This document shows positions 1 through 64,000 of a DNA stretch of 64,000 nt, one piece after another. The stretch is from Chitinophaga pinensis. GTDB lineage: Bacteria; Bacteroidota; Bacteroidia; Chitinophagales; CAMDFR01. The stretch covers positions 124,001 through 188,000 of the forward strand of contig CAMART010000003.1 of the NCBI GenBank assembly GCA_945860705.1, read 5' to 3'. Positions within the stretch are counted from its first letter, which is position 1, and each line of letters starts with the position of its first letter. The translations under genes and the position numbers were made by a program. The notes below the pieces were generated by a model. It was not told the origin of the DNA, did no database searches, and worked only from the letters and a program-made list of their open reading frames with translations.

Positions 1-122
1 ATTCTGTATTTATGAATTTACTTGCAGAAAATAATATCAATCTTGATAGAAAGATATTATCTGATATGGCTATGAATGACCCTGCAGCTTTCAAAGCATT
101 AGTAGAAAAAGTAAAAAAATAA
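1..122 (+). CDS. rplT: 50S ribosomal protein L20, C-terminal fragment
   Basis: The window opens inside a gene; codons begin at base 3 and 39 residues remain before the TAA. The tail ([20 protein letters not shown], then VEKVKK) has the usual end of ribosomal protein L20, where a Leu/Val-Asp-Arg-Lys-Ile-Leu-x-Asp helix precedes a Phe-x-x-Leu-Val-Glu segment. L20 binds 23S rRNA early in assembly of the large subunit. The start of the gene, and presumably rpmI and infC, lie outside the window. A strong terminator follows at once, so this is the end of its operon. Confidence 0.9.
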
Positions 123-140
123 TTTTTATAAATACATACC

Positions 141-180
141 ATAGGCTATCAATTTATTTTTTGATAGCCTATTTTTATTT
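141..180 (+). terminator. Rho-independent terminator after rplT
   Basis: A perfect 12-bp stem (141-152 with 161-172, ATAGGCTATCAA and its complement) has an 8-base loop and is followed by a T-rich tract. It lies between the rplT stop and the prfB start. Confidence 0.9.
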
Positions 181-209
181 TATTAACGCATATAAAATCG
201 GTATTTGTT

Positions 210-1296
210 ATGACTAAAGAACAAATAGACACTATAAGAGGCAGAGTACTAGCCTTGAGGAGCTATCTTTGACGTCGATAATAGAAAACATATTATCTTC
301 GAACAGGAACAAATAACTCATCTTCCAGACTTTTGGACAGATGCAGCTAAAGCCGAATCCATCCTTAAAAATATTCGTACACACAAATCATGGGTCACTC
401 AATTTGATAAAGTGCAAGCGTCATTTGATGATTTACTTGTTCTACAAGACTTTTTGGAACAGGGTGAAACGAATGAAGAAGAACTGCGAAATCAAGAATC
501 CATACTCATGAGTCAAATAGAAGAGCTCGAATCTATCTGCACACTCAACCAGCCCGAAGATCAACTCGGAGCTATACTTGAAATAAATGCTGGAGCAGGC
601 GGAACAGAAAGCTGTGACTGGGTAGCCATGTTACTGCGAATGTATACAATGTATGCCGAGAAAAATGGATTTAAAGTATCCTTGCTTGACCAGAAGGACG
701 GTGATGTGGCTGGTATTAAATCTGCATCTATTGAAATAACTGGCGATTTAGCCTATGGTTATCTAAAAGGTGAAAATGGAGTGCATAGACTCGTGCGTAT
801 ATCTCCTTTTGACTCAAATGGCAAGCGACATACCACTTTTGCTTCTGTATATGTATATCCGATGGTAGATGATAGTATTGATATAAATATATCTCCAGCC
901 GATTTAGAATGGGATACTTTCAGAAGTAGTGGTGCAGGCGGACAAAATGTAAATAAGGTAGAAACAGCAGTACGTGTGAGACACTTGCCTAGTGGTATAG
1001 TTATAGAATGTCAGCAAGAGCGCTCTCAAGCTGGCAATAAAGATATCGCACTACGGATGCTCAAATCAAAACTCTATGAAATAGAAGTACAAAAGAAAAA
1101 TGAAGAACGTGCAAAAATAGAAGGGCAGAAAATGAAAATAGAATGGGGCTCACAAATAAGAAACTATGTGATGCATCCTTATAAACTTGTAAAAGATGCA
1201 CGCACAGGATATGAAACATCACAAGTACAAGATGTGATGGATGGAGATTTACACGCATTTATTAAAGCTTATTTATTGAGTTCACTTAATAAATAA
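210..1296 (+). CDS. prfB: Peptide chain release factor 2 (programmed +1 frameshift)
   Basis: RF2 recognises UGA and UAA stop codons in the ribosomal A site and triggers peptide release. Translation starts at ATG 210 and meets an in-frame TGA at 270-272 after 20 codons. A +1 shift at CTT-TGA-C (skipping T270) restores a frame that stays open to 1296, giving about 361 residues, close to the usual length of RF2. In the joined protein the codon-recognition tripeptide SPF lies near residues 198-200 and the catalytic GGQ ([15 protein letters not shown]) near 243-245. Without the frameshift only a truncated N-terminus is made, so RF2 controls its own synthesis. No Shine-Dalgarno is visible before ATG 210. 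An annotation that starts at GTG 412 would miss the first 67 residues. Confidence 0.97.
258..273 (+). promoter_or_regulatory. RF2 programmed frameshift site
   Basis: The sequence AGGAGC-TAT-CTT-TGA-C matches the known RF2 recoding signal: an internal Shine-Dalgarno-like AGGAG (258-262), a three-base spacer, the CTT slippery codon (267-269), and the TGA stop with a following C (270-273), a weak termination context. The peptidyl-tRNA slips from CUU to UUU when RF2 is scarce. Confidence 0.96.
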
Positions 1297-1365
1297 TTAT
1301 AGTTTATAAATAAATCTTCTATTTAAAATTCTTTTTTCATACTTTTATGATACAATTAATATTTT

Positions 1366-2736
1366 ATGAAAATTAAAAAAGAATATATCATTTTTAGCTT
1401 TATAGCCGGAATTATTATTCTTATCAATACGCTTCAACTATTAAAATTCATTTATCTTCCACATACCTTGATGTCTATCTCTAGATGGACATTAGTGATA
1501 ATATTAGCTTATTTTTCGTATCAAAGAAAATCGCTAACTTGGTGGACTTTTACTGGTATGCTTGCTGGTGCTTGCATTGGTCATGACTTTTCAGATTTTG
1601 CTATGAATCTTGATGTACTTAGTAAAATATTTATAAGACTCATAAAAACGATTATTGCACCCCTTCTATTTTCTACATTAGTTGTAGGTATTGCAGGTCA
1701 TAGCAATCTCAAACAAGTGGGACGAATGGGTTGGAAATCTTTATTATATTTTGAAGTGATCACTACTGTAGCTTTAGTTATTGGATTATTGGCAATAAAT
1801 ATCACAAAAGCTGGAGTAGGATTAGTAATACCTGAAAACACAAATGCTATCATTCAAAAAGTAGAAAAACAAGATTGGCAACAAATCGTACAACATATAT
1901 TTCCTGAAAACATTGCCAAATCAATAGCTGAAGGTCAAGTATTAGAAATAGTAGTATTTTCTGTTTTATTCGGTATAGGATTAGCCATGGTAAAAGACAG
2001 CACTAAAAAACAAACGATGCTCTCCTTTACAGAAAGTCTGAGTGAAGTGATGTTTAAATTTACACATGTGATTATGTATTTTGCACCTATAGGTATTATG
2101 GGTGCTGTAGCAGTGACCGTAGCAAAAAGTGGCATCACTCCTTTCTACTTTTTTGGCAAACTAGTTCTGACATTATATGTTGCATTATTTGTATTTGCAG
2201 TAGTAGTATTTATACCTATACTTATTTATTGCAAAGTAAATTTATTTAAATTCGTAAAAGCAATATCCGAACCTGTAACTATTGCATTTGGAACCGCAAG
2301 TAGCGAAGCTGCTCTTCCTTCTGCAATGGAAGCCTTAGTAAATTTTGGTGTGCCAAAAAAAATAGTGTCTTTTGTTTTACCTACTGGCTATAGCTTCAAT
2401 CTAGATGGAACTACGCTATACTTAGCTCTAGCAAGTGTATTTGTAGCTCAAGCAGCAGGTATTCATATGCCACTAAGTACTCAGATAGTGATGATGCTGA
2501 CCCTCATGCTTACAAGTAAAGGAGTAGCAGGTGTAAGAGGTGCATCATTAGTAATACTGATGGGAACTGCAGCACAATTTAATCTACCAGAAAAAATAAT
2601 TTTGGCTATGTTAAGCATAGATGCATTGATGGATATGGCTCGTACCGCTGTGAATGTAACAGGTAATTGTATTGCTAGTATTTTTATAGCTAAGTGGGAA
2701 GGCGAATTTCCTGCTATAAATCAAGAATCTTATTAA
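1366..2736 (+). CDS. Dicarboxylate/glutamate:cation symporter (DAACS family)
   Basis: A 456-residue inner-membrane transporter of the GltP/DctA family, which takes up glutamate, aspartate or C4-dicarboxylates with Na+ or H+. Family signatures are visible in order: the serine-rich re-entrant loop (TASSEAALPSAMEAL, about 310-325), the cation-site motif SFNLDGTTLY (about 343-352), the second hairpin loop TSKGVAGVRGASLVIL (about 385-400) and DALMDMARTAVNVTGN in the last helix. The N-terminus has extra hydrophobic segments. A TACTTTTA box (1340-1347) may be its promoter. The substrate cannot be decided from the sequence. Confidence 0.93.
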   Translation: MKIKKEYIIFSFIAGIIILINTLQLLKFIYLPHTLMSISRWTLVIILAYFSYQRKSLTWWTFTGMLAGACIGHDFSDFAMNLDVLSKIFIRLIKTIIAPLLFSTLVVGIAGHSNLKQVGRMGWKSLLYFEVITTVALVIGLLAINITKAGVGLVIPENTNAIIQKVEKQDWQQIVQHIFPENIAKSIAEGQVLEIVVFSVLFGIGLAMVKDSTKKQTMLSFTESLSEVMFKFTHVIMYFAPIGIMGAVAVTVAKSGITPFYFFGKLVLTLYVALFVFAVVVFIPILIYCKVNLFKFVKAISEPVTIAFGTASSEAALPSAMEALVNFGVPKKIVSFVLPTGYSFNLDGTTLYLALASVFVAQAAGIHMPLSTQIVMMLTLMLTSKGVAGVRGASLVILMGTAAQFNLPEKIILAMLSIDALMDMARTAVNVTGNCIASIFIAKWEGEFPAINQESY

Positions 2737-2766
2737 AAATACAATTTTTAATGAAATAATTTAATA

Positions 2767-2797
2767 TTGGAATAGTATTTGTTAATGTATATCTTTG
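2767..2797 (+). promoter_or_regulatory. Bacteroidota-type promoter for the lipoprotein pair
   Basis: TATCTTTG at 2790-2797 matches the TAnnTTTG -7 box of Bacteroidota promoters. A TTG at 2767-2769 lies 20 bases upstream, where the -33 box is expected. The downstream gene begins at 2837. Confidence 0.6.
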
Positions 2798-2836
2798 TAA
2801 ACTATAACTATATTTAAAAACAAAAAAGCAATAAAA

Positions 2837-3085
2837 ATGAAAAAAGCAGGTTTATTATTAGTATCTGGGTTTTTTGCTCTTGCACTTTCTTCTTGTGGAA
2901 CAGCTTATACACCTATGACTGAAGAACAAATTAATGCAAAAGTAGACTCTACTTTCAATGCACAAAAAGAAGCTATCACAACTACAGCAAATGAAGCATG
3001 TGCATCTACTATGGAAGCATCAGTAGCAGCTAAAGTTGAAGAATTAAAAGCAGCAGCAACAACTACTACTACAGTAACTAAATGA
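2837..3085 (+). CDS. Small Ala/Thr-rich lipoprotein
   Basis: An 82-residue protein with a lipoprotein signal peptide: a Lys-Lys start, a hydrophobic core, and a lipobox LSSC with the lipidated Cys at residue 20. The mature part of about 62 residues is rich in Ala, Thr, Glu and Lys, is probably mostly helical, and ends in a run of Thr. It resembles the next gene in layout (signal peptide, short charged helix with one internal Cys, Thr-rich tail), so the two look like diverged paralogues in one operon 31 bases apart. Abundant small lipoproteins can act as spacers or structural parts of the envelope, but no function can be assigned. Confidence 0.8.
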   Translation: MKKAGLLLVSGFFALALSSCGTAYTPMTEEQINAKVDSTFNAQKEAITTTANEACASTMEASVAAKVEELKAAATTTTTVTK

Positions 3086-3116
3086 TTATTAATCAAAATA
3101 TAAAGTATAAATAAAA

Positions 3117-3545
3117 ATGAAAAAATTAATATATAGCTTAGGAATTTCTTCTTTCATGGCATTAGCTATCACAGGTTGCAAACAAGGTAACGCTGAAGAA
3201 ATGATGAAAAACGATATGGAAAAAGTAAACGCTAACGTTCAATCTAAAATAGATGAATTGAACATGACTCTTAGCGATGAATGTAATACTAAAGTAATGG
3301 AAGCAGCTCAAACAGCGTTTGCTGCTATGCCTAAAACAACTGTGAAAACTACTGTTAAAAAACCAGCAACTAAACCTACTACTACTACTACTACTACTAC
3401 TAAAACAACTGGTGGATTAGGTGATGGTAAAAAAGGTACTACTACTACTACTGATGTAAAAATCGGTGAAGGTAAAAAAGGAACTACTACAACTACTACA
3501 GAGGTGAAATTAGGTGCAGGTAAAAAAGGTTTACAAAACAAATAA
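3117..3545 (+). CDS. Lipoprotein with Thr-rich and GKKG repeats
   Basis: A 142-residue predicted lipoprotein (lipobox AITGC, Cys 21). A charged, probably helical segment (about 25-65) is followed by a low-complexity tail. In the tail, poly-Thr runs alternate with a repeated unit of the form G-x-GKKG-TTTTT-x-x-V-K-I/L-G, seen nearly three times. The DNA under the longest Thr run is (ACT)8 at 3378-3401. The tail is very basic and flexible, which would suit contact with peptidoglycan or anionic surface polymers; that is inference. It shares an operon and layout with the lipoprotein at 2837, and a terminator follows. Confidence 0.8.
   Translation: MKKLIYSLGISSFMALAITGCKQGNAEEMMKNDMEKVNANVQSKIDELNMTLSDECNTKVMEAAQTAFAAMPKTTVKTTVKKPATKPTTTTTTTTKTTGGLGDGKKGTTTTTDVKIGEGKKGTTTTTTEVKLGAGKKGLQNK
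3378..3401 (+). repeat. (ACT)8 trinucleotide tract in a lipoprotein gene
   Basis: Eight uninterrupted ACT units encode eight Thr in the tail of the lipoprotein at 3117-3545. A shorter (ACT)n tract lies near 3438. Because the unit is three bases, length changes would keep the frame and only alter the Thr run. Confidence 0.9.
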
Positions 3546-3565
3546 TCTTTTTAAATTTATAATAT

Positions 3566-3600
3566 AAAAATGGTTGAGAAAATTCTCAACCATTTTTTTT
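3566..3600 (+). terminator. Terminator after the lipoprotein pair
   Basis: The stem AAAATGGTTGAGAA pairs with TTCTCAACCATTTT across a two-base loop and ends in a run of T. It closes the operon 2837-3545. Confidence 0.88.
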
Positions 3601-3970
3601 ATGCATAAAATAAACTAATGAATCAAACAAAGGGCTTATACTCTTTTTAGATAAACTTGAATTAAATAATTTCAATTAAAAAAAGTTCACTTATATACTG
3701 AGATTTATATTTAATTAAAATATAGGACTGATAATTTTGGATAAATAATCAATAATATTTGCCACTCATCATTTTATACAGAATAAATTAACCTATTTTT
3801 TCTTATGAACAGATCAAAAATAGCTTCTCAATGCTTAGTGATATTTGATATTTATTTATAAATAGAAGTCAACTAATACAAAATTAATATCTAGTATATA
3901 TTATTTATAAGTCTATGCATATTAATTATAGTCTAAATGGCTAATTCAATATTTAAATATAAAGTATACA
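3601..3970. other. AT-rich intergenic stretch, no gene seen
   Basis: This stretch between two convergent transcription units is very AT-rich, with stops in all frames and no long repeat or RNA-like structure that I can see. It is bounded by a plus-strand terminator (3566-3600) and a minus-strand terminator (about 3972-4006). Confidence 0.6.
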
Positions 3971-3971
3971 C

Positions 3972-4006
3972 ATAAAAAAATCGGCTAGGATTTTCCTAGC
4001 CGACTT
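3972..4006 (-). terminator. Terminator for the EGF-like lipoprotein genes
   Basis: TCGGCTAGGA (3981-3990) pairs with TCCTAGCCGA (3994-4003). On the minus strand the stem is followed by a T run (A run at 3974-3980 on plus), so it ends transcription coming from 4539 and 5141. Confidence 0.88.
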
Positions 4007-4029
4007 TAATAAATTATAATATATTATTA

Positions 4030-4539
4030 TTATAGTTTAGTCCAAGTACCTGAACAAGTTTCTGTTGCACCACCAGCTGAAATAGTATAATTCATAGTGA
4101 TAGTAGAACCTGAAATCGTACCTGTTCCAGATACAGTATATCCAGATATTGTTTGATTAGCTACAGTTACTGTAGTGCCACTTACTGTCATAGCTACTCC
4201 ATCAAGTGAAGTATATCCACCAAAATCGTTAACTAAGATTTTGTCTAAAGAAGTACCGCTAGCAGCGAAATCTACTGTATAAGTAGCAGCACCAGTTACT
4301 GAACAAGTTTCTGTAACACTATATGTAGCAGCTCCAGATGCATTTAATAATACTGCTCTATCTATTACATCACAAAAAGTACCTGATGTACCTGCAGGGC
4401 AATCACAAGTACCTTCTATACAAATACCATCATTTTGACAAACTACATCTTTACATTTGTCAGTAACACATGAAGAAATACCTGTAGCTAATGCTACTGA
4501 AACACCTGTTGCGATTAAAAACGCTTTAATTTTTTTCAT
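4030..4539 (-). CDS. Lipoprotein with an EGF-like Cys-rich module
   Basis: A 169-residue predicted lipoprotein. The chosen start (CAT at 4537-4539) begins MKKIKAF and gives a clean signal peptide with lipobox ISSC (Cys 24); an in-frame start at 4590 adds an unlikely leader. Just after the lipid anchor comes a short module with six Cys spaced as in EGF domains (CKDVVCQNDGIC, then CDCPAGTSGTFC). The rest is Thr/Ser/Gly-rich, probably beta, with a pair of similar ETCSVTGA/ETCSGTW segments around two further Cys. It is a paralogue of the gene at 4605-5141. A surface-exposed binding role is possible, but nothing identifies a ligand. Confidence 0.82.
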   Translation of the reverse strand: MKKIKAFLIATGVSVALATGISSCVTDKCKDVVCQNDGICIEGTCDCPAGTSGTFCDVIDRAVLLNASGAATYSVTETCSVTGAATYTVDFAASGTSLDKILVNDFGGYTSLDGVAMTVSGTTVTVANQTISGYTVSGTGTISGSTITMNYTISAGGATETCSGTWTKL

Positions 4540-4604
4540 TTTTTTGAAATTATTGTTTAGGTTAAAAAAATATATATTATTCGTTTGCAAAAATGGTGCC
4601 TTTT

Positions 4605-5141
4605 TTACAACTTTTCATAAAAGACTCTACATTTTTCTATTTGGTTGCTTCCACCACTATAATAATTTACTGTATAATCAATGATAATCTTTTTAGTTTC
4701 ATAATCAATAATGCCTGAGCCAAAAAATAAATACCCATCAAAAGTGCCTAAAGTAGGACAAACATATTGACTATCTATATTTATCAAATCATTTTTTATA
4801 ACAAATTTTATGTAATAATCACCTCCTGAACAAGTAAAGTCTCCTAAATTTTTTAAATTAAATGTTGAATCATCTAATTGTATAATTTTTGATATACTAT
4901 TTATCATAGTACATGTATCTATTGTATTATAATCCCCATCTATACTATCTATTAAATTTATTTCACAATTTTCACCTCTTGTATTTGCAGGGCAAATGCA
5001 TTTACAGTTATCTGTATCGTATAGCAGAATTCCTTTGTTATAGCAAGTATAATCTCCACATGGTTTTTTATTACAAGCATATACACATATGATTATAAAT
5101 AATATTAACAATGATGTACTACCAATAAAAAGTCTCTTCAT
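4605..5141 (-). CDS. EGF-like lipoprotein, paralogue of its neighbour
   Basis: A 178-residue predicted lipoprotein with lipobox VYAC (Cys 23) followed at once by a Cys-rich EGF-like module (CGDYTCYNKGILLYDTDNC, then CICPANTRGENC). The remaining part has three more Cys and ends with CRVFYEKL. It has the same plan as the protein at 4030-4539 and lies 65 bases upstream in the same direction, so the two probably arose by tandem duplication and share a transcript. A TATTTTTG box on the minus strand (5160-5167) could be the promoter. Function unknown. Confidence 0.82.
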   Translation of the reverse strand: MKRLFIGSTSLLILFIIICVYACNKKPCGDYTCYNKGILLYDTDNCKCICPANTRGENCEINLIDSIDGDYNTIDTCTMINSISKIIQLDDSTFNLKNLGDFTCSGGDYYIKFVIKNDLINIDSQYVCPTLGTFDGYLFFGSGIIDYETKKIIIDYTVNYYSGGSNQIEKCRVFYEKL

Positions 5142-5228
5142 AATGAAATTAATTATTTACAAAAATAAATCATTAATAATTTCGTTAAGTATAAAGTTAA
5201 TTATATCTTCTATTTAAATCTAGTTTTA

Positions 5229-5236
5229 TAACTTTG
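5229..5236 (+). promoter_or_regulatory. Possible -7 box for the 5254 surface operon
   Basis: TAACTTTG fits TAnnTTTG and lies 17 bases before the GTG start at 5254. No clear -33 TTG is visible. Confidence 0.4.
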
Positions 5237-5253
5237 TATACTTATTTAAGGCT

Positions 5254-7314
5254 GTGAAATACATATATCTATTTCTTCTTTTTATTTTATCAAGTGCACT
5301 AAAAGCACAGTCTACCAATATATCTGGTATTGTAAATTCATATTATCAAGTAGATACATTATATACTTCTAATTGTAGAGTATATATAGATGTAAGCTCA
5401 TCACTTGGATTAAGTATTGGAGATGAAATTCTTATTATTCAGATGCAGGGTGCTGTAATAGATACTAGCAATTCAGTAAACTTTGGTAATATTCGTAGAT
5501 ATATGAATGCAGGAAATTTTGAATTTGCAATTATTAAAAATATTCAAGGAAACCGATTAGAATTAAACAGTTTACTAAAAAAGTATTTTAACTCATCAGA
5601 TAAAGTACAAATAGTAAAAGTAGCTAAGTATACTAATGCAAATGTCAATACAAATGTAATATGCACACCATGGAATGGAAGTACAGGCGGTATTATAGCT
5701 ATTGAAGCTACAGATACACTTACACTCAATGCAAATATAGATGCATCAGATAGAGGTTTTAGAGGGGGTAACTTATATCCCAACGAGCCAAGAATTTGCA
5801 ATGATACCAGACCATACTGGTCACTCAATACAGGTGCAAGAGGACCCAAAGGCGAAAGTATTTTTAAATATAATACAAAATATGAAGCAGGAATAAACTA
5901 TATAGCTAATGGTGGTGGAAGTGGTAGCGCTAACAATAGTGGTGCAGGAGGTGGAAGTAATGCTGGACAAGGAGGAGATGGTGGCTCACAAACTACTGAT
6001 TGTAGTATAAGTAGTAATAATGGATTAGGTGCATTGCCATTTGATTATTTTGGTTTGGATAGAGTATTTATGGGTGGTGGCGGTGGTGCAGGTCAGCAAG
6101 ATGAAAGCATGGCTAGTGCAGGTATGAATGGAGGTGGTATAGTTTTTATAAAATCTAGATATCTAAAAGGGAATAGTTTTAGTATAAAAGCAAATGGAGG
6201 AAATCAAACAAATGATGCAGGAAACAGTGTAATAGCAGATGGAGCTGGTGCTGGTGGTGCTGGTGGTTTAGTAGTACTAGATATTAACAACTATATAAAT
6301 AATATAAATATAGAAGTACAAGGTGGAAAAGGTGGTGATACAAGAATAGAAGACCCTGTCATTTGTACTGGTCCAGGTGGTGGTGGTGGACTTATCTGGC
6401 ATAGTGGTGCTAGTCTTTCACCATTAGTTACTACAAATGTGATTGGTGGAAATGCTGGCATCTGTATCAATACGCTATCTCCTATTGGGGGTACAAATTA
6501 CAACGCTTTGAATGGTGGTGATGGATATACAAAAGAAAACTTTGTGACTTCTATAAACAACTACCAACATCCAGAAATTACTCTTATAAATAATGATACA
6601 CTAGTATGTGCTTTTGATTCCGTAAAACTAACTGCACAATATACTGCTCTTGGTGAAAGTTTTACAAGATGGACACCTAGTAATCAAATAGTATATGAAA
6701 TAGATAATAATGCTAGTATATCACCCGCTACTCCTCTACAATATTACTTCACCGTAACAGACTCCTTTGGTTGCTATGATATAGATAGTGTTTTTGTAGA
6801 TGTACTACCACTACCTATAAGCAATCTAAATGATGAGTATATTATACAACTTTATGATAGTATACAATTATTTCCAACTATAAATGATAGCATATATTGG
6901 TCGACAAATCGTTTTATTGACTCTATATATTCATTCTCACCTGTCTTTACTCCTCCTCGTTCACAATTATATAGATACTATATAATAGACTCCAATAATT
7001 GTGTATTATATGATTCACTATTGATAAAAGTAAAACAATGTACTAATCTTGGATTGGCTAATATTTTCACACCAAATGGTGACGGAAAAAATGATTTTTA
7101 TCATTTTAAAAACATATTAATTGATGAATTAATCAATTTTCAGATATTTAATAGATGGGGAGAGCTCGTTTTTGAGACCAAAAGTCTATCTGACCAATGG
7201 GACGGAAGTTATAAAGGACGAGAACTCCCAACTGATGTTTATACCTATCAAATCATCGGAATATGCTATGGTGCAAGGTTTGAAGACTCTGGAAACATTT
7301 CATTGATAAGATAG
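5254..7314 (+). CDS. T9SS type B (CHU_C) Gly-rich surface protein
   Basis: A 686-residue secreted protein. The start is a GTG at 5254 that opens directly into a signal peptide (KYIYLFLLFILSSALKAQS). The middle, about residues 200-400, is rich in Gly with many GGGGG and GGSGS runs. A short PKD/Ig-like part follows (about 440-590). The last 90 residues are a gliding motility-associated C-terminal domain (ANIFTPNGDGKNDFYHF, FNRWGELVFE, WDGSYKGRELPTDVYTY, GNISLIR), the type B signal for T9SS export. Genes for a PorP/SprF protein and an OmpA-type anchor follow, so it is probably the exported surface component of that unit. What it binds is unknown. Confidence 0.9.
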   Translation: MKYIYLFLLFILSSALKAQSTNISGIVNSYYQVDTLYTSNCRVYIDVSSSLGLSIGDEILIIQMQGAVIDTSNSVNFGNIRRYMNAGNFEFAIIKNIQGNRLELNSLLKKYFNSSDKVQIVKVAKYTNANVNTNVICTPWNGSTGGIIAIEATDTLTLNANIDASDRGFRGGNLYPNEPRICNDTRPYWSLNTGARGPKGESIFKYNTKYEAGINYIANGGGSGSANNSGAGGGSNAGQGGDGGSQTTDCSISSNNGLGALPFDYFGLDRVFMGGGGGAGQQDESMASAGMNGGGIVFIKSRYLKGNSFSIKANGGNQTNDAGNSVIADGAGAGGAGGLVVLDINNYINNINIEVQGGKGGDTRIEDPVICTGPGGGGGLIWHSGASLSPLVTTNVIGGNAGICINTLSPIGGTNYNALNGGDGYTKENFVTSINNYQHPEITLINNDTLVCAFDSVKLTAQYTALGESFTRWTPSNQIVYEIDNNASISPATPLQYYFTVTDSFGCYDIDSVFVDVLPLPISNLNDEYIIQLYDSIQLFPTINDSIYWSTNRFIDSIYSFSPVFTPPRSQLYRYYIIDSNNCVLYDSLLIKVKQCTNLGLANIFTPNGDGKNDFYHFKNILIDELINFQIFNRWGELVFETKSLSDQWDGSYKGRELPTDVYTYQIIGICYGARFEDSGNISLIR

Positions 7315-7414
7315 TACATAACATGTTTATAAGAAAAATGTTGAAAAAACAGAATAGTTTTTTTGTTTTTAAGAATTTTTAGTATTTTGTGCCCTTAAAT
7401 AATCAGTTAACTAT

Positions 7415-8560
7415 ATGAATCTTAATCTACAAAAAAGTAAATTACTTGTATTGATTTTGTTCGTATTTGGCTCTGTGAGCACATACGCACAAGACATCCA
7501 CTTTTCGCAGTATTATGCATCGCCCATGACTTTAAACCCAGCACTCACTGGAAAGTTTAATGGCGAATATCGTATTGGTGGCATATACAGATCACAATGG
7601 GCTCCAGCAGGTTCTCCATTATTTATGACTCCGGCACTAGGTGTTGATTTTTCACTTTTCAAAGGAAAGCTGAAAAAAGATGCTGTAGGCGTAGGCTTAG
7701 AATTATTTACAGACAGACAAAACAAAGCTACTTTGGTTCAATACCAAATACTAGCTTCTCTTGCATACCACAAAGGTATAGGTAGAAACAACGGTACTCA
7801 AATCTCTCTTGGTTTTCAAGGAGGATATGTGATGAAACAATTAAATCCTCAAAATCTTCAATTTGGAGATGGATTTACTGCTCTAGGTACACCTAATCCA
7901 TATACTTCTTCAGCAGAAATAGCTAGTCTTAATGACAATTTTGGTTATTTCAATATGAATGCTGGTTTATTTGTTAATAGTAAGATACATGAAAAAGCGG
8001 TAGTATACGGTGGTTATAGCTTTAATAATATCGGTAGACCAGTTGAACAATTTAGTGATAGAACAGTTGGTAATAATAAACAAGGTATAGCTTGGAGACA
8101 AGTAGTACATGTAGGTGCGGAATGGGGTGCTGGTAAAAGAATAGTTGTAATACCTGGTGTATTATGGCAAATGCAAGCTAAAGCGCAGGAATTAAATTTT
8201 GGTATCACAGCGGGGTATCATGTAAAAATGGATCCAAACGGAGGTAGAGACCATACTACAGTATTTTTAGGTCTTTGGAATAGAATGACTCCAAATTATT
8301 TTACAGATACAAAAGCTAAATATGGTGAAGAGTCTATCATACCAAAAATTGGTTTGGAATTTAAAAGAATCCGATTTGGCGCAGCTTTAGATATTCCGAT
8401 GTCTAAAATTAGTCTTACAAAAAATGGTATAGTAGGTGGTACTGGTTTAGCAGCATCATATAATGGCAATAGACCATTAGCTTTTGAAATAAGCTTGGCT
8501 TATATAGGTAGAACATCTTCTCCTAAAGAGAATATTTACTTATTTAATCCACGTTTCTAA
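7415..8560 (+). CDS. PorP/SprF family T9SS outer-membrane protein
   Basis: A 381-residue outer-membrane beta-barrel protein with a signal peptide ending near VSTYAQD. The family opening is clear: DIHFSQYYASPMTLNPALTG, then YRIGGIYRSQW. SprF in Flavobacterium helps export and attach the adhesin SprB, and PorP/SprF proteins are thought to dock type B cargo at the cell surface. It lies 100 bases after a type B protein and 60 bases before an OmpA/PD40 protein, the usual grouping. It is one of three PorP/SprF genes in the window (also 21746 and 30501) and ends with the typical beta-strand ending in Phe. Confidence 0.93.
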   Translation: MNLNLQKSKLLVLILFVFGSVSTYAQDIHFSQYYASPMTLNPALTGKFNGEYRIGGIYRSQWAPAGSPLFMTPALGVDFSLFKGKLKKDAVGVGLELFTDRQNKATLVQYQILASLAYHKGIGRNNGTQISLGFQGGYVMKQLNPQNLQFGDGFTALGTPNPYTSSAEIASLNDNFGYFNMNAGLFVNSKIHEKAVVYGGYSFNNIGRPVEQFSDRTVGNNKQGIAWRQVVHVGAEWGAGKRIVVIPGVLWQMQAKAQELNFGITAGYHVKMDPNGGRDHTTVFLGLWNRMTPNYFTDTKAKYGEESIIPKIGLEFKRIRFGAALDIPMSKISLTKNGIVGGTGLAASYNGNRPLAFEISLAYIGRTSSPKENIYLFNPRF

Positions 8561-8619
8561 TTAAAGTATAAAAGCTAATTAATAAAAGTTTAACCCAAAA
8601 AATTAAAAAAATTCAATAT

Positions 8620-10731
8620 ATGAAAAGAATATACAAAAGAGCAACCTCTTATAATGTATTTCTTATTAAATCATTAGTAGTACTTTTCTTTATAGGTACA
8701 GGATTTAATATGTATGCTTCTGCAGGTAAAGAAGAACAAAATACCAGAAAATATTCAAAATTAAGTGTAGGAAAGAAATATAAACTAGCTAAAACTTTGA
8801 TGGGCAAAGGTGGATATATCACTGCTGCGCAATACTTAGAAGAAGTAGTAACAAAAAAACCTAAAAAACATCAAGCACTTTACATGGCAGCAAAAGCTAA
8901 CGAAGCTATACGTGACTATGTGAGAGCTGAAAAATTTTATAGCCAACTACTAGAAGTAAAGCCTGGTAAATATCCAATGGCTAGATACGACTATGCACGT
9001 ATGCTTAAATATAATGGCAAATATGATGCAGCTAAAAAAGAATTTGCATCTTTTAAAGACGAGTATGATGGTAACGATGCAGAAGTGCTTCAAAAACTAG
9101 TGAAAAATGAAATAGCAGGATGTGACTATGCACTTACTACTGGTAAAAATCCAATAGCTCCTAGAAAAGTAGAACATGTAAGTGAGCCTGTAAACAATGA
9201 ATTGACAGAGTTAGCTCCAAAATGGATAGATAGCAAAACTTTATTGTATTCAAAATTTCCTCATGATACGGCTATCAATTTGACTAACTTCTGGAAGATG
9301 AAAAAAGACTACAGAACTAAGATATTTACAGCTACTGGCGAAGGTGCTAACTTCAATAATGAAACGCTTGTACCAGGTGCAGTAAACGATCCTAAATTTC
9401 ACTGTGGAAACGCAGTAACTACTGCAGATGGAAATACTATGTACTTTACAAAATGTAGCGAAGATAAAATGCTGAACATGATTTGTAAAATATATATGAG
9501 TAAAAAAGAAGGTAGTACTTGGGGAGAACCTAAAGAAATGCCTATAAATATTGAAGATTACACATCTACAAGACCAGCTCTAGGAAAAGATGCAAACGGA
9601 AAAGATATTCTTTATTTCTCTTCTACTAGACCAGGTGGTCAAGGTGGTGAAGATATTTGGTTTGCTACTATAGATAATAATGGTGTAGCTAGCAATCCTA
9701 AAAACTTAGGTAAATTAATCAATACCGCTGGTGATGAAACCACACCTTTCTATGATATGGCTTTCAGAAGATTATTCTTCTCTTCTAATGGACATCCAAA
9801 TATGGGAGGATATGATGTATTTGTAGCTAAAGGAAATGTAGACGGATGGGATTCTATTCAAAATATGGGTAATCCTGTTAACTCTAGCGCAGATGATTTA
9901 TATCTTGCTTTAGATGCAAACGGTGAGCAAGGTTATATGGTATCAAACAGAATAGGATCTATAGCTACAAGAGGTACTACAAGTGGCGATGATATCTATA
10001 CTGTATACTTAGGTGGTAGAAAAGTATTTCTTCGTGGATACTATGCTGTAAAAGGTGATGCAACTAAAAAACCAATAGCTGGTGTAGATAATTCATTCTA
10101 TTTAAATAGTGATGGTACTTTTGATAAAAAATCTGCAAGTGTAACAGCAGGTACTCAAAAATTTGTATATGCTATGGAGCCGGGCAAAAAATATAAAATC
10201 AATGGTACTAAAGAAGGGTTTTATCCTGCTGTAGACAATATAGAATCTCCAGCAAAAATAAACTCTATGTCTGATACAATAGATATGGTATTCTATATGG
10301 AGCCTATCATCAAATTGAAAGCTAAAATTGAAAATGTATATTTCGTTTTTGATAGACATGGGTTAAACAAAGAAAACTCTATGGGTAAAACTGACTCAGT
10401 AGCTAGTTTCTTAATAAATAATCCTGCTTATGGACTTGAAATAAATGGTCACACAGATAGTAAAGGTACTGATGAGTACAATGACAAATTATCTATGGAA
10501 AGAGCTCAAGAAGTAGCTAACTATTTGATTACTAAAAAAGGAATAGCTAAAGAAAGATTAGTAGTGAAAGGTATCGGTGAAAAACAACCAATAGCTCCAA
10601 ACGAATTCCCTGATGGTAGAGACAATGAAGAAGGTAGAGCCGCAAACAGACGTGTTGAGTTCAAACTATTCAGTGCTGAAGATAAAATATTAATCGAATA
10701 CGATAAAGCATTCCCTACTACTGTAGAATAA
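8620..10731 (+). CDS. TPR-PD40-OmpA envelope protein (PorE-like)
   Basis: A 703-residue envelope protein with four parts in order: TPR repeats (about 45-170, AAQYLEEVVTKKPKKHQALY and following), a PD40/WD40-like beta-propeller (about 190-450, with YFSSTRPGGQGGEDIW and LFFSSNGHPNMGGYDVF blades), a carboxypeptidase-regulatory-like segment (about 465-560), and an OmpA C-terminal domain (about 570-690). The OmpA part shows INGHTDSKGTDEYN and AANRRVEF with the Asp and Arg that bind peptidoglycan. This is the layout of PorE, which anchors the T9SS to peptidoglycan. Here it sits with a SprF and a type B protein, so it may anchor that surface unit instead. The signal peptide is longer than usual (about 35 residues). 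Confidence 0.9.
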   Translation: MKRIYKRATSYNVFLIKSLVVLFFIGTGFNMYASAGKEEQNTRKYSKLSVGKKYKLAKTLMGKGGYITAAQYLEEVVTKKPKKHQALYMAAKANEAIRDYVRAEKFYSQLLEVKPGKYPMARYDYARMLKYNGKYDAAKKEFASFKDEYDGNDAEVLQKLVKNEIAGCDYALTTGKNPIAPRKVEHVSEPVNNELTELAPKWIDSKTLLYSKFPHDTAINLTNFWKMKKDYRTKIFTATGEGANFNNETLVPGAVNDPKFHCGNAVTTADGNTMYFTKCSEDKMLNMICKIYMSKKEGSTWGEPKEMPINIEDYTSTRPALGKDANGKDILYFSSTRPGGQGGEDIWFATIDNNGVASNPKNLGKLINTAGDETTPFYDMAFRRLFFSSNGHPNMGGYDVFVAKGNVDGWDSIQNMGNPVNSSADDLYLALDANGEQGYMVSNRIGSIATRGTTSGDDIYTVYLGGRKVFLRGYYAVKGDATKKPIAGVDNSFYLNSDGTFDKKSASVTAGTQKFVYAMEPGKKYKINGTKEGFYPAVDNIESPAKINSMSDTIDMVFYMEPIIKLKAKIENVYFVFDRHGLNKENSMGKTDSVASFLINNPAYGLEINGHTDSKGTDEYNDKLSMERAQEVANYLITKKGIAKERLVVKGIGEKQPIAPNEFPDGRDNEEGRAANRRVEFKLFSAEDKILIEYDKAFPTTVE

Positions 10732-10748
10732 GAAATTCTCTAAACTAT

Positions 10749-10784
10749 AAAAAAAACTCTTGTCAATGACAAGAGTTTTTTTTG
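10749..10784 (+). terminator. Terminator after the 5254-10731 surface operon
   Basis: AAAAAACTCTTGTC pairs with GACAAGAGTTTTTT across a three-base loop and ends in T residues. Confidence 0.88.
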
Positions 10785-10969
10785 TTATAAATAGATACAT
10801 TTTCTATTTGGTTAATCTATTTATTACATGATAATCTATAATAGTCTCTAAGTATTTGATAAAGGAAATGAATGGTTTTTATATATAAAACATAATATAA
10901 ATTTTGGAAGTAACACTCTTAAATAATAGTAGATGAATATCTATCTAACAAAAAAGTAATTATATGAAT

Positions 10970-10998
10970 AAAAAAAAATCACAGCCGAAGCTGTGATT
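10970..10998 (-). terminator. Terminator for the gene at 11016
   Basis: AATCACAGC (10977-10985) and GCTGTGATT (10990-10998) form a 9-bp stem with a CGAA loop. On the minus strand a long T run follows. Confidence 0.85.
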
Positions 10999-11015
10999 GT
11001 AAATTTGATAATTTA

Positions 11016-11318
11016 TTAATGATGTATTTCTACATTTAAGATACTTTGTATAGGAATATATTTCCCTCCTTTCAACATAAGCCAATCATTATTTTTTGAT
11101 AGAATAACAGATTGTACTTGTTTATACCCTTCTTCTGTATTGAAGGTTACATTTGCCTTTGTATGAGACGTTTGTCCATTCATAATGGCTGTGAAAATTT
11201 TCTGAATTAGAGAAGTTTTTTGAAGTATATTAAATACTGGGAAAACTCTTTCAAAATGAATTGTATTCAGTTCTTCTGAAATAATAAATTGTGGTTCTAT
11301 ACTACTACTATTTTTCAT
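11016..11318 (-). CDS. Hypothetical 100-residue cytoplasmic protein
   Basis: I do not recognise a family. The protein has no signal peptide or membrane segment. It contains a stretch (about 25-60) rich in hydrophobic helix residues and a C-terminal beta-rich part (DWLMLKGGKYIPIQSILNVE), in a style seen in small ligand- or DNA-binding regulators, but no motif supports a function. It is a single-gene unit with its own terminator directly downstream (10970-10998), which supports it being real. Confidence 0.65.
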   Translation of the reverse strand: MKNSSSIEPQFIISEELNTIHFERVFPVFNILQKTSLIQKIFTAIMNGQTSHTKANVTFNTEEGYKQVQSVILSKNNDWLMLKGGKYIPIQSILNVEIHH

Positions 11319-11424
11319 AAACGCTTTTTTGTTTTAAATTTGGTAGTAATAAGGTGTGTTAGTTCTGTCCTTTACGCACTAATTTTAAAAATGTTTCAAT
11401 ATTTATAATTTTAATTTAACATAA

Positions 11425-11784
11425 ATGAAAACTACTTTAGTAATAGGTGCCTCAATGAATGAAGATAGATATAGCTACAAAGCAATAAATATGCTGAAAG
11501 CACATCATCATGATGTAGTAGCTATTGGCAATAAAGAAGGTATCTTAAATGGTGTAGAAATATCAAAAGAACATAAAAAATATGAGGATATAGATACAAT
11601 AACATTATATATTAATAAAGATATTCAAAAAAATTATTATGAATATATACTGTCGCTCAAACCCAAAAGAGTGATATTCAATCCTGGTACTGAAAACCCT
11701 GAACTTCTAAAACAGCTTGCTCTAAATGGAATAGAAGGAATAGAAGCTTGTACACTCGTATTGTTAAGTACCAATCAATATTAA
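11425..11784 (+). CDS. CoA-binding domain protein (YccU-like)
   Basis: A 119-residue single-domain Rossmann-fold protein of the CoA-binding type 2 family. It begins with the nucleotide-binding strand-loop TTLVIGASMNEDRYSYKA, has DVVAIGNKEG in the second strand, and the late motif RVIFNPGTENPEL. E. coli YccU is a relative and its cellular role is unknown. The family binds CoA or a related nucleotide through the N-terminal glycine loop. No operon partner is evident; the next 450 bases are noncoding. Confidence 0.85.
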   Translation: MKTTLVIGASMNEDRYSYKAINMLKAHHHDVVAIGNKEGILNGVEISKEHKKYEDIDTITLYINKDIQKNYYEYILSLKPKRVIFNPGTENPELLKQLALNGIEGIEACTLVLLSTNQY

Positions 11785-12240
11785 TATATAGTAATTGGAT
11801 TACCCATTTAGACCACAATTTACTTGTAAATCAGCAAATACACTTTATCCGATTTTCATCTTTGCCTTCGGCGACTTCTTTTTTCTTAATAAAAAAGAAG
11901 CAATCTCGTCAATTTTAGACGAGACAAGTCTTTGAATCCTTTTATCACAAAACTACGCTTCCTTATGCCCATTAAAATAAGGCGTGGCATCACTGTTTAT
12001 CTTTTTAGTCAATTTATCTGCCACACCATTTTAATGATGCATTATTTCCCAGCACATAAGTAAACTTGTTTTGTAGATAAAACTATTCAATGACGATAAG
12101 CTTATATTAATAGGTATTTGTGACATATCTGGTTAGTCTAAAATAGTAAAATTATTTAATGTTATTATGACTCTATTGTTTTAAAACGATATTCAATAAA
12201 TCATACAATTTGTTTACCTTTATACTTGATTTTTTTTGAT
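11785..12240. other. Structured intergenic stretch with several hairpins
   Basis: There is no convincing ORF here. Between 11875 and 12036 there are three hairpin-forming inverted repeats in a row: CTTCTTTTTT/AAAAAAGAAG (11875-11884, 11891-11900), TCTCGTC/GACGAGA (11904-11910, 11918-11924), and a longer imperfect pair with outer arms CATTAAAAT/ATTTTAATG and inner arms GTGGCA/TGCCAC (11970-11989, 12019-12036). The rest is AT-rich. It could be a repetitive extragenic element, a small RNA or a terminator cluster for the gene at 11425. Confidence 0.6.
11875..12036. repeat. Cluster of three inverted repeats
   Basis: Three inverted repeats lie within 162 bases: stems of 10 bp (loop CTTAAT), 7 bp (loop AATTTTA), and an imperfect stem of about 18-20 bases with a 29-base loop. 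The third has GTGGCA/TGCCAC at its base and CATTAAAAT/ATTTTAATG outside, with a two-base bulge and one mismatch between them. Confidence 0.65.
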
Positions 12241-13686
12241 ATGGATATATATGATAAATATGAGGTAGTTGTAGGTTTAGAAGTGCATGCACAACTACTT
12301 ACCAAAAGTAAAGCATACAGTAGTGATGCTAATGAGTATGGAGCATCTCCAAATACGTTGTTAAGCCCTATTACTCTAGGATTGCCTGGTACATTACCAG
12401 TCATGAATAAAAAATCTATAGAGTTGGCTGTAAAAATAGGCTTGGCAACACACTGTAAAATAAGAGAATACAATGAGTTTTCTCGCAAAAACTATTTCTA
12501 TGCAGATTTGCCAAAAGGCTACCAAATCACCCAATTTGATACTCCAATCTGCTATGATGGATTTATAAATATAAATACTGCAACAGGTGCAAAAAAAATA
12601 GAACTAGAACGTATACACCTAGAAGAAGATGCTGGTAAAAGTATCCACGACTTAGATCCATATCATACACTTATAGATTTGAATAGAGCTGGTGTACCTC
12701 TAGTGGAAATAGTGAGCAGACCCGATATCCGCAGTAGCGATGAGGCCTATGCTTTTTTGAGTGAAGTAAGAAAAACACTACGATACTTAGATGTATGCGA
12801 TGGCAATATGGAAGAAGGAAGTATGCGATGCGATGCCAATATATCTGTGAGACTGAAAGGGAGCGATAAATACAACCAACGTGTAGAGGTAAAAAACATG
12901 AACTCAATGAGAAATGTAAAACGCTCTATAGAACATGAATTTAAGAGACAAATAGATGTAATAGAAGCTGGAGGAAAGATAGAAATGGAAACTCGAAATT
13001 TTGATGCTGTGACAGGTACTACTTCTAGCATGCGTAGCAAAGAAATGGCACACGATTATAGATATTTTCCAGAGCCAGATTTACTACCAGTGATAGTGAC
13101 AGAAAGTTACATAAATGATGTAAAAAATGCTATGCCTGCTTTACCTCATGAGCTTAAAAAAATATATATAGAAGAATACAAACTCAGTGAGTACGATGCG
13201 AGTCTACTTACGGAAGATAGAGCAGTGTCTGATTATTACAATCAACTAATAGCACTCAATAAAGAATATAAAGCTGCAGCTAATTGGGTAATGGGTCCTG
13301 TGAAATCTTATGTAAACGAACGTGCTATCAACTTTGAAGAATTTCCTCTAAAACCTACACATATAGCCTCACTCATGAAACTCATCAGTGATGGTACTAC
13401 GAACTTTTCTGTAGCTAGCAATGTTATCTTCAATGAACAGATAGCTCACCCTGATGAAGAGGCTTTATCTATAGCTACTAGACTCAATGTTATACAAAAC
13501 AGCAATGAAGATGAAATAGTAAAAATAGTAGATGAAGTACTGGCATCACTTCCAGAAAAAGTAGCCGAATATAGAAGTGGTAAAAAAGGGTTGATGGGAT
13601 TATTTGTAGGCGAAGTAATGAAGAAAAGTGGTGGAAAAGCAGACCCAAAAACAACCAATAAACTATTAAACCAAAAATTAGCATAA
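12241..13686 (+). CDS. gatB: Asp-tRNA(Asn)/Glu-tRNA(Gln) amidotransferase subunit B
   Basis: GatB is the kinase/transamidase subunit of GatCAB, which converts Glu-tRNA(Gln) and Asp-tRNA(Asn) to the amidated forms. The 481-residue protein has the family start YEVVVGLEVHAQLLTKSKAY, the conserved NYFYADLPKGYQITQFD, and RIHLEEDAGKSIHD. The C-terminal YqeY/tail domain ends KADPKTTNKLLNQKL. ATG 12241 is preferred over a TTG at 12226, because the family begins just before YEVVVGLE. It heads a tight run with the thiol-disulfide lipoprotein, mrp and nifU. gatA and gatC are not in the window. Confidence 0.97.
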   Translation: MDIYDKYEVVVGLEVHAQLLTKSKAYSSDANEYGASPNTLLSPITLGLPGTLPVMNKKSIELAVKIGLATHCKIREYNEFSRKNYFYADLPKGYQITQFDTPICYDGFININTATGAKKIELERIHLEEDAGKSIHDLDPYHTLIDLNRAGVPLVEIVSRPDIRSSDEAYAFLSEVRKTLRYLDVCDGNMEEGSMRCDANISVRLKGSDKYNQRVEVKNMNSMRNVKRSIEHEFKRQIDVIEAGGKIEMETRNFDAVTGTTSSMRSKEMAHDYRYFPEPDLLPVIVTESYINDVKNAMPALPHELKKIYIEEYKLSEYDASLLTEDRAVSDYYNQLIALNKEYKAAANWVMGPVKSYVNERAINFEEFPLKPTHIASLMKLISDGTTNFSVASNVIFNEQIAHPDEEALSIATRLNVIQNSNEDEIVKIVDEVLASLPEKVAEYRSGKKGLMGLFVGEVMKKSGGKADPKTTNKLLNQKLA

Positions 13687-13731
13687 GGCTCATTAAAAAA
13701 ATTCATGAATATTAAAACAATAAAAAACATA

Positions 13732-14892
13732 ATGAAAAATCCTATTTTATTTTTTGCTTCACTCCTATTTGTATTATTCTCATGTGAGAGTTCTATTCAA
13801 TCTCAAGGATTTCAAGTAAATGGTACACTCAAAAATGCAGTAAACGAAACCATTTATTTAGATTTTTTGACCATGACAGATGCTCAAACTCTAGATACTG
13901 CTAAAACAGACGCCAACGGAAAATTTACTTTTAGTGGTATGGTAAAAGAGTATGGACTTTGTAGAATACGAACCGTAGATAACAAAGCTTGGTTATTTTT
14001 ATTGAACAATAAAGACAAAGTGACTTTCACTGGTGAAAGAAACGAACCAAATAAATTTACTGTAAAAGGTGGAAGAGACAATGCTACTTTCTCTCTTTTG
14101 AATAACTATATGGTAAAAACACAAGAAGATATCAATGCAAAAAACACAAGATATGTATCGATGTATCAGTCAGGTGGAGACCCAATAGCTGTAAACCAAT
14201 TAAAAGATTCTATCACTACTCAAATAGCCGATTTTGAAAAACGTTTCAAAACACTTGCAGATACTACTAAAAATCATATGTTGATGTTGTATGCTACCAG
14301 TTTTATCAATCTAGAAACAGATGTACCTTATGGCAAAAAAATAGTAGCAAGAATGGAAAGTATTGCTCCTACTTCTGTATACACCAAACAATTTAAAGAT
14401 AGAATCAACCAAGCTGAAGCTCAAGAAAATGCTAAAAAAGCCCAAGAACAAATGGGCAAAAATACTGCTGTAGGTGCCTTAGCTCCAGAAATCAATTTGA
14501 AAACTCCAGAAGGTAATGATTTAAAACTTTCTTCACTTAGAGGACAAGTAGTACTTATCGATTTTTGGGCGAGCTGGTGTGGCCCATGTAGAAGAGAAAA
14601 TCCAAATGTAGTAGCACTATACAACAAACTAAAAGATAAAGGATTTACAGTATACTCTGTATCGCTTGATAAAAGCGCAGACCCGTGGAAAAATGCTATC
14701 AAACAAGATGGACTTGTATGGCCAAATCATGTGAGTGATCTCGCAGGATGGCAAAGTAGTGCAGCAGCACTTTATGGAGTGAACTCTATACCACGCACAT
14801 TTTTGCTTGATAGAGATGGCAAAATAGTAGCTACCAATTTAAGAGGTGAAGAGTTAGATAAAAAAGTAGAAGAATTAATTTTAGGAAAATAA
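13732..14892 (+). CDS. TlpA-like thioredoxin lipoprotein with DUF4369
   Basis: An envelope thiol-disulfide oxidoreductase. From ATG 13732 the protein has 386 residues and a lipoprotein signal (LFSC); an in-frame ATG at 13705 adds nine residues before it. An N-terminal DUF4369 domain (QGFQVNGTLKNAVNETIYLD, about 20-120) is followed by a linker helix and a C-terminal AhpC/TSA-thioredoxin domain with WASWCGPCRRENP, whose CxxC Cys fall at residues 292 and 295 counted from 13705. Proteins of this kind reduce or isomerise disulfides in the periplasm of Bacteroidota. It lies 45 bases after gatB and 4 before mrp. Confidence 0.9.
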   Translation: MKNPILFFASLLFVLFSCESSIQSQGFQVNGTLKNAVNETIYLDFLTMTDAQTLDTAKTDANGKFTFSGMVKEYGLCRIRTVDNKAWLFLLNNKDKVTFTGERNEPNKFTVKGGRDNATFSLLNNYMVKTQEDINAKNTRYVSMYQSGGDPIAVNQLKDSITTQIADFEKRFKTLADTTKNHMLMLYATSFINLETDVPYGKKIVARMESIAPTSVYTKQFKDRINQAEAQENAKKAQEQMGKNTAVGALAPEINLKTPEGNDLKLSSLRGQVVLIDFWASWCGPCRRENPNVVALYNKLKDKGFTVYSVSLDKSADPWKNAIKQDGLVWPNHVSDLAGWQSSAAALYGVNSIPRTFLLDRDGKIVATNLRGEELDKKVEELILGK

Positions 14893-14896
14893 TCAT

Positions 14897-15994
14897 ATGA
14901 CCCAAGAGGCAATATTAAAAGCACTTTCAGTAGTAATAGATCCAGACTTCAAAAAAGATATTGTGAGTCTGAATATGGTACGCAATATAGAAATCAATGG
15001 CAACAACGTTGAGCTGGATATGGTACTCACTACTCCTGCATGTCCTATCAAAGAAGTGTTTAGAAAAAATATGACAGAAGCTATCTTGAAAGATTTTCCG
15101 GATGCTCGAGTACTAATAAAAATGACGTCTGAGGTGACTTCTGTGAGAAGTAATGAAATAAATATATTGCCTAGCGTAAAAAACATCATCTGTGTTGCCT
15201 CTGGCAAAGGTGGTGTGGGTAAAAGTACTGTATCTGTAAACCTTGCTTATACACTGGCTCGCATGGGTGCAAAAGTAGGACTACTCGATGCAGATATTCA
15301 TGGTCCATCCATACCTCACATGCTTGGCATCAAAGAAATAAAACCAGAGATACGTGATGTGAAAGGCAAACACTATATGATACCTATCGAAAAAGATGGC
15401 ATCAAAGTATTGTCGATAGGACTGATAGTAGACGAAAGGCAAGCACTCGTATGGCGTGGCCCTATGGTGACTAGTGCGCTGAAACAATTTATCACCGATA
15501 CACTTTGGGGCAAGCTCGACTATCTGATACTAGATATGCCTCCAGGCACAGGCGATGTACATATCACTATGACGCAAACAGTGCCACTCACCGGAGCTGT
15601 GATTGTGAGTACCCCACAACAAATAGCAGTGGCTGATGCTCGTAAAGCTATAGCCATGTACCGACTTCAAAATGTAAATGTACCGATACTGGGTTTGGTA
15701 GAAAATATGGCTTACTTCACTCCTGCCGAACTACCCGATAATAAATATTATATATTTGGGAAAGGTGGTGCCCGCAAACTAGCTGAGGAATACGAAATAC
15801 CTTTTCTAGGCGAAATACCCATGATACAAAACATCATGGAAGGTGCAGAAAAGGGAGTACCTGCATCAGAAGAATTTGAAGTTATAGATGCAATATACAG
15901 AGAAATAGCGGGCAATATAGCGCGTACTATCTCTATCAAAAACGAAGAGAAAAATAAAGAACTATTGGTAGAAGAAAATACTGCAGAGCAATAA
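14897..15994 (+). CDS. mrp: Mrp/NBP35 family Fe-S carrier ATPase
   Basis: A 365-residue cytoplasmic P-loop ATPase that carries and transfers Fe-S clusters (Mrp/ApbC). The N-terminal MIP18 (DUF59) domain (1-85) has TTPACPIKE with its conserved Cys. The ATPase part has the deviant Walker A GKGGVGKST (103-111), LLDADIHGPS, and the PPGTGDVHIT motif. The Cys pair often found near the C-terminus (CxxC) is not evident: the stretch VENMAYFTP holds Tyr where many Mrp proteins have M-S-x-F-x-C. Cluster binding may therefore differ. It sits 2 bases before a NifU-domain gene, which supports an Fe-S role. Confidence 0.93.
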   Translation: MTQEAILKALSVVIDPDFKKDIVSLNMVRNIEINGNNVELDMVLTTPACPIKEVFRKNMTEAILKDFPDARVLIKMTSEVTSVRSNEINILPSVKNIICVASGKGGVGKSTVSVNLAYTLARMGAKVGLLDADIHGPSIPHMLGIKEIKPEIRDVKGKHYMIPIEKDGIKVLSIGLIVDERQALVWRGPMVTSALKQFITDTLWGKLDYLILDMPPGTGDVHITMTQTVPLTGAVIVSTPQQIAVADARKAIAMYRLQNVNVPILGLVENMAYFTPAELPDNKYYIFGKGGARKLAEEYEIPFLGEIPMIQNIMEGAEKGVPASEEFEVIDAIYREIAGNIARTISIKNEEKNKELLVEENTAEQ

Positions 15995-15996
15995 AA

Positions 15997-16275
15997 ATGA
16001 CTAAAGAAACTTTACATAAAAAAGTAGATGAAGCACTCGACATCATGCGACCCTATCTAGCCAATGATGGAGGCAATGTAGAGATAGCTGAAATCACCGA
16101 AGACTATATAGTAAAGCTCAACCTCTTGGGTGCTTGTAGCACTTGCCCACAAAGCTATATGACTATGAAAGCAGGCATAGAAGAAGCCGTAAAACGCGCA
16201 GTACCTATGATACGTGGTGTAGAAGCCATCAATATCACTCCGCATCCTTATATAGATGAGGAGATTTTGGATTAG
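15997..16275 (+). CDS. NifU C-terminal domain Fe-S scaffold
   Basis: A 92-residue NifU-like protein (Nfu type) that holds and delivers a [4Fe-4S] cluster. It shows the family helix RPYLANDGGNVEI, the beta strand VKLNLLGAC, and the cluster-binding CSTC with Cys 47 and 50 (GACSTCPQS). The length fits the single-domain form common in this phylum. It follows mrp by 2 bases, so the two are almost certainly co-translated partners. Confidence 0.95.
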   Translation: MTKETLHKKVDEALDIMRPYLANDGGNVEIAEITEDYIVKLNLLGACSTCPQSYMTMKAGIEEAVKRAVPMIRGVEAINITPHPYIDEEILD

Positions 16276-16484
16276 TGAAAAATACAAGTTCAAACGTTTA
16301 AATAAACTTCGTTACATTTCTTCAGTACGAAAGGGAATTATACCATATATAAAAATATTCTTTTGATGATTTATGGGACATTATTATAAAATATAAATTT
16401 GTAAAAAATACAGTTGTAATGAACATCAATGGATATGTTTTTTTACTAATATAATTATTTTCATCTTTTATTATTTATAATTTT

Positions 16485-16805
16485 ATGACAAGTACAAACA
16501 AATCAGAATACAATTTCAATATCAACGAAACAGAAGTAGGCGTTCTAAAAAAGAACCCTGAAACTGGTGAAATTTTTATCGACTTTATAAAAATTGATAG
16601 AGTTTTAAACAACGATTTTGATACTGTTTTGTTAAAAGTAGAATCATCAAACTACATAGCGAAAGACATTGCAGTATTTGTAAAAAGTCATTCCAAGTTA
16701 CATGTTCTCTTATCCGACTTTGACTACTGTAGGATTCTTGGCATGCCTTGGGAAAATGGTTTGCCAGACTTATCACCTCACTCGTCCGCATTTAACAAAG
16801 TGTGA
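16485..16805 (+). CDS. Hypothetical 106-residue protein
   Basis: The family is not recognised. The sequence has no signal peptide or membrane segment. It begins with a charged region, then alternates beta-type segments (EVGVLKKNPETGEIFIDF, TVLLKVESS, LHVLLSDFD) and ends in a Pro/Ser-rich tail. Codon use is ordinary for the window. It lies alone between nifU and the lpxB terminator; 209 bases upstream of it show no gene. It could be a real small gene, and only homologues would prove it. Confidence 0.5.
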   Translation: MTSTNKSEYNFNINETEVGVLKKNPETGEIFIDFIKIDRVLNNDFDTVLLKVESSNYIAKDIAVFVKSHSKLHVLLSDFDYCRILGMPWENGLPDLSPHSSAFNKV

Positions 16806-16883
16806 CAAGTATGAATTAAAATAGCGTTTCTAATTTTTTATAAAATAATTTAATTGTTTTTCATTTGCTAAAAGCAAAAAAAT

Positions 16884-16912
16884 AAAAGTCACTCGGCTGG
16901 AGCCGAGCGACA
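16884..16912 (-). terminator. Terminator of the lepA-lpxB operon
   Basis: CTCGGCT (16892-16898) and AGCCGAG (16901-16907), with flanking pairs, form a GC-rich stem with a GG loop. On the minus strand an interrupted T run follows. It lies 18 bases after the lpxB stop. Confidence 0.8.
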
Positions 16913-16924
16913 GAGTTAATAATC

Positions 16925-18013
16925 TTAATTCAATCTCTCTATCATCAACTGCGCACAACGTTCGCTAGCACCTTTATTACCTAGTAATTCTATGAGTTTT
17001 TGATATTCTTCTTTCAGATACTCTTGGTGTGAGTCGCTGAGTATTCTATTAAGATGTAGTTGTAGATTTTCATGATTAAATTCATCTTGTATCAACTCAG
17101 TAACAAGAGCTTTATCTGCTATCAAATTTACTAAAGATATATATTTTACTTTTATGAGTCTTTTGGCTATCCAATAAGAAATACTACTTCCTCTATAACA
17201 TACTACTTGGGGGACTTTAAAAAGTGCAGTTTCGAGCGTAGCTGTTCCACTAGTGACTATTGCTGCTTTTGCTTTTGAAAGCAATTCGTAAGTATTTTCA
17301 AATACGATTGCTACATTTTTGCCAGCAAAACATTTTTTATAAAAATCGATACCATGGTGCGAGATGCCTGCAACTACAAACTGATAGTCTGGATACTCAT
17401 CTACTATAGCACACATCTGCTCTAGCATCGCACTGATTTCTTGTTTTCTACTTCCAGGTAGTAATGCTATGATTGGTTTTGTATAGTGTATCTCATTTTT
17501 TAGAGTTGTATTCTCTATAGCATCAAGCAGTGGATGACCTACATAGTGTACAGGATAATCATACTTTTGATAAAACGATTTTTCAAAAGGTAGAATCACA
17601 AACATCTCATCTACATATTTTTTTATTTGATGGATTCTACTTTCTTTCCATGCCCATATTTGAGGAGAGATATAGTAAAACACTTTTATATTTTGTTCTT
17701 TAGCCCAACGTGCCATTCGTAAATTAAAGCCTGGAAAATCAATTAAAATCAATACATCTGGTTGGAATGCTACAATCTGTTTTTTGGCAAGAGAGAAATT
17801 TTGTAGTATGCTAAAAATATTTTTGACCACTTCTATAAAACCCATAAAAGACATAGTTTTATAGTGCTTCAATATCTTTGCACCTGCTGTAGACATCAAG
17901 TCTCCACCCCAAGCTTCTATAGTAGCATGACTATCTTTAAGCATCAATTGTTTTATCAGATTAGCTCCGTGCAGATCGCCAGAAGCTTCGCCAGCTATGA
18001 TGAAGTATTTCAT
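16925..18013 (-). CDS. lpxB: Lipid-A-disaccharide synthase
   Basis: LpxB joins UDP-2,3-diacylglucosamine and lipid X to make lipid A disaccharide at the inner-membrane face. The 362-residue protein has the family start KYFIIAGEASGDLHGANL, IDFPGFNLRMA, YISPQIWAWKESRIH and ALLPGSRKQEI, with a late AIVTSGTATLETALF nucleotide-sugar site. Length fits the family. It shows that the organism makes lipid A and so has a normal Gram-negative outer membrane. It is the last gene of the minus-strand operon. Confidence 0.97.
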   Translation of the reverse strand: MKYFIIAGEASGDLHGANLIKQLMLKDSHATIEAWGGDLMSTAGAKILKHYKTMSFMGFIEVVKNIFSILQNFSLAKKQIVAFQPDVLILIDFPGFNLRMARWAKEQNIKVFYYISPQIWAWKESRIHQIKKYVDEMFVILPFEKSFYQKYDYPVHYVGHPLLDAIENTTLKNEIHYTKPIIALLPGSRKQEISAMLEQMCAIVDEYPDYQFVVAGISHHGIDFYKKCFAGKNVAIVFENTYELLSKAKAAIVTSGTATLETALFKVPQVVCYRGSSISYWIAKRLIKVKYISLVNLIADKALVTELIQDEFNHENLQLHLNRILSDSHQEYLKEEYQKLIELLGNKGASERCAQLMIERLN

Positions 18014-18022
18014 CTAAAGTGC

Positions 18023-18328
18023 CTAATTAAATTGATTTACAATATAATAAATGACTAAGGCTAATACCCATATAAATGTACCGAAAATAATACCTTTTTG
18101 AGATTTTTGCATATCAAAATGATTAAACAAAAAAAATGGTGCAAGATTAAGTAATGCTCCTGATTTGATATAAGGAATATATAAATCTGGATATTTATAA
18201 GATAGATTTAAAAACGTATTCCACACATCATTATGATTTTTTATTGCAAAAAAAATCATTGAGCCAATAAGAGGCACGAAAAATCCTATAAGAATACCGT
18301 ATATCAATTTGTCTAGTTTTTGTGTCAT
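18023..18328 (-). CDS. Small membrane protein between surE and lpxB
   Basis: A 101-residue protein with three predicted membrane segments (YGILIGFFVPLIGSMIFF, about 10-30; SGALLNLAPFFLFNHF, about 55-70; IIFGTFIWVLALVIYYIV, about 77-96). The start at 18328 overlaps the surE stop as ATGA, so it is translationally coupled to surE; a longer reading to 18427 would lie inside surE and is not convincing. Its place between surE and lpxB suggests an envelope role, but no motif supports this. Confidence 0.75.
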   Translation of the reverse strand: MTQKLDKLIYGILIGFFVPLIGSMIFFAIKNHNDVWNTFLNLSYKYPDLYIPYIKSGALLNLAPFFLFNHFDMQKSQKGIIFGTFIWVLALVIYYIVNQFN

Positions 18329-19131
18329 GATATTTTCCAATTTTGATTGATGAATGAAATTGCATGATGAGCTGTGAGGTCGTACTGAACAGGAGTCACA
18401 CTCACATATCCTTCTTTGAGTGCCCACTCATCAGTATCTTGTCCTTTATCTTTATTTACAAAACGACCCGTGAGCCAATAATATTGTACGCCACGTGGGT
18501 CTTTTCTTTTATCAAATTCTTCTACCCATTTTGCATTGGCTTGTCTACAGATTTTTATTCCTTTTATTTTATCTTTTGGAAGCGATGGAATATTTACATT
18601 GAGCAATGTACCCTCAGGCACTGGGTTGTCTAGCATCATCTGAGCAAGCGAAACACAATAAGAAATACCATGTTCGAAATTGGCATCATATCTATAATCG
18701 CACAATGAAAAACCAATAGAAGGAATTCCCTCTAATGCTGCTTCTACAGCCGCACTCATAGTACCAGAATAGATCACATTGATAGATGCATTAGAGCCAT
18801 GATTGATACCACTCACACACAAATCTGGTTTTCTATGGAGCACTATATCTACTGCTAGTTTTACACAGTCTACTGGTGTGCCACTACATTGATAGGCTTC
18901 TAATCCATCTTCATATTCTACTTTTGTAAGTCGAAGTGGCTGATTGATAGTGATAGCATGCCCCATTCCGCTCTGTCCTTTATCAGGTGCAACTATCACC
19001 ACTTGACCGATAGCACACATTGCCTTTGCTAATGCTCTGATACCAGGAGCCATCACCCCATCATCGTTTGTCACTAGTATGAGTGGCTTATCCGTAGCTG
19101 TGGTTTTTACTATCTTACTTTTTGATTTCAT
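18325..19131 (-). CDS. surE: 5'/3'-nucleotidase SurE
   Basis: SurE is a metal-dependent phosphatase acting on nucleoside monophosphates, linked to stationary-phase survival. The 268-residue protein has the metal-binding start LILVTNDDGVMAPGIRAL, then VVIVAPDKGQSGMGHAIT, SGTPVDCVKLAV and CVSGINHGSNASINVIYSGT, all hallmark motifs. A short N-terminal extension of about 16 residues precedes the domain. Its start overlaps the upstream gene by 17 bases and its stop overlaps the next start (ATGA). Confidence 0.97.
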   Translation of the reverse strand: MKSKSKIVKTTATDKPLILVTNDDGVMAPGIRALAKAMCAIGQVVIVAPDKGQSGMGHAITINQPLRLTKVEYEDGLEAYQCSGTPVDCVKLAVDIVLHRKPDLCVSGINHGSNASINVIYSGTMSAAVEAALEGIPSIGFSLCDYRYDANFEHGISYCVSLAQMMLDNPVPEGTLLNVNIPSLPKDKIKGIKICRQANAKWVEEFDKRKDPRGVQYYWLTGRFVNKDKGQDTDEWALKEGYVSVTPVQYDLTAHHAISFINQNWKIS

Positions 19132-19819
19132 GTTGTATTTTTAAAAGTGTAGTTCTTATATCTTTTAATTTAAAATATTCATCTAACAACTCTATTGTAT
19201 CTGATGAAGAAGTAATATTATTTTTTAAAAAAGCTATTACTTCTCTACTTGAGAATAATTGATTATAGTTTTTAGTAATAGGTAAATCTAATCGATCATT
19301 TTCAATGAGGTTAAAAAAATTATATGTTCCATTTTTTTCAAAAATTATAAATGATTGCTGATTGTTTTTAGTACCGAGTCCAAAGCTAGAATACTTTGTG
19401 CTATCTTTTATTACTAAATCTTGATAATCGTCTAAAATATATTCGTAGTAGTTTATTGGGCTATTTAATATTTGTTTTGCAAGTATTCCTTTTGTAGAAT
19501 CTGAATATAAAATTCGTTTATAAAAATCATGACCAATGTATAAACTATCAATTGTATTTGCGTATATATTAGTAATGTTTTTATTGTGAAATCTATAGTC
19601 GCTACAAACTCGAAAATATGCATTTACATTTTTCTGAAAACAATCTTTCATCATATCATGATACTCCAAATAACATTTTAAAGGTGCTTGATTCTTTTGG
19701 TATATGATAGAAAAAACCGGCATAGATTCTCTGCCTTTGAATGTATCTCTTGGGCTAGCTTGTGCTGAAATACTTGCACAAAGTAAACTAATAAATATGC
19801 TAAGTGTAAATTGTTTCAA
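19115..19819 (-). CDS. Hypothetical secreted protein in the lepA-surE operon
   Basis: A 234-residue protein with a signal peptide ending near CASISAQA. The mature part has charged segments with many Tyr, Asn and Asp and two Cys pairs at most; I recognise no domain. It lies 33 bases after lepA and overlaps the surE start by 17 bases, so it belongs to the same transcript and is probably translated. A periplasmic role is inferred from the signal peptide only. Confidence 0.7.
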   Translation of the reverse strand: MKQFTLSIFISLLCASISAQASPRDTFKGRESMPVFSIIYQKNQAPLKCYLEYHDMMKDCFQKNVNAYFRVCSDYRFHNKNITNIYANTIDSLYIGHDFYKRILYSDSTKGILAKQILNSPINYYEYILDDYQDLVIKDSTKYSSFGLGTKNNQQSFIIFEKNGTYNFFNLIENDRLDLPITKNYNQLFSSREVIAFLKNNITSSSDTIELLDEYFKLKDIRTTLLKIQHEIKK

Positions 19820-19852
19820 TGTATTATTTAAAAAAGTATTAAATGTATAACG

Positions 19853-21643
19853 CTAATCGTTAAGTTTTAGTACAGCCATAAATGCTTGCTGAGGCACTTC
19901 TACTTTTCCAAACTGACGCATACGTTTTTTACCTTTCTTTTGTTTTTCGAGTAGCTTTCTTTTTCTAGATATATCACCTCCATAACATTTTGCTGTTACA
20001 TCTTTTCGCATTGCAGAAATAGTTTCACGAGCTATAATTTTTGCACCAATAGCCGCTTGAATCGCTATGACGAATTGTTGTTTTGGTATCAATTCTTTTA
20101 GTTTTTCGCAAAGTCTTCTACCAAAGTCATAGGCTTTATCTCTATGTATCATAGCACTAAATGCATCTACATTCTCACCATTGAGTTTTATATCAAGTTT
20201 TACTAAATCACCTGGTTTAAATCCAGTGATATGATAATCAAAAGATGCATAACCACGAGACATAGATTTAAGTTTATCATAAAAATCAAAAACAATTTCA
20301 GCCATCGGCATTTCAAAAATCAACTCAACTCTACTGGTTGTTAGATAACTTTGATTAAGAAGAATACCTCTTTTTTCCATACATAAACCCATAATAGAAC
20401 CAATATATTCTGGCATGGTGATCACTTGAGCTTTTATATATGGTTCTTCTATATAATCTATAGTAGTCACATCTGGCAAGTCACTAGGATTGTGTAAAAC
20501 TATTTTTTCTTTTTGAGTTGTATAGCAATTATATGTCACTTGAGGAACTGTGGTGATGATGACTTGGTCGTATTCTCTTTCTAGTCTTTCTTGTATGATT
20601 TCTAAGTGCAACAATCCTAAAAACCCGCATCTAAAACCAAAACCTAAAGCCACTGATGATTCTGGTTCCCAAACAAGTGAGGCATCATTGAGTTGTAGTT
20701 TTTCTAGAGAATCTCTTAAGTCTTCAAAATTGTCATTATCTATAGGATAAATACCTGCAAATACCATTGGTTTCACATCTTCAAAACCATGAATCCCTTC
20801 AGAGCAAGGAGTCAATGAATTAGTAATCGTATCCCCTACTTTGATTTCTTTGGCTTGTTTGATACCAGTAATGACATAACCTACATCACCTGCTGCAATA
20901 AAATCGCGTGGCTCTGGTTTTAATCTGAGTACACCTACTTCATCTGCATTGTATTCTTTACCTGTATTAACAAATTTTATTTTTTCGCCTTTGCGTATCG
21001 TTCCATTTACAACTTTGAAATATGCAATCACACCTCTAAAAGAATTGAACATACTATCAAAAATCATAGCTTGAAGTGGTGCAGTAGCATCGCCTTTAGG
21101 TGCAGGAATTCTTTCAATAATTGCTTCTAAAATTTTATCTACTCCTAAACCTGTTTTACCAGAAGCAGGTATAATTTCACTTCTATCGCAACCAATCAAA
21201 TCTACTATCTGATCACTTACTTCTTCAATCATAGCTCCATCCATATCTATTTTATTCAATACAGGTATGATTTTTAGATCATGTTCTAGTGCAAGATATA
21301 AATTTGAAATAGTCTGTGCTTGTATACCTTGAGATGCATCTACAAGTAAAAGTGCACCTTCGCATGCTGCAATGGAACGTGATACTTCATAAGAAAAATC
21401 TACGTGTCCTGGAGTATCTATTAGATTAAAAATATATTTTTTGCCTTTGAAGGTATAGTCTAGTTGTACAGCATGACTTTTGATAGTGATACCTTTTTCT
21501 CTCTCTAGATCCATGTCGTCGAGTACTTGGGCCATTTTATCTCGCTCATTGATAGCATTCGTCATATCCAAAAGTCGGTCTGCTAAGGTACTTTTACCAT
21601 GATCGATGTGAGCTATAATACAAAAATTTCTGATGTTTTCCAT
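19853..21643 (-). CDS. lepA: Elongation factor 4 (back-translocase LepA)
   Basis: A 596-residue ribosomal GTPase, the usual length for LepA/EF4, which acts on stalled or mistranslocated ribosomes and in initiation. G motifs are clear: [10 protein letters not shown] (G1), [11 protein letters not shown] (G3), NKIDMDGA (G4). The C-terminal LepA-specific domain has [19 protein letters not shown] and [19 protein letters not shown] minus-strand TAATTTTG promoter box (21649-21656) ends only 5 bases before the ATG, so the mRNA may be leaderless. It heads the run to lpxB. Confidence 0.98.
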
Positions 21644-21648
21644 AGCTA

Positions 21649-21656
21649 CAAAATTA
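21649..21656 (-). promoter_or_regulatory. -7 box for lepA, near the start codon
   Basis: TAATTTTG on the minus strand fits TAnnTTTG and lies 5 bases before the lepA ATG. A start site a few bases further on would fall at or next to the ATG. Confidence 0.5.
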
Positions 21657-21689
21657 CGTTGTTTTACTTAGAGCTAAATCATTATTTTA

Positions 21690-21726
21690 CAAAAAAAATG
21701 CGACCCCGCTGCGCGGGGTCGCATTT
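21690..21726 (-). terminator. GC-rich terminator after PorP/SprF
   Basis: ATGCGACCCCGC (21698-21709) pairs with GCGGGGTCGCAT (21713-21724), a perfect 12-bp stem with a TGC loop. On the minus strand a run of T follows (A at 21690-21697). The stem is unusually GC-rich for this window. Confidence 0.92.
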
Positions 21727-21745
21727 GTATTTTATTACTGTTTAA

Positions 21746-22816
21746 TTATAACTGAGGGCAGAATTTCACTTTATTATTATTTCCAAAACAACCTCCGTAT
21801 ATTATGGATAATTCTGGACCTCCATTTGATCTTGTACCTGGTGATAATTTAGAGACATTGACATCATAACTAAATCCTACTTGAAGTTTTCTATAATCAA
21901 ATCGGATGGCTGGGGCAATTGCATCAAATTGGTTATTGACTCTTGCAAACATTCCTATATAAATTGCCATTTTATTTTCAGGTAAATAACCTAACTGATA
22001 TCTTGCATAAGTACCTATATTAAGTTCGTTGGCTGCACCTTGATGAAGGAACATAAAACTAGGAAGCATCGCAAATTTACCTTTAACTAAAATTGCACCA
22101 CCCCCATGAAAAGCTATCCTAGCGTATTGTCTTTCAGGATTATCTTTAAAGAAAACTAACTTTGGTTGATTTAGGTGACTTGCGTATAAACCTATATAAT
22201 AATTATTATAAAACTTATAATCATTATTTTTTTTAGATACTTTTCTTGTCATATTCCATAGAGCACCTGCTCCTACGTCACCATAAAAAAAGTTATTTCT
22301 ATCTAATACTTCTCTAGGACCATTTGGGTCGTATTCTACTCCATTATATTGGTCATTATATGTAGATCTATTCCAATCTATAGTTCTATATCCTGCACCA
22401 CCTATGATTGCTAGTGATAAAGTACTTGTTGCATATTTATTAAGTTGAATATGATATGCAAGTGCTAATTCTAATTTATGTGTAGCATAGTTTATATCAC
22501 CAGCTACATCGGTATAGTAATTTAGACCAAAACCAAAAAAGTTTTTGTATTTATATCCTCTGCTAATACTCATATCAAAACCCACATTTGCTGTTTTGTA
22601 TACAAATGGGAAATTTGAAGAATTGGCATACTGAAATTTAGTATTAGCATTTAATCTGAATCTGCATGTATTGAGTCCTGCAAGTGCAGGATTAAGATTC
22701 AAAGGTGAAGCATTGTATTGAGTTAAGTGCACATCTGGTCCATCTTGTGCTATTATTTTATCACAAGAAGTTACTAATATGATTAAGCCAAATACTATTT
22801 TATATAATTTATTCAT
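21746..22816 (-). CDS. PorP/SprF family T9SS protein (partner of the PKD giant)
   Basis: A 356-residue outer-membrane barrel protein. The signal peptide ends near KIIAQDG, with a Cys in its core (ILVTSC). Family motifs follow: VHLTQYNASPLNLNPALAGL and later VGFSYDVNVSKL. It lies 19 bases after the 2442-residue PKD protein and is followed by a strong terminator, so the two are co-transcribed. By analogy with SprB/SprF, it probably helps that protein get out of or stay on the cell. Confidence 0.92.
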   Translation of the reverse strand: MNKLYKIVFGLIILVTSCDKIIAQDGPDVHLTQYNASPLNLNPALAGLNTCRFRLNANTKFQYANSSNFPFVYKTANVGFDMSISRGYKYKNFFGFGLNYYTDVAGDINYATHKLELALAYHIQLNKYATSTLSLAIIGGAGYRTIDWNRSTYNDQYNGVEYDPNGPREVLDRNNFFYGDVGAGALWNMTRKVSKKNNDYKFYNNYYIGLYASHLNQPKLVFFKDNPERQYARIAFHGGGAILVKGKFAMLPSFMFLHQGAANELNIGTYARYQLGYLPENKMAIYIGMFARVNNQFDAIAPAIRFDYRKLQVGFSYDVNVSKLSPGTRSNGGPELSIIYGGCFGNNNKVKFCPQL

Positions 22817-22835
22817 TTTTTTAATGATTACTATT

Positions 22836-25800
22836 TTATCTTATTAAAGTGATATTTCCAGAGAAACTAACTTTATCATCATTTGAACATGTTCCTTCTA
22901 TATAATAAACATATACCCCTGGATTAAGTTGTTTAGTACCGTTTTTATCAAATCCTAACCAACCAACGTTTGCATCATTTGCTTTTGCATTAGTTCTTTC
23001 ATGAACTAGATTACCCCATCTATCAAATACTCTAAATACAAGCAAGTCTTTTACGCCATAGCCTCTAGGATAGAATATATCATTTTGTCCATCTCCGTTT
23101 GGAGTAAATGTATTTGGCATATAGAATATTTCTTTAGGACATTGATCATATACAGTAACTGTAACAGTGTCTGCAGTATTACAATATGCATCTAGAAGGC
23201 TATAATATATAGTAGCTACATATGTAGTAGTTGCAGGCGGTTCAGATACTGGATCTATACAATCATCACAAGTAAGTGTAGTGTTAGGTGTCCAAATAAT
23301 ACTATCAATAGCACCTGCAGGGAAACCTGTTAATTGTGAAGTTGAACCTAAAATTATAACTTGAGGAACAGCTGTAACATTGAATGGCATTGCAGGCAAT
23401 ACTTGTACAGTGATTTGTTGAGTAGTAGGTGGACAAACTCTATATTGTCCATATCCATAAACTGTGTAATTAATAGAAGTATTTGGTGTAGCAACTACAT
23501 AAGCTGAATCATCTCTATCTAAATATAGATTAGGTAGCCAATCATATAATATTGCTCCATCTGCATGAAGTATTACAGAATTTCCTTGACAGATAGAAGT
23601 ATCTGAATAAGCAGATACATTGCTTTGCCAGTCAACTAGAACAGTTTGTGATGCTGTATCTCTACATCCATTATCATCTTCTATAAATAATGTAACAGGA
23701 TATGCACCTGAATCGGCATATGCATGAGTAGGATTTTGTATAACATCTCCGCTGAAATCACCAAAACTCCAATTCCAAGAATTAATAATACCAGAACCTG
23801 CCACGGATAAATCTGTAAATACCATAGGGGTATTTTCACAAGTAGTATCCCAACTAAAATTAGCCACAGGTGGTTGATTTATTCTAACTAAAATACTTGC
23901 CGTATCTTGACATCCAGCTGAATCAACTACAGTAAGTGTAACTCTATATACACCTGAAGTAGTATATGTATGGCAAATATTACTATCAGTATAATCAGAT
24001 ATTAAATCTCCATTAATATCCCATGCAAAAGAAGCAATACCTGAATTTACAACTGTAGATAAATTACTAAAGCAAATAGGAACCCCAAGACAAACCTCGA
24101 TATCAGGGCTCACATTAAATCTAGCATATGGTATAACGCCTGGAGTGACAGGTTTGATAATAGAATCTATACAACCTCTTACATCAGTAACCACAAATAA
24201 TACATCATGAGCACTACTATCTGAATATGAATGTGAAGGAGATGAAATAGAAGAAGTAACTCCAGCATCATCAAAATTCCAAAAATACCCATTAATTAAA
24301 CCACCTGAACCATTCAGTGAAGTGTTACTAAAGTTGACAGGTAATGTACCACATCCTCCTCCGTAAGAGAAATTAGCAGTAGGTAATGTAAAGGTAGTTA
24401 CATTAAATGTAGTATCATCCACACAACCAAAACCATCTGTTACTGTAAGGGTAACTGGATTTGCGCCACCAGTTGGATATTGATATGATGTATTAGTTCC
24501 CGAAGCAGTTATAGTAGGTGTTAACTGCCATAGATATGATGCTATTGGGAAAGAAAATCCAGATGAAAGAGAAATCAAATGATTTGAATCGCCTAAACAT
24601 ACTGAGTCTGCAGTGAATCGTGCAATTGGATTTGCAAAAACATAAACCGTTTTACTAGTATCATCTATACAACCAAATGAACTAGTTACTCTAAGATTTA
24701 CGACTCTAGAGCCAGAAGTTGAATATAAATATGAAGGATTTTGTAAGGTTGAATTTGGTGGCGAGCTAAAATTCCAATTCCAAGACGCAACACTACCAGC
24801 TAATGCAACACTTGCATCTGTAAAACGCATACTATCGCCCAAACAAACAGAATCCATAGTAAAATTAGCCACAATAGGTGGTTGAACAGTTATTATTAAT
24901 GTAGTATCATCTATACAACCGTATCTGCTATAAATAGTAAGATTTACATTATAAGAACCAGCAGAGCTATATGGGAATCTTGGATTTCTAATATTAGAGG
25001 TATCTGTTGTAGAAGAAGTAATACCAAAGTCCCAATGCCATCTTACAGTACTACCTAATATATTAGTAGATAAATCTGTAAATGACATAGTATCACCAGG
25101 GCAAATTGTATCTCCTAGGAAACTTGCAATTGGTAAAGGTACAACTGTTGTAGTTCTTATAGTATCATCTGTACAGCCATTTGAATCAGTAATGGTTAAT
25201 GTTGTATTATAATTTGTAGGAGCTGTAGACGGGAATGTATATGATGGATTTCTAATTGATGAAATATCTAATAATGTACTTAGGTCACCAAAATTCCATG
25301 ACCAAATACTAATCCCTCTAGTAGAAGTAGATAAATCAGTATAAACGGCAGGACTATATATACAGGTACTATCTACTCTAAAGTTAGCTGTAGGTCTTCC
25401 ATTCACTATAACAGATATCGTAGTGTCTTTACTACATCCTTGATTCCTTACAGATAAACGAACATTATAGGTGCCTGCTGCGCTATATACCCATCGAGGA
25501 TTTTGAAGATTTGATGTATCTAAAATAGTACCTGTCTCTCCAAAATTCCATGCCCATGAAACAATACTTCCAGCAGATGTAGAAGACAAATCTGTGAATA
25601 ATGTAGAATCTCTTACACAAGCAGTAGTTGCAGAAAATCTAGCAACTGGAGATAATAATAATGAAATACTCATAATTGTATCGTCTGTACAACCAAAACT
25701 ATTTGTCGTAATTAATCTCACATTGAAAATACTTGAACTTGTAAATGCATGTGTTGGATTTGTTAATGCTGATGTATTTGCAGTGCCAGAAGGTATATCA

Positions 25801-28800
25801 CCAAAATTCCAAGATCTAGTAGTAAGAGTACCAATATTAGTTGTACTCAGGTCTGTAAATACTGTAGTTGAGCCAAAACAAACTGTATCATTACTATAAT
25901 TTGAAATAACTCTAGATACGAATACAGTAACTGTATCAACATCCGTACATCCTGCAGCATCTGTTGCTGTAAGAATATACGAAATAGTAGAATCTGGTGT
26001 ACATAAAGGATTACTGATATTAGTTGCACTTAAAAAAGTAGCTGGACTCCAGTTATATGTTACTCCCCCACTACCATTTAGACGGGTACTATTACCTAAA
26101 CAAATGGTAGTATCTCTACCTGCATTTGAAATTGGATCTGCAATAATTGTGACTACTTTGCTAATACTGTCTGTACAACCTATTGAGTCAGTGACAGTCA
26201 ATAATACATTGTATGTACCTGCAGTTGTAAAATCAAAATTTGGATTTTGTAAAGTAGATGAAGATGTTAATGGTCTGTAAAGCCAATTCCAACTGACGAT
26301 TGGTGTATCTCCTCTTGTACTTAAGTCAATAAAATTGACAATAGGATCACTAACACATTGGATTGAGTCTGATCTTGAGAAGTTTGCTGTAGGTTTTTGA
26401 GCAATAGTAACAAATTTAATAACAGAATCTGCGCATGCAGCTAATGGATTATTTACATATAATCTTACTCTATATGTTCCTGGTGCAGTATATTTATGAC
26501 AAGGATTTTGTAACGTTGATGTTGTTCCATCACCAAAAGTCCAATTAAAAATTGTAGGGATTCTTCCAGTTACTAAATATCTAGAACTATCATAAAAACA
26601 TATAGTACCAGTATCGCATCTATTTAAGGTACTAGTACCAAAGTTTACCAATAAACTATCCACAGTTATAGACAAACCTGGGCTAAAAGGAATATTACAA
26701 CCACTACTATCTGTTAATAATAGTTGAGGGAAATAAACACCAGTATCAGTATATGTATATGTAACTATATCAATAAGTAATGAATCTTCTGGAATAAATC
26801 CTGTATGACTGATTGAAGTAAGAGAGATACCATTTAGATAATACATTTGAGTTGAGTTTCTACTTTGAATAGTAGTAGTTACAGTACTATTTTTACAAAT
26901 ACTATTAGGAGCAAATGTGAATGAACCACTTGGACCCTTAATGACTATATAACTATTTTTAATAAGGGTATCAATACATCCATCACAAGATTGTACAATC
27001 AACATTACTGTATAATTACCTGGTTGTGCATAAAGATGAGATGGGTTTTGTATAGTAGATCCAGTACCGTCACCAAAATCCCATTGCCATGAACAAATAT
27101 TTGAATATGATGAATCATAAAAAGCAATCAAACCTCCATCACATACAAAAAACGAATCGGCTACTCCAAAGTTAGCAATTGGTTCATAAATTCTAACTTG
27201 TTGACTATAAGAAGAATCACATCCAGTAGAATCAGTTACTGTTAATGAAATAGTATAAAGTCCAGGGGTAGAATAAGTCACTGAACCTGGATTCTGTAGA
27301 TTTGAAGTGCTAGGTGTTGCTCCAGGGAAGCTCCAACTATAACTAGGCCTTAATCCCGTAGCAAAAGAATTTATAGCAAGAGGCCCATTATTTACACAAT
27401 GTAAGGTATCTGTTGTAAAATATGCAACTGGTTTTATTACTGTAACATTTATTCTATTAGACACTGCACTACATATCGAATCAAAAACTACAGCTACTAC
27501 ACTATAAGTACCGGCATTATTATAAGTATAACATGGATTGCTCATTGTAGATGTATCACTTGTTGTTGTAGGATCGCCAAAATCCCATAAAATTCTTTTA
27601 GATCCACCACAATTTATCCTACTAGCAGTATCCCAAAAACATACTGTATATGGTCCACAACCTACAGTATCTCTAGCATTAATTCTTGCAGTAACTCTTC
27701 TTAGATTAATGTAATTTGGTTTTGATACTGTATCTCTACATCCATCTGTAGCTATAGATATCATTCTTACTGTATCTGAGCATGGTCTATTTGCAATATT
27801 AAATGTAATTAATTGAGAAGGTGTACTAAATAAAGCGACCCACCTACCTTGATAATAAAACCTTGTTGAAGTACCTGTTCTAATACTACTTGAAGTATTT
27901 GTCAATCTGATTCTAGATCCAAAACATGTATCTCGAGTATTGGAAATAAAATCAACAGTTGGTCTACGTATACATATATTTCTAGTAATACTATGATCAC
28001 AGCCTGTTACTCTACTCCATACTGTAAGATTAACACTATAACAACCAGTATCTGGAAATATAAAGGAAGGATTTACTAAACTAGAAGTATCTGTAGAAGA
28101 TGATGATACACCAAAATTCCAAAATAAACTATCTCCTACATTATATCCACCAGTTTGATTAATAAAAAATCGTTGATTTCTATTACCACACCATGTTGAG
28201 TCTCTAAATCCAGCAATAGGAGATAAAATAGTAATAGTATCTGAAAATACAGTTCTTGAAGGACAGCCTAATAAAAAAGCTGTTAGAGATGGATAAAACA
28301 CTCCAGTATCTGAATAAAACCTAGAAATAGTATCTCTTCTAGTACTAATTCTTGGTGGATCGCCAAAATCCCAATAAAATGAATCTGCTACACCAGTAAC
28401 TGAAAATCTAACTAATGAATCTTCAAAACACATTGTATTAGGAGTTGCATTAAATGATACTACTGGCGTATCTACAACACATACTACAGTGTCCATTCTT
28501 AGTGTATCTGTACAGCCTAATCTAGTTGTAGTTATAAGAGATAAATTATAACATCCTGGTGTTGTAAATGAAATTGATGGGTTTTTAATAGTAGATGTGC
28601 CTGCAGAACCAAAATTCCAGATTCTAGATACAACTGAATCACATAAATTTACAGTTGTAATATCATTAAATGGAACAGTAAGAGGTGTACATCCTCTTCT
28701 TTGTGTACCTATTGTAATATTATTCGTATAATCAGTAATTTTTATTTGCCCTGGTGCAGTATATGTTGTTATACATCCTCTAGCATCTGTGATAGTCAAA

Positions 28801-30164
28801 GTACCAAAGTTGAAAGTACCAAAAGTGTTATATATAACAGTATGTGGTCCTAACCCAGTTCTTGTAGTTGGTGCTACAGCACCTGGAAAGTTCCACGAAT
28901 AAGTACATGTTGGTGATGGGCATGCTAGTCCAGAAGCAGTATAAGTAATAGTATCTGCTGGTCTACATCTTTCATGACATGCTCCTGTATATGTATAGGT
29001 ACCAGAGGGAGGATTAAATACAGTTATTGGAAATGTACGTGTTCTAGTAGCAGTACAACCACCACCTATTGTCTGAACTACTGTAACTGTGTATGTTGTA
29101 GATGCTGTAATTGTTGTTGTAAAATCATAGCTAGAACCAGTACTTGGTGATGCTCCTCCTGTAGGTGTTATAGTCCAACTGTATGATCCAGTACTAGGTG
29201 TTGTAGGTCTAAATGTAACTACAGTATTACCACACAAAGGTGTAGTAGTTAATAAACTAAAATCTATAGTTGGTGTAGCAGAAACAACTACATAAGATGG
29301 AATAGTAACACTATCTCTACATCCTGCTGCATTAATGGCTACTAATGTAATATCATATGTACCAGTAGGGAAAACTTGAGTAGGATTTGCCAGAGTAGAA
29401 AATGTTGTAATAGGACCTACTGTAGGAGCAGTTCTTTGAAATCTCCAAATATAACTTGTTGCACTAGATGATGTATTTGTAAATGGAACAGATAATGACG
29501 CTCCACAACCTACAGATGGACCACTAGTAAAACTCGCAACTGGAGGTAAAACATAGTGAATTGTGTCTGTTAATAATGCAGTGACAACACATCCACATGA
29601 ATTTGTAAGTCTAGCTGTAATAGAATAATCGCCAGGAGTTGGATATGTAAGACAAATTCGAGGAGCCATTGATGTAACTAAACCAGCGGTAGACCCTGGA
29701 CAATCTAATAAAACAGCAGTTAAAGAACAACCTGTGCCTGGGTTAGATAAATTATTTATACAAACTATGCCATCACAATTGTTTGCAGAATCTATATCTA
29801 AATTTATTGTTGGATTTGGGAATACAGTGATACATGGGCTTGCTCTAAAAGTATCACGCTCGCCCAATGAATTTACAGCTACTAAAATAGGACAAAATGT
29901 ACCTGCAGTAACATATAATCTTGGTGCAATTGATATAGAAGGCAAAGATGAACTAGAAGAACCTCCATCTCCATAAAACATCGTCATGCTGGTGAATGGA
30001 GCAGAACTAGTAGAATTATTTGTAAAACTAACTAATGCGCTTCCACATCTGGACGTTGTTGTATAAGAATAGGTAAATGTTGCATCTATTGTAGCTTGTA
30101 TTCCTAAACTTAAAAATATCATTATAACTAATAACAACAATCTACTACTGTAAAATTTTTTCAT
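22836..30164 (-). CDS. Giant PKD-repeat T9SS type B surface protein
   Basis: A 2442-residue secreted adhesin-like protein. After the signal peptide (LLLLVIMIFLSLGIQA) it is built almost wholly of PKD-like modules. I count about twenty, each marked by a WxFGD-type strand such as SWQWDFGDGT, IFNWTFGDGT, TRSWNFGD or SWNWSFGDFS and by an SxGC-D-[ST] segment with a conserved Cys. Most modules carry two Cys, which could form intradomain disulfides. The last 90 residues are a CHU_C type B domain (MPNTFTPNGDGQNDIFYP, VFDRWGNLVHER, NPGVYVYYIEGTC, GNITLIR). Such proteins form long fibres or adhesins. The PorP/SprF gene directly downstream is its probable partner. Confidence 0.93.
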   Translation of the reverse strand: MKKFYSSRLLLLVIMIFLSLGIQATIDATFTYSYTTTSRCGSALVSFTNNSTSSAPFTSMTMFYGDGGSSSSSLPSISIAPRLYVTAGTFCPILVAVNSLGERDTFRASPCITVFPNPTINLDIDSANNCDGIVCINNLSNPGTGCSLTAVLLDCPGSTAGLVTSMAPRICLTYPTPGDYSITARLTNSCGCVVTALLTDTIHYVLPPVASFTSGPSVGCGASLSVPFTNTSSSATSYIWRFQRTAPTVGPITTFSTLANPTQVFPTGTYDITLVAINAAGCRDSVTIPSYVVVSATPTIDFSLLTTTPLCGNTVVTFRPTTPSTGSYSWTITPTGGASPSTGSSYDFTTTITASTTYTVTVVQTIGGGCTATRTRTFPITVFNPPSGTYTYTGACHERCRPADTITYTASGLACPSPTCTYSWNFPGAVAPTTRTGLGPHTVIYNTFGTFNFGTLTITDARGCITTYTAPGQIKITDYTNNITIGTQRRGCTPLTVPFNDITTVNLCDSVVSRIWNFGSAGTSTIKNPSISFTTPGCYNLSLITTTRLGCTDTLRMDTVVCVVDTPVVSFNATPNTMCFEDSLVRFSVTGVADSFYWDFGDPPRISTRRDTISRFYSDTGVFYPSLTAFLLGCPSRTVFSDTITILSPIAGFRDSTWCGNRNQRFFINQTGGYNVGDSLFWNFGVSSSSTDTSSLVNPSFIFPDTGCYSVNLTVWSRVTGCDHSITRNICIRRPTVDFISNTRDTCFGSRIRLTNTSSSIRTGTSTRFYYQGRWVALFSTPSQLITFNIANRPCSDTVRMISIATDGCRDTVSKPNYINLRRVTARINARDTVGCGPYTVCFWDTASRINCGGSKRILWDFGDPTTTSDTSTMSNPCYTYNNAGTYSVVAVVFDSICSAVSNRINVTVIKPVAYFTTDTLHCVNNGPLAINSFATGLRPSYSWSFPGATPSTSNLQNPGSVTYSTPGLYTISLTVTDSTGCDSSYSQQVRIYEPIANFGVADSFFVCDGGLIAFYDSSYSNICSWQWDFGDGTGSTIQNPSHLYAQPGNYTVMLIVQSCDGCIDTLIKNSYIVIKGPSGSFTFAPNSICKNSTVTTTIQSRNSTQMYYLNGISLTSISHTGFIPEDSLLIDIVTYTYTDTGVYFPQLLLTDSSGCNIPFSPGLSITVDSLLVNFGTSTLNRCDTGTICFYDSSRYLVTGRIPTIFNWTFGDGTTSTLQNPCHKYTAPGTYRVRLYVNNPLAACADSVIKFVTIAQKPTANFSRSDSIQCVSDPIVNFIDLSTRGDTPIVSWNWLYRPLTSSSTLQNPNFDFTTAGTYNVLLTVTDSIGCTDSISKVVTIIADPISNAGRDTTICLGNSTRLNGSGGVTYNWSPATFLSATNISNPLCTPDSTISYILTATDAAGCTDVDTVTVFVSRVISNYSNDTVCFGSTTVFTDLSTTNIGTLTTRSWNFGDIPSGTANTSALTNPTHAFTSSSIFNVRLITTNSFGCTDDTIMSISLLLSPVARFSATTACVRDSTLFTDLSSTSAGSIVSWAWNFGETGTILDTSNLQNPRWVYSAAGTYNVRLSVRNQGCSKDTTISVIVNGRPTANFRVDSTCIYSPAVYTDLSTSTRGISIWSWNFGDLSTLLDISSIRNPSYTFPSTAPTNYNTTLTITDSNGCTDDTIRTTTVVPLPIASFLGDTICPGDTMSFTDLSTNILGSTVRWHWDFGITSSTTDTSNIRNPRFPYSSAGSYNVNLTIYSRYGCIDDTTLIITVQPPIVANFTMDSVCLGDSMRFTDASVALAGSVASWNWNFSSPPNSTLQNPSYLYSTSGSRVVNLRVTSSFGCIDDTSKTVYVFANPIARFTADSVCLGDSNHLISLSSGFSFPIASYLWQLTPTITASGTNTSYQYPTGGANPVTLTVTDGFGCVDDTTFNVTTFTLPTANFSYGGGCGTLPVNFSNTSLNGSGGLINGYFWNFDDAGVTSSISSPSHSYSDSSAHDVLFVVTDVRGCIDSIIKPVTPGVIPYARFNVSPDIEVCLGVPICFSNLSTVVNSGIASFAWDINGDLISDYTDSNICHTYTTSGVYRVTLTVVDSAGCQDTASILVRINQPPVANFSWDTTCENTPMVFTDLSVAGSGIINSWNWSFGDFSGDVIQNPTHAYADSGAYPVTLFIEDDNGCRDTASQTVLVDWQSNVSAYSDTSICQGNSVILHADGAILYDWLPNLYLDRDDSAYVVATPNTSINYTVYGYGQYRVCPPTTQQITVQVLPAMPFNVTAVPQVIILGSTSQLTGFPAGAIDSIIWTPNTTLTCDDCIDPVSEPPATTTYVATIYYSLLDAYCNTADTVTVTVYDQCPKEIFYMPNTFTPNGDGQNDIFYPRGYGVKDLLVFRVFDRWGNLVHERTNAKANDANVGWLGFDKNGTKQLNPGVYVYYIEGTCSNDDKVSFSGNITLIR

Positions 30165-30500
30165 AATAATTGGCTTTATTACCTTACTTATTAAAATTTG
30201 TATAAAATGAGCGTAAAAATATATAAAAATTAAAACAATTAAACAAAAACTTTGCGTAATTAACTAACAAATATGGATTTAAACGAATTTAAACCTAATA
30301 ATATTATATAGTAGCACCCCTTTTCATTTTAATGTTATATTTATATATACTTCGACATTACAAGAGTAAATATTATAATTACATTAAAAAAGTACATTTT
30401 TATTAATTTGTTTGAACTAAAAATAAATATAAATTATATTATAATACTTTAATATATGTCTCTTATTGAAAATATTTATAATTTTTATTTGATATAACTT
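30165..30500. other. AT-rich intergenic stretch upstream of the giant gene
   Basis: About 336 bases between the PKD giant (start 30164) and the end of the next PorP/SprF gene (30501). I see no ORF, strong hairpin or clear TAnnTTTG box. It should contain the giant gene's promoter and the 3' end of the upstream operon. Confidence 0.55.
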
Positions 30501-31496
30501 CTAGAATTTTGGACAGATTAATCCTTTTCCTTTTTTCTGACAGTTAGCAGGTATAATATATTGAACTGAACCTTCAAATGCTCCTCTACCTGAACTTGCA
30601 TTTTTTAAGTCCGATACATTAATATCATAAGTAAGCCCTATCAATACATTTTTGATATCTGCTCTTGCTCCTACAATAAATGCATCTGCTACAGGCTTTG
30701 AAAATCTACCCCAAGCACCAATCGCAACGGCCGTTTCGCTAAATAAATCATCCCCTATAATAAATTGAACATATGATCCAACTATACCTTGCATAGATTT
30801 ACCTTGTTTTTGAAATAATACGGAAGGAAGCAAATTCCATTTATTGCCCAATTCTACAAGCGCACCAGCACTTGCAGAATATTTCATAGATAGTTTTGAA
30901 TTTTTATCGTCTAAAAATGAATTTTTAGGTTGATTGATATGTGCAAGTGATAGGCCCGCATACATATTAAATCTATCTCCCAATTGTGCATGCCACAATA
31001 TACCAGCTCCCATATCCAACATAGTAAATGAGTTATTGATACTTGCACTTTCATCTATATTATCAGGGTAAATTGCTTTGCTTAAATTAATCCCCCTTTG
31101 ATAAAAATTTCCCTGAAAACCTAGTGCTATTGAATGTTTTACTCTACTTCCAAAACCTTTAGCATAAGCAAATGAAAAACCAAAATGAGTAGTTCTCAGT
31201 GCTAAATCACCAGCTTTATCACCAGCAAATACTATTCCTGCACCAAAGTAATCTCTTTTCCATTTGCATTTCATGAAATTCATATCATATGCTCCTGAAT
31301 AGGTCTCATATTTAGATTTAATCGACCCCCATTGATTTCTATAATTTGCCCCTACTCTATATTTTCCTAACATAAAACCAGTCATAGCTGGATTTAGTGT
31401 AAGTGGTGAACTATGAAATTGAGAAAAATGATAGTCTTGAGCTTTAAACTCAATTATAGATATAAATAATATGACAAATAAAATATATTTTTTCAT
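30501..31496 (-). CDS. PorP/SprF family T9SS protein (third copy)
   Basis: A 331-residue outer-membrane barrel protein with signal peptide (LFVILFISIIEFKAQD). The family start DYHFSQFHSSPLTLNPAMTG and YRVGANYRNQWG are present, and the end has GLTYDINVSDLKNASSGRG. It overlaps the stop of the upstream type B protein by one base, so it is translationally coupled to it. The pairing strongly suggests that the two act as a secreted protein and its outer-membrane partner. Confidence 0.93.
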   Translation of the reverse strand: MKKYILFVILFISIIEFKAQDYHFSQFHSSPLTLNPAMTGFMLGKYRVGANYRNQWGSIKSKYETYSGAYDMNFMKCKWKRDYFGAGIVFAGDKAGDLALRTTHFGFSFAYAKGFGSRVKHSIALGFQGNFYQRGINLSKAIYPDNIDESASINNSFTMLDMGAGILWHAQLGDRFNMYAGLSLAHINQPKNSFLDDKNSKLSMKYSASAGALVELGNKWNLLPSVLFQKQGKSMQGIVGSYVQFIIGDDLFSETAVAIGAWGRFSKPVADAFIVGARADIKNVLIGLTYDINVSDLKNASSGRGAFEGSVQYIIPANCQKKGKGLICPKF

Positions 31497-33253
31497 TATC
31501 TTACTAGTGTTATGTTACCTTCTTTAATTATTCTTTCTTTTTTTGCAAATGCGTCTATATAAATATAATATGTATATACTCCACTTTCACAATCAGTATT
31601 TGTATTTTTCCTTACGCCATCCCAATGAATATTCTTATCGTATGAATCAAATACATTATTACCCCATCTATCATAGATATGAAGTTCAATATTTCTAATT
31701 GCTTCATTAGTACTTATTGTAAATAAATCATTTACTCCATCTCCATTTGGAGTAAAAATATTTGGTATTCTTATTTCAATAGGTATAGAATCCACTACAA
31801 CTATTGCACTATCAGACAAGTAACAACCATTATCCAATCTTATAAATATTTTATAGATAGTAGTATTTAACGGACTCACACTAGCATTTGTATTTAGCTC
31901 AACTATATCATTTTTTGGCAACCAAAATATTGAATCTATATTAGTAGTATTTATAAGTCCTAAAAGTAAAGTAGATTGGCCTTGTAATATTGTAGTATCT
32001 CCAATAACATCTAATACGGGAGTATAATAATTACTTACTTGAATAGTAATCACTGTATCACACATTATATTGTTTGATATTGTGACTGTATAAATGCCCG
32101 CTGATAAATTTTTTATATAATTGGTATCTATACTAGCATCATGACTCCAAATAAAATGATTAGGTCTATCTCTAGAAGTGACTTTAATTTTTATAGCACC
32201 ATTTGATTGATCAATACATGAAGAATCTAATAAACTAATATAAGCACTAGGACCTCCACTATTGCCTATATTAATTCTTATACTATCAAAACATCCTTTA
32301 TTATCTAATACATAGATAAAATAGGAGCCTGCATTTAAAGAATCTCTCACACCTGAAAAAGCTGTACTATCATTCCAATAAAATGTATATAGCGAATTTC
32401 CTCCACTTGCACTTAAGATGATTTTTCCAACTTTTCTGTAACATGTATCATTTATAAAAGATGCATTAAGTTTTAAAGTATCTGTAGGTCCTTTCACTTC
32501 AAATCTGAATGATCTTGGAGTAGTAGGACATAGTGAATCGGTAATGTTTACAGTATAGATCCCTTTACTTAGATTTATTCTAAAAGAGTCTGTACTACTA
32601 CTCCCTATCCAAGAATATCTATAAGGTCTTATCCCACCAGTTAATTGAATAGAAATACTTCCTGTAGTGTCCCCAAAACAATTAATATCTTGTATGATTG
32701 TATCCCTGAGTTGAAAATAACCTCCAGTATCTCTTAATACAACAGGTATTGAGTCTGAGCTACACCCTGTAAGATTATCATAAGCAACAACTTGAAATAA
32801 TCCAGCAGGCAAATTGACCCCTGCACCATAATTAACTCCTCCATTAACTGTATAAAATATATATGAACCGCTCCCACCAGTGATAGATGATAATATAGTA
32901 CCGTTATTCGCCCCGCAAGTAGGATTATTTATCCTAAAGATAGATATAGCAACACTAGCTAAGGTTATATTGGCTGTGTCTATTAATGAATCTATAAATA
33001 CTCCAGTAGAAGTGAAATGAGTAACCGTTACATAATATATTCCTGGTACTACATTTCTAATGGAATCTATGGTTACGCCATTACTCCAGCTATATGTATA
33101 AGTACCTGATGTAACATTTGGAACCACCTTTGCTCCTCCATTTAAAGTATCACAATCAGATTTTTTTATGACCATAGTAGTACTAAACGACTGAGCTTTT
33201 ATAACAAAACTATTAAGTAGCATACAAAATACTAGAAGTAAACATTTTTTCAT
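31496..33253 (-). CDS. T9SS type B protein with SprB-like repeats
   Basis: A 585-residue secreted protein with signal peptide (LLLVFCMLLNSFVIKAQS). The body holds several SprB-type repeats, each with a GGxxxYxYxW core and a Gly-x-Tyr-x-V ending (for example GGIRPYRYSW, later SKGIYTVNITDS; SGTYTYSWSNG). The last 90 residues are a type B sorting domain (IPNIFTPNGDGVNDLFTIS, IYDRWGNNVFDS, ESGVYTYYIYI, GNITLVR). SprB itself is the mobile gliding adhesin; this is a much shorter relative in the same design. The stop overlaps the next PorP/SprF start by one base. A TAATTTTG box at 33302-33309 could be the promoter. Confidence 0.92.
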   Translation of the reverse strand: MKKCLLLVFCMLLNSFVIKAQSFSTTMVIKKSDCDTLNGGAKVVPNVTSGTYTYSWSNGVTIDSIRNVVPGIYYVTVTHFTSTGVFIDSLIDTANITLASVAISIFRINNPTCGANNGTILSSITGGSGSYIFYTVNGGVNYGAGVNLPAGLFQVVAYDNLTGCSSDSIPVVLRDTGGYFQLRDTIIQDINCFGDTTGSISIQLTGGIRPYRYSWIGSSSTDSFRINLSKGIYTVNITDSLCPTTPRSFRFEVKGPTDTLKLNASFINDTCYRKVGKIILSASGGNSLYTFYWNDSTAFSGVRDSLNAGSYFIYVLDNKGCFDSIRINIGNSGGPSAYISLLDSSCIDQSNGAIKIKVTSRDRPNHFIWSHDASIDTNYIKNLSAGIYTVTISNNIMCDTVITIQVSNYYTPVLDVIGDTTILQGQSTLLLGLINTTNIDSIFWLPKNDIVELNTNASVSPLNTTIYKIFIRLDNGCYLSDSAIVVVDSIPIEIRIPNIFTPNGDGVNDLFTISTNEAIRNIELHIYDRWGNNVFDSYDKNIHWDGVRKNTNTDCESGVYTYYIYIDAFAKKERIIKEGNITLVR

Positions 33254-33301
33254 TAATAACTCTAACGAATTGACTTTATTAAAATTGTGATATTAGCACA
33301 A

Positions 33302-33309
33302 CAAAATTA
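33302..33309 (-). promoter_or_regulatory. Possible -7 box for the SprB-like gene
   Basis: Minus-strand TAATTTTG lies about 48 bases before the ATG at 33253. No -33 TTG is evident. Confidence 0.35.
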
Positions 33310-33368
33310 ATCAAAAGAACTGATTAAATTTATTTATAAATATAAATAGTCAAATATAATTTTTCTGT

Positions 33369-34145
33369 ATGAATAAAGCTATTGTAAATGTGAGTATTAT
33401 ACCTCTTAGAAAAGAAGCGAATGATAGAAGTGAAATGACGAGTCAGCTTTTATTTGGCGAATGTGTAGAGATATTGAAAAAAGAAAAGCAATGGCTTCAT
33501 GTAAAGTGCCTATGGGATGGATACACAGGCTGGGTAGATGAAAAACAAATACAACTTATTTCAAATAAATATTATGAGCAATACATTAATAACATTAGTT
33601 CTTTTAGCTCTGAAATATCTTATGCTATCATAAAAGAAGATATAGGATTTCCAATAGTGATGGGAAGCAATCTACCATTTTTTGATGGGCTCTCTTGCAA
33701 GATAGAAAAAGAAAAATATATTTATAATGGCTCTGCAATATCTTTTAATGATATAAAAGATTTTGACACAGCTGTTGAAAAAATAGCCTTGAAGTATATA
33801 CATAGTCCATACTTGTGGGGAGGTCGGAGTCCTTTTGGAATAGACTGTTCGGGATTTACACAAGTTGTATATAAACTGCTCGGCATCTCTTTAAAAAGAG
33901 ATGCATATCAACAAATAGAACACGGTGTAAATGTAGATTTTATAGAAACTGCTCGAGTAGGTGATTTAGCATTTTTTAATAACAAAGAAGGGAAAATAAT
34001 TCATGTCGGTATTGTATTGAAAAATCAGCAGATAATACATGCCTCTGGATATGTAAGAATAGATAAGCTAGATAATCATGGAATATTTAATCAAGACACA
34101 AAGAAATATACGCATACTCTCAAACTCATAAAGAGAATTTTATGA
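33369..34145 (+). CDS. C40 (NlpC/P60) peptidase with SH3 domains
   Basis: A 258-residue cysteine peptidase that would cut D-Glu/L-Ala-gamma-linked muropeptides. An SH3-like region (about 1-120, with VKCLWDGYTGWVDEKQIQL) precedes the NlpC/P60 domain. Catalytic residues are visible: Cys 160 in GIDCSGFTQ, His 212 in IIHVGIVL, and a third polar His 224 in IIHASGY. I see no signal peptide, so it may act in the cytoplasm on imported wall peptides, as the related dipeptidyl-peptidase VI does. It converges with PorQ; the two stop codons (TGA and TAA) sit side by side and the ORFs overlap by 6 bases. Confidence 0.92.
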   Translation: MNKAIVNVSIIPLRKEANDRSEMTSQLLFGECVEILKKEKQWLHVKCLWDGYTGWVDEKQIQLISNKYYEQYINNISSFSSEISYAIIKEDIGFPIVMGSNLPFFDGLSCKIEKEKYIYNGSAISFNDIKDFDTAVEKIALKYIHSPYLWGGRSPFGIDCSGFTQVVYKLLGISLKRDAYQQIEHGVNVDFIETARVGDLAFFNNKEGKIIHVGIVLKNQQIIHASGYVRIDKLDNHGIFNQDTKKYTHTLKLIKRIL

Positions 34146-35189
34146 TTTCTTTTTTATAAACTTATCAAAAGCAATATTGAGACTAAAATGATGTGATGTA
34201 AAGCCTTTAGCAAAAACCTGAATTCCATAAGATACATCGAATTGTTTTACATGAACTCCGAGTCCAAAAGAAAAACCTGCTAAACTTTTTTTATTTTCAA
34301 AAGCGTGCTCTCCTCTATGCATATGGTTATAAGCAAAATTTATTCTAACTACTTTCTTTATAGTTATTTCTGTTCCTATGATGAAATGTCTAGCTATTTT
34401 ATCAAATATATATCTCTTAGGATTTTTTATTTCTGATGAATCACCAAATACAGTAGTATTTTGACTTACTCTAGGGTCATCATATCTGATATTCCATCTA
34501 AATAAGTTGTGAGCTATCAAGCTAAATCTGAAAGGCAAAAATTTAGGTTTATAAGAAAATCCTAATTGTATATCAAACGGCAATGGCTCTCTTTTTTGTC
34601 CTTTCACATAGGGATTAAATTGCACTCCTATGTCTTTTATTAATAGTGTAGCACAAAAGTTTTTAGCTGTATCTAAATATGATGCCGCCATATCCAAAGC
34701 CACTCCTCCACTACGATACTGTTCTATATTTGAAGATATAAATTTCACATTTGCTCCTAAGTGATATTTTGGTGCTATCTGTCTGCTTGCCCCTATTTGT
34801 ATTGCCCATTCGTTTGGTCTGAAAGTGCCCATAATATTACCAGCTTCATCTGTTCTTGATATTTTGCCATAGTTTACAAACTGGACTGATGCACTAAAAG
34901 TTGCTATTTTTTTTACATCATAAGCATAGCCAAAATGACCATAAATTGTTCTACCATAAAAAATATTGGTACCACCTGTAAACATTTTATGGTGTCTATT
35001 TGATAATCCAGCGGGATTTTGCAATGCTAGACTCAAATCATGATCAATATTTGACATATAACTACCGCCCATAGCAGTAATTCTTGCACTTTTGGGTAGA
35101 GACAAGAATTCAAAGGTATTCTCTCCTCCTATTTGAGCATTTACTGATAAGCAAATTAATAATATGAATATAGTTATATATTGTTTCAC
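34140..35189 (-). CDS. porQ: T9SS protein PorQ
   Basis: A 349-residue outer-membrane-associated beta-barrel protein with signal peptide (FILLICLSVNAQ). The opening IGGENTFEFLSLPKSARI, AMGGSYMS and LALQNPAGLSNRHH are the start of PorQ-type proteins, and the GEHAFENKKSLAGFSFGLG and FAKGFTSHHFSLNIAFDKF end fits. In Porphyromonas PorQ works with PorU, PorV and PorZ in the attachment complex that cleaves cargo and joins it to A-LPS. porU, porV and porZ are not in the window. It is convergent with the C40 peptidase gene. Confidence 0.9.
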   Translation of the reverse strand: MKQYITIFILLICLSVNAQIGGENTFEFLSLPKSARITAMGGSYMSNIDHDLSLALQNPAGLSNRHHKMFTGGTNIFYGRTIYGHFGYAYDVKKIATFSASVQFVNYGKISRTDEAGNIMGTFRPNEWAIQIGASRQIAPKYHLGANVKFISSNIEQYRSGGVALDMAASYLDTAKNFCATLLIKDIGVQFNPYVKGQKREPLPFDIQLGFSYKPKFLPFRFSLIAHNLFRWNIRYDDPRVSQNTTVFGDSSEIKNPKRYIFDKIARHFIIGTEITIKKVVRINFAYNHMHRGEHAFENKKSLAGFSFGLGVHVKQFDVSYGIQVFAKGFTSHHFSLNIAFDKFIKKKS

Positions 35190-35219
35190 AATTGATTGTT
35201 TAACGCAGATTTATTTATC

Positions 35220-37133
35220 TTATTGTTTAATTATTTTTAGCTGTTCTATTTTATTTTTAGAAATTATTTTTAGATAATATATTCCATTTTCTATTCCCTC
35301 TAAATCTATATTAACTATATTCTTATTAGCTAAACCATAGTATATTTCTTGTCCTATAGAATTTTTTATTTCTATTTGTTTTATCACTTCATCCGACTCT
35401 ATGTATACATTTTTATCAAATGGATTTGGAAAAAACTTAGATGTAGTGGTTGAATAATCAAGCACTCCATTATAAACAATACTAATATTTTGAGTAAAAG
35501 TATCAGAACAGTTACTGTCATTAAAAGCTATCAATTGAATGGTATAATTTCCTTCCAATTCATAAGTATGATTTGGATTATACAAATTTGAAGAAATACT
35601 ATCTCCAAATGACCAATAAACAGAATCGGTATATGAAGAATTATTAAATACAGTTAGTTGTCCTAAAGTGTTTGTTACTACAGAAAAATTTGCTGAAGGA
35701 CATTTTGTTAAATAAATATTCTGTTTGAAAGTATCAGAACAAACTCCATTGCTAGCAACTAAAGTTACAATATACCAACCTGTATCTGAATAGGTGTGAT
35801 TTGGTGAAATATTTGTAGATGAGGTACCGTCACCAAAATACCAAACATAACTAGTACTAGCAACTGATGTATTTGCAAATATGGTAGTAAGTTCAGTATT
35901 TGTGTAAGTGAAGTTAGCATCCGACTTAGATAAAACATTAATAATTTTTATAATTGTATCCCCACTACATTTTATACTATTCAGTTCTTGAACTCTTATA
36001 TAGTGACTACCACCACTATTAAAAACTACTGTAATAAAATTATTGGAGACATTAATTATAGTGGTATTTGAATCTACTTCCCAACAATATGTAGAACCTA
36101 AAGTGGATGGAACTGAGTATATCACTGTATCTCCTATACATAGAGAATTTATCCCATTTATTGATTTTGTATTTGGCTTTAATATTTGATATAAAAATGG
36201 GGTACATCTAGCAAACATCGTATCTGTCCATCTGGGCTCTATTAGTTCGGGTTCATGACCAGCACCTACTAATGGCACTAATTGATTATAAATATTTAAT
36301 CTATCTAATCTATCATGTATATATGAGCTTCCCATAACTACTGGAAAAACTGGAAAAGAAAAGGGATTTCCTATACCAAAAGGAACTGCAGGATCTGCTG
36401 TACCATGAAATGAAATTACAGGTATAGAATCTTCATTAATATCGTTTATATATGTAGTATCTAAAATAGCTCCCCACCTATTGATTATTCCTGCTGGCTT
36501 TGGAACTCTCTGACCATATAAAGTATTGCCACTGCAATCTGCACATCCCATATCATCTGGCTCTAAAAAAACTGTACCCCCATATGTATATGAAGGTCTA
36601 TCTGCATCTGTCATAAATGCTGCATGTAATCCAGAAATACAACCGGCACTACTTCCTGAATAAAAAATATAATTTGTATCTATTCTATAGGTAGTTCTGT
36701 TTTCACACATAAATCTAACTGCAGCTCTTAGGTCTTGAATACCTCTATATACTGCTCGAATTGAGCTCCCAGTACTGAGGGTGTTAAAACCAAGTCTATA
36801 ATCTATAGAAACTACAACAAATCCTTGCTTAGCAAAATGATTGCATACTAATGGAATATCTGGCTGTCTTTTATCTCCTATCAGATAGGCCCCACCAAAT
36901 GCATATACTATCAATGGTCTATTTGCAATAGTATCACTTACTGGTTCATAGATATCCATTTTTAAATTTTGCACACTAGATATACCATATGGATCCGCTA
37001 CTGCATATTGAACATCTTGAGTAACCTGTGATGTAAATAACTCTGTTACATATCTATTACTATTGCAATTTTGGGCTAGTAAGATATTTGAATAAAACAA
37101 AGTAACTAATAGAATTGTTATATTTTTTATCAT
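35220..37133 (-). CDS. Secreted alpha/beta hydrolase with PKD and T9SS type A domain
   Basis: About 637 residues from the chosen ATG (37131-37133), which begins a signal peptide (MIKNITILLVTLFYSNILLA); an in-frame start at 37169 would place extra residues ahead of it. The N-terminal half is a carboxylesterase/lipase-like alpha/beta hydrolase with oxyanion strand YAFGGAY, nucleophile SGSSAGC (GSSAG, 160-164), an Asp in SFHGTADPAVPFG and a His in GAGHEPEL. Two PKD modules follow (FTYTNTELTTIFANTSVAS, YVWYFGDGTSSTN; YWSFGDSISSN) and then a T9SS type A tail (FFPNPFDKNVYIES, IENGIYYLKIISK). It diverges from the M1 aminopeptidase across a 53-base gap. Confidence 0.9.
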   Translation of the reverse strand: MIKNITILLVTLFYSNILLAQNCNSNRYVTELFTSQVTQDVQYAVADPYGISSVQNLKMDIYEPVSDTIANRPLIVYAFGGAYLIGDKRQPDIPLVCNHFAKQGFVVVSIDYRLGFNTLSTGSSIRAVYRGIQDLRAAVRFMCENRTTYRIDTNYIFYSGSSAGCISGLHAAFMTDADRPSYTYGGTVFLEPDDMGCADCSGNTLYGQRVPKPAGIINRWGAILDTTYINDINEDSIPVISFHGTADPAVPFGIGNPFSFPVFPVVMGSSYIHDRLDRLNIYNQLVPLVGAGHEPELIEPRWTDTMFARCTPFLYQILKPNTKSINGINSLCIGDTVIYSVPSTLGSTYCWEVDSNTTIINVSNNFITVVFNSGGSHYIRVQELNSIKCSGDTIIKIINVLSKSDANFTYTNTELTTIFANTSVASTSYVWYFGDGTSSTNISPNHTYSDTGWYIVTLVASNGVCSDTFKQNIYLTKCPSANFSVVTNTLGQLTVFNNSSYTDSVYWSFGDSISSNLYNPNHTYELEGNYTIQLIAFNDSNCSDTFTQNISIVYNGVLDYSTTTSKFFPNPFDKNVYIESDEVIKQIEIKNSIGQEIYYGLANKNIVNIDLEGIENGIYYLKIISKNKIEQLKIIKQ

Positions 37134-37143
37134 AATACTATTA

Positions 37144-37182
37144 CAAATATAAATAAGAAAATATTGCATTTTACTATCTTTA
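37144..37182. promoter_or_regulatory. Divergent promoter boxes between esterase and aminopeptidase
   Basis: Minus strand TATATTTG (37144-37151) lies 10 bases before the esterase ATG at 37133. Plus strand TATCTTTA (37175-37182) lies 4 bases before the aminopeptidase ATG at 37187. The -33 regions of the two must overlap. Confidence 0.45.
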
Positions 37183-37186
37183 TATC

Positions 37187-39139
37187 ATGAAGAAAAATAT
37201 TCTACTAATTACAATCCAATTTTTATTCTTTTTTTGCAAGTCACAAGTACTTATGAATATAGATGATATAGCAAAATCTGAAGAAAAGAATTATAAAAAT
37301 CACACTATTGAAGAAACTAGTCATTTTTCACATTATGGGTTTGAGATTATCTACCATGATTTGTATTTTGAGATAGATCCAGCTGTGAGAGCTATAAGTG
37401 GCAGTGTAAAAAGTATTATAAAAATAGATGCTTTTAGAGATACTGTTATTCATTTTGATCTTGCTAATGAACTGATTGTAGATAGCGTAAAAAGAAATGA
37501 TGTTTTTCTCAATCATAGACAAATAGGAACCAATGTGGTTTTTATCAATCTAGGAAAAACTCTAGAGACAGATATGTTGGATACCCTTACAATATACTAT
37601 CATGGTATACCACCCAGCAATGGATTTGGTTCGTTCACTCAGACTTTTCATGATAGTGTACCAAATATATGGACACTCTCCGAACCTTTTGGAGCAAGAG
37701 ATTGGTGGCCATGTAAGCAGACACTTGTAGATAAAATAGATTCACTTGATATACATATAAAAATACCAAAAGGAAATCAAGCGGCTTCAAATGGATCACT
37801 ACTAAATATTGATACTATATCAGATGCTTATATTTTCAACTGGAAAACTACTTACCCTATTGCTACTTATTTAGTAGCCATTTCAGTTACAAATTATACT
37901 AGTATTCCTATGACAATTTATTTTAAAAATGATTCGCTTACTTATTTAAATTATGTATATCCAGAGGATTATATAGATGGATTGGACGGTTCATTGATAA
38001 ATATTCAAGTAATGAAACTATTTGATAGTCTTTTTACACCTTATCCTTTTTTAAGAGAGAAATATGGACATGCACAGTTTGGCTGGGGTGGCGGAATGGA
38101 ACATCAAACGATGAGTTTTGTAGGAAATTTCAATTTTGAATTATTAGCTCACGAATTGGCTCATCAGTGGTTTGGTGATCAAATAACATGTGGTACTTGG
38201 CAAGACATCTGGCTCAATGAGGGATTTGCAACCTACCTAACAGGTATTGCTTACGAACATTTAATAGATGGTATTTATTGGACAGTATACAAAAGAAATC
38301 AAGTAAATAATATATGTAAAGAAACTTTTGGCTCTACATATGTAGAAGATACAAGTAGAACAAATGTATCTAGATTATTTAGTGGTAGACTCTCCTACTC
38401 CAAAGGAGCTATGATATTGCATATGCTTAGATGGAAAATAGGTGATGAAGCATTTTATAGAGGCATGAAAAATTATTTACAAAATAGTAGATATACATAT
38501 GGTTTTGCAGTATCTCAAGATTTTATTTCTGAAATGGAAATAGCAAGCAGTATGAATCTACAAGAATTTTTTGACGACTGGCTTTATGGACAAGGATATC
38601 CCTCATATACTATATCATGGAGACAACAACTAAATAATGATCTGGTACAAATGAAAATATCACAAAGCACTTCACATCCAAGTGTCGACTTTTTTGAAAT
38701 GCCAGTAGCTATAAAATTTTATAATAAAAATACAGATACTACGATTGTATTCGATAATACAATGAATAATGAAATATTTAATTTTCATCTTCCATTCAAA
38801 GCAGATAGCGCTATACTAGACCCAGATATATGGCTTGTACAAAAAAATAGTAGTATCTCTAATATAACAAACGAACTTAAACTAGATGAATTAGTAATAC
38901 AAGTGAACCCACAAAATATTACAAATACAATAGATATTTCTATAAGTAGTGAAATAAGTGAAGAGGTAGAAATATATTTAGTAAATGCAATTGGACAAAA
39001 AATAATTGATGAAAAGCTCCTAATAGATTTTGGTAAAACTCAAAAATCATATTTAGTATCAGATATTGATAAGGGCTATTATTTTCTATATATAAAAGCT
39101 GGGAAGGAAGTTCATACATTCAAGCTATTGAAGATATAA
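37187..39139 (+). CDS. M1 family aminopeptidase with T9SS type A domain
   Basis: A 650-residue secreted zinc aminopeptidase. The signal peptide (LLITIQFLFFFCKSQ) precedes the M1 N-terminal beta domain. The family motifs are GGGMEHQ (301-307, equivalent of GAMEN), the zinc site HELAH (322-326) and the third ligand Glu 345 in WLNEGFATY. It lacks the large C-terminal helical domain of ERAP-like M1 enzymes and instead ends in a short beta domain of T9SS type A form (IDKGYYFLYIKAGKEVHTFK). It would free amino acids from peptides outside the cell. A bidirectional terminator follows. Confidence 0.93.
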   Translation: MKKNILLITIQFLFFFCKSQVLMNIDDIAKSEEKNYKNHTIEETSHFSHYGFEIIYHDLYFEIDPAVRAISGSVKSIIKIDAFRDTVIHFDLANELIVDSVKRNDVFLNHRQIGTNVVFINLGKTLETDMLDTLTIYYHGIPPSNGFGSFTQTFHDSVPNIWTLSEPFGARDWWPCKQTLVDKIDSLDIHIKIPKGNQAASNGSLLNIDTISDAYIFNWKTTYPIATYLVAISVTNYTSIPMTIYFKNDSLTYLNYVYPEDYIDGLDGSLINIQVMKLFDSLFTPYPFLREKYGHAQFGWGGGMEHQTMSFVGNFNFELLAHELAHQWFGDQITCGTWQDIWLNEGFATYLTGIAYEHLIDGIYWTVYKRNQVNNICKETFGSTYVEDTSRTNVSRLFSGRLSYSKGAMILHMLRWKIGDEAFYRGMKNYLQNSRYTYGFAVSQDFISEMEIASSMNLQEFFDDWLYGQGYPSYTISWRQQLNNDLVQMKISQSTSHPSVDFFEMPVAIKFYNKNTDTTIVFDNTMNNEIFNFHLPFKADSAILDPDIWLVQKNSSISNITNELKLDELVIQVNPQNITNTIDISISSEISEEVEIYLVNAIGQKIIDEKLLIDFGKTQKSYLVSDIDKGYYFLYIKAGKEVHTFKLLKI

Positions 39140-39140
39140 A

Positions 39141-39171
39141 AAAAGCTCCTCAAATTTGAGGAGCTTTTTTT
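39141..39171. terminator. Bidirectional terminator between M1 gene and tRNA-Asp
   Basis: AGCTCCTCAAA (39144-39154) and TTTGAGGAGCT (39155-39165) make a perfect palindrome with T runs on both sides. It can end the aminopeptidase transcript and, on the other strand, the tRNA transcript whose 3' base is at 39173. Confidence 0.9.
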
Positions 39172-39172
39172 G

Positions 39173-39246
39173 CGGACCGGACGGGACTCGAACCCGCGAC
39201 CTCCGCCGTGACAGGGCGGCATTCTAACCAACTGAACTACCGATCC
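39173..39246 (-). tRNA. tRNA-Asp (anticodon GTC)
   Basis: Read on the minus strand: acceptor GGATCGG pairs with CCGGTCC (with one G-T pair), D-loop AGTTGGTTA, anticodon stem CCGCC/GGCGG with loop CTGTCAC (anticodon GTC), and T-arm GCGGG-TTCGAGT-CCCGT. Discriminator base G73, as expected for tRNA-Asp. The 3' CCA is not encoded (CAA follows). Length 74 bases. Confidence 0.97.
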
Positions 39247-39347
39247 AAAAACCTATAATCTAGATTTCGGACTGCAAAGTTATAAATATTTTTCTGAAAA
39301 TGTATTTATTTTGAAAAAAATAAAAAAAAATTTGAATTTATATCTGA

Positions 39348-40739
39348 TTACCTCCTCAAAAAATTATCCAATACATTTTTTGTGATTTTAGAAATACTCC
39401 TATCTAATGCAAGACTACCTATATAACTGATAGAACCTGCCGAAAAAACTGCTCCACCTGATGGATGTTCGTATAGCGTCATTTCTGCTCCTCCAGCACC
39501 AAAATCTGTCAATCCAACTTTGGATGGATTTTGACCTTTAGCAAGTAAAATTGTGTTGCTAGGAGAAAAAGTTGTCATCTTATCTGTTTCGAGACCACTT
39601 GCACCGGTAGAATCTTTACCTGTCAATGAATAATATCCTATCGAGTCCCCATTTGATAAATTTGTATTTTCAAAAACCCAATGACTATAATCTTGTACTT
39701 TATAATACGAGTATGTGCCTGCACCTTTTACAGAAAATTCAACACCTAAAATTGCAGATTCATGTTTACCAATATCACGCCATCTTCCACCAAATTCATC
39801 TTTTATTGTATGTATAGAACCATCTTTCCTACATTCTATTTTATCATCTTTCCTTATAACTTTCCAATATACTTGATTAGCACCTAGAGACAATACATTT
39901 CCTTTATTATTAATGTATTTATCTAAGTTATTATACATATTTTGTGTCCAATATTCGCTATGTGTAGATATAATAAAAGCTTTATATTGATTTAAATTTA
40001 TTTGATTATTATCTAAGTCATCATCACTCATTACATCAAAATTATAATTATTATTTATTAACCAATTTATAAATAATAATTCTGCATTATATTCATGCCC
40101 TTGCTCTATTGGTGTATAAGCTATATTAGATGGTCTTTGAGTAGATAATATCTGTGCATATTTTAGATTACAATCATTTTCATTATAAAACCTATAAAAA
40201 GAAGCACCTCCCCATTCATTATATGCTTGCCAAGTATTTGTGGATGCGATTAATAATATCGGATTATTACTTCCTTCATTAGGAGCAATTATGATAGGTA
40301 TTATATAAGTATCATTACCACTATATAATTTAAACTTATAAAAACCTGAATTTAATTTTTCATCTAACTTAAAACACAAATTTGGATCCCAATTACATCC
40401 GTACTTATAAGAACAGGTAGTATAATTTTGTCTTTTTACACATACATTTTTTACTTTTTTAATTAAAGTATCTTCTATGTCATTTTTGATAAAATCTACT
40501 GTAAGATGAAAATTTAAAGTATGTATATATAAATTTACCGTTTCCCCAGGATGATAGGATATCTTATCTGAATAACCTTCTAAATTATGTAAATTTTTAA
40601 TCGTTTTTTCATTTTTACATTCACAATCACTTGAAACTACATCTGGAGAAATTATTTGCTCAATATGTTCATTGGCATTTTGCCCTATGGCAAAAAAATA
40701 TAAGATAAAAAGAAATATGTTTAAAAATAAGGTTCTCAT
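39348..40739 (-). CDS. Secreted N,N-dimethylformamidase-beta-like protein
   Basis: About 463 residues from ATG at 40737-40739 (the in-frame GTG at 40748 is less likely). The signal peptide (RTLFLNIFLFILYFFAIGQ) is followed by a Cys-rich Ig-like part (about 40-160; CECKN, CVKRQNYTTC, CNWDPNLC). The C-terminal half resembles the DMFA2 C-terminal (DMFase beta subunit-like) domain: ILLIASTNTWQAYNEWGGAS, FIISTHSEYWTQNMYNNLD, NVLSLGANQVYWKV, and GAVFSAGSISYIGSLA near the end. True DMFase also needs other parts, so substrate and activity are unknown here. A minus-strand TATTTTTG box (40748-40755) lies 8 bases before the ATG. Confidence 0.72.
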   Translation of the reverse strand: MRTLFLNIFLFILYFFAIGQNANEHIEQIISPDVVSSDCECKNEKTIKNLHNLEGYSDKISYHPGETVNLYIHTLNFHLTVDFIKNDIEDTLIKKVKNVCVKRQNYTTCSYKYGCNWDPNLCFKLDEKLNSGFYKFKLYSGNDTYIIPIIIAPNEGSNNPILLIASTNTWQAYNEWGGASFYRFYNENDCNLKYAQILSTQRPSNIAYTPIEQGHEYNAELLFINWLINNNYNFDVMSDDDLDNNQINLNQYKAFIISTHSEYWTQNMYNNLDKYINNKGNVLSLGANQVYWKVIRKDDKIECRKDGSIHTIKDEFGGRWRDIGKHESAILGVEFSVKGAGTYSYYKVQDYSHWVFENTNLSNGDSIGYYSLTGKDSTGASGLETDKMTTFSPSNTILLAKGQNPSKVGLTDFGAGGAEMTLYEHPSGGAVFSAGSISYIGSLALDRSISKITKNVLDNFLRR

Positions 40740-40836
40740 AGCTTTCACAAAAATAAACTAAATTTCAGATTTTCCTATTTTATAATAGTTCATAAGATGT
40801 AGAAAAAATACCAAACTATAAACCAAAGAATCTACT

Positions 40837-40844
40837 TACATTTG
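40837..40844 (+). promoter_or_regulatory. -7 box for dnaX, near the start codon
   Basis: TACATTTG fits TAnnTTTG and ends 4 bases before the dnaX ATG (40849), so transcription may start at or next to the first codon. Confidence 0.5.
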
Positions 40845-40848
40845 TATC

Positions 40849-42625
40849 ATGAGTAATTTTATAGTTTCTGCCCGTAAATATAGACCAGCCAAATTTGTAG
40901 ATGTGGTGGGGCAAGAACATATCACTAATACACTCAAAAACGCACTAAAAAATAATCACTTAGCTCATTCATTTTTATTCTGTGGACCAAGAGGTGTGGG
41001 CAAAACAACTTGTGCACGTATTTTAGCAAAGACCATCAATTGCACTAATATCACACCCGACTTTGAAGCTTGCAATGAGTGTGAATCATGTACGTCTTTT
41101 AATAGCAATAGCTCTTTCAATATACACGAACTGGATGCAGCATCTAATAACTCTGTAGAAGATATTCGTGCACTTACAGATCAAGTAAGATTTGCACCTC
41201 AAGCAGGTAAATACAAAATCTATATCATAGATGAGGTACACATGCTTAGTGCGGCAGCTTTTAATGCTTTTCTTAAAACATTAGAAGAACCACCACACTA
41301 TGCTATATTTATATTAGCAACAACTGAGAAACATAAAATCATTCCTACGATTCTTTCTAGATGTCAAATATTTGATTTTAGTAGAATACCTGTAGATACT
41401 ATCGTCACACATCTGGATGCTATTTGCAAAACAGAAGGAATCACAGCAGAATCTAATGGACTGCATATCATTGCACAAAAAGCTGATGGTGGTTTGAGAG
41501 ATGCACTCAGTATGTTTGATAGGTTGGTCAGTTTTGCTGGAAAAAACATGACTTATAATGATGTACTTTCAAATCTGAATGTACTCGATCATGATTATTT
41601 TTTCAAGGTAACCGATGCGCTTCTTTCACAAAATATAGCAGATGCATTATTACTTTTTGATGAAATACAACGAAATGGATTTGATGGAGACGACTTCATC
41701 TTAGGGCTTGGTGAGCATTTTAGAAATTTATTTGTGGCAAAAGAAATAGCTACTGCAAAATTACTAGAAGTAAGTGGCAACCTAAAAGAACGATATCTTG
41801 CTCAAGCAAATATTGCTCCTATTAACTTTTTGGTAAATGCTCTAAGACTAAGTAATGAATGTGATATCAATTACAGAATGTCGAAAAACAAACGACTTAC
41901 TGTAGAAATAGCACTTACAAAAATGTGCTTTATTAAAAATGCACTTACTGTAAGCTCTTCGCCAAATTCTGCTGGTGAAGCAAAAAAAAAATAAGGATAT
42001 AAATAGTACGATTATTGAAAAAGAATCTGCACCAAGTGTAGATAAAATAGATACTATAATAGTTCCTGAAAACACATCTTCTAAAGAAGCAAATGTAACT
42101 CCTGCTCCAACAATAGCTATAGCAAAGGCTCCAATCGCATCTAATATCACCAAATCTAAAAAACTAAGCTTAGATGCAGTAGATGAAGATATAAAAGTGA
42201 TAGATGGAAAAGAGAAAATATCTACTGAAAATAAAATAGATAAAGAACCCATTGCCATCAATCAAGATATTTTTAATGAAAAATGGCCAATATATATCAA
42301 CCAAGTAAAAACAGTAAATGAAAATATTGGCTTAGCTATGTCACTAGAACAAGCTACTTGTAGCATTGATTTCAATAAAATAATCATAGCTGTAAATAGT
42401 GAAACTACAAAAGAACTCGTAGAAAAAGACAAAAATAATTTAATCAGCTATTTAGCAGACGAATTGAATAATGATACTATCAATGTATTTATTTCTGTAA
42501 GTGAGCAAGCTCAAGAGATGAATAAAAAATCGCTATCACCAAATGATAAACTAAAACTGATGATAGACCAAAACCCTGCTGTAGGACAACTGGTGCAAAC
42601 ATTGAAGCTAGAAATTGATTATTGA
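40849..42625 (+). CDS. dnaX: DNA polymerase III gamma/tau subunit, frame broken at A10
   Basis: The clamp-loader subunit. The first frame (40849-41994, 381 residues) holds the AAA+ region: Walker A GPRGVGKTT (46-54), a Zn site with CNECESC, Walker B IIDEVHML and sensor TTEKHKIIPTILSRC. It ends GEAKKK-stop at a run of ten A (41982-41991). The C-terminal part of tau continues in another frame from 41975 to 42625; its end (SLSPNDKLKLMIDQNPAVGQ) is the usual tail of DnaX in this phylum. With nine or twelve A the two frames join to give a product of about 597 residues. This looks like gamma/tau production by slippage, as in Thermus, or a homopolymer error. Confidence 0.93.
41982..41991 (+). promoter_or_regulatory. 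Poly-A (A10) slippage site in dnaX
   Basis: In the zero frame the context is GCA-AAA-AAA-AAA-TAA, which ends gamma at once. Loss of one A (or gain of two) gives GCA-AAA-AAA-AAT-AAG-GAT and continues into the tau C-terminus. A plain -1 ribosomal shift would instead meet a stop within a few codons. Confidence 0.75.
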
Positions 42626-42650
42626 TATTTACAAAAAAAAATCAAACAAA

Positions 42651-45560
42651 ATGAAATTTAACTATTCAACTATACTAATACTTTTATTTATGATATCAAG
42701 TGAACTAATGAATGCCAAAACATATACCTATGAAACCTATCCAAATGACCCACTAAAAGCTAGAATTTATACACTTGAAAATGGACTAAAAGTATATTTG
42801 ACCGTATATAAAGACAAACCTAGAATACAAACATATATAGCTGTAAAAGCTGGTAGCAAATTTGACCCTAAAGAAACTACTGGTCTTGCTCACTACCTCG
42901 AACATATGATGTTCAAAGGAACTCCAAACTACGGTTCTAAAGATTGGGCAAAAGAAAAAGAATTACTTGATGAACTATCAATGCTATTTGAGGCACATAA
43001 AAATGCTGCAACTAAAGAAGAAAAAGATGCTCTATACAAAAAAATAGATAGTGTATCATACGAAGCAAGTAAATATGCAATACCAAATGAATACGATAAA
43101 ATGAGCAGTAGTATTGGTGCTAAAGGTACCAATGCCTATACATCCAATGACCAAACAGTATACGTAAATGATATACCTAGCAATGAAGTAGAAAAATGGT
43201 GTATACTAGAAAGCGAGCGTTTTCAAAATTTAGTTCTTAGATTATTTCATACAGAGTTAGAAACTGTTTATGAAGAATTTAATAGAAGTCAAGATAACGA
43301 TATGCGCTGGAGTATGGCGAAAGTTTGGGAATCTCTACTACCCAACCATCCATATGGAACACAGACAACGATTGGTCTTGGCGAGCATCTCAAAAATCCA
43401 AGTATGGTAAATATTCATAACTATTTCAACACATACTATGTACCAAATAATGTGGCTATATGTATGAGTGGTGACCTAGACCCTGATAGCACTATAGCTT
43501 GGATAGATAAATATTTTGGAAGTTGGAAACCTGGCAAACTACCCGAACTACATTTTGATGAAGCACCAAAATTGACAGTACCTATCACACGCGAAACGTA
43601 TGGTCCACAAGCAGAACATCTTTTCTTAGGTTATTTGTTTGCAGGTAGAAATACTGAAGATGAAAAATATTTGCAAATGCTGGACATGATGCTGAGCAAC
43701 GGAAAAACAGGATTGATAGATGTGAATATCAACCAAAAACAAAGAACTCTCGAAGCAGGTAGCTCACCACAAATACTCAATGATTATTCATTTCTTTTAT
43801 TGTCTGGCAAACCAAAAGCAGGACAAACGCTAGAAGAAGTAAAAGATATTTTATTGGCTGAAATTGAAAAACTAAAAAAAGGCGAGTTCACTCAAGAAGA
43901 TATGAATGCAGTGCTCACCAATTTCAAACTTCAAGAAATACGTTCACTAGAAAATAATGCTAGTAGAGCTAATAAATTTGTACGAATTTTTACTGGAAAT
44001 ACAGACTATAAAAAGTCACTTACATTCTTAGATGAATTAGGTCAAATAAAAAAAGATGACTTAGTAAAATATATCAATGAGCATATACAAAACAACTATG
44101 TAGTATCTTACAAAAGAAAAGGTGAAGATAAAGAAAGACACAAAGTAGATAAACCAAAAATAACTCCTGTGGTGCTCAATAGAGATGTATCTTCTAGTTT
44201 TGCTCAAGCTTTCAATCAAAAAAATGCAACTGAAATACAACCTCAATTTTTAGATTTTACTAAAGAAATAAAAACTACTACTCTCAACTCTGGAGTAAAA
44301 CTTGAATACATCAACAATCAACTCAATCAAACTTTTGGACTTACCTTTTTATTTGAAATGGGTAAAGACAACGACAAAGACCTCAACTATGCTGTTGAAT
44401 ATTTAAAACTTCTTGGTACTGATAAATATACTATCGAACAAATAAAGTTTGAGTTATTTAAATATGGACTAGACTTCAATATGACTACTGAAAATAGAGC
44501 ACTAAAAATAACTATCAGTGGTCTAGAGGAAAATATGCAACAAGGATTGGACTTAGTAGAGCATATCATACACCATGCAAAAGTAGATGCAAATGTATAC
44601 AACGAATATGCTAACAAAATAATCAAAGGAAGAGAAAACCTAAAAACAGATAAAGCATTTATACTTCAATACCTACTTACTGATAGAGCTAAATACGATG
44701 GTAATACTATACCGAGTATGGATATATATACTTCTAGCCAAATAAGAGCGCTAGACCCTGTTATGCTTGTAGAAAAAATGAACAATATATTTTCATACAA
44801 ACATCGAATTTTTTATTTTGGTCAATTGCCACTAGATGAAGTAAAAAAACTATTGGATATAGCACACAAAACTCCAAAAACTCTAAAAGAGTATCCAGCG
44901 AAAGTAAACTATACCTACAATAAATTCACTGAGCCGAGAGTATACTTCTACAACTACGATATGGTACAAGCTGAAATTATTTTCATAGCTAAAGATGAAA
45001 TCTACAACAAACAAAATGCACCCTATATTACTCTTCTCAATGATTATTTTGGCAGTGGGTTATCTTCTATTGTTTTCCAAGAAATAAGAGAACAGAAAGC
45101 ATTGGCTTATGGCTCATATTGTATCATGTCTACTCCAGGCTATGCAGATGAACCTCATTTTATCAATGCCTATATAGGTACGCAAGCAGATAAAGTAAAA
45201 GACGCATTGCCTACACTTCGTGGACTCATGAATGATATGCCACAAATAGAAAAACAATTTAATAACTCAAAAGAATCTGCGCTCTCACAACTAGAAACAG
45301 ATAGAATCACTCGTTCGGATATTTTCTGGACCAAAGAAGCATTAAAAAATAGAGGCATTGATTATGATTTGAGAAAAGACAACTACGAAGCAATCAAAAA
45401 TATAGACCTGCAAGCTCTCGATACATTCTTTGAAAAACATATCAAAAACAACACTTACGCACTACTCATCATAGGCAATAAAGATAAAATAGATATGGAG
45501 TTTCTAAAAAAATATGGTGCATTCAAAGAGTTAACAGAAAAAGATTTGTTTGTGGAGTAG
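42651..45560 (+). CDS. M16 family zinc protease (pitrilysin type)
   Basis: A 969-residue secreted metallopeptidase from ATG 42651; an in-frame upstream start at 42615 would overlap dnaX and place extra residues ahead of the signal peptide (FNYSTILILLFMISSELMNA). The inverted zinc motif is HYLEHMMFKG, HxxEH at residues 81-85, with the third ligand Glu in ELETVYEEFNR. The second half (from about 530) is the inactive partner domain with FGLTFLFEMGKDND and a Gly-rich SGLSSIVFQEIREQKALAYG. Such proteins of Bacteroidota degrade peptides in the periplasm or at the surface. It lies 25 bases after the dnaX end. Confidence 0.93.
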   Translation: MKFNYSTILILLFMISSELMNAKTYTYETYPNDPLKARIYTLENGLKVYLTVYKDKPRIQTYIAVKAGSKFDPKETTGLAHYLEHMMFKGTPNYGSKDWAKEKELLDELSMLFEAHKNAATKEEKDALYKKIDSVSYEASKYAIPNEYDKMSSSIGAKGTNAYTSNDQTVYVNDIPSNEVEKWCILESERFQNLVLRLFHTELETVYEEFNRSQDNDMRWSMAKVWESLLPNHPYGTQTTIGLGEHLKNPSMVNIHNYFNTYYVPNNVAICMSGDLDPDSTIAWIDKYFGSWKPGKLPELHFDEAPKLTVPITRETYGPQAEHLFLGYLFAGRNTEDEKYLQMLDMMLSNGKTGLIDVNINQKQRTLEAGSSPQILNDYSFLLLSGKPKAGQTLEEVKDILLAEIEKLKKGEFTQEDMNAVLTNFKLQEIRSLENNASRANKFVRIFTGNTDYKKSLTFLDELGQIKKDDLVKYINEHIQNNYVVSYKRKGEDKERHKVDKPKITPVVLNRDVSSSFAQAFNQKNATEIQPQFLDFTKEIKTTTLNSGVKLEYINNQLNQTFGLTFLFEMGKDNDKDLNYAVEYLKLLGTDKYTIEQIKFELFKYGLDFNMTTENRALKITISGLEENMQQGLDLVEHIIHHAKVDANVYNEYANKIIKGRENLKTDKAFILQYLLTDRAKYDGNTIPSMDIYTSSQIRALDPVMLVEKMNNIFSYKHRIFYFGQLPLDEVKKLLDIAHKTPKTLKEYPAKVNYTYNKFTEPRVYFYNYDMVQAEIIFIAKDEIYNKQNAPYITLLNDYFGSGLSSIVFQEIREQKALAYGSYCIMSTPGYADEPHFINAYIGTQADKVKDALPTLRGLMNDMPQIEKQFNNSKESALSQLETDRITRSDIFWTKEALKNRGIDYDLRKDNYEAIKNIDLQALDTFFEKHIKNNTYALLIIGNKDKIDMEFLKKYGAFKELTEKDLFVE

Positions 45561-45777
45561 GTAATATTTATGTTTTACATTTCATATTTCAATTGATACA
45601 TTTAGGTTTTACAAAATAAATCATACACACCTCGATGGGTGTCTACACGCATCAAATTAGAATGGATATATATTATTAAGAATATCTATATAAAACTTTA
45701 TAAATGTTGTTCTATCTTTATTTAAATACGACTATAGTATATCTCAAAAAAATGGATATTTAATCGATATAATAATC
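45561..45777. other. Intergenic stretch before the repeat arrays
   Basis: AT-rich stretch with no gene. A short stem ACACC/GGTGT near 45627-45642 is not followed by a T run, so a terminator for the M16 gene is not evident. Confidence 0.5.
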
Positions 45778-45839
45778 GTGCATTTTCAAAATAGTATACC
45801 GTGCATTTTCAAAATAAGGTATAGTGCATTTTCAAAATA
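45778..45839 (+). repeat. First array of 23-bp-period repeats (three copies)
   Basis: Three copies of GTGCATTTTCAAAATA start at 45778, 45801 and 45824, exactly 23 bases apart, with 7-base variable spacers. The core ATTTT-C-AAAAT is a palindrome. At 45845, 21 bases after the start of the third copy, lies TAATTTTTG, one T longer than a TAnnTTTG box. Confidence 0.95.
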
Positions 45840-45990
45840 GATATTAATTTTTGATAAAAATTTCAAAAAAAATATATATCAAATTTCATCTTCCTAAAAA
45901 ATGGTATTTATTTTACATAAAAGAATATATTAATATCATAATAGATTGATTTACTATGTTTTAAAAAAAACAATAATAAAATAAAATATC
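45840..45990. other. Spacer between the two repeat arrays
   Basis: About 151 bases of very AT-rich sequence without a believable ORF. It may be a promoter region copied together with the array. Confidence 0.5.
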
Positions 45991-46052
45991 GTGCATTTTC
46001 AAAATACATAGTAGTGTATTTTCAAAATATAGTATAGTGTATTTTCAAAATT
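45991..46052 (+). repeat. Second array of 23-bp-period repeats (three copies)
   Basis: Copies start at 45991, 46014 and 46037, again exactly 23 bases apart. The first is identical to the copies of array 1, and the second and third have GTGTATTTTCAAAAT. The last copy ends 5 bases before the TATATTTG promoter box. Confidence 0.95.
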
Positions 46053-46057
46053 AGTAG

Positions 46058-46065
46058 TATATTTG
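46058..46065 (+). promoter_or_regulatory. -7 box of the DUF4143 ATPase gene
   Basis: TATATTTG is a perfect TAnnTTTG box, 20 bases before the ATG at 46086. The third repeat of array 2 occupies the spacer just upstream of it, so a protein bound there would block or assist RNA polymerase. Confidence 0.65.
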
Positions 46066-46085
46066 TAGAGAGAAAAAAAAACAAA

Positions 46086-47246
46086 ATGAGTATTAGAAGA
46101 ATTATCAAAAAAGAAATGGATATTTACAAAAAAAAATATCCAATATTGGCAGTCACGGGTCCTCGTCAATCTGGTAAAACGACTTTTCTCAAAACTGAAT
46201 TTTCTGATTACATATACCTCAATATGGAAAATCCAGACTTGAGAAATTATGCAGAAAAAGACCCAAATGCTTTTTTGAAACAATATGATAAATATATAAT
46301 ACTTGATGAAGTACAAAGAGTCCCTTTTCTATTTTCGTATATACAAGCCAAAGTAGATAATGATAAAATAATGGGTCAGTATATTTTATCTGGTTCTCAA
46401 AATTTTCATTTATTACAAAATATCACGCAGAGTTTGGCTGGTAGAGTGGCGCTATTTAAACTCTTGCCATTTGATTTAGGAGAAATGAAAAGTGCCAAAC
46501 TATTGAATAAAGACTTTGCGTACAACTTGCAAAAAGGATTCTATCCTGCAATATACGATAGAGATATTCCGTCTAAAGTATTTTATTCAAACTATATACA
46601 AACGTATATAGAAAGAGACTTATCTGATTTGATACATGTGAAAGATTTGAAATTATTTAGAAATTTTATTCTCTTATGTGCTGCTAGAGCTGGACAACTA
46701 CTCAATCTAAATAGTATGGCAAACGAGTGTGGCATCTCACAACCAACAGCCAAAGCTTGGATATCAGTATTAGAAACTAGTTATATTGTATTTCAGTTGC
46801 AACCATACTACAAAAACTTTAATAAACGCATTACCAAGAGTTCAAAACTATATTTCTATGATTGTGGCTTGCTCTGTCATCTACTGAAAATAAAAGATGC
46901 AAATGCTATACGCACGAGTACACATAAAGGAAATCTATTTGAAAATTTTGTAGTTTCTGAGTTTGTAAAAAATAATTATCATAAAAATCTACTGCGAGAT
47001 ATATGGTTTTGGCGCGATGCTGTGGGGCATGAGGTAGATTTGATATGGCAAGACGATGAGCAACTAAACTTGATAGAAATAAAAGCATCTGAAACTATCA
47101 TGAGTGATATGTTTAAAGGCTTACATTATTTTGAAAAAATAGCACCTGAATTAGTAAAAACAAAAACACTCATACATACTGGTGATTTTAATCAAAATAG
47201 AACGGATGCAAAAGTTACGAGCTGGAATATTGTAGAGAAAATTTAA
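46086..47246 (+). CDS. AAA ATPase with DUF4143 (nuclease-like C-terminus)
   Basis: A 386-residue cytoplasmic P-loop ATPase of the AAA_14/DUF4143 type. Walker A is TGPRQSGKTT (25-32), Walker B YIILDEVQR (71-75), and an arginine/sensor stretch ILSGSQNFHLL follows. A helix-turn-helix-like segment (SMANECGISQPTAKAWISVL) lies in the middle. The DUF4143 end has EVDLIW...LIEIKAS (about 318-334), spaced as in PD-(D/E)xK nucleases. Family function is not established. It is preceded by two repeat arrays, which suggests it may regulate itself. Such genes are often scattered and variably present among related genomes; I have not tested this here. A bidirectional terminator follows. Confidence 0.9.
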   Translation: MSIRRIIKKEMDIYKKKYPILAVTGPRQSGKTTFLKTEFSDYIYLNMENPDLRNYAEKDPNAFLKQYDKYIILDEVQRVPFLFSYIQAKVDNDKIMGQYILSGSQNFHLLQNITQSLAGRVALFKLLPFDLGEMKSAKLLNKDFAYNLQKGFYPAIYDRDIPSKVFYSNYIQTYIERDLSDLIHVKDLKLFRNFILLCAARAGQLLNLNSMANECGISQPTAKAWISVLETSYIVFQLQPYYKNFNKRITKSSKLYFYDCGLLCHLLKIKDANAIRTSTHKGNLFENFVVSEFVKNNYHKNLLRDIWFWRDAVGHEVDLIWQDDEQLNLIEIKASETIMSDMFKGLHYFEKIAPELVKTKTLIHTGDFNQNRTDAKVTSWNIVEKI

Positions 47247-47262
47247 AACAAATTTTAATCAC

Positions 47263-47300
47263 ATAATAAAAAAGAGAGCCAAGCTCTCTTTTTCGTTTTA
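47263..47300. terminator. Bidirectional terminator between the ATPase gene and sprA
   Basis: AAAAAAGAGAGC pairs with GCTCTCTTTTT across a CAA loop, with A and T runs on the two sides. It serves both convergent genes. Confidence 0.9.
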
Positions 47301-50300
47301 TTAGTTTGGATTTAAACTCAATCTTAGTTTTAGTCCTCCTTGCATATTGGTGATAGGGAAAGAGGCACTTGTTTTTGGTACGGTTCTATTATAGTCGAAG
47401 AAGAATCGTAAGTTTACTCGCTTACTCACTGTATAGTCTATAGATGGACTAATAGATATCACTTTAGAACCTACAGTAGGTATGTGGCTATCTTGGTCTA
47501 TACGATGCGATACAGTCACGTTGTCTCTTATACTAAAATCAAATCTAAAGTTGAAATCATTCTCCAATTTGAATGGTTTACCTTTTATTTTAAAGAGAGC
47601 AAATTTCAATCCTTTCAGTTTATAGCCTGCTCCAAAAGTAAAGGTCTCTGATTTTATTTCATTCAATTGATAATCGGTGAAACTCATCGTCATGATTCTA
47701 GATTTTTTGTAATCAAAATCAATCGTCAAGGTATTTTTGAAAGTCATACGTATTCCTATCAATGGCTGGAATGATTCATTCAATACTATATTTGGCATTC
47801 TATATTGAGCGAAATAATTATTGCTCAATGTATCTTTTAGTTTAGAATTGGTATATCCATCTCCAAGATATTGAAGGTTGGTTTCAAAGCTATTGATACT
47901 CATCGTAGAATTATATGAATGTGTGATAGAGAAACTTGTGAATACTTTTTTAGCCCATGCAAAATTGGTCAATCCATTATATGTAAATCTCCAGTTTGGT
48001 AGAGGTAAAGATTTGAATGGATTTAGATTTACGGTGTTTGCATTTTTACCTTGATATGCAGCTAAGAATGATGGTATCAATACATCTTGAGATTTAGGGC
48101 CATATCCTTCTTTATAGCCTTGCAATACAGAGCCATCTGGCTGTATGAAATCTGTAGGTGCTGCATTAGGATTTTCTTTACTAAATCTATCAGATATCAC
48201 TGATCTATTTTTTTCAAATTCAAAATAAAGTTTTGAAGTGAAATTTGTATCTAGTTTATCAAAAGCTGTAAGTATAGGTGCTGTAGTGATAGTGAATGTA
48301 CCCATATCTCTAGGGAATAGATGCTCAAAATCTCCATCACCAGTTTCTTTTTTAAAGAATTGTTGATGATTTACTGTATATGATTTATTCCACTCTAGAT
48401 CTATTTTAAAATCTCTCCAAGGTTCTAGATTTGCTTTGATATTAAGTGTTTGCTGGTAGGTCTGTAAGAAAGGTCTATTGAGGAATGTATCATTGCTTAT
48501 CCAACCATTAGCCGCTGCTTTATCTAGCCATGCATTTCTTTCATTGGCATCCATTTCGGTAAATGGTGTCATACCAGGTTGCTTTCCAAATGCAAAATCA
48601 TATCCAGGACTATTGATACCACTTACACCAAGATACTTAGGAGTTTGCATAAAACCAGTCACAGTAGTAGATCTATTTTCGCTGTATGTTACACTTACTT
48701 TTTTGAGCATTAATAATGGTTGTATCAATAAAGCTACGCCAGGTTTTTCACTTGGTTGTTTTTCAGCGATATCTTTTTTAATTTTTCTAATAGATTTTTT
48801 AGTCGCTTTTATTTTTACTTTTAATGCTTTGATAAGTGGTTTCTTCTCATCATTGCTTAGCTTTTCATCTTCTTTGATGTCTTTTATTTCTTTTTTATTT
48901 TTGTTCAATTCCTTTTGAGCCTTGAGCAAATCTGCTTTTAATTTATCTTTAGCTTTCTTTTGAGCATCATTAAAAGTCTTACGTTTTTTAGCATCTCCTT
49001 GATTTGGATTTGGGTTATTATATGTTTTTAAGAAAGGAAGTTTGTCATATAATCTTTTGATATTAAAATCACCCGAAGTACTTATATTTTGTGAATTGCT
49101 GATTATATTACCTAAAGTATTTTGTACCATTTTACCTTCATCATTTCTCACTTGTGGTGCAGCAGTCCATGTATAGTTGGCAGCATAGCTTCCTCGTACT
49201 TGTACCCAATCAAGCAATGGAATTTTATTGATAGGTAAATTATATGAGGCATTGAGTGATTGATTGAAATTAGTGTTTCTACCAAACTCTAACACATTAT
49301 CCCAAATTTCTTTTTTCTCTTCTTTAGTATCTATCTTTCCATCTGGCTCATCTATACGTGCGTTATTAGTAGCAGCATAATCTATATTAAGCGATTTGAA
49401 AGGGCTCCATCTAAATGCATAATCTCTATCCCATACAAAATATTTATTGTAGGTAGGCGCTATAGGGAAATCTTCTTCTCCTATCACGCGTAGTCTTTGC
49501 TCGCCAAATCTTCTACGTATTTCTGTATTGAATGAGATGGTAGTAGGCACTATATTGAAATTGATATCCTTGATGATATCAAACCATTTCGATTTGCTTT
49601 TAATTGCTTTTTTGAAAGGGAACAAGAACCAAGGCTGTGGAGAATAATTATATCCAAACGAACCAGTATGGTTTTTGATACCATTATATTCCATAAATGG
49701 ATCTGACCTAAATTGCTCAGCAAATGCATAAGTAAATGTAAAATTGCCTAAGCTCCAAGGCCATACTTTTTTGGATTTACTATCTGGTACTATACGTACA
49801 TTGGTAAAATTAAATCCTCTTCTAGTTTCAATAGTTTGTATTTGTCTTTTGTATCCATTGGCACTATCTGCTCCAAAAATATTTTTGATATTAGCTATAT
49901 TGTCTTTAGATTTTACATCGAGCATGTAAGGGTCATACTGTGGGGTAGAAAATTTTTGTGCATAGGTACCATAGAATGGGATTCTTATACCTGCTTTTTT
50001 AGGGAAAAACTTACCTACTTCTACATTTCCTGCTAAATCATAGTCTACATATTCATCTCTATATCTTTGATCTACTTTTTGTTCAAGCTGCCCAAAACCT
50101 ATAGAGTGATATCTAGTAGACACCGCTATATTTGCAAGGTCAGCCATTTTTAAATTTAAACTGGCTAAAGTAGCTGTACCACCTTCTTCTGCAAGTCCAT
50201 TGGTACGAAGCTCATTGAACCATACCTCTACACATTTAGCTGCTCCATCATCTGATACATCACGTGGATTGTATTTAGAATTTTGTGCAGGATTTTTTAC

Positions 50301-53300
50301 CCCAAGCATTATAGTAGCTGAAAGACCTAAATCTGGATTTCCTACAATAGTAAGTATTCTACCTTTGTCATCTACAGTAGAGTATGGAACTGAAAGTGGA
50401 ACTCCATTTGCATTTCGTTCTTGTTTTAGTCTGATAAATGCATCCAAATCTAAATCAACATTATTTTCTTCTGGCCATACTTTTGCTCTATCTGCTTCTA
50501 TATTATTGTCATATACTCCTGCTGGTGTCACTTTTAGAGGTATTTCATATTGGTAGTAATTAGTATTATAATCAGAGCCAATACGAAGGAAACTTATAAT
50601 ATCATTGTCTGTCACTACAGGACCTGCCTCTTCAGCATGCAAAAACATTTTTAATCTTTTATAGTTTCTCAAATCTAGATTTACATTTTTAAATAAAGCT
50701 CTAGCATCTCCATCCTGTAGATTGCATGCTCTTACAGAGATAGCTTGTTCGTTTAGTTGTAGTGAGTTGGTAGCAGTTTGTCCTGGGCCTTGCTCTCTAA
50801 AAATACCTGGAGGTATTAAATAATTTACTGGTAATTTCTCTGAATTTTCTTCTATGTTTACAGAAGTTTGGAAGAAAGTGGTGGGATTGTCTGGGTCTGT
50901 AGGTATTACATCTCCTGGTCTTTTGAGATCATTATTATATACTCTCCACTGATTACGTATCAACTCTAGTTTTGCAAAACGCATCGTAATTTCTTTCTCA
51001 AAACTTGTAGCATACATTCTCAAAGTTTGTATAGATCTAAAATCTTGTATATCACCTACACGCTCATCATATTCTCTGATAGGGATTCTAAACTGATACC
51101 AAGTATATGGGTCTAATGGAATATTTTGACCATTAAAAGTAAAATTAGCTGCTGGATTATCTACTCTTGATACGATATATTTATTATTAGTTTCGTTCAT
51201 GCCCGGAAAAATAGGCACTCTATATTGATAATATTCTTCGTTTTCATTGATAGAGTTATCTCTATTCAAATCTTCAATATCTGGAATATTGGTAGCCGCA
51301 TCCGAAAATTGTTGATTGGCATCTACAATTGGCGAGTTGCCTTGTACATTATTAAAATCATTATAATGATCTATAATTTTCGCATTAACAGCTTCATAGC
51401 TTTCATCTCTATAATATTTATAATTATCGTTGGCAGGGTCTAGAGCTAGTTGATCTATTAGAGCAGTATTACTCGTAACTGTACTTCTCAATTGTGATAT
51501 GAAATTAGTATACCTACTTATTTCTTGATCATCTGAAAGTCCATCAAACCCTACATCTTGACATGCTCTAGTAGCTGGGTCATTGTCGAATGCATTTACT
51601 ATAGGTGCGATACGAGGTACTTGCCCCATAGTTGTCTGGTCATTTTTATTTGGGTCACAACTGAGACCATTTTCATAAAGCATTCTACTATCATGTAGGA
51701 TATCTTCAGATATAGTACCAAGATTGAAAATCAACTCCCCTCTTCTATTGATAGAATTATTATCTATAAATGGATCTAACATCCAAAATTCGATATACTC
51801 TACGTTACTTTGTTCAAAATCTGTATTGTCAATATTTCTCATGATACCTGCCCATCTAGATTTTGGATTATTTAAGTAACCTGAGTCGTCTATACCTGAA
51901 GCATAAGTAGTAGCAAATGGTGTAGCTTCAAAATTATATGGGCCTCTTTCTCTAGGATTGAAATGCAAATCTAATGTAGGTAGCGGACCTTGAAAATTCT
52001 GTATTGCTTTATTTGGAAATACTTCAGTCTGTTGAATCTGTCTTGTATAGTGATTGATATAGTCTTCAGGTTTATCTTTTATATATTGAGGAGTAAGTAT
52101 ACTATTGTCTTGTACAAATAATGGATCGATCGTATACCAACTTAATTTTGCTCTATTGAAATTAAATGTACTATCATAGTTATCAGCTTCTGTAAAAATA
52201 AAATTTCCATTGGCATCTCTTGCTCCACGAGGTGTGCTAGCAAGTTTCCAGTTTTGTGCTGGAAGACGTAAATCAAAACCACTATTAGTTCCTTCAAAAT
52301 CATCTAAATAAATAACTCCGTCTTTACCAATTAATCTAGAGTGCCCTGGTTGTAGACGAGCTACTTCTCCATTGAAAGTAAGTGTACTCATATCTTTAGT
52401 AGCATAGATAGGCAATTTATCTAAAGCTTTAGTAAGCCATGGCAAATCAGTATTATATTTCACATCTGCACCAAAAATAGTGTTACGTGTTGGATCTTCA
52501 CCTATATTTACTTTCTGCGTAAAAGGTCTTTCACTTAAATGCATGAGTGTAGCTCCGATATTTAGTTTTTCACTCACACGATAATCCATACGTGTACCAT
52601 AAAGTGCTTTTGTTTGAAAACCAAATAATGCATTGTTTTCAAAATCTACTTTTACTTGATTTCCAGATTGGGTGATTGCTTCATTGATTATTTTTACTCT
52701 ACCCAAGCTATAATCTACAGTATAATCTAAGCCCTCTGTAAGTCTGATACCTCCTGCAGTCACAACTACAGAACCTTGAGGAAGATTGAATGCCCCTAAT
52801 TGAATATCTCCACCAGCAGATGATTTATACGAGCCTTTTATAACAAATCTATTTAACTCTGGAAATTGCTGTGCTATGATTTGAGTAGAATCATATAGTT
52901 GGTTGTATACATAATTTGGTGCTATTGCATTGTCTCCGTATTCATCAAACTTAGATTGAAGGTACGAACCGAAAGGCTCCACACATGGAAACATGATTCT
53001 ACCATTATTTACTTTGATAGTGATATCTGGAATAAAATCAAAAACTCCGTCAGGTTGAGGGTCTCTTTGATTGTTGGTATTATCTAGATTCAAAACTCTT
53101 ATCAATTGTTTTCCTCTGATATTTCCCTCTGGCAAATATCTTTTCAATCCATTTCCTGGGTCATTATAGTATAAATCTAAAAAGAAATCTTCATTGCTGA
53201 TTTGAAAGCCACCTATAGAATAAATATTTTTCATCATCAAATCCCACATAGGTATTTGAGGACGAGCGCTGGTACTTTTAAGCATTTTTAGATATAAAAC

Positions 53301-54731
53301 TTTACTTACATCCAAAGAGTCACCTACTATTTGAGATGAGAATTCTCCTACTTGAAATCTTTGTCCATTGTATGTATATTCATAAGCAACACCAAGCACC
53401 TCATTTGGATTCAAAGTTTGATTGAGTGATATAAAACCAAGTACTGGATCAAATGTAAAATCTGTAGGAGCAAGTTTACGAGCATAGATTTTTTCATAAT
53501 CTTGTATTGGTTGCAGACCTAACTCGTCTTTCAAAAAAGGAATCGCTTGGTCTATACCTCTTCTAGCATCTACCAGTGTAGGATCACCTGCAGTAAGTTT
53601 AGCATAAAGATTATTTGAATTATTATCTGGTAATTGATTAGCAGGATTTGAAGAAATCTCTGGAGAAAAAGGATTTACTTCACCTAAATCTGCTAAAGCT
53701 ACAACATCTCTTACGTTGATAGTTGCACCATTTCTGTTTGTTACCCAAACCTCTACCCTATTTATTTGCACTACCGAACGTATATTTGGAATAGTGCTCA
53801 AAGCAAAATCAAAATTGCTTCTAAAATTTTGTGATAAGAAATAGTGTCTATTTAAATCATACTTATCTGCTGCCAATTCAAATTTTTGAATTTGTGCACC
53901 ATTTTCTAGAATTATACTTTCCTTTTTAGATTTTTGTTGAGACATCAAAGCCGACACTGTAAATCTTCCAAACCTTAGTTTAGTTTTAAAACCAAAAAGT
54001 GCTTGAGCTCCTGTAATCAATTGAGTATTTAGAGGTAAACTAACTGTACCTGCAGCTACTTCTTGTACGATGTCATCTTCTTCGCCTACATAGTTGAGCT
54101 TTATTAAATTATTAAAATCATTATTAAAACTAAAACCGCCTTGAGTATTATAATTTAAATTGAGCTGTAATTTATTTCCTATTTTACCAAGCACATTCAT
54201 GTTGATATTCATATCAAAATCAAAACCACCATTTTTTTGTACACGCTGAGGCAATGTGGGATTGGCTATTTTGGTACTATTGCCACCAAGCGTCAATTCT
54301 ATATTTCCAGATGGACGGATATCTACTGTTAGTCCGCCAAAAAGTCTGTCTAGAGTTTTATTTTTTGTATTGATTGGTGCAACTATTCCTTTTCGTTCTA
54401 CAAGTTCGGCACCATTATTTCTTCCTTTTACAAATTCGTTTTTTTGTTGTTGCTCAATATATTTCACGTATTCATCGTAAGTAAGATATTGTGGTGGACG
54501 CACTGCAAAGCCACCTACTGTTTCACGAACAATGTATAATTTTGTCTCCGGATCATATTCTACAGTCTTTACTATGTTTGAAGGATCATCTAAATCTACA
54601 GAATTATTTACAGGGTCGGTTACAAAATCTCCATTTCTATCTTTAATAGGATATTTAAGCGAATCAGGACTTGAAGCATGAGCAAGTAGTGAAGTAAATA
54701 AACATATAGTAAAAAAAATCGATAGTCTCAT
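47301..54731 (-). CDS. sprA: T9SS translocon protein SprA
   Basis: SprA is the very large outer-membrane beta-barrel channel of the T9SS. From ATG 54731 the protein has about 2476 residues; the open frame extends to 54797, but the signal peptide (MRLSIFFTICLFTSLLAHAS) begins at 54731. Family features are the N-terminal FAVRPPQYLTYDEYVKYIEQ, the conserved VRPSGNIELTLGG, LNLNYNTQGGFSFNNDFN and the Gly-rich YLDDFEGTNS. Length is close to SprA of Flavobacterium johnsoniae. A Lys-rich insert (about residues 1910-2000) sits between barrel-type segments. It lies downstream of ruvA, a common arrangement in this phylum. Confidence 0.96.
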   Translation of the reverse strand: MRLSIFFTICLFTSLLAHASSPDSLKYPIKDRNGDFVTDPVNNSVDLDDPSNIVKTVEYDPETKLYIVRETVGGFAVRPPQYLTYDEYVKYIEQQQKNEFVKGRNNGAELVERKGIVAPINTKNKTLDRLFGGLTVDIRPSGNIELTLGGNSTKIANPTLPQRVQKNGGFDFDMNINMNVLGKIGNKLQLNLNYNTQGGFSFNNDFNNLIKLNYVGEEDDIVQEVAAGTVSLPLNTQLITGAQALFGFKTKLRFGRFTVSALMSQQKSKKESIILENGAQIQKFELAADKYDLNRHYFLSQNFRSNFDFALSTIPNIRSVVQINRVEVWVTNRNGATINVRDVVALADLGEVNPFSPEISSNPANQLPDNNSNNLYAKLTAGDPTLVDARRGIDQAIPFLKDELGLQPIQDYEKIYARKLAPTDFTFDPVLGFISLNQTLNPNEVLGVAYEYTYNGQRFQVGEFSSQIVGDSLDVSKVLYLKMLKSTSARPQIPMWDLMMKNIYSIGGFQISNEDFFLDLYYNDPGNGLKRYLPEGNIRGKQLIRVLNLDNTNNQRDPQPDGVFDFIPDITIKVNNGRIMFPCVEPFGSYLQSKFDEYGDNAIAPNYVYNQLYDSTQIIAQQFPELNRFVIKGSYKSSAGGDIQLGAFNLPQGSVVVTAGGIRLTEGLDYTVDYSLGRVKIINEAITQSGNQVKVDFENNALFGFQTKALYGTRMDYRVSEKLNIGATLMHLSERPFTQKVNIGEDPTRNTIFGADVKYNTDLPWLTKALDKLPIYATKDMSTLTFNGEVARLQPGHSRLIGKDGVIYLDDFEGTNSGFDLRLPAQNWKLASTPRGARDANGNFIFTEADNYDSTFNFNRAKLSWYTIDPLFVQDNSILTPQYIKDKPEDYINHYTRQIQQTEVFPNKAIQNFQGPLPTLDLHFNPRERGPYNFEATPFATTYASGIDDSGYLNNPKSRWAGIMRNIDNTDFEQSNVEYIEFWMLDPFIDNNSINRRGELIFNLGTISEDILHDSRMLYENGLSCDPNKNDQTTMGQVPRIAPIVNAFDNDPATRACQDVGFDGLSDDQEISRYTNFISQLRSTVTSNTALIDQLALDPANDNYKYYRDESYEAVNAKIIDHYNDFNNVQGNSPIVDANQQFSDAATNIPDIEDLNRDNSINENEEYYQYRVPIFPGMNETNNKYIVSRVDNPAANFTFNGQNIPLDPYTWYQFRIPIREYDERVGDIQDFRSIQTLRMYATSFEKEITMRFAKLELIRNQWRVYNNDLKRPGDVIPTDPDNPTTFFQTSVNIEENSEKLPVNYLIPPGIFREQGPGQTATNSLQLNEQAISVRACNLQDGDARALFKNVNLDLRNYKRLKMFLHAEEAGPVVTDNDIISFLRIGSDYNTNYYQYEIPLKVTPAGVYDNNIEADRAKVWPEENNVDLDLDAFIRLKQERNANGVPLSVPYSTVDDKGRILTIVGNPDLGLSATIMLGVKNPAQNSKYNPRDVSDDGAAKCVEVWFNELRTNGLAEEGGTATLASLNLKMADLANIAVSTRYHSIGFGQLEQKVDQRYRDEYVDYDLAGNVEVGKFFPKKAGIRIPFYGTYAQKFSTPQYDPYMLDVKSKDNIANIKNIFGADSANGYKRQIQTIETRRGFNFTNVRIVPDSKSKKVWPWSLGNFTFTYAFAEQFRSDPFMEYNGIKNHTGSFGYNYSPQPWFLFPFKKAIKSKSKWFDIIKDINFNIVPTTISFNTEIRRRFGEQRLRVIGEEDFPIAPTYNKYFVWDRDYAFRWSPFKSLNIDYAATNNARIDEPDGKIDTKEEKKEIWDNVLEFGRNTNFNQSLNASYNLPINKIPLLDWVQVRGSYAANYTWTAAPQVRNDEGKMVQNTLGNIISNSQNISTSGDFNIKRLYDKLPFLKTYNNPNPNQGDAKKRKTFNDAQKKAKDKLKADLLKAQKELNKNKKEIKDIKEDEKLSNDEKKPLIKALKVKIKATKKSIRKIKKDIAEKQPSEKPGVALLIQPLLMLKKVSVTYSENRSTTVTGFMQTPKYLGVSGINSPGYDFAFGKQPGMTPFTEMDANERNAWLDKAAANGWISNDTFLNRPFLQTYQQTLNIKANLEPWRDFKIDLEWNKSYTVNHQQFFKKETGDGDFEHLFPRDMGTFTITTAPILTAFDKLDTNFTSKLYFEFEKNRSVISDRFSKENPNAAPTDFIQPDGSVLQGYKEGYGPKSQDVLIPSFLAAYQGKNANTVNLNPFKSLPLPNWRFTYNGLTNFAWAKKVFTSFSITHSYNSTMSINSFETNLQYLGDGYTNSKLKDTLSNNYFAQYRMPNIVLNESFQPLIGIRMTFKNTLTIDFDYKKSRIMTMSFTDYQLNEIKSETFTFGAGYKLKGLKFALFKIKGKPFKLENDFNFRFDFSIRDNVTVSHRIDQDSHIPTVGSKVISISPSIDYTVSKRVNLRFFFDYNRTVPKTSASFPITNMQGGLKLRLSLNPN

Positions 54732-54822
54732 GTAAGTATCCAATTGCTTCTTTTTGTTAATATTAATTCTATATAAACGTTGAAATTTAATTTTCATTGC
54801 CCCTCATGTATAAGTCTTTGAT

Positions 54823-55425
54823 TTACAAAGATTTTAAAGTTAGTTTTATCATTTGTTCTACACTAGCATCTTGATTAGTACCTACTATTTTGCCCAATGC
54901 TTTTTCTGCCATAGGTCTAGCGATACCAAGAGCTATAAGAGCCTGAAGAGCCTCATCTTGTACGCCCATTTTTTGTTGAATCATCCCTGTACTAGAAGAA
55001 GTACTAGAAGTACCACTTATTTTGTCTTTTAGCTCTAAAATGGCGCGTTGTGCAGTTTTGGGACCGATACCTTTGATGCTTTGTATCAAAGCTACATTGC
55101 CATTGAGTATAGCTTTTTCTATTTCAATAGGAGTAAGTGAAGAAAGCATCATACGAGCAGTATTAACACCAATACCCGAAACAGATGTAAGTTTTAAGAA
55201 TATTTCTCTTTCGGCTTCTTCATGAAAACCAAATAATTCGAGTCCACTCACGTTTGATCCTTCATTTTTTACATGTAAATGAGTGTATAATTTACACTCT
55301 TTCAAATTTTGAATAGCAGTGTATGTATTTAAGCTAATATGCAAGCCATATCCAATACCATTTGATTCAATTACTACAAGCGCAGGATTGATAGTTGCTA
55401 TCGCTCCCTTTAAAAAATACATCAT
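54823..55425 (-). CDS. ruvA: Holliday junction branch migration protein RuvA
   Basis: RuvA binds four-way DNA junctions and loads the RuvB motor. The 200-residue protein has the N-terminal OB-fold (MMYFLKGAIATINPALVVIE), helix-hairpin-helix motifs (TSVSGIGVNTARMMLSS; IQSIKGIGPKTAQRAILELKDK) and the C-terminal three-helix domain that touches RuvB (DEALQALIALGIARPMAEKAL). Length fits the family. It is the gene before sprA, 91 bases from its ATG; ruvB is elsewhere. Confidence 0.97.
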   Translation of the reverse strand: MMYFLKGAIATINPALVVIESNGIGYGLHISLNTYTAIQNLKECKLYTHLHVKNEGSNVSGLELFGFHEEAEREIFLKLTSVSGIGVNTARMMLSSLTPIEIEKAILNGNVALIQSIKGIGPKTAQRAILELKDKISGTSSTSSSTGMIQQKMGVQDEALQALIALGIARPMAEKALGKIVGTNQDASVEQMIKLTLKSL

Positions 55426-55535
55426 ATTTATTTACAAGGCTTTCGGTTCTATAATTCTATAAAAAAGGACGCTAAGATAATAAAATTAACTGAATGAATA
55501 GCGGAATAAAATATATAGCAATTTATTAGGTGATT

Positions 55536-55853
55536 TTAATGGAAAATACCTGCTTCTTTTTTGTTGATAGTATAAAATATAATTTCGTCTGCTTCAGATT
55601 TAAATGGGGTAATAAATACAGATAGACTTGCTTCTGCTTTCCAATCTGTAATATACCAGAATCCTTTATTTACAATAGCTTCATCCATTGTAGAAGCTTT
55701 ATAAATAATCATTGTTGCTTCGTTTTTATTTTCAGTTATGTATACATTTTTAGTAATATCTAATTTTTCGTCAGATACATACACTACTTGTGATGATGCG
55801 ATAAAAAACATCAACATAAATAAACTAAAAATATATAAAACCTTGTATTTCAC
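55536..55853 (-). CDS. DUF6150 family small secreted protein
   Basis: A 105-residue protein with signal peptide (IFSLFMLMFFIASSQ). The mature part is made of about five short repeats of the type V/I-Y-x-T/S-x-x-K-x-E-A (VYVSDEKLDITK, VYITENKNEATM, WYITDWKAEASL, VFITPFKSEADE, FYTINKKEAG), the pattern of the DUF6150 family. Nothing is known of its function. It precedes the membrane gene 55863-56234 by 9 bases in the opposite order of transcription (that gene is read first). Confidence 0.8.
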   Translation of the reverse strand: MKYKVLYIFSLFMLMFFIASSQVVYVSDEKLDITKNVYITENKNEATMIIYKASTMDEAIVNKGFWYITDWKAEASLSVFITPFKSEADEIIFYTINKKEAGIFH

Positions 55854-55862
55854 ATCACTAAA

Positions 55863-56234
55863 CTAAGCATTATCTTTCAATAATCCAAATGATGACTTTA
55901 AATTTTTGCCAAACCAAGTAGATAAACCTCCTAAAAGAGCTCCTACTAGAGCTGTGATAGATATCAATAACCATTTAGATGGCAATTTGAACAAAGTAGT
56001 TATTTTGCTAGATAGTAGTCCTACATTTTGAATATCCATAAACATCATCAATAGAAACCAAGCTAAAAATACACTGGAGAATCCAAGCAAAAAACTAGGG
56101 GTGGATTTTGTGGAATAAATAATTGATCCAATAATCAATAACGGAATAAATATATACCATATAGGTACGAAATAAGAAACTAATAAAATAGTTATTAGAA
56201 ACATAAAAAACGTATAGATATTATTATTTTTCAT
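55863..56234 (-). CDS. Small membrane protein, unknown
   Basis: A 123-residue protein with four likely membrane segments (about 5-25, 27-42, 48-68, 88-110), the last with VGALLGGLSTWFG. No family recognised. It lies 5 bases after the penicillin acylase gene and 9 before the DUF6150 gene, all on the minus strand, so the three probably form one operon. Confidence 0.72.
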   Translation of the reverse strand: MKNNNIYTFFMFLITILLVSYFVPIWYIFIPLLIIGSIIYSTKSTPSFLLGFSSVFLAWFLLMMFMDIQNVGLLSSKITTLFKLPSKWLLISITALVGALLGGLSTWFGKNLKSSFGLLKDNA

Positions 56235-56239
56235 ATAGA

Positions 56240-58672
56240 TTAAGGATTTAAAACTAAAGTTATAGATGCATGTTTTTTCATTTCTTCAATTGACGAACTA
56301 TGATATACTTGATAATATTTTCCTTCTGACCAATCTTGTACAAAATTGTCATAATACTTGCTACCGGGGTTGCCACTCTGCCCTCCAGGATATATGGCTA
56401 CTGCATTGATATCATCTGTCATTTCTACTATCATTCTCCAACTTGGCCCATGATATTTAGATGTGGCATTTACGATGCTTTTATTACCTCCACAAGCTAC
56501 ATAATCAATAGTGAATGCAGGAATTTTTGCTAAGTGCTCTATCGTAGTATGTTTGTATTCCGACCAATTTTTTTCAGTCATGTGAGTTATTTTATTACTA
56601 GTAGCTTCAAAGCTGAGTAAGAGCAAATCTTGCAAAGTTTCTACTTTCGATGTACTTTTTATATCATAAAAAACGGAAGTTTTTTCATCTATGATAAAAT
56701 GAGCCATAGTAACATCTTCTGGTATTCTCATTGGAAAATCTGCATGGTAAAATTCATCCCATAGCAAAGATTTAAATGTATCTTTCCACATTTCAAAATA
56801 GGCCGGCTCTATCATATTTGCTTCGTTATAAAAATTCCATTTTGATAAATCATCTATTACTTTTAGTTGTGATTTATTCAATTTGGTTTTATCGAGTTTG
56901 CTCAACATCACTGGCAGGCATTCACTAGCTTGCATATTAAAATTATCTAATTGTAGTTTTTCCATTTCAACTATACTGATATTATTCATTCCAGATAATA
57001 AATTATTGATTCTTCTATTTCTGTTATAATCAAAAACTCCTGAATAATTGTATGGATAGGTTGGGTCTGTTGGATGCTGATTGGCACTGCTTACAAAGGC
57101 TCTAGAAGGATTTACAATATGAGGATTATCTGCAAATGGAATATAACCTTGCCAATCATTTGTAGTTTTGCTTCCATCTTGTATAAATATAGCTTGGTCT
57201 TTTCTTTCTATTGGAAATTTACCTTGTTGTTGTATAGCTATATCTCCATTTTTGCAAGCGAATACAAAATTTTGTGCTGGGCAAGAATAATGCGATATTG
57301 CTTCAAAATAATCCTTTATGTTTTGTGCTTTATTTAACTTATTAAATGTAAGCATCTCTGTACTTTCGTCGTGTGCAGTCCATCTTAACGCAAGATTCAA
57401 TGATTTTTTATCAATATAGTTTTTGTCATAAACCACAGGTCCATGATGTGTATATACGATAGTATCATAAAAAGTATCCATACCTTTTATCTCAAATTTT
57501 TCTATTACTTTTTTTGTAGCTACATATTTTCCATCGAGCAAATATTCATTCATACTGGCATCTTTAAAAGTAACTTTATACCAATCTCTGATATCTCTTC
57601 CTGCATTTGTTACACCCCAAGCTATATGATCATTGAAACCACTAATCACCCCAGGAGCACCAGGCAAACTAGCACCACTTACATTATATTCTGGGCATGA
57701 TAAATGAATCTGAAACCAGATACTTGGCAAGCTCAATCTAAGGTGTGGGTCATTTGCTAAAATAGGTTTACCACTTTTTGTTTTACTACCTGCAACTGCC
57801 CAATTATTACTTCCTTTCATATAATCTTCTTCTTCCCTATCTATTGGATTATCTATTTTATTTGGAGCAAATGAATTTATAGAAAGTAACGAATCTGAGA
57901 TCTCTAAAGGACTTTCGATACTTCTAGTGTATATGGTTCCAATAGGAATAATAGGATCTTGCTCTGGCCACCAATCTTTATAGATGTTTTCAAAATTTTC
58001 TTTACCTATCATATTGAGAGCATTGGTATGTTCAATATCATACTCCAATGCTGTTAGATTTTCTGCCATTGCTTTGAGCAGAAGTCCTGTTTTCAGTGGT
58101 GTCCAATCTTCGGGCTGGTAGTTGAGCAATTTATATTCTACTGGCATCGAAGCTTCATCGAGTCCATGTATATATTGATTGATTCCATTAGTATATGCAT
58201 CTAACAATTTTTTTGCATGAGGATCTTTTTCTACAGCGGCTAATGTTTGTTGTGCGCCATATTTCATGCCTGTTCTTCTTTTCAATCTATCAAATGGCAA
58301 TAACTTTGGACCTAATATTTCGCTAACTCTACCGCAAGCAGCTCTTGTTTGTATTTCCATTTGCCAAAGTCTAAATCGTGCTGTGACATATCCCTGAGCA
58401 AGATATAAGTCTTCTTCATTTTGTGCATAGATGTGAGGCACCATATGTTCGTCATATATAATAGACACGGGTGATTTTAGTCCTTTTAAATTTATATTTT
58501 CTTCTGTTTTTAACTGAGCCTTTTCAGCATTTTTCCAAAAACCAGTGATAGGATTTATAAATTTTCCAATCGGTGGAATAGTACTACTAGCTGTTTTGAT
58601 GGAATAGCTATTTAAAAAATAGAATAACGATACTAGTAATAGTAAAGATATAACTGTAGTTAAGTGTTTCAT
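56240..58672 (-). CDS. Penicillin acylase family Ntn-hydrolase
   Basis: An 810-residue exported amidohydrolase of the penicillin G acylase type (S45). A signal anchor (LLLLVSLFYFLNSY) precedes the alpha chain, with IIYDEHMVPHIYAQ and RFRLWQMEIQTRAACGRVSE. Self-cleavage should occur before Ser 288 in MKGSNNWAVAGSKT, the new N-terminal nucleophile. The beta chain has PILANDPHLRLSLPSIW and IAWGVTNAGRDIRDWY, and ends PGGQSGNPGSKYYDN. Natural substrates of this family include acylated amides and acyl homoserine lactones, but this one's substrate cannot be read from the sequence. Start at ATG 58672, with a TATTTTTG box 14 bases upstream on the minus strand. Confidence 0.92.
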   Translation of the reverse strand: MKHLTTVISLLLLVSLFYFLNSYSIKTASSTIPPIGKFINPITGFWKNAEKAQLKTEENINLKGLKSPVSIIYDEHMVPHIYAQNEEDLYLAQGYVTARFRLWQMEIQTRAACGRVSEILGPKLLPFDRLKRRTGMKYGAQQTLAAVEKDPHAKKLLDAYTNGINQYIHGLDEASMPVEYKLLNYQPEDWTPLKTGLLLKAMAENLTALEYDIEHTNALNMIGKENFENIYKDWWPEQDPIIPIGTIYTRSIESPLEISDSLLSINSFAPNKIDNPIDREEEDYMKGSNNWAVAGSKTKSGKPILANDPHLRLSLPSIWFQIHLSCPEYNVSGASLPGAPGVISGFNDHIAWGVTNAGRDIRDWYKVTFKDASMNEYLLDGKYVATKKVIEKFEIKGMDTFYDTIVYTHHGPVVYDKNYIDKKSLNLALRWTAHDESTEMLTFNKLNKAQNIKDYFEAISHYSCPAQNFVFACKNGDIAIQQQGKFPIERKDQAIFIQDGSKTTNDWQGYIPFADNPHIVNPSRAFVSSANQHPTDPTYPYNYSGVFDYNRNRRINNLLSGMNNISIVEMEKLQLDNFNMQASECLPVMLSKLDKTKLNKSQLKVIDDLSKWNFYNEANMIEPAYFEMWKDTFKSLLWDEFYHADFPMRIPEDVTMAHFIIDEKTSVFYDIKSTSKVETLQDLLLLSFEATSNKITHMTEKNWSEYKHTTIEHLAKIPAFTIDYVACGGNKSIVNATSKYHGPSWRMIVEMTDDINAVAIYPGGQSGNPGSKYYDNFVQDWSEGKYYQVYHSSSIEEMKKHASITLVLNP

Positions 58673-58685
58673 TAATGTAAATTTT

Positions 58686-58693
58686 CAAAAATA
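58686..58693 (-). promoter_or_regulatory. Possible -7 box for the penicillin acylase operon
   Basis: Minus-strand TATTTTTG lies 13 bases before ATG 58672. A plus-strand TACTTTTA (58761-58768) lies 5 bases before the divergent gene at 58774. Confidence 0.4.
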
Positions 58694-58773
58694 AATATAG
58701 TATTTATTATTGCTAGACTATAGATTATTTAAAAAAAATCTTTTAATAATTAAAAATTACTACTTTTATTCTT

Positions 58774-60012
58774 ATGAATATATATGCGCTCATTACACCA
58801 ATAGTTTTAATTCTTTTGATAGCAGAAATTATTTATTCTATTGCAAAAAATAAAGGCTACTATTCTTTTCAAGACACTATGGCTAATCTTGCTACAGGAA
58901 TTGGTAATCAATGTATCAATCTTGGTGTGGCTTTTTTTGTATATAAATTTTATGGTTTTTTATATCAGTTTGCACCATACAAATTTGAAGCAGTTTGGTA
59001 TAATTATGTCTTATTATTGATTTTACAAGATTTTGTTTTTTATTGGTTTCATCGTACTGGCCATAGTATCAATATTTTTTGGGCAGCACATATGCCACAT
59101 CACTCATCAGAGGAGCTCAATCTATCTGTAGGTATACGTGCTAGTTTTACACAACGATTATTTCAGTTTGCCTTTTTCGATTGGGTATTTCCATTATTGG
59201 GTTTTTCGCCTGAGATGGTTTATAGTGTAGCTGCAGTCCATTTACTTATAGCCTATTGGCATCATACCAAAGTAATAAACAAACTTGGATGGGTAGAAAA
59301 AATATTTGTAACGCCTGCACACCATCGAGTGCATCATGGTGTAAATACTCAATATTTAGATAAGAATTTTTCAGAAGTATTTATTTTATGGGATAGAATA
59401 TTTGGCACACATGAAGAAGAAAAAGAAGAAGTATGTTATGGTGTGACCAAACCTCCTGGCACATGGGATCCATTACTTATAAATATCCAATTTTGGAAAC
59501 ACTTATGGGATGATATGATAGCAGCTCCATATTTTATAGATAAAATAAAAGTATGGTTTATGCCTTTGGGCTGGCGTCCTCGTGGTGTAGGTGATGGCAA
59601 TATACCTAGAATAGGCTATACTCTCGAAGAGCAAACAAAATTTAAGTCAACTCAAACTCCTTTTACCACTTACTATTTAATTTTTCAATTAGTAATTGGT
59701 TTACTCATCACCACTTTTACTATCAATAAAAAATTAGACTTTATCACTAGCGATAGAATTTTACTTTGTATTGCATTATTTGTTATGATAGTGAGTTGGA
59801 GTAAATTATTAGAAGGAAAAAAACATGCCATAGTTATAGAAATCATCAATTTACTATTTCTATATTCTTGTTTGTTTTTTGTATTATATCATTCATTTAG
59901 TATTTCATTATTTAGTTGGCAAAACGCACTAGTAGCTATAATTTCGGGTATTTCTATATCATGGATTTGCTTTATAAAATTGAAAATAAAAGCTAAAAAT
60001 CAACAAGTTTAA
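58774..60012 (+). CDS. Sterol desaturase/fatty acid hydroxylase family protein
   Basis: A 412-residue integral-membrane di-iron oxygenase. The His boxes are HRTGH (93-97), HMPHH (106-110) and HHRVHH near residue 187, with a further His in the fourth helix region (LLIAYWHHTKVI). The long form with a C-terminal multi-helix extension resembles alkylglycerol monooxygenase (TMEM195) and bacterial relatives rather than plain sterol desaturases. Substrate in bacteria is unknown; a lipid or carotenoid is likely. The stop overlaps the next start as TAATG. Confidence 0.9.
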   Translation: MNIYALITPIVLILLIAEIIYSIAKNKGYYSFQDTMANLATGIGNQCINLGVAFFVYKFYGFLYQFAPYKFEAVWYNYVLLLILQDFVFYWFHRTGHSINIFWAAHMPHHSSEELNLSVGIRASFTQRLFQFAFFDWVFPLLGFSPEMVYSVAAVHLLIAYWHHTKVINKLGWVEKIFVTPAHHRVHHGVNTQYLDKNFSEVFILWDRIFGTHEEEKEEVCYGVTKPPGTWDPLLINIQFWKHLWDDMIAAPYFIDKIKVWFMPLGWRPRGVGDGNIPRIGYTLEEQTKFKSTQTPFTTYYLIFQLVIGLLITTFTINKKLDFITSDRILLCIALFVMIVSWSKLLEGKKHAIVIEIINLLFLYSCLFFVLYHSFSISLFSWQNALVAIISGISISWICFIKLKIKAKNQQV

Positions 60013-60938
60013 TGAAAAAAAGATATAAAATCCTTCTAGTTTTTTTGGTGCTTTTTATCTTAAGTATAAGTTTCATTTTTCTCAGGCCATCAAATATCAT
60101 TAAGAGAGAAGATGCTATCAAAGAACTTGCACAAAAAGACTCCAAATTTTTAGACTGTAATGGAACAAAAATTCATTATTTAGATCAAGGTAAAGGTAAG
60201 ACCATCGTCATGATTCATGGGCTCGGTGGCTCGCATAGAAATTTTGAAAAATTAGCCAATGTACTATCAAAAGAATATAGAGTGATTCGTATAGATTTAC
60301 CTGGATTTGGACTCTCAGAATTTCCTAAAAATAGAAATGATTTTGTACAAATATATGATGAAGCATTATATATAATAATAAATCAATTAAAACTTGATTC
60401 TGTTATACTGATGGGCAATTCGATGGGTGGTATGATTTCTTGGGCACACACATATAAACATCCTGAAAAAATAGAAAAATTAATTCTGATGGGAAGTGCA
60501 GGATACAATCTTATTGAAGCTAGAGAACAAGCTGTTCAATTTTCAAGATTCCAATTTGTAAAATATCTGACAACAAAAGGTCTACCATTATTTATAACAA
60601 AAAAAGGAGTTGAAAGATGCTATCATGATCCATCTTTTATTATTGAAAAAGAGGTAATAAAAGCTAATAAATTTTGGAATGTAGAGGGTAATTTAGAGGT
60701 GTTTTTTAAGCTTACACAAACTAATGATTTTCCAGATGAAGCATGGATAAGAAAAATAGATAAACCAACTTTAATAATATGGGGAGATGATGATAAAATA
60801 GCTCCAATAGAAAATGCTTCAAAGTTTGAAAAGGATATTAAAAACTCCAAAAAAATAATATATGAGAAATGCGGTCACATGCCCCAAAATGAATGCACTC
60901 AGAGACTAGCAAATGATGTACGTTTATTTATAAACTAA
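60012..60938 (+). CDS. Alpha/beta hydrolase with N-terminal anchor
   Basis: A 308-residue alpha/beta hydrolase. A membrane anchor or signal (ILLVFLVLFILSISFIFL) is followed by the fold: oxyanion motif MIHGLGGSHRNF, nucleophile elbow GNSMGGM (Ser 137), an Asp in IWGDDDKIAPIE and the catalytic His in KCGHMPQNE. It overlaps the hydroxylase stop by one base, so it is translationally coupled and may act on the same lipid. Substrate unknown. Confidence 0.92.
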   Translation: MKKRYKILLVFLVLFILSISFIFLRPSNIIKREDAIKELAQKDSKFLDCNGTKIHYLDQGKGKTIVMIHGLGGSHRNFEKLANVLSKEYRVIRIDLPGFGLSEFPKNRNDFVQIYDEALYIIINQLKLDSVILMGNSMGGMISWAHTYKHPEKIEKLILMGSAGYNLIEAREQAVQFSRFQFVKYLTTKGLPLFITKKGVERCYHDPSFIIEKEVIKANKFWNVEGNLEVFFKLTQTNDFPDEAWIRKIDKPTLIIWGDDDKIAPIENASKFEKDIKNSKKIIYEKCGHMPQNECTQRLANDVRLFIN

Positions 60939-60939
60939 T

Positions 60940-61611
60940 TTACTTTGGAGAAACAAATCGAGAATTTAATAAATAATATCCTGATGTATCTATATTATTG
61001 CCTTTAGAAGAATAGGCTATTTCTTCAGATGATTTTCTATTTTTTAGGGCAACAAAATCTACTACTTTACAATCACTAACATCTATATATGATAAATCTT
61101 TTTGCATATTGATTTTCTCATAATGAATTGGTAACTTCGCAATATAAGGAAAGTAATTATTCGTATAACTTTTAAGCATAAATGTTTGAACAACATCAGT
61201 GGCAAGTGCTACCTTAGTAAAGTTATTATCCTCACAAATCTTCATTGAATAATAAATATTTTCCGTGCTATGTTCAGCTTTTAATTCTATAAAAATAACT
61301 GAATCTGGAACACCAATTTCTGTAGCAATTTTTTTCATAACGAGAGCTTCTTTGTATTCAGTAGAAACAGCAGAACCTGTAAATATGATATGTTTTGTCT
61401 TGCCCATATCATATAAGGCCTTTGCCCATAAGATTCTCATTTTCAAAACATCATTATTACCATTTTTGAAATAAGGAAAACCCGGTACAATCACTGCATC
61501 AAATACATCTTCTTTGTATTTTACATTGAGGTTGTGATAACTCATTCTTTTGATTAAGCAACTGTTTAAAAGAATAATTAAAAATAATGATACAGTGATT
61601 TTAGTCTTCAT
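60940..61611 (-). CDS. YdcF/SanA family (DUF218) lipoprotein
   Basis: A 223-residue protein of the DUF218 (ElyC/SanA/YdcF) family, with lipobox LNSC (Cys 18). Signatures are DAVIVPGFPYFKNGN, HIIFTGSAVSTEYKEA and the later AEHSTENIYYSM. Relatives in other bacteria take part in envelope polysaccharide and vancomycin-sensitivity functions, with unknown chemistry. It is convergent with the alpha/beta hydrolase; only 1 base separates the two stops. Confidence 0.85.
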   Translation of the reverse strand: MKTKITVSLFLIILLNSCLIKRMSYHNLNVKYKEDVFDAVIVPGFPYFKNGNNDVLKMRILWAKALYDMGKTKHIIFTGSAVSTEYKEALVMKKIATEIGVPDSVIFIELKAEHSTENIYYSMKICEDNNFTKVALATDVVQTFMLKSYTNNYFPYIAKLPIHYEKINMQKDLSYIDVSDCKVVDFVALKNRKSSEEIAYSSKGNNIDTSGYYLLNSRFVSPK

Positions 61612-61748
61612 GTTTAATATTATTCATATAATACATTATAAACTATTATTTTGTTTTAAATATTGTGTTAAATTTTTTTAACTAAGTATTTTATCATGTC
61701 TTTATAAATTATTTTATCTTTATATGTTGTTTTAAATGTATTAAAGCT

Positions 61749-64000
61749 TTGAAAAAATATTATTACTTAATTTTTGCATGTTTATTTTTTGTTACAACTA
61801 ATAGCTATGCTACGCACTATAGAGCTGGCGAAATCATATATAGGCTCGTAGCTCCACTTACTTATGAAGCAGATGTAATCACATACACCAAAACTACAGG
61901 AACTAGTGGAGGTGCCGATAGAGATACCGTTCAAATTTTTTGGGGAGACGGTACTTTTGATATGATAGTACGAGTGAATGGCCCAGACTTGAATGGAAAT
62001 GGAATACCTGATGGACAATTTGTATTTGATGATATCAAAAAAAATGTATACAGAGGCTCACATCAATATGCTGGTATTCGACCATTTTATCTAATCAGTA
62101 TGGAAGACGCCAATAGAATCAATGATATCATTAATATTAATGGTGGGGGTTCTGTGAATACTCCGTTTTATGTAGAAGATACTATAAAATTTTATGATAT
62201 AGCATCTCTTGGATATAACAACTCTCCTACTCTACTAAACCCACCAATAGATTTTGCAAATGTAAATGATACATTTTATCACAATCCTAATGCATATGAT
62301 TCGGATGGCGATTCGCTTTATTTTGAATTAGTAGTTCCAAAACAATCTCTATTCGGAAACGTACCTGGCTACCAATATCCAAATGAAATAATTCCTGGAG
62401 CAAATAATAAATTTACTATCAACTCACAAACAGGAGAAATCATATGGGCTACCCCACAAAGAACTGGAATTTATAATATAGCTATTTTAATACGAGAATA
62501 TAGAAATCAGGTACTATTGAGCACGCTCATACGTGATATGCAAATAATCGTAAATGACTATCCAAATGACCCACCTGTGATAGTAGATGTAAGAGATACA
62601 TGTATTATTGCTGGTACACCTTTGAGAGTGCGTGTAGATGCATCTGATATCAATATCCCTCAACAAGTTTCGCTTACAGCATCAGGTGCTCCATTTCTTG
62701 TAAGCACCTCCCCTGCTAGGTTTGATAGTGCTTATGGCAATCCGGTTTCTTCAACTTTTGAATGGAATACACAATGTGAACATATTCGCTCTCAATTTTA
62801 TTCAGTAGTTTTTAGAGCTGCAGATAATTTTAGAATTGGAACAGGTTCTGGAAGTACTAGAGTACCCTTAGTAGATCTAGAAACATGGCTGATACGAGTG
62901 ATAGCTCCACCACCACTCAATCTTGTGGCCAATCCTTTTAACAATGGAATCAATCTGACATGGGATAGTCCATATACTTGTGCATCAATTCCTACATTCA
63001 GAGGATTTAGTATTTGGCGAAGAATTGGTTCAAATAATTTTACTCCAGATAGTTGTGAAACTGGACTTGCTGGTAGAGGATATACAAAAATTGCAGATAA
63101 TGTATTAGGTTATAATTATAGAGATATTGATGTAGTACACGGACAAAAATATTGCTATAGAATATTAGCTCATTTCTCTCAGCTTTCGCCCAATGGTCTT
63201 GTAGAATATGATGTATGTGAAAGTATCCCTTCAAATGAGGACTGTGCTGAACTCAAAAGAGATGTACCTGTGCTCATACATGTAGATGTTACAAATACTG
63301 ATATAAGTAATGGAAGCATATTTGTAGATTGGGTGAACCCTACTATTCCAGCACTTGATACTATTTTATATCCTGGGCCATACAAATATGAACTTTATAG
63401 AAATGAAGGATTGCCTGGAACATCTTCTAGTAGCCTGATTCAAAGTTTTAATAGTACAAGTTTTACTGGATTATTATTAGATACTTTTTTTACAGACAAC
63501 TTATTAAATACTAAAGAAAAGCAGTATAGCTATAAGGTTAATTTTAAATATAACAACGACTCAATAGTAGGTCCAACAAGCGGAGCATCTAGTATTTATT
63601 TAAAAATAAGACCACAAGACAAATCGCTACGACTTAGTTGGAATGAAAAAGTACCATGGTCTAATAATTTATATTTTATATACAAGCAAAATAAAATCAC
63701 GCTTCTGTATGAACTAAAAGATAGCACAATATCAAAAAACTATACCGATACAGGACTTATCAATGATACACTATATTGCTACTATATTGAAAGCAAAGGA
63801 AGATATACAGGTACAGGATACCCTGAGCCACTGCTCAACAAATCACAGATAGCCTGTGAAAGACCAAATGACACAATACCTCCATGTGCTCCAAATTTAC
63901 TCATCACAAATGACTGTGGTAAAATACCAAATAATGAATGGAACTCTACACATTGGAAAAATTATCTGTCTTGGAATATCCCTCCAGATAGTTGTGGAGA
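61749..64000 (+). CDS. Large T9SS-type surface protein, N-terminal part
   Basis: The gene starts at TTG 61749 and stays open to the window end (750 codons plus 2 bases), so it is truncated by the edge. A signal peptide (LIFACLFFVTTNSYA) is followed by THYRAGEIIYRLVAPLTYEA, the usual opening of a large gliding motility-associated protein type of Bacteroidota. Domains in order: the THYRAGEI region (about 20-260), a cadherin-like segment (DSDGDSLYFELVV, WATPQRTGIYNI), then Fn3-like modules with paired Cys (PPPLNLVANPF; KSLRLSWNEKVPWS). A type B C-terminal domain is expected outside the window but is not seen. The several minus-strand ORFs here are shadows. Confidence 0.85.
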   Translation, partial: MKKYYYLIFACLFFVTTNSYATHYRAGEIIYRLVAPLTYEADVITYTKTTGTSGGADRDTVQIFWGDGTFDMIVRVNGPDLNGNGIPDGQFVFDDIKKNVYRGSHQYAGIRPFYLISMEDANRINDIININGGGSVNTPFYVEDTIKFYDIASLGYNNSPTLLNPPIDFANVNDTFYHNPNAYDSDGDSLYFELVVPKQSLFGNVPGYQYPNEIIPGANNKFTINSQTGEIIWATPQRTGIYNIAILIREYRNQVLLSTLIRDMQIIVNDYPNDPPVIVDVRDTCIIAGTPLRVRVDASDINIPQQVSLTASGAPFLVSTSPARFDSAYGNPVSSTFEWNTQCEHIRSQFYSVVFRAADNFRIGTGSGSTRVPLVDLETWLIRVIAPPPLNLVANPFNNGINLTWDSPYTCASIPTFRGFSIWRRIGSNNFTPDSCETGLAGRGYTKIADNVLGYNYRDIDVVHGQKYCYRILAHFSQLSPNGLVEYDVCESIPSNEDCAELKRDVPVLIHVDVTNTDISNGSIFVDWVNPTIPALDTILYPGPYKYELYRNEGLPGTSSSSLIQSFNSTSFTGLLLDTFFTDNLLNTKEKQYSYKVNFKYNNDSIVGPTSGASSIYLKIRPQDKSLRLSWNEKVPWSNNLYFIYKQNKITLLYELKDSTISKNYTDTGLINDTLYCYYIESKGRYTGTGYPEPLLNKSQIACERPNDTIPPCAPNLLITNDCGKIPNNEWNSTHWKNYLSWNIPPDSCG

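What the first reader, a model, noticed from the sequence alone, without database searches (positions are those of the whole stretch)
46014..46250. The repeats overlap the ATPase promoter: possible self-regulation by a DUF4143 protein
The last repeat (46037-46052) lies 5 bases before a perfect TAnnTTTG box (46058-46065), in the region RNA polymerase must occupy. The gene product has a helix-turn-helix-like segment (SMANECGISQPTAKAWISVL). At the first array a related TAATTTTTG lies at the same offset (21 bases after the third copy). This suggests an operator-promoter module, perhaps bound by the ATPase itself. DUF4143 proteins have no established role.
Basis: inference. Interest (0 to 1): 0.65.

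Follow-up and report, generated by a model that had tools for sequence, protein, structure and literature searches.

The report
Nuclease gene with its own repeats
The repeats are a private DNA tag of the neighbouring ATPase-nuclease gene: most relatives of this very common, unexplained gene carry their own version over the promoter, some carry a matching copy behind the gene, and single copies remain where the gene is absent, so the gene probably controls itself through the tag and may also move with it.

Summary
Six 16-nt repeats (two arrays of three, 23-bp period) precede the AAA_14-DUF4143 gene 46086-47246. The last ends 5 bases before TATATTTG (46058-46065), the only TAnnTTTG on that strand of the intergenic region. 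They occur nowhere else in the genome. The only two other arrays found precede an orthologue (Flavobacterium MAG) and a decayed one.

This is a family rule. Upstream of 119 homologues, 71% carry a strong direct or inverted repeat (43 of 57 clusters below 55% identity; 10% of control genes), also in other phyla. Each gene has its own sequence: three paralogues here have three unrelated elements. Arrays sit at a near-fixed distance from the -7 box. The predicted protein joins an Orc1/Cdc6-like ATPase, a winged helix and a PD-(D/E)XK nuclease with conserved catalytic residues. A self-bound operator is the best reading; binding is not shown.

New: in part of the family a matching copy also follows the stop codon, and empty sites hold one solo copy. 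One junction exists in three states within a genus: none, solo, palindrome-gene-palindrome. The element thus also marks the ends of a mobile unit. PADLOC lists this family as an untested defence candidate (PDC-S01). The window gene lacks a downstream copy.

The parts
45778..45839 (+). Array 1: three copies of GTGCATTTTCAAAATA (45778, 45801, 45824), 23-bp period
45845..45853 (+). Degenerate -7-like box TAATTTTTG after array 1 (one base longer than TAnnTTTG)
45991..46052 (+). Array 2: three copies GTGYATTTTCAAAATW (45991, 46014, 46037), 23-bp period; proposed operator
   Evidence: equivalents in orthologues
46058..46065 (+). -7 promoter box TATATTTG, 5 nt after the last repeat
   Evidence: near-fixed position in seven arrays
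46086..47246 (+). Gene for the 386-aa AAA_14-DUF4143 protein (PADLOC PDC-S01)
46086..46595 (+). ATPase domain (Walker A G25..GK31T, Walker B D74-E75)
46647..46856 (+). Winged helix-turn-helix (residues 188-257), recognition helix 219-231
   Evidence: weak profile match to the RacA HTH at 202-228
46926..47177 (+). PD-(D/E)XK nuclease domain (residues 281-364), E286, E316, D318, E331, K333

Best explanation
The repeats are a private cis-element of this AAA_14-DUF4143 gene. SHOWN by sequence: the family carries gene-specific direct arrays or inverted repeats over its promoters; in part of the family the same element also follows the gene; and solo copies occur at sites that lack the gene. INFERRED: several protomers of the protein (an Orc1/Cdc6-like ATPase with a winged helix) bind the element, as a row on direct repeats or as a dyad on a palindrome, block RNA polymerase at the -33/-7 region and so keep the nuclease's own expression low. 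INFERRED with less certainty: the same recognition directs the nuclease to copies of the element when the unit element-gene-element is gained or lost, which leaves solo copies. For the window gene only upstream arrays are seen; array 1 may be an older copy of the promoter element.
For: Repeats only at this gene in the genome; the only other such arrays precede an orthologue and a decayed homologue. 71% of 119 homologues carry an upstream element, against 10% of control genes; 43 of 57 clusters. Three paralogues in one genome have three unrelated elements, each only at its own gene. Near-fixed spacing to the -7 box. Periods of 22-23 and 32 bp, near two and three helical turns. Confident winged helix next to an Orc/Cdc6-like ATPase and a conserved PD-(D/E)XK site. 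Downstream copies in 14 of 92 genes against 3 of 368 controls. Bracketed genes, solo copies and empty sites.
Against: No binding, expression or cleavage data. The domain test did not single out the winged helix: partial rank correlations with element similarity 0.07 (ATPase), 0.05 (HTH), 0.03 (nuclease). About a quarter of clusters show no element at the threshold. The window gene has no downstream copy and no empty site could be found for it. On plasmids the gene also moves with junctions that do not coincide with the element.
Confidence: 0.65

Rival explanations
1. A true single-gene defence system that represses itself through the element. Bracketing and solo copies are by-products: duplicated operators and deletion by ordinary recombination between them, with no role of the protein in movement.
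For: PADLOC PDC-S01 match, E 2e-96; listed among the most common defence candidates; nuclease plus ATPase as in several defences.
Against: Untested as defence; the listing rests on co-location, which also fits mobile genes. It does not explain why the element is duplicated precisely around the gene.
Confidence: 0.3
2. Iteron-like site: the protein acts as a replication- or segregation-type initiator at its repeats.
For: Orc1/Cdc6-like fold; direct array, inverted repeat and a downstream array, as at repE of the F plasmid.
Against: The genes sit singly in chromosomes, several per genome, often absent, and carry a conserved nuclease.
Confidence: 0.06
3. The inverted repeats act as RNA hairpins (attenuator or terminator).
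For: Some palindromes abut the start codon, and some solo copies lie in intergenic regions next to stop codons.
Against: Direct arrays, including that of the window, are not simple hairpins; many elements lie before the -7 box, outside the transcript; no Rfam family at its cutoff.
Confidence: 0.05
4. Operator of an unrelated host regulator.
For: The position over the promoter fits any repressor.
Against: The motif is at one place in the genome; three paralogues have three unrelated elements; elements follow the gene family across phyla.
Confidence: 0.03

Closest known systems
PDC-S01 (PADLOC phage-defence candidate), DUF4143, COG1373
   Same: Same protein family
   Different: The defence label is untested for this family; its repeats, brackets and solo copies are not described in the held library
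RepE-iteron control of the F plasmid (PMC13028717)
   Same: Works like it: direct arrays, an inverted repeat at the protein's own promoter, a second array behind the gene
   Different: Not a replicon here; the protein is an AAA-type ATPase with a nuclease, and sequence relation to RepE was not tested
Archaeal Orc1/Cdc6 and related archaeal ATPases (2qby, 2qen, 2fna)
   Same: ATPase plus winged-helix fold
   Different: Extra PD-(D/E)XK nuclease; no evidence for an origin
REP palindromes with RAYT genes; solo-LTR logic
   Same: Gene bracketed by palindromes; solo copies without the gene
   Different: 0-3 copies of a palindrome family per genome, not hundreds; the gene is an ATPase-nuclease, not a Y1 transposase

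Membership tests
AAA_14-DUF4143 (Pfam PF13173 + PF13635) | Both domains above the curated cut-off | tested here: met
   DUF4143 165 bits (cut-off 28.1), AAA_14 100 bits (cut-off 27)
PDC-S01 | Match to the PADLOC models | tested here: met
   E 2.1e-96 to PDLC04790
PDC-S01 | Protects against phage | not testable with these tools
PD-(D/E)XK nucleases | Fold and catalytic E/D...E-x-K residues | tested here: met
   Residues 98-100% conserved; fold matches McrC, Can2, Hjc, R2 at modest E-values
Orc1/Cdc6-like ATPase with winged helix | AAA+ fold followed by a winged helix | tested here: met
   2qen Z 15.3, 2fna Z 14.2; 2qby E 1e-5
Self-regulated operator | Element over own promoter, private to the gene | tested here: met
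Self-regulated operator | Own protein binds the element and represses | not testable with these tools
   needs an experiment
Mobile unit | Same junction with and without the gene in close relatives | tested here: met
   other relatives, not the window gene
Mobile unit | Movement caused by the encoded protein | not testable with these tools
   needs an experiment
REP/RAYT system | Y1-HUH transposase gene and many dispersed palindromes | tested here: not met
   ATPase-nuclease gene; 0-3 palindromes per genome

The most novel reading that the evidence does not exclude
PDC-S01 genes, counted among the commonest 'defence systems', are minimal mobile genes: one protein that reads its own private repeat, represses itself through it, and uses its nuclease at copies of that repeat to be gained or lost, leaving solo repeats behind.
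Probability: 0.33. Interest if true: 0.9.

Novelty: new variant of a known kind. Interest (0 to 1): 0.78.

Why it matters
PDC-S01 is reported as the fourth most common defence in prokaryotes (PMC12988326), yet its function is untested. A private, sequence-predictable DNA site for each member gives a direct handle on what the protein binds and how it is controlled. The three-state junction raises the question whether these genes are defences at all or self-spreading elements counted as such. Both can be tested with one purified protein and a short DNA.

Tried and rejected
A first viral scan with the single protein found nothing; the profile scan found 24 relatives. Similarity of the stretch before array 1 to the 5' end of the gene, which would mark an old gene copy, is not above shuffles (14.5 against a maximum of 15). 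The empty site of the window gene could not be found because its neighbours differ in the sister genomes. A test whether the winged helix alone co-varies with the element was inconclusive. A tree of six g38 genomes to order the three states is unresolved (mis-cut sequences, corrected). Rfam gave nothing at its cutoffs. Literature searches for DUF4143, COG1373 and PDC-S01 found no report of the repeats; AAA_14 returned unrelated papers. Searching PDB sequences with the single protein gave only chance hits.

Full report
OBSERVATION. The region was read directly. Array 1 (45778, 45801, 45824) and array 2 (45991, 46014, 46037) each hold three copies of GTGYATTTTCAAAAT at 23-bp spacing, all on the + strand. 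With up to two mismatches the window holds 10 matches; shuffles give a mean of 1.4 and a maximum of 5. The six exact copies are the only ones in the 2.94-Mb genome. TATATTTG at 46058-46065 starts 5 bases after the last repeat and is the only TAnnTTTG on the + strand of 45561-46085. The box after array 1 (TAATTTTTG, 45845) is at the same offset but has an extra base. The open reading frame 46086-47246 matches Pfam AAA_14 and DUF4143.

WHO ELSE HAS THESE REPEATS. A scan of about 85,000 species genomes for two close copies returned one record, a Flavobacterium MAG (L012), where at least four copies at about 23-bp spacing lie directly before an orthologous AAA_14-DUF4143 gene, followed by TATATTTG. 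A scan of 398 genomes of the order found one further array (L185, genome G456). The DNA after it reads as a decayed gene of the same family: an ATG, a damaged Walker region and a stretch encoding ENPDMRNYA, like ENPDLRNYA of the window protein. This was read by eye; tblastn did not detect it. So all known arrays of this type precede this gene or its apparent remains.

A FAMILY RULE. Homologues were collected from order- and phylum-level genomes and 120 genes extracted. In a 160-nt stretch ending at +10, 71% of 119 have a direct or inverted repeat with z of at least 4 over dinucleotide shuffles, against 10% of 90 upstream stretches of other genes, 22% downstream of the homologues and 1% inside them. 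After clustering at 55% protein identity the figure is 43 of 57; at 45% it is 14 of 22. Direct arrays have periods of 22-23 bp (window subfamily), 32 bp (a distant subfamily) and 37 bp (tandem palindromes). Palindromes have arms of roughly 12-24 nt. Plasmids of Azotobacter, Moraxella, Asticcacaulis, Acinetobacter, Tateyamaria, Treponema and Emticicia show the same arrangement by eye; Thermus HB8 and Rhabdochlamydia do not show it clearly. Several relatives on viral contigs show it too.

PRIVATE ELEMENTS. This genome has two clear full-length paralogues besides the window gene. One has the palindrome GGACAAATTCGGAATCTAATTCCGAATTTGTCC and the other AATATTGCGGATTG repeats; exact copies of each occur only beside its own gene. 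Element similarity rises with protein identity. This is hard to reconcile with a shared host regulator. The test did not single out the winged helix, so recognition by that domain remains an inference.

PROMOTER GEOMETRY. Aligned on the -7 box, the last repeat unit of the arrays begins about 18-22 nt before the box. For palindromes with a visible box, the box mostly starts within -5 to +13 nt of the palindrome's end; many other palindromes end close to the start codon, median 8 nt. The element therefore covers the place where RNA polymerase must sit. This fits a DNA operator better than a leader RNA.

THE PROTEIN. AlphaFold2 gives a confident model (pLDDT 91.3, pTM 0.90): ATPase 1-170, winged helix 188-257, nuclease 281-364. 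Foldseek ranks the archaeal ATPase 2qen and the Cdc6/Orc1-origin DNA complex first, and VIA-align gives Z 15.3 for 2qen (rmsd 3.2, 245 aligned) and 14.2 for 2fna (rmsd 3.3, 244 aligned). The nuclease domain alone resembles McrC, Can2, Holliday-junction resolvases and the R2 endonuclease, at modest scores. G25, G30, K31, D74, E75 and the nuclease residues E286, E316, D318, E331, K333 are conserved in 98-100% of the homologues, so an active ATPase and nuclease are expected.

BRACKETS AND SOLO COPIES. For 14 of 92 genes a near-identical copy of the upstream element lies downstream (3 of 368 in swapped controls). Twelve start within 31 nt of the stop codon; L064 and L066 have theirs at +385. In L030 both sides are arrays. 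A palindrome-family search in 398 genomes found 18 genomes with GGACAAAT..ATTTGTCC: six loci with the gene bracketed, four with the gene and one copy seen, seven solo (no gene within 1.5 kb) and one beside a 74-aa remnant. A second family, TTTACAAATT..AATTTGTAAA, gave three bracketed genes, two solos and one upstream-only copy. The variable arms match, or nearly so, between the two ends of each pair and differ between genes, even within one genome (G030, G407).

EMPTY SITES. In G000 the order is XerD, palindrome, gene, palindrome, PI-PLC-like gene; in its congener G002 it is XerD, one palindrome, PI-PLC-like gene, and no AAA_14-DUF4143 gene was detected in G002. In genus g38 the junction next to exonuclease III exists in three states: no palindrome (G083, G384), one palindrome (G061, G389, G050) and palindrome-gene-palindrome (G096). 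The G050 copy carries a symmetric change on both arms. Whether solo copies are scars or targets cannot be decided; the six-genome tree is unresolved. These are draft genomes, so long-read confirmation is wanted. On plasmids, Thermus, Agrobacterium and Moraxella genes are present in different contexts with junctions that do not coincide with the element, so transfer by other routes also happens. COG1373, the COG of such predicted ATPases, is also listed among genes shared between gut genera by transfer (PMC10782964).

MECHANISM. Most likely (inferred) the protein binds its own element through the winged helix in several copies and represses its promoter. The known parallel is RepE of the F plasmid, with direct iterons, an inverted-repeat operator and a second array behind the gene (PMC13028717); this is a likeness in working, not membership. 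The bracket and solo states suggest that the same recognition marks the ends of a mobile unit, with the nuclease as the natural candidate for cutting. Movement by the protein itself is not shown. Array 1 of the window may be an older copy of the promoter element (inference).

NOVELTY. The protein family is known as DUF4143 and PDC-S01; PMC12988326 reports PDC-S01 as the fourth most common defence and validation as pending for most such candidates. No paper in the held library was found that describes its repeats, brackets or solo copies; subscription journals and preprints were not searched. The module is rated a new variant of a known kind; the mobile-gene reading would be a new class.

Noticed in passing
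L133, L160, L161 against L157-L159 (Thermus thermophilus pTT27-type plasmids): The DUF4143 gene is present or absent directly beside a CRISPR array, next to its palindromic repeats.
   Followed up: partly
L132, L162, L164 against L163 (Agrobacterium plasmids): A cassette with the DUF4143 gene begins at TTCGATTCCCATCAAG, which looks like a tRNA 3' end, in different contexts; an empty site exists.
   Followed up: partly
L135 and L165 (Moraxella plasmids): The two palindromes differ by a symmetric change on both arms (AAACCTAG..CTAGGTTT against AATCCTAG..CTAGGATT), so dyad symmetry is kept.
   Followed up: no
L215, left of the bracketed gene (genome G096): A second, unrelated palindrome AACTTTTCCAAAGTTTCGAACTTTGGAAAAGTT lies next to the unit; it could be a solo element of another subfamily.
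   Followed up: no
L185 1430-1800 (genome G456): A window-type array stands before a decayed AAA_14-DUF4143 gene; the array seems to outlast the gene.
   Followed up: partly
L189-L212 (IMG/VR contigs): Relatives of the gene occur on 24 contigs classed as viral, several with repeats upstream.
   Followed up: partly
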